A stretch of DNA of 11,053 nucleotides from Gammaproteobacteria bacterium. GTDB taxonomy: Bacteria > Pseudomonadota > Gammaproteobacteria > BMS3Bbin11. A program made the translations under genes and the position numbers. The stretch covers positions 1 through 11,053 of the forward strand of contig DAOVWW010000016.1 in assembly GCA_030636465.1 (NCBI GenBank), read 5' to 3'. The notes beneath the pieces are model-generated. The model was given only the letters and a program-made list of their open reading frames with translations, did no database searches and had not been told where the DNA came from. This document shows positions 1-11,053 of this stretch, in pieces. The first letter of the stretch is position 1. The number at the start of each line of letters is the position of its first letter.

Positions 1-405
1 AATCAAATCTTCCAGATTTTTTATCTTCAGGTCCTTACGGGTCACCATGGTACTTTCGTGGCGATTGCCAATATAGATAACTTTTACATCCTCACCCTGT
101 TGGCGCATGACTATCGATAGTGGTGCAATCATAAATGCCACATCTATTTGCCCATTTCTTAATGACTCTGCCATTTCTGCAAATGAGGCAAACTTAAGGG
201 CCTTGTAGCGAATCCCGTCTCTATCCTTGCTGGCATAATCGAGTAGAGGCGCTGCCAGGTTTGTAATAACAGGCATATAGCCCATTCTTAAAATCTTGCG
301 ACTGGTGTCTTCTGAATTTACCAGAAAATGTAGCCATGTAATAAGAACTAGCCAGGCAAGTGTGCTTAGCAGAACTTTCGTATAGTTGGATGTTTTATGC
401 CACAT
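1..405 (-). CDS. ABC transporter substrate-binding protein, NitT/TauT (SsuA/NrtA-like) type, partial
   Basis: Only the first 135 codons are present; the gene runs off the left edge. The frame opens with ATG at 403-405 and overlaps the end of the ATPase gene by 11 bases, which suggests translational coupling. Residues 11-29 form a hydrophobic helix after a short basic start. There is no lipobox cysteine and no clear signal-peptidase site, so the helix may stay as a membrane anchor. From residue 38 the sequence looks like a periplasmic binding lobe: a first beta strand (ILRMGYMPV) with 'MPVITNLAAPL' in place of the family's usual start of helix 1, then 'LRNGQIDVAFM' around 82-92, the usual NitT/TauT signature in which a gene product counts or samples candidate ligand sites. 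The adjoining permease and ATPase belong to the same class. The ligand cannot be told from this part; nitrate, cyanate, bicarbonate, sulfonate, taurine and pyrimidine precursors are all known for the class. A fusion to a downstream signalling domain cannot be excluded. Confidence 0.78.
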   Translation of the reverse strand, partial: MWHKTSNYTKVLLSTLAWLVLITWLHFLVNSEDTSRKILRMGYMPVITNLAAPLLDYASKDRDGIRYKALKFASFAEMAESLRNGQIDVAFMIAPLSIVMRQQGEDVKVIYIGNRHESTMVTRKDLKIKNLEDLI

Positions 406-1186
406 AACTAACACCCAGCATCAAAAATATTTCATCACGTAACTCACTCAAGCCTCGATCCTTATTAATATTTCTTGGCCTGGGGAAGTCCAGTTTTCGA
501 GTCATTAATACTCTCCCGGGTCTTTCCGAGAGTATGATAATTCTGTCTGCCATAATCAGTGCATCTTCAATAAAATGTGTGACCATAATCATGGTCTTAC
601 CGATGTATTCATGAATATTCACGACTTCTTCACGAATTTTTAGGTGGGTAAGATAATCAAGTCCTGTAAAAGGTTCATCCAGATAAAGAATATCTGGCTT
701 TACGGCTAGTGCGCGGGCCAGTTCTGCTCGTCGTTGCATGCCACCTGATAATGAACTGGGTAAATGATCTTCAAATCCATTCAACTCAACAAGCTCGATA
801 TATTCCATGATGCGCTCATTTTTAACTTCAGTATCCTGAATGTTACGTAATCCCAGTTCCATGTTTTCCCATACCGTCATCCATGGTAATAGACCATTTT
901 GTTGAAAGACAAAAATATGATTAGAACTTGCATGCTTAACTTTTTTGTCATTTATAATCACCTCGCCATCGTAAGCAGTATCGAAGCCAGCAATAATATT
1001 TAACAGGGTTGATTTGCCACAGCCGGAAGGGCCAAGTATACAAACCATTTCACCTTCTTCAAATGAGAGGTCAATGTTATCTAATACTTGTATGAACCCA
1101 ATCTTTGTTGAGTCATCAGGCGCCCGTTTTTTATTTCTTTTGTTATAGTGGCTTTTGTTAATATTTTTAATTTCTATATAACTCAT
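395..1186 (-). CDS. ABC transporter ATP-binding protein, NitT/TauT (SsuB/NrtD-like) family
   Basis: This 263-residue cytoplasmic ATPase powers the importer formed with the permease encoded just upstream. All nucleotide-binding motifs are intact: Walker A GPSGCGKST at 52-60, Q-loop Q95/Q96 followed by NGLLPW, signature LSGGMQ at 146-151, Walker B ILYLDEP at 166-172, D-loop GLD at 175-177 and switch His204 in MVTHF. The NGLLPWMTVWEN stretch and the C-terminal 'ERPGRVLMTRKLDFPRPR' are typical of the NitT/TauT branch. I chose the ATG at 1184-1186. An in-frame ATG at 1285 would add 33 residues with no family counterpart and overlap the permease gene by 67 bases, whereas 1186 has an AAGGA motif 7 bases upstream. 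The segment at residues 11-28 (basic, KSHYNKRNKKRAPDD) is a small insertion between the first strand and the beta strand before Walker A, slightly longer than usual. Its 3' end overlaps the binding-protein start. Confidence 0.93.
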   Translation of the reverse strand: MSYIEIKNINKSHYNKRNKKRAPDDSTKIGFIQVLDNIDLSFEEGEMVCILGPSGCGKSTLLNIIAGFDTAYDGEVIINDKKVKHASSNHIFVFQQNGLLPWMTVWENMELGLRNIQDTEVKNERIMEYIELVELNGFEDHLPSSLSGGMQRRAELARALAVKPDILYLDEPFTGLDYLTHLKIREEVVNIHEYIGKTMIMVTHFIEDALIMADRIIILSERPGRVLMTRKLDFPRPRNINKDRGLSELRDEIFLMLGVSYVA

Positions 1187-1193
1187 CTCGACA

Positions 1194-1198
1194 TCCTT
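1194..1198 (-). promoter_or_regulatory. Ribosome binding site that sets the ATPase start
   Basis: On the minus strand this reads AAGGA, 7 bases before the ATG at 1184-1186. It lies in the 32-base gap between the permease stop and the ATPase start and supports the shorter start over the ATG at 1285. Confidence 0.6.
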
Positions 1199-1218
1199 GT
1201 TAGCTGTAGAGCAAACAT

Positions 1219-1977
1219 TCAATATGCTCCCCACTTGGGCTTGCAAAATTTCTGCATAATAATGTCGATGCACAGGCCGATCCATCCAATCACTATCATC
1301 CCCACCATGACATAGTCCATGCGCAAGGCATTTCTCGAATCAAGAATCAAATAACCAAGTCCCGATTGCACTGCAATCATTTCAGCGGCAACAACTACCA
1401 GCCAGCCGACTGCAATACTCAGGCGCAAAGCAGTAATAACATCTGGAATAATCGCAGGTATGATGAGTTTGGAAATTATCTCTGTTCGATTGAAATTAAA
1501 GTTCGTGGCTACCTGGAAATAAATTGGATTGATGCGGCGTACAGCAATAGCTGTTGCCATGATTATTGAAAAAAAACAGGATAAAAATATCAGGAAAATA
1601 GCAGGATTATCACCAATGCCGAACCATAGCATTGCCAGTGGTATCCAGGCCAAAGGAGAGATGGGGCGCAAAAACTGCACCATTGGGTTAAACATTTCAT
1701 TTGCTATACGACTCATACCTAGGATGATACCCAGGGGTATTCCCAGTAAGACCGCCAGATAAAAACCTACTGTAACGCGGTAAAGACTCGCCACGGTATG
1801 TTTGAACAGTGTGCCATCGGCAACCAGCTCAATAAGACCATCAAAAACCAATGAGGGGCCAGGGAAGACCTGGTTACTCCAGCCGCTAAAACGAACAATC
1901 GCTTCCCATAGTGCGAAAGCTATAATAGTCGTTACTGTTGGTAGCAAAAAAGAGCTGTTTTTGTTTATCCATTTCAT
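1219..1977 (-). CDS. ABC transporter permease, NitT/TauT (SsuC/NrtB-like) family
   Basis: A 252-residue integral membrane protein of the binding-protein-dependent transport permease family (BPD_transp_1). Hydrophobic segments lie near residues 10-30, 63-88, 105-142, 171-203 and 221-241. The motif 'FLRPISPLAWIPLAMLWFG' at 102-120 is characteristic of NrtB/SsuC-like permeases. The cytoplasmic EAA-type coupling loop spans about 156-187, from 'VATNFNFNRTEIISKLIIP' onward, and would contact the ATPase; 'GWLVVVAAEMI' at 191-201 is another family hallmark. The length matches the family. The start ATG at 1975-1977 has AGGAG upstream with a rather long spacer of about 12 bases. It is the first gene of the ABC unit and begins 95 bases after the ParA-like gene. 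The substrate cannot be assigned from the sequence. Confidence 0.9.
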   Translation of the reverse strand: MKWINKNSSFLLPTVTTIIAFALWEAIVRFSGWSNQVFPGPSLVFDGLIELVADGTLFKHTVASLYRVTVGFYLAVLLGIPLGIILGMSRIANEMFNPMVQFLRPISPLAWIPLAMLWFGIGDNPAIFLIFLSCFFSIIMATAIAVRRINPIYFQVATNFNFNRTEIISKLIIPAIIPDVITALRLSIAVGWLVVVAAEMIAVQSGLGYLILDSRNALRMDYVMVGMIVIGWIGLCIDIIMQKFCKPKWGAY

Positions 1978-2050
1978 ACTTAGCAGATACTCCTGAAGTG
2001 CTATACCTTTATTGAGTCTCTACTTTACAAATGCTGAACTGCCAGATTTA

Positions 2051-2068
2051 TGTAGAAATATTTCTACA
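2051..2068. promoter_or_regulatory. Perfect 18-bp palindrome between the ParA-like gene and the ABC operon
   Basis: TGTAGAAATATTTCTACA is identical to its own reverse complement. It starts 4 bases after the ParA-like stop codon and ends 73 bases before the permease ATG. No T-run follows it on the minus strand and the stem is AT-rich, so it is a poor intrinsic terminator. Its shape (TGTAGA half-sites in a continuous dyad) better suits an operator for a dimeric regulator of the ABC genes. I could not find a convincing -35/-10 pair in the same 95-base gap; a TATAGC lies about 30 bases before the ATG with a weak TTGTAA 19 bases further upstream. The regulator is unknown. Confidence 0.45.
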
Positions 2069-2072
2069 GTTA

Positions 2073-3062
2073 CTAGCGAGAATTCATTGCGGCCTGGTTT
2101 TCAATAGTGGCGAAAGAGCCTTCTATTTCACGCGCCAGCTGTTGATACTGTTTCGCTGCCACACTTTCCTTGCTATAGAAAATAGTTGGTGTGTGATCGA
2201 TTTGTGATTCTTGAATCTTCTGGTCTTTGTCGATTCTGGTCTTGAATACTTTGTCCTGATATTTGCTTTTAAGTTTATCCAGAATAATGGCGCCTATAGG
2301 ATTATCCTGTTCAAATAATGTAACCAGAATATTCATCTCTATTTTATGATTAATTTTTGCTTCAATAACATTGATCATAGCTTCGATATGGCTTACCCCA
2401 TTTAGAGATAAGTAATCACATGGCATCGGGATCACCGCTGCATTGGATGCTAACAAAGCATTGAGTGTATAAAAATCACCAGAAGGAGGCGTATCGATCA
2501 GGATATAGTCAAAATTCCCCTTCACTTCAAGTAGCTTGTTCCTCAACATATATTCGAAGTTTTCATTTGGTAAATGCTTTTTTGATAATAGTGCCATTTT
2601 GCTATTTGAGGGCAATAACCAGAAATTATGATTAGTTTTTACCAGGTAACCGGATAGCTCATCATTTTCAGATTGAATAACATCAAAAAATGAGCGTGCA
2701 TCCCTGTGATTAAGTAAAAGTGTCAGGTTTGACTGAATATCAAAGTCAACCACCAGTACGCGCTTATTCATCAGTACCAGTGATGCAGCCAGGTTAAGGC
2801 ATGTCGTTGTCTTGGCGACACCACCTTTTTGATTGCATATAGTGATGACTCTACAGTTTGGGTTATCCTGATAATGTTTTTGTTTTGGTCTGACAGACGT
2901 CTCAGCAGGTAAAGAATGTGGTGTAACTTCACTATCAGAGACATGCTTTTTAACAAGAAAAGCATGCTTACATTTTCTACACCTGACTTTAAATACATCC
3001 ATCTTGGCCTTGCTTTCATCAAGCCTGTATTTAGTTTGGCATTCACCGCAGGTAATAATCAT
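2073..3062 (-). CDS. ParA-family ATPase with N-terminal MJ0042-type zinc ribbon, possible chemotaxis-array positioning protein
   Basis: A 329-residue protein with two parts. Residues 1-37 form a zinc ribbon, Cys5-x2-Cys8 and Cys28-x2-Cys31, in the pattern of the MJ0042 family (MIITC..C...Y.....-.VRC..C). A polar linker of about 30 residues follows. From residue 71 it is a ParA/Soj-type P-loop ATPase: deviant Walker A KGGVAKTT at 79-86 with the signature lysine Lys79, Walker A' DFDIQSN at 106-112 (Ile in place of the usual Pro), and Walker B ILIDTPP at 187-193. ParA relatives in che clusters (ParC in Vibrio, PpfA in Rhodobacter sphaeroides) position chemoreceptor arrays, and this gene sits directly after cheB, so the same role is inferred. 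No plasmid-type parB or centromere repeats are visible. The start ATG at 3060-3062 gives the zinc ribbon its usual extreme N-terminal place; a weak GAG motif lies 7 bases upstream. Confidence 0.85.
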   Translation of the reverse strand: MIITCGECQTKYRLDESKAKMDVFKVRCRKCKHAFLVKKHVSDSEVTPHSLPAETSVRPKQKHYQDNPNCRVITICNQKGGVAKTTTCLNLAASLVLMNKRVLVVDFDIQSNLTLLLNHRDARSFFDVIQSENDELSGYLVKTNHNFWLLPSNSKMALLSKKHLPNENFEYMLRNKLLEVKGNFDYILIDTPPSGDFYTLNALLASNAAVIPMPCDYLSLNGVSHIEAMINVIEAKINHKIEMNILVTLFEQDNPIGAIILDKLKSKYQDKVFKTRIDKDQKIQESQIDHTPTIFYSKESVAAKQYQQLAREIEGSFATIENQAAMNSR

Positions 3063-3078
3063 AAATCATCTCACTATA

Positions 3079-3092
3079 ATTCATTTGTGAAT
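3079..3092. repeat. Short inverted repeat in the cheB/parA-like gap
   Basis: ATTCA and TGAAT arms of 5 bp separated by 4 bases, within the AT-rich 91-base gap 3063-3153 and just upstream of the ParA-like start. It could be a weak hairpin near the ribosome binding site or chance in AT-rich DNA. The rest of the gap has no convincing terminator; a TTGAAA and a TATATA are present on the minus strand but spaced only 12 bases apart. Confidence 0.2.
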
Positions 3093-3153
3093 ATATAAAT
3101 CCATCAAAGTTTCAATGCACTTAAGCCTGTTTGTCCACTACATATTTTTAGCT

Positions 3154-4224
3154 TCACGAATGAACGGTATGGTCTTCCTGTGATTGCATGGCGATGGATT
3201 TTTCAATCAGTACACCTAATTCATTTACATCAACAACCTCATCCACAAGCCCGCGCTCAATCACACATTGTGTCAGGTTGGGGTATACGCAAGTTTCTGT
3301 TTTTTGCGCAATTGTTGTACCAGACATGGATCTAATCATTTCAAAGCCGTCTCCACCATCTGACCCAACACCTGTGAGCATCACCCCAATGGAATTTTTT
3401 TCAAAGGCCTCTGCAACAGAAGCAAATAGAGAATCGAGAGGATTATCTGAATCAGGGTTCGATCTTAGAACCGCTTGATGAGACTGATTAATTTGAATGT
3501 TCATTGGCTCATGATAAGAACTGATATAACAACTTCCAGGTTCAAGAACCGTTCCTTCTGTAGCAACTTCGACTTTCCATGGCGTATACTGATTAAATTC
3601 ACTGACAAAAGAAGGCAGGATTCCAGATGCAATTTCCTGTATTACGACAATAGCGGCCGGTAGCTTAGGTGATAACTGTGACAAAATACGGATGATAGTG
3701 TTTGGACCACCCAGTGTCGTACCAATAGCAACAACGCTATCCAGATCATTAAAGCCGTATTTCTCGGATAGCTGTTCCCTGACATTGATTTTCTTCAACT
3801 TGACCCTGTGTACATTTTCAATGTGTACTGCAGCAGCAATCTTTACACGTTCTATAATTTCCTTACCCTGTTCATGTATGTCACGAGAAATGGCACCTGA
3901 TGGTTTGGGCAGGAAATCAACCACACCGAGGCGTAGTGCCTCGAAGGTAATATCACCATGGCCAAACAGTGAGCTGAGCATAATGATGGGTACAGGTTCA
4001 TGAACCATGATATGGCGAATCGCACTCAAACCATCCATCACTGGCATATCTACATCTAAGGTGACTACGTCAGGTCTTAATTGCTTAATTTTACTCAGTG
4101 CTTCAATTCCGTTTGCGGCACTTCCTATAACTTCGATTTCAGAATCAGATTCAATAATTTCTTTCAGTGCATTCACCATGAAAGATGCATCATCAACTAT
4201 CAGAACCTTAATCTTCTCAGACAT
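3154..4224 (-). CDS. cheB: CheB-like chemotaxis regulator with substituted methylesterase catalytic residues
   Basis: At 356 residues this has the usual CheB length and layout: receiver domain about 4-120, linker, methylesterase-like domain about 160-345. The receiver looks active, with Asp11/Asp12, phosphoacceptor Asp57 in TLDVDMP, Ser84 and Lys107 in LPKP. In the effector domain the fold motifs are clear (VVAIGTTLGGP at 164-174, VMLTGVGSDGGDG at 281-293), but two of the three catalytic residues of Salmonella CheB (Ser164, His190, Asp286) are replaced. The GASTGG nucleophile motif reads GTTLGG, putting Thr170 at the Ser, and the QH motif reads QE, putting Glu197 at the His. Asp289 is kept. 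I read the codons directly (ACA at 3715-3717, GAA at 3634-3636) and no frameshift is involved. The family demethylates and deamidates receptor glutamates; this copy is probably a pseudoenzyme or has altered chemistry. The gene follows cheA after 36 bases with AGGA upstream of its ATG. Confidence 0.9.
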   Translation of the reverse strand: MSEKIKVLIVDDASFMVNALKEIIESDSEIEVIGSAANGIEALSKIKQLRPDVVTLDVDMPVMDGLSAIRHIMVHEPVPIIMLSSLFGHGDITFEALRLGVVDFLPKPSGAISRDIHEQGKEIIERVKIAAAVHIENVHRVKLKKINVREQLSEKYGFNDLDSVVAIGTTLGGPNTIIRILSQLSPKLPAAIVVIQEIASGILPSFVSEFNQYTPWKVEVATEGTVLEPGSCYISSYHEPMNIQINQSHQAVLRSNPDSDNPLDSLFASVAEAFEKNSIGVMLTGVGSDGGDGFEMIRSMSGTTIAQKTETCVYPNLTQCVIERGLVDEVVDVNELGVLIEKSIAMQSQEDHTVHS

Positions 4225-4260
4225 AACTATTCCTGTAATGTGGGAAGGTGACTGTCGTGC

Positions 4261-7200
4261 TTAATGCAGACGATCACTCATTTCCCCTGAGCTTGAACTC
4301 AAGGTTGAATTGGCTAACTTCATTATTCCGGCCTGTTCTCTATTGCGTCTGATCTGCAAGTCGGAAGTCATCTTCACAAGTTCATAAACATCAATAATGA
4401 GCGATATGCGTCCATCACCCACTATGGTTGCACCTGAGAAACCACTTTTCTCCTGTACATAATCCTCTAATGGTTTTATAACAACCTCTTCCTGCCCAAG
4501 TAACTCATCGACCATAAAGCCAATTCTCTGGCCATCGGTATTAACAATTACGACGAATGATTTATCAGAATCATTATCAGAGGTCACCTTGAACAGTTTT
4601 GATAAACGAAAAACGGGTAATGCAACACCACGCAAATAAATGACTTCAACGCCTTCTACCATAGATGTATCCTCGTCACTGATACGTAGGGTTTCATCAA
4701 CATTGGTTAGAGGAATGGTCATTATGTCTTTACCTACTCTGATCATCAGGGCATGAATAATAGCCAGTGTTAACGGTATTTTAAGTCTAATCTGGGTGCC
4801 TTTTCCCAGTCTGGAGTCAATATCCAGAGTGCCGTTTAATGTCTCTATATTTCTCTTAACCACATCCATGCCTACACCACGACCTGATGTAGCAGTTATC
4901 TTATCGGCAGTTGAGAAACCAGGCATCAGGATGAGGTTAAGCACTTCACGATCACTCAAGCGTTCAATTTCTTCATCAGAGTAAAGGCCTTTACTAACAG
5001 CCTTTTGTTTTATTTTATCTGGATTCAAACCACGTCCATCATCGGTCACTTGAATAACAATATGGTTACTCTCCTGATAGGCTTCAAGAATTAGCTGGCC
5101 TTTTTCAGATTTATCATTTGCTGTACGTTCTTCTATGTTCTCGATACCATGATCTATCGCGTTACGAATTATATGAATTAATGGGTCTGATATTTCTTCA
5201 ACTATCATCCTGTCAAGTTCAGTTTCTTCACCACGCAAAATAAGGTTAACTTCCTTATCTATATTACTGGTCAAGTCATGTACCAGTCGTGGGTAGCGGT
5301 TGAAGAGATGTGATACAGGCAGCATTCGCATTTTCATCACACCTTCCTGAAGTTCATTAGAGGTTCTTCCTAATGCTGCAATGGCTTCACCTAATCGATA
5401 GCTAAACGAACGGATCAACTTCACTTCTTTTTGGTCAACTCCAACGGTGTCTTTAAAGTGCTGTTGTATATCTCGCATTTCATTGAATAACTGGAAAAAA
5501 TAGGAACGATCAACAACAAGTTCACCTACCTGATTCATCAGTGTGTCAATTTTGTCAGCATCGATCCTGACACTTTTTCTAAGCTTTTTCTTGCTGGTTT
5601 CACGTGGCCGGGCAGCAGTCTCATCTGCCGTATTGCTCTCCTGTTTTTGCTGCTTGATTACGGCAGGATCCTCCTCCTTTGCAGTCATAGGGGCTTTTTC
5701 CGACTCTGAGGACACCAGTACATCAAATACTTCGTTAAGTGTATCGTATTCACTGCTGGAGACTGTTTGCAGCGACGAATCTAAACTATTACTCAAGCGT
5801 ATGCGCAAGCCATCAGCCAGTGCTTTACTGGAGCTGTCATCCTGGTTTTTGTGCGGCAAAATGCTGATAGCAGAGTTAACAGTATTAGCTTTCTCAATAA
5901 TTGTTTCAGTTTGCTCAGTTTGTTGAGTTTGTTTTGAAATAGCAGGTGTTGCTCTTGTATTTTTTAACTGTGGAAAAGCCCTGGTCAGTGTTTCAAGATA
6001 AGCATTCATGAAGTCCAGTGACGGCTCCTCACCTTGAACAATATTCAGTGTTGCTTTAGCCAGTGCATCACTCCACTCCTCATAGAAGTGAGCGAGTTCG
6101 ATATATCCCATATAATTAGCAGAAGAGTACAGGCGGTTTATTATATCGAGACAATCGACCAGCTTTTCTTCCTCATCACTTACACCCATCAGTCCTGCAT
6201 AACAGGTCGTTAATTCTGTATACTGTTCCTGTAAGTGTTCTATGAATATACTGAACAGTTCATGGTCATTTTCGTCATCTAAATCCATTTGTGATGGGGT
6301 ACTTGATAACGTTTGTTTCAGTGTTTCTTCCGTATCTGTCGCTTCCTGTGCCATTGAAGATGTTCTGTCAATAAGAAAGACTAGTTCAGCAACCAGTTCT
6401 TCAGCGGGCGATACTTCCTGCTGACTTTCCTGCAGTTCATTTATCATTAAAGTGATCTGGTAAAATCCTGCATACAACAGTTCTACAATTGATTTATCAA
6501 GCAGCACCTGCCCACTTCTTAGCAGATCCAGTAGATCTTCAATACGCTGGGTTAGTAATGATAGTTGAGCAAGTCCTGTTAACTGCGCTGCACCCTGAAT
6601 ATTGTGTATGATTCTGAATATTCTATTCAGTAAGTCTATATTTCCAATTCCATCATCTAACTGTAGAAGTAGAGCACTCATTTCATCCAGGTTTTCGCTG
6701 GATTCATTTATAAAATTATCTAGCAGAGCAAGATTGATTTCACTACCTTCTTCCACAGTCTCTTCTTGATTGAAGATATCCATTACAGCAGTACTAATAT
6801 CATTATTTTGCTCTGTAGAATCTTCTAAATCTTCTATATACGCTTGACGGACTTCTTCAAGTTGAGGAAAAGTACTGATCATATAGTCTATATTTTCATC
6901 GATTAATTCTGCTGGAACTCCTTCACCACGAAACAAAGACTCCTGCGCATCATCAAGCTTTTCACTCCAATCATCCAGAAAGTCCAGAACCTCATCGTAG
7001 CCCATGTAATTGACCGATGATTTAATACGCTGTACGGCATCACTGCATTCCAGCAAGTGTTCATCATTAACTGAGTCCTGCTTGAATTGTAATGATGCAA
7101 TACATAGCAGGCTAAATTGTTCTTTCAGGTGGTCGGAAAAAATATTAAATAATTCTTCATCATTTTTTTCATCATATTCTGTACTGGTTGCTAGAACCGG

Positions 7201-7689
7201 ATTGGTTACAGAAGACCCTGTAAATGTTGGGTCAGTCGATATCTTTTCCTGTAATGGTGCGCTGCTGCTTATGGCGGGTTCAGTTTCCAGGGTGTCGGCC
7301 GCATCCCCTTCAAGAAGAATATTCAGCAGATTTATTAGTTCATCAACAGTCGATAACTCCTGTTGTGACTCTTCCAGTTCGTCTACAAGAACGACTATAC
7401 GATCTCGACCTGAAATCATCATGTCCACTATATCCAGCGTGGTTTCCTTCTCACCCCGACGTAGTAGATCCAGCAAATCTTCAAGGCGATGGGATAAACG
7501 TGAAATCCTGTCCAGTCCGGTTAGTTGCGACGTCCCCTTCACGTTATGCATGGTGCGGAAGATATCGTTTAAAATATCAAGATTACTCAGGTCAGCGCCA
7601 AGTTGAAGCAATAGTGATTCCATTTCATCCAGGTGCTCCCTGGACTCATCGATAAAATCATTTAGTAGTGCTGTATTAATATTGGCCAT
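4261..7689 (-). CDS. cheA: Chemotaxis histidine kinase CheA with four Hpt or Hpt-like domains in tandem duplication
   Basis: This protein has 1142 residues against about 650-700 for ordinary CheA. In order: Hpt1 (1-128) with phospho-His48, Lys51, His67 and Glu70, the same numbering as E. coli CheA; a linker; Hpt-like 2 (176-277) with Gln220 at the His site; Hpt3 (316-441) with His362 but Gln365 and Gln381 at the Lys and second His sites; Hpt-like 4 (474-575) with Asn518 at the His site; a Ser/Thr/Gln-rich linker 576-703; P3 dimerisation helices from about 705; P4 ATPase with N-box RNAIDHG at 842-848, G1 box DDGRG at 883-887, the GFSTAD F-box at 924-929 and G2 SGRGVGMD at 935-942; and P5 CheW-like domain about 975-1110. 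No recognisable P2 CheY-binding domain is seen. The kinase core looks active, phosphorylating His48 in trans for transfer to CheY and the CheB receiver. The ATG at 7687-7689 has AGGA 7 bases upstream. Confidence 0.96.
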   Translation of the reverse strand: MANINTALLNDFIDESREHLDEMESLLLQLGADLSNLDILNDIFRTMHNVKGTSQLTGLDRISRLSHRLEDLLDLLRRGEKETTLDIVDMMISGRDRIVVLVDELEESQQELSTVDELINLLNILLEGDAADTLETEPAISSSAPLQEKISTDPTFTGSSVTNPVLATSTEYDEKNDEELFNIFSDHLKEQFSLLCIASLQFKQDSVNDEHLLECSDAVQRIKSSVNYMGYDEVLDFLDDWSEKLDDAQESLFRGEGVPAELIDENIDYMISTFPQLEEVRQAYIEDLEDSTEQNNDISTAVMDIFNQEETVEEGSEINLALLDNFINESSENLDEMSALLLQLDDGIGNIDLLNRIFRIIHNIQGAAQLTGLAQLSLLTQRIEDLLDLLRSGQVLLDKSIVELLYAGFYQITLMINELQESQQEVSPAEELVAELVFLIDRTSSMAQEATDTEETLKQTLSSTPSQMDLDDENDHELFSIFIEHLQEQYTELTTCYAGLMGVSDEEEKLVDCLDIINRLYSSANYMGYIELAHFYEEWSDALAKATLNIVQGEEPSLDFMNAYLETLTRAFPQLKNTRATPAISKQTQQTEQTETIIEKANTVNSAISILPHKNQDDSSSKALADGLRIRLSNSLDSSLQTVSSSEYDTLNEVFDVLVSSESEKAPMTAKEEDPAVIKQQKQESNTADETAARPRETSKKKLRKSVRIDADKIDTLMNQVGELVVDRSYFFQLFNEMRDIQQHFKDTVGVDQKEVKLIRSFSYRLGEAIAALGRTSNELQEGVMKMRMLPVSHLFNRYPRLVHDLTSNIDKEVNLILRGEETELDRMIVEEISDPLIHIIRNAIDHGIENIEERTANDKSEKGQLILEAYQESNHIVIQVTDDGRGLNPDKIKQKAVSKGLYSDEEIERLSDREVLNLILMPGFSTADKITATSGRGVGMDVVKRNIETLNGTLDIDSRLGKGTQIRLKIPLTLAIIHALMIRVGKDIMTIPLTNVDETLRISDEDTSMVEGVEVIYLRGVALPVFRLSKLFKVTSDNDSDKSFVVIVNTDGQRIGFMVDELLGQEEVVIKPLEDYVQEKSGFSGATIVGDGRISLIIDVYELVKMTSDLQIRRNREQAGIMKLANSTLSSSSGEMSDRLH
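5965..6270 (-). repeat. CheA internal repeat B, copy 2 (Hpt-like, His replaced by Asn)
   Basis: This encodes residues 474-575. Asn518 (AAC at 6136-6138) sits at the phospho-His site and Tyr521 at the Lys site. The SSANYMGY and FPQL anchors are shared with copy 1. Confidence 0.75.
6367..6741 (-). repeat. CheA internal repeat A, copy 2 (Hpt with His but without partner Lys and second His)
   Basis: This encodes residues 317-441. His362 is read as CAC at 6604-6606. Gln365 (CAG at 6595-6597) replaces the Lys51 equivalent, and Gln381 replaces the His67 equivalent. Glu384 is kept. Confidence 0.85.
6859..7164 (-). repeat. CheA internal repeat B, copy 1 (Hpt-like, His replaced by Gln)
   Basis: This encodes residues 176-277. 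An ungapped alignment with copy 2 at 5965-6270 (offset 298) gives 37 identities over 102 positions, including NYMGY and a terminal FPQL. The stretch QRIKSSVNYMGY matches the spacing of the Hpt H-x-x-K-G motif with Gln220 at the His site and Lys223 kept. Confidence 0.75.
7309..7683 (-). repeat. CheA internal repeat A, copy 1 (canonical Hpt)
   Basis: This encodes residues 3-127 of CheA. An ungapped hand alignment with copy 2 at 6367-6741 (offset 314 residues) gives 46 identities over the first 78 positions, with looser similarity after that. It carries the functional-looking His48, Lys51, His67 and Glu70. Confidence 0.85.
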
Positions 7690-7711
7690 TTCATTTTCCT
7701 ATACAAAACCA

Positions 7712-7736
7712 GACCCCTGTTATCTATAAGAGGGTC
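7712..7736 (-). other. Possible stem-loop in the cheY/cheA gap
   Basis: GACCC at 7712-7716 pairs with GGGTC at 7732-7736, with one further T-A pair across a bulge and a loop of about 12 bases. It lies in the 56-base gap before cheA. No T-run follows, so it is not a classical terminator; RNA processing or partial attenuation between cheY and cheA is possible. Confidence 0.3.
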
Positions 7737-7745
7737 AGGCAGCAG

Positions 7746-8096
<351 letters not shown>

Positions 8097-8128
8097 GGTT
8101 TCTTCCAGCTAAACTTGTTTAGCCCGCG

Positions 8129-8671
8129 TTATCCAACACTGACTTCTTCGATGAGATTAATTTCCTCATAATCCATATCTTTCAATGCATAATATTCTTC
8201 ATTGAAAAGAACACTTTCGAAATCGAGAATAATCAGAAGCTGATCTCCAATTTCACACACACCCTGGATGTACTGGTTTTCACGGCCAGCGATAACAATT
8301 CCTGGAGGCGGGGCAATTGAGTCCTCAGTAAGCTTGAGCACTTCACTAACATTGTCAACGATAAAGCCAACAATGCGATTGCCGATACCCGGTATTAAAA
8401 TCCAGTTACTTTGCTGTGATTTATCCGGGTCGAAGAGCTTCAGCCGCTTACGCAGATCAATTACTGGAATAATGTCACCACGCAAGTTGATGACGCCTTC
8501 AATAAAAGAAGGTGAATTCGGGACAGGTGTTACGTCTGTTGACCGAATGATTTCCTGAACAGAAAGTATATTCACACCAAAACTTTCTTTACCAATTCCA
8601 AAGCCGACAAACTGCATCATGCCTTCGTCTTCATCGACCTCCTGTCTTCCCAGCTCAAAGGTGGTAGCCAT
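8129..8671 (-). CDS. cheW: Chemotaxis scaffold protein CheW
   Basis: A 180-residue adaptor that couples chemoreceptors to CheA by binding the receptor tip and the P5 domain. One CheW domain covers about residues 18-158. Landmarks are MQFVGFGIG at 19-27, the VQEIIR segment at 38-43, and the hallmark NLRGDIIPVIDLRKRL at 62-77. The N-terminal 17 residues and an acidic tail after 158 are extra and variable in the family. I chose the ATG at 8669-8671, preceded by GGAGA with a 9-base spacer. A TTG at 8692 in the same frame would add seven residues (MIWRISA) and swallow that ribosome site, so I set it aside. The gene follows the receptor gene after 80 bases and precedes cheY, as expected for co-expression of the signalling core. 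Confidence 0.95.
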   Translation of the reverse strand: MATTFELGRQEVDEDEGMMQFVGFGIGKESFGVNILSVQEIIRSTDVTPVPNSPSFIEGVINLRGDIIPVIDLRKRLKLFDPDKSQQSNWILIPGIGNRIVGFIVDNVSEVLKLTEDSIAPPPGIVIAGRENQYIQGVCEIGDQLLIILDFESVLFNEEYYALKDMDYEEINLIEEVSVG

Positions 8672-8680
8672 CGCACTAAT

Positions 8681-8685
8681 TCTCC
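8681..8685 (-). promoter_or_regulatory. Ribosome binding site that sets the cheW start
   Basis: This reads GGAGA on the minus strand, 9 bases before the ATG at 8669-8671. It supports the ATG over the upstream TTG at 8692. Confidence 0.6.
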
Positions 8686-8701
8686 AAATCAATCATTATC
8701 A

Positions 8702-8721
8702 GCTTGCTGCTCGGTGCAAGC
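8702..8721 (-). other. Stem-loop between mcp and cheW
   Basis: Perfect 6-bp arms GCTTGC and GCAAGC enclose an 8-base loop in the 80-base mcp/cheW gap. No T-run follows on the minus strand, so full termination is unlikely. It could stabilise the receptor message or lower read-through into the che genes. Confidence 0.4.
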
Positions 8722-8751
8722 CGATGAAGGTTTACGCAAACAGTTTTAAGA

Positions 8752-11053
8752 CTAAATCTTAAATTGCTGTACCTGCTCAGTAAGGTGGTCAGACTCAGTT
8801 TGCAATCTTTCAGTAATGCCTACAACCACGCCCGCACCTTCTGCTGTTTGCTCCGCCGAAGTCGCCGACTGACTAGAAAGCTCGCTAATTGATAGTGAGC
8901 GTGTCGCCTGCATACCCGTTAATTCACCCATCTCAGTACCACGATCTACCACACCGTCCATTTCGTGGTTCATCTCCTGGATAGAGTCATTAGCTTCCTC
9001 TACCAGGCTGGTAATGTTAGACGAGTACTCAAGCAAGGTAGTCAGGGCTTCTTCAGCAGCCTTACGTCGTACACCCTGTTCACCGGCCATCGTACCGATT
9101 TCTTCGGCCAGGGTATTGAGGGTTACTACCTGTCCCTTAACTTCGGATGAATTCTTATTCAGTACCTCCGCCGTTTCACTAATCGCGGTAATGGCTTCCA
9201 TATTTACCCGACCACCATCTGCAATTTTCAGCAATGCCTGTTGAGACTTATTAGAAAGTTCTACACCCGCGGCAACGTTGTTAGTGGAGTCTTTAATCAG
9301 CTGTGTAATTTCCTTCGCCGCTTCAGAAGAACGTTGTGCCAGCTTACCTACTTCATCCGCAACCACCGCAAAACCTTTACCATGCGTGCCCGCACGCGCC
9401 GCTTCTACCGCGGCGTTCAGGGCCAGCAGGTTAGTCTGTTCGGCAATCTCTGTAATCACCGAGATGATTTCAGAAATCTGTTCAGATGATTCAGAAATAG
9501 CCTGCATACCATCCACCGTTGAGGCAACCGATTCACGCCCTTCCTCGGCCGCCTTGAGGGCAGCACTACCGTGTTCCTGTGCCTGTCCTACCGCAATCTG
9601 CATGTTGTCTACTGCTGACACCATACTGTTGATAGTTCCTGTTACCTGGTCAACCATCGACCCCTGTTGATCAGCAGTGGCCACAACCTTGGCACCTGTT
9701 TCACCCATTTCCGACACACGTTCCATGGTTGTATTAGCTACCTCATTCTGATTCTGGGCTGTATCGGATACCGTACCTATTTTGTCTACCAGCGAACCAA
9801 GCAGTTTCTGTGTATGCTGCGCTGCTGTCTGCTGACCGCCTGCTGCCGTTGATACGTCCTTAGCTGTCTGGCCCATTTCGGAAATAATCGTTGAAGATGA
9901 CTGGGCGCGTTCAAGCTGTTCTGCAGCACGGTTTTTGTTGCCCTGTGCACGTTGCGCCACATCCTTCGATGATGCGGCTACTTCGTTGGCCGCACTACTC
10001 ACAACCTTGAATGAGCCTCGTATTTTCTCCATCATATGGTTAAAGGCCTCAGCCATTTGACCGATCTCATCGCGGCCACCCTCTGCTACCTGAATCGTCA
10101 AATCTCGACTTTCTGCGATATGGCGTACTGTGTTGGCCATTGAAACAATTGGACCGGAGATAGCCCGTGTCAGTACTACCGAAATAATCACACCAAAGAC
10201 TAAACCAAATATCAGGATAGCCCACTCAACCGTCTCCAGTTCAGCCTCAAGCCTTTGCAGCTCACGCTGGTCAGCTAGCAATAACTCATTCTGGTTTTCT
10301 ACCATAGCAGTTAGCTGTACCACAATTTTGGCCGCAGTAGGTGCAGCTCGCGTATTCAGCCAGTAGTTGGCCAGGTTAGCTTCTTTACTGGCCTTGATCT
10401 TGAACATTTGTGGCGGATAAGTTTCAAACTCTGAGCGAAGTCTTTTGAACTGATCAAATACATCGCGTTGCTCTTCGGTAAAATACGGGTAGTAGTCAGA
10501 CAAGTCGCTAAAGCGCCTGCTGTTAGTGGCCCAGAAGTTTTCGTAGTTAATTCTGAATTTATCATCACCCGCCAACAGGAATGCACGAATGTTCGCCAGA
10601 CCCAGACCGAGTGAGCCACGAACATCCGCCATTGCGAAGAGGATTTCCTTACGTGTTTCGGTTGCGTCCTGCTGACCTTCAATGTTAATCATTCTGGTGA
10701 TCAATGCAGACATTTTTGACGCACGAGGCGCGGCATCGTCGAACAGCATCTTTTGCGCAGGCGTGGACTCAATTGTATTGGCGATATCTTCAATTTCCTG
10801 CTGATATTTACTGAACAAAGATATTTCTTTTCCAATAATTTTGAGGCGTTTGATGTTTTCTGGGTTGGTCCAGTTTTTGGAGAAGCCACGAAGCTCATCC
10901 AATTTTGGGTCAAGCCAGTTGTTCCATGCATCTGCCCTTTCATCCTTAAACTTGGGGTTACCCAGCAGCATCCAGCCACGCAAACCTGACAGTGACTGGT
11001 TCAGTCCATTAAGCATACTCAAGCTTGCCTCAGCAGTAGGCACTCGAAGGTCA
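8752..11053 (-). CDS. Methyl-accepting chemotaxis protein, N-terminus outside the window
   Basis: The frame stays open to the right edge (it reads D-L-R-V-P-T at the boundary), so the GTG at 11043 is not the start and TM1 lies outside. Numbering from that codon as residue 1, residues 1-268 are an all-helical extracytoplasmic sensor with two similar modules ([13 protein letters not shown] at 21-33, [13 protein letters not shown] at 152-164). TM2 is about 272-292, HAMP about 294-345, and a long coiled-coil signalling domain reaches residue 763. The tip [16 protein letters not shown] at 535-550 and [18 protein letters not shown] at 555-572 bind CheW and CheA. The post-HAMP coiled coil looks longer than that of E. 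coli Tsr. The C-terminus ends VQQFKI, with no CheR/CheB-binding pentapeptide such as NWETF. The layout resembles bimodular (HBM-like) receptors such as McpS, but the ligand is unknown. It heads the che cluster as seen here. Confidence 0.95.

Follow-up and report, generated by a model that had tools for sequence, protein, structure and literature searches.

The window analysed here, a stretch of 11,053 nucleotides, carries a chemosensory gene cluster on the minus strand. It encodes a chemoreceptor with HAMP and MCP signalling domains (8752..11052, by Pfam; cut by the contig end), a CheW (8129..8692; Pfam CheW on 8129–8674, start codon uncertain), a CheY (7746..8096; Pfam Response_reg), a CheA, a CheB (3154..4224), and a ParA-type ATPase with an N-terminal zinc ribbon (2073..3062; Pfam AAA_31 and Zn_ribbon_4). 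These are followed by an ABC transporter: a permease (1219..1977) and an ATPase (395..1285, the true start probably lying inside the ORF), both assigned by synteny and by the counterparts in locus L025, which match BPD_transp_1 and ABC_tran, respectively, and a substrate-binding protein (1..414, an ORF cut by the contig end), the L025 counterpart of which matches NMT1_2. The cluster—a second CheB-like protein, MCP, CheW, CheY, CheA, CheB, ParA, and the ABC transporter, permease included—is conserved in Gammaproteobacteria and Desulfobacterota. The zinc-ribbon ParA occurs in 50 of the 58 loci with room for it, and a third CheB-like protein is present in 23 loci. The CheB carries the receiver residue Asp57. 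Aligned to Salmonella CheB (1a2o), it has Thr170 and Glu197 where an active methylesterase has its catalytic Ser and His, and it keeps Asp289, so that the Ser-His-Asp triad is incomplete; in 57/57 relatives of this downstream CheB, Glu or Asp stands in for the His. To call every CheB-like protein of the cluster inactive is nevertheless too strong, since 4 of the 52 upstream ones (L050, L060, L084, and L092) retain both Ser and His.

The CheA gene (4261–7689, minus strand) encodes 1142 residues with the N-terminal order A-B-A'-B'. The core (4372..5577) features P3 (H-kinase_dim, residues 705–787), P4 (HATPase_c, 834–974), and P5 (CheW, 980–1106), all above the Pfam cut-off, and matches a CheA in the PDB at E 6.8e-104. 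Together with at least one Hpt domain bearing a phospho-His (A, His48 in HNVKG), these are the features of a CheA histidine kinase. Pfam finds three Hpt stretches in the whole protein and no receiver (Response_reg) anywhere in it, so that the normal CheA core lacking a receiver described in an earlier note on this DNA stands. No P2 or CheY-binding family was matched by Pfam, although HMMER searches reportedly overlook many P2 domains; the Pfam annotation computed beforehand for the 120 listed homologues contains neither PF07194 nor PF09078 (P2 and CheY-binding). The linker to P3 (about residues 579–699; 5593..5955) contains nothing above the Pfam cut-off, no P2 was found in it, and the consensus has one conserved short stretch, SLDSSLQTVSSSEYDTLNEVFDVLVS.

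The repeat A-B-A'-B' is real. Copies A and A' (residues 3–127 and 317–441) align without gaps with 62/125 identities, 46/78 in the best 78-residue stretch, and B and B' (176–277 and 474–575) share 37/102. In shuffle tests (1000 each), z was 15.0 for A/A' and 12.3 for B/B', and BLASTP aligned residues 1–300 with 301–600 at E 1e-66 and 38% identity. The coordinates and identity counts from which the earlier note proposed a tandem two-domain duplication are thereby confirmed. A structure prediction, the check suggested there, yields Hpt-like helical bundles for both segments of the pair. The Hpt profile divides them: searched piecewise, Pfam Hpt scores A at 56.9 bits and A' at 48.8, whereas B' reaches 17.4, short of the cut-off of 24.6, and B gives no match. 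Low pLDDT at residues 129–176 and 452–474, together with a pTM of 0.33, is consistent with flexible linkers.

Domain A (7309..7683) is a CheA P1 with the phospho-His48 (codon 7546–7548) in HNVKG, the second His67, and Glu70. In an alignment of 36 sequences, window included, His48, Lys51, Gly52, His67, and Glu70 are each found in 36/36. Domain A' (6367..6741) is a second P1 and keeps its phospho-His as His362 (codon 6604–6606), but the equivalents of Lys51 and His67 are Gln365 (6595–6597) and Gln381 (6547–6549), at positions that are Lys in 34/36 and His in 35/36 of that alignment. Both domains thus have the His of a phosphorylatable Hpt, with A' lacking the usual Lys and second His; A is probably the main acceptor of this CheA and A' a poor one. 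His48 is kept in 86/87 A-B-A-B proteins, the exception P0103 starting too late, and the A' His in 83/87. One of the proteins that lost the latter is P0002, the nearest relative of the present CheA.

Domain B (residues 172–280; 6850..7176) and domain B' (residues 470–578; 5956..6282) are pseudo-Hpt domains: The position of the phospho-His is Gln220 (codon 7030–7032) in B and Asn518 (codon 6136–6138) in B'. AlphaFold2 predicts five helices for B alone at pLDDT 89. A B-family profile matches the P1 of Thermotoga maritima CheA without gaps (2ld6, E 8.9e-6; 1tqg, E 1.7e-5), the phospho-His of that P1 facing the Gln220 column, and hhalign relates B to A at E 1.9e-6 and a probability of 89.6%. Pfam Hpt matches 20/68 B domains and every other family one. 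Judged by these alignments, B is a descendant of P1 with a predicted helical-bundle fold, for which the fold match is only suggestive; that match was dropped as proof of an Hpt, other bundles scoring alike. The two-domain Hpt unit of the earlier note therefore holds as regards the ancestry of B and its predicted fold. It does not hold for B as an Hpt phosphorylatable at the usual site, which is His in only 2/232 B domains of the listed homologues. The conserved residues of B are S224, S225, N227, Y228, M229, Y231, and W241, with Y228 being Tyr in 231/232, M229 Met in 232/232, and Y231 Tyr in 229/232. In the 133 B domains of the 76 loci (80 kept of 86 confirmed), which were found by patterns including the B motif, Y-M-x-Y is partly there by construction; the set of 87 A-B-A-B proteins, retrieved by a search with the entire N-terminus, is less biased, although the HMMs that called its domains were made from 36 of the proteins. 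The near-invariance of Y228, M229, and Y231 despite the lost His argues for a kept function, and, given the strong conservation of B, the A-B pair is probably functional and not a curiosity.

Homologues comprise 263 proteins among 7990 scored candidates, and layouts were read from the 120 listed of these, some of them partial. A-B-A-B is the commonest layout (87), followed by A-B-B (15), A-B (10), A-B-A-B-A-B (3), A-B-A (2), and A-A-A-B (1), so that extra copies of B alone are commoner than extra copies of A alone; all 120 have at least one B by HMMs built from the same family. The domain order, for which the earlier note knew of no described CheA, is therefore not special to this protein. The divergence of the second copy suggested in that note is seen in the present protein but not as a rule: In 67/87 A-B-A-B homologues, A and A' resemble each other more closely than the members of either orthologue set do on average, which indicates that the copies are mostly either held similar or replaced. 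A single old duplication in its simple form is unsupported, a quick A-domain tree needing 29–31 changes between first and second copy among A-B-A-B proteins, though 125 columns resolve poorly. The number of pairs varies among relatives, with one near-exact recent duplication, and the core tree gives 23 arrangement changes for 12 labels and 186 rows, a rough figure that includes partial contigs and the long branches L071, L054, L061, and L035.

The reading we prefer, at a probability of roughly 45%, is that of a repeated array of pairs, each of an active P1 (A) and a docking, P1-derived pseudo-P1 (B) that replaces P2. The N-terminus would resemble beads on a string, with folded active P1 and pseudo-P1 domains alternating between flexible linkers. 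P4 would phosphorylate A at His48 and, in most relatives, A' at its His too; A would then donate the phosphate to CheY and to the CheB-like proteins, at their receiver parts. B would most likely serve as a docking platform that keeps a response regulator beside the neighbouring A, as P2 does in E. coli CheA, and copying of the pair would add local sites for docking and transfer. Docking, which the earlier note also named, is favoured because no P2 is detected and B sits in its place between P1 and P3, and because B is multiplied alone more than A. We infer receiver binding by B, a choice of receiver, and a tuning of rate by copy number.

Less probable, and on the whole unlikely, is that several equivalent P1 acceptors raise signalling capacity or store phosphate while B is a partnerless spacer or solubility domain. 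Active-site residues kept in A and A' of most relatives, the likeness of the two A copies, and the long linkers suit this explanation; a spacer would have no need of a near-invariant Y-M-x-Y, A-B-B proteins copy B without A, and the present A' has lost two active-site residues, as P0002 has lost the A' His. More doubtful still is a regulatory B that binds P3–P4, CheW, or another protein, for example the ParA encoded in the cluster, and so places or gates the kinase in an array: It would account for the conservation of B and for the frequent zinc-ribbon ParA, but B is kept in clusters L030, L031, L039, and L048, which have no ParA match. The layered intramolecular phosphorelay raised in the earlier note, running from A through B and A' to B', fits the domain order and the Hpt-like folds, and it is very improbable because the phospho-His is lost in B and B', as in 230/232 B domains of homologues. 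Transfer between Hpt domains normally goes via an Asp receiver, and no cis receiver is there to carry the phosphate. Least probable of all, B and B' would be functionless, decaying Hpt copies, for which the lost His and the decayed Hpt domains of Rhodobacter sphaeroides CheA3 (described in PMC10782961) speak, against near-invariant residues across 232 B domains and at least one B, called by the family's own HMMs, in every listed homologue.

As to the host, no counterpart of the locus was found in six genomes of the same genus and one of the same family, the 600-residue N-terminus reaching a best E of 1.1e-8. The ParA query matched in those seven genomes at E down to 1.4e-42; among the matches listed, these begin at residue 58, have about 32–36% identity, and leave the zinc ribbon unmatched. 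The tetranucleotide distance of the contig is 0.25, 0.28, and 0.17 for three chunks versus 0.14–0.23 for 17 readable contigs out of 18 sampled, the remaining one reading as N, and the GC content is 0.42 versus 0.43–0.50; mis-binning or transfer is possible. The window's own genome has another multi-Hpt CheA, encoded on contig C83 and apparently ChpA-like, and no CheR was found in this genome, which is 72% complete. That the cluster belongs to organisms devoid of CheR was ruled out, CheR being present somewhere in 18/20 genomes chosen from the loci.

No description of the layout or the cluster was found in the open-licence part of PMC, which is weak evidence of absence. An undescribed chemosensory class is conceivable, if rather unlikely. 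It would combine a CheA with an active P1/pseudo-P1 array of variable copy number, CheB-type receiver proteins mostly without esterase residues, a zinc-ribbon ParA, and an NMT1-type ABC transporter that may provide the ligand input. Its members would be Gammaproteobacteria and Desulfobacterota, among them organisms in which no flagellin was found, such as cable bacteria. Most members would then signal without CheB-type methylation feedback of their own, a reading weakened by the four upstream CheB-like proteins with Ser and His. Compared with canonical five-domain CheA (E. coli and Thermotoga), P1, P3, P4, and P5 are common to both, whereas the present CheA features B in place of a detected P2 and a duplicated P1 region; docking of receivers by B would explain how some CheA proteins do without P2. 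Class F4 CheA proteins are all reported with three Hpt domains in PMC10782961. The three Pfam Hpt stretches of the present CheA, P0002, P0004, and P0009 are consistent with this number but insufficient for the class, and the family is not uniform: P0038 and P0077, both A-B-A-B, have only two such stretches, and P0120, an A-B protein, has one. No flagellin was found in 13 of 20 genomes selected from the family.

Rhodobacter sphaeroides CheA3 likewise has one active and further His-less Hpt domains (PMC10782961), but in the present CheA the kinase domain is recognised and B is conserved, not degraded. The same paper gives a C-terminal receiver for more than 90% of multi-Hpt CheA proteins and describes the function of Hpt domains that lack the phosphate site as undetermined. 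ChpA of Pseudomonas aeruginosa (Tfp class) has many Hpt-type domains before the CheA core, some without phospho-His, according to PMC10782961 and PMC12632253. By Pfam, the present CheA lacks the C-terminal receiver of this Tfp/ACF type and repeats a regular active/inactive pair instead. His-less Hpt domains in multi-Hpt CheA proteins are already known from ChpA, and the repeated active/pseudo pair is a variant thereof, in which the His-less domain is a regular, strongly conserved partner of the active one in proteins of one, two, and three pairs; the natural existence of such kinases makes its role testable.

The CheA of the window (4261–7689, minus strand) is encoded by an open reading frame of 1142 aa and carries an N-terminal repeat of two domains: A, a P1 (Hpt) domain, and B, a pseudo-Hpt domain lacking the phosphate-accepting His (Gln220 in B; Asn518 in its second copy, B′). 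The duplication proposed in the earlier note is borne out for both domains, with residues 3–127 and 317–441 of A and A′ sharing 62 of 125 identical positions (z 15.0) and residues 176–277 and 474–575 of B and B′ sharing 37 of 102 (z 12.3; 1000 shuffles each). A recount of the best stretch between the A copies agrees with the 46/78 first reported, and the two N-terminal halves find each other by BLASTP at E 1e-66. Pfam assigns Hpt to this CheA and, matching the ordinary core without a receiver that had been described, H-kinase_dim, HATPase_c, and CheW; a receiver was not found. The linker before P3 (5593–5955, minus strand) features a short conserved stretch, SLDSSLQ..SEYDTLNEVFDVLVS, which can be appreciated in the family consensus.

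A homologue search with residues 1–600 found 263 proteins, of which 120 were listed; domains were called in these 120, some of them partial, with HMMs made from 36 of them. The layout A-B-A-B, for which a search had been suggested, occurs in 87 of the 120. The others are A-B-B (15), A-B (10), A-B-A-B-A-B (3), A-B-A (2), and B-A-B, A-B-A-B-A-B-B, and A-A-A-B (one each). In 67/87 A-B-A-B proteins for A, and in 57/87 for B, the two copies in one chain resemble each other more closely than the orthologues of either set do on average. The window protein is an exception for both: its A copies score 0.496 against 0.61 and 0.45 for the orthologues, and its B copies 0.35 against 0.36 and 0.39. In Desulfatitalea sp. 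BRH_c12 (locus L080, 320–3046), the first two A-B units are near-identical tandem DNA, with 123/123 identical codons in A and 98% identity in B, and represent a recent duplication; the copies of locus L041 share 88–91% protein identity with many synonymous differences. Together with the CheA core tree, these comparisons show that the copy number of the A-B module has changed several times. In one Chromatiales bin, two contigs (end of L049, start of L055) break within the A-B array, as expected if near-identical repeats halt assembly. The CheA-like genes of L054, L061, and L071 have an A-B-B layout, a very divergent core on long branches of the core tree, and different neighbours.

Across 36 aligned sequences, one of them from the window, His48, Lys51, Gly52, His67, and Glu70 of A are invariant, A′ keeps the His in 35 and the Lys in 34, and the phosphate-site position of B and B′ varies. 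His48 is present in 86/87 A-B-A-B proteins, the sole exception (P0103) being a sequence that begins too late, and the His of A′ in 83/87. By comparison, B carries a phosphate-site His in 2/232 domains of the listed homologues (second B of P0050, first B of P0082) and in 1/133 domains of genome loci. At the same time, residue 228 of B is Tyr in 231/232, 229 is Met in 232/232, and 231 is Tyr in 229/232 of the listed homologues. In the window protein, the A′ motif is HNIQG and Gln381 occupies the position of the second His; the nearest relative, P0002, has the motif NNIQG. Judged by these motifs, A′ is apparently losing its role in this small clade.

A layered phosphorelay, one of the two roles suggested earlier and here taken to run from A over B and A′ to B′, is disfavoured: the usual phosphate site is missing from B, and no receiver is present in cis. 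In the most likely reading, P4 phosphorylates A, and A′ where intact, a step that follows from known CheA chemistry together with the residues conserved here; A would pass the phosphate to CheY and to the receivers of the CheB-like proteins. B, devoid of a phosphate site, would keep a receiver close to A and replace P2, the docking domain of E. coli CheA. We infer this docking step from the position of B, its strong conservation, its separate multiplication, and the fact that P2 was not detected.

The gene order of the window is MCP, CheW, CheY, CheA, CheB, a ParA-type ATPase (2073–3062, minus strand) that bears a zinc ribbon at its N-terminus, and, downstream of it, NMT1-type ABC transporter genes for permease, ATPase, and substrate-binding protein (1–1977, minus strand); the contig ends cut the chemoreceptor and substrate-binding protein genes. 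Scanning a genome collection with the B alignment yielded 76 loci, by title mostly Gammaproteobacteria and Desulfobacterota, including Competibacter, Contendobacter, Achromatium, Venteria, Electrothrix, Electronema, and Desulfonema; a few odd titles, among them one Synechococcaceae and one Polarisedimenticolaceae, may be bin labels. Neighbours were counted for the 72 loci in which B and the CheA core share a reading frame, each where the flank sufficed: CheY 58/62, CheW 57/62, MCP 47/53, CheB 59/65, ParA 50/58, permease 44/52, ATPase 38/52, substrate-binding protein 23/34, and a second, upstream CheB-like protein 35/44. Given these counts, the ABC transporter is no chance neighbour; in most loci it is part of the chemosensory cluster. 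Some Desulfobacterota clusters carry, between CheY and CheA, an additional gene that gives a HAMP-like match (L053:6642-7160, L072:5915-6721).

The window CheB (3154–4224, minus strand), aligned to Salmonella CheB (1a2o), has Thr and Glu at the places of the catalytic Ser and His and keeps the catalytic Asp. Among 57 relatives of this downstream CheB, the His is replaced by Glu (52) or Asp (5), and the position of the Ser is occupied by Thr (33), Ser (21), or Asn (3); 56 retain the catalytic Asp, and all 57 have the receiver Asp. The upstream CheB-like protein has the receiver Asp in 52/52, Ser in 10, His in 14, and both in 4. Judged by these residues, the downstream CheB seems to be inactive in every locus, and the upstream protein in most. 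A third CheB-like protein is present in 23 loci. In 20 chosen genomes, CheR is encoded elsewhere in 18. Flagellin was found in 7 of these 20 and not in the incomplete genome to which the window belongs, so the system has no fixed link to flagella.

The window spans an entire contig of its source bin, which is 72% complete with 2.7% contamination. On contig C83 of this bin lies another CheA gene, in which four Hpt matches share one reading frame. As seven genus or family relatives gave no close match to the window sequences, the contig may stem from another organism than the label of the bin.

In the parts of the literature covered by our search, no description was found of a pairwise A-B repeat, its variable number, or degenerate CheB partners. 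A Pil-Chp review (PMC12632253) counts five active domains among the nine phosphotransfer domains of ChpA and treats the roles of the remaining four as open. A 2023 survey of CheA architectures (PMC10782961) gives at least two Hpts for 18% of CheA sequences, with a receiver in >90% of these multi-Hpt proteins; it describes His-less Hpts in ChpA and in CheA3 of R. sphaeroides, and assigns three Hpts to every CheA of class F4. The A-B-repeat CheA family may include, or belong to, this class F4.
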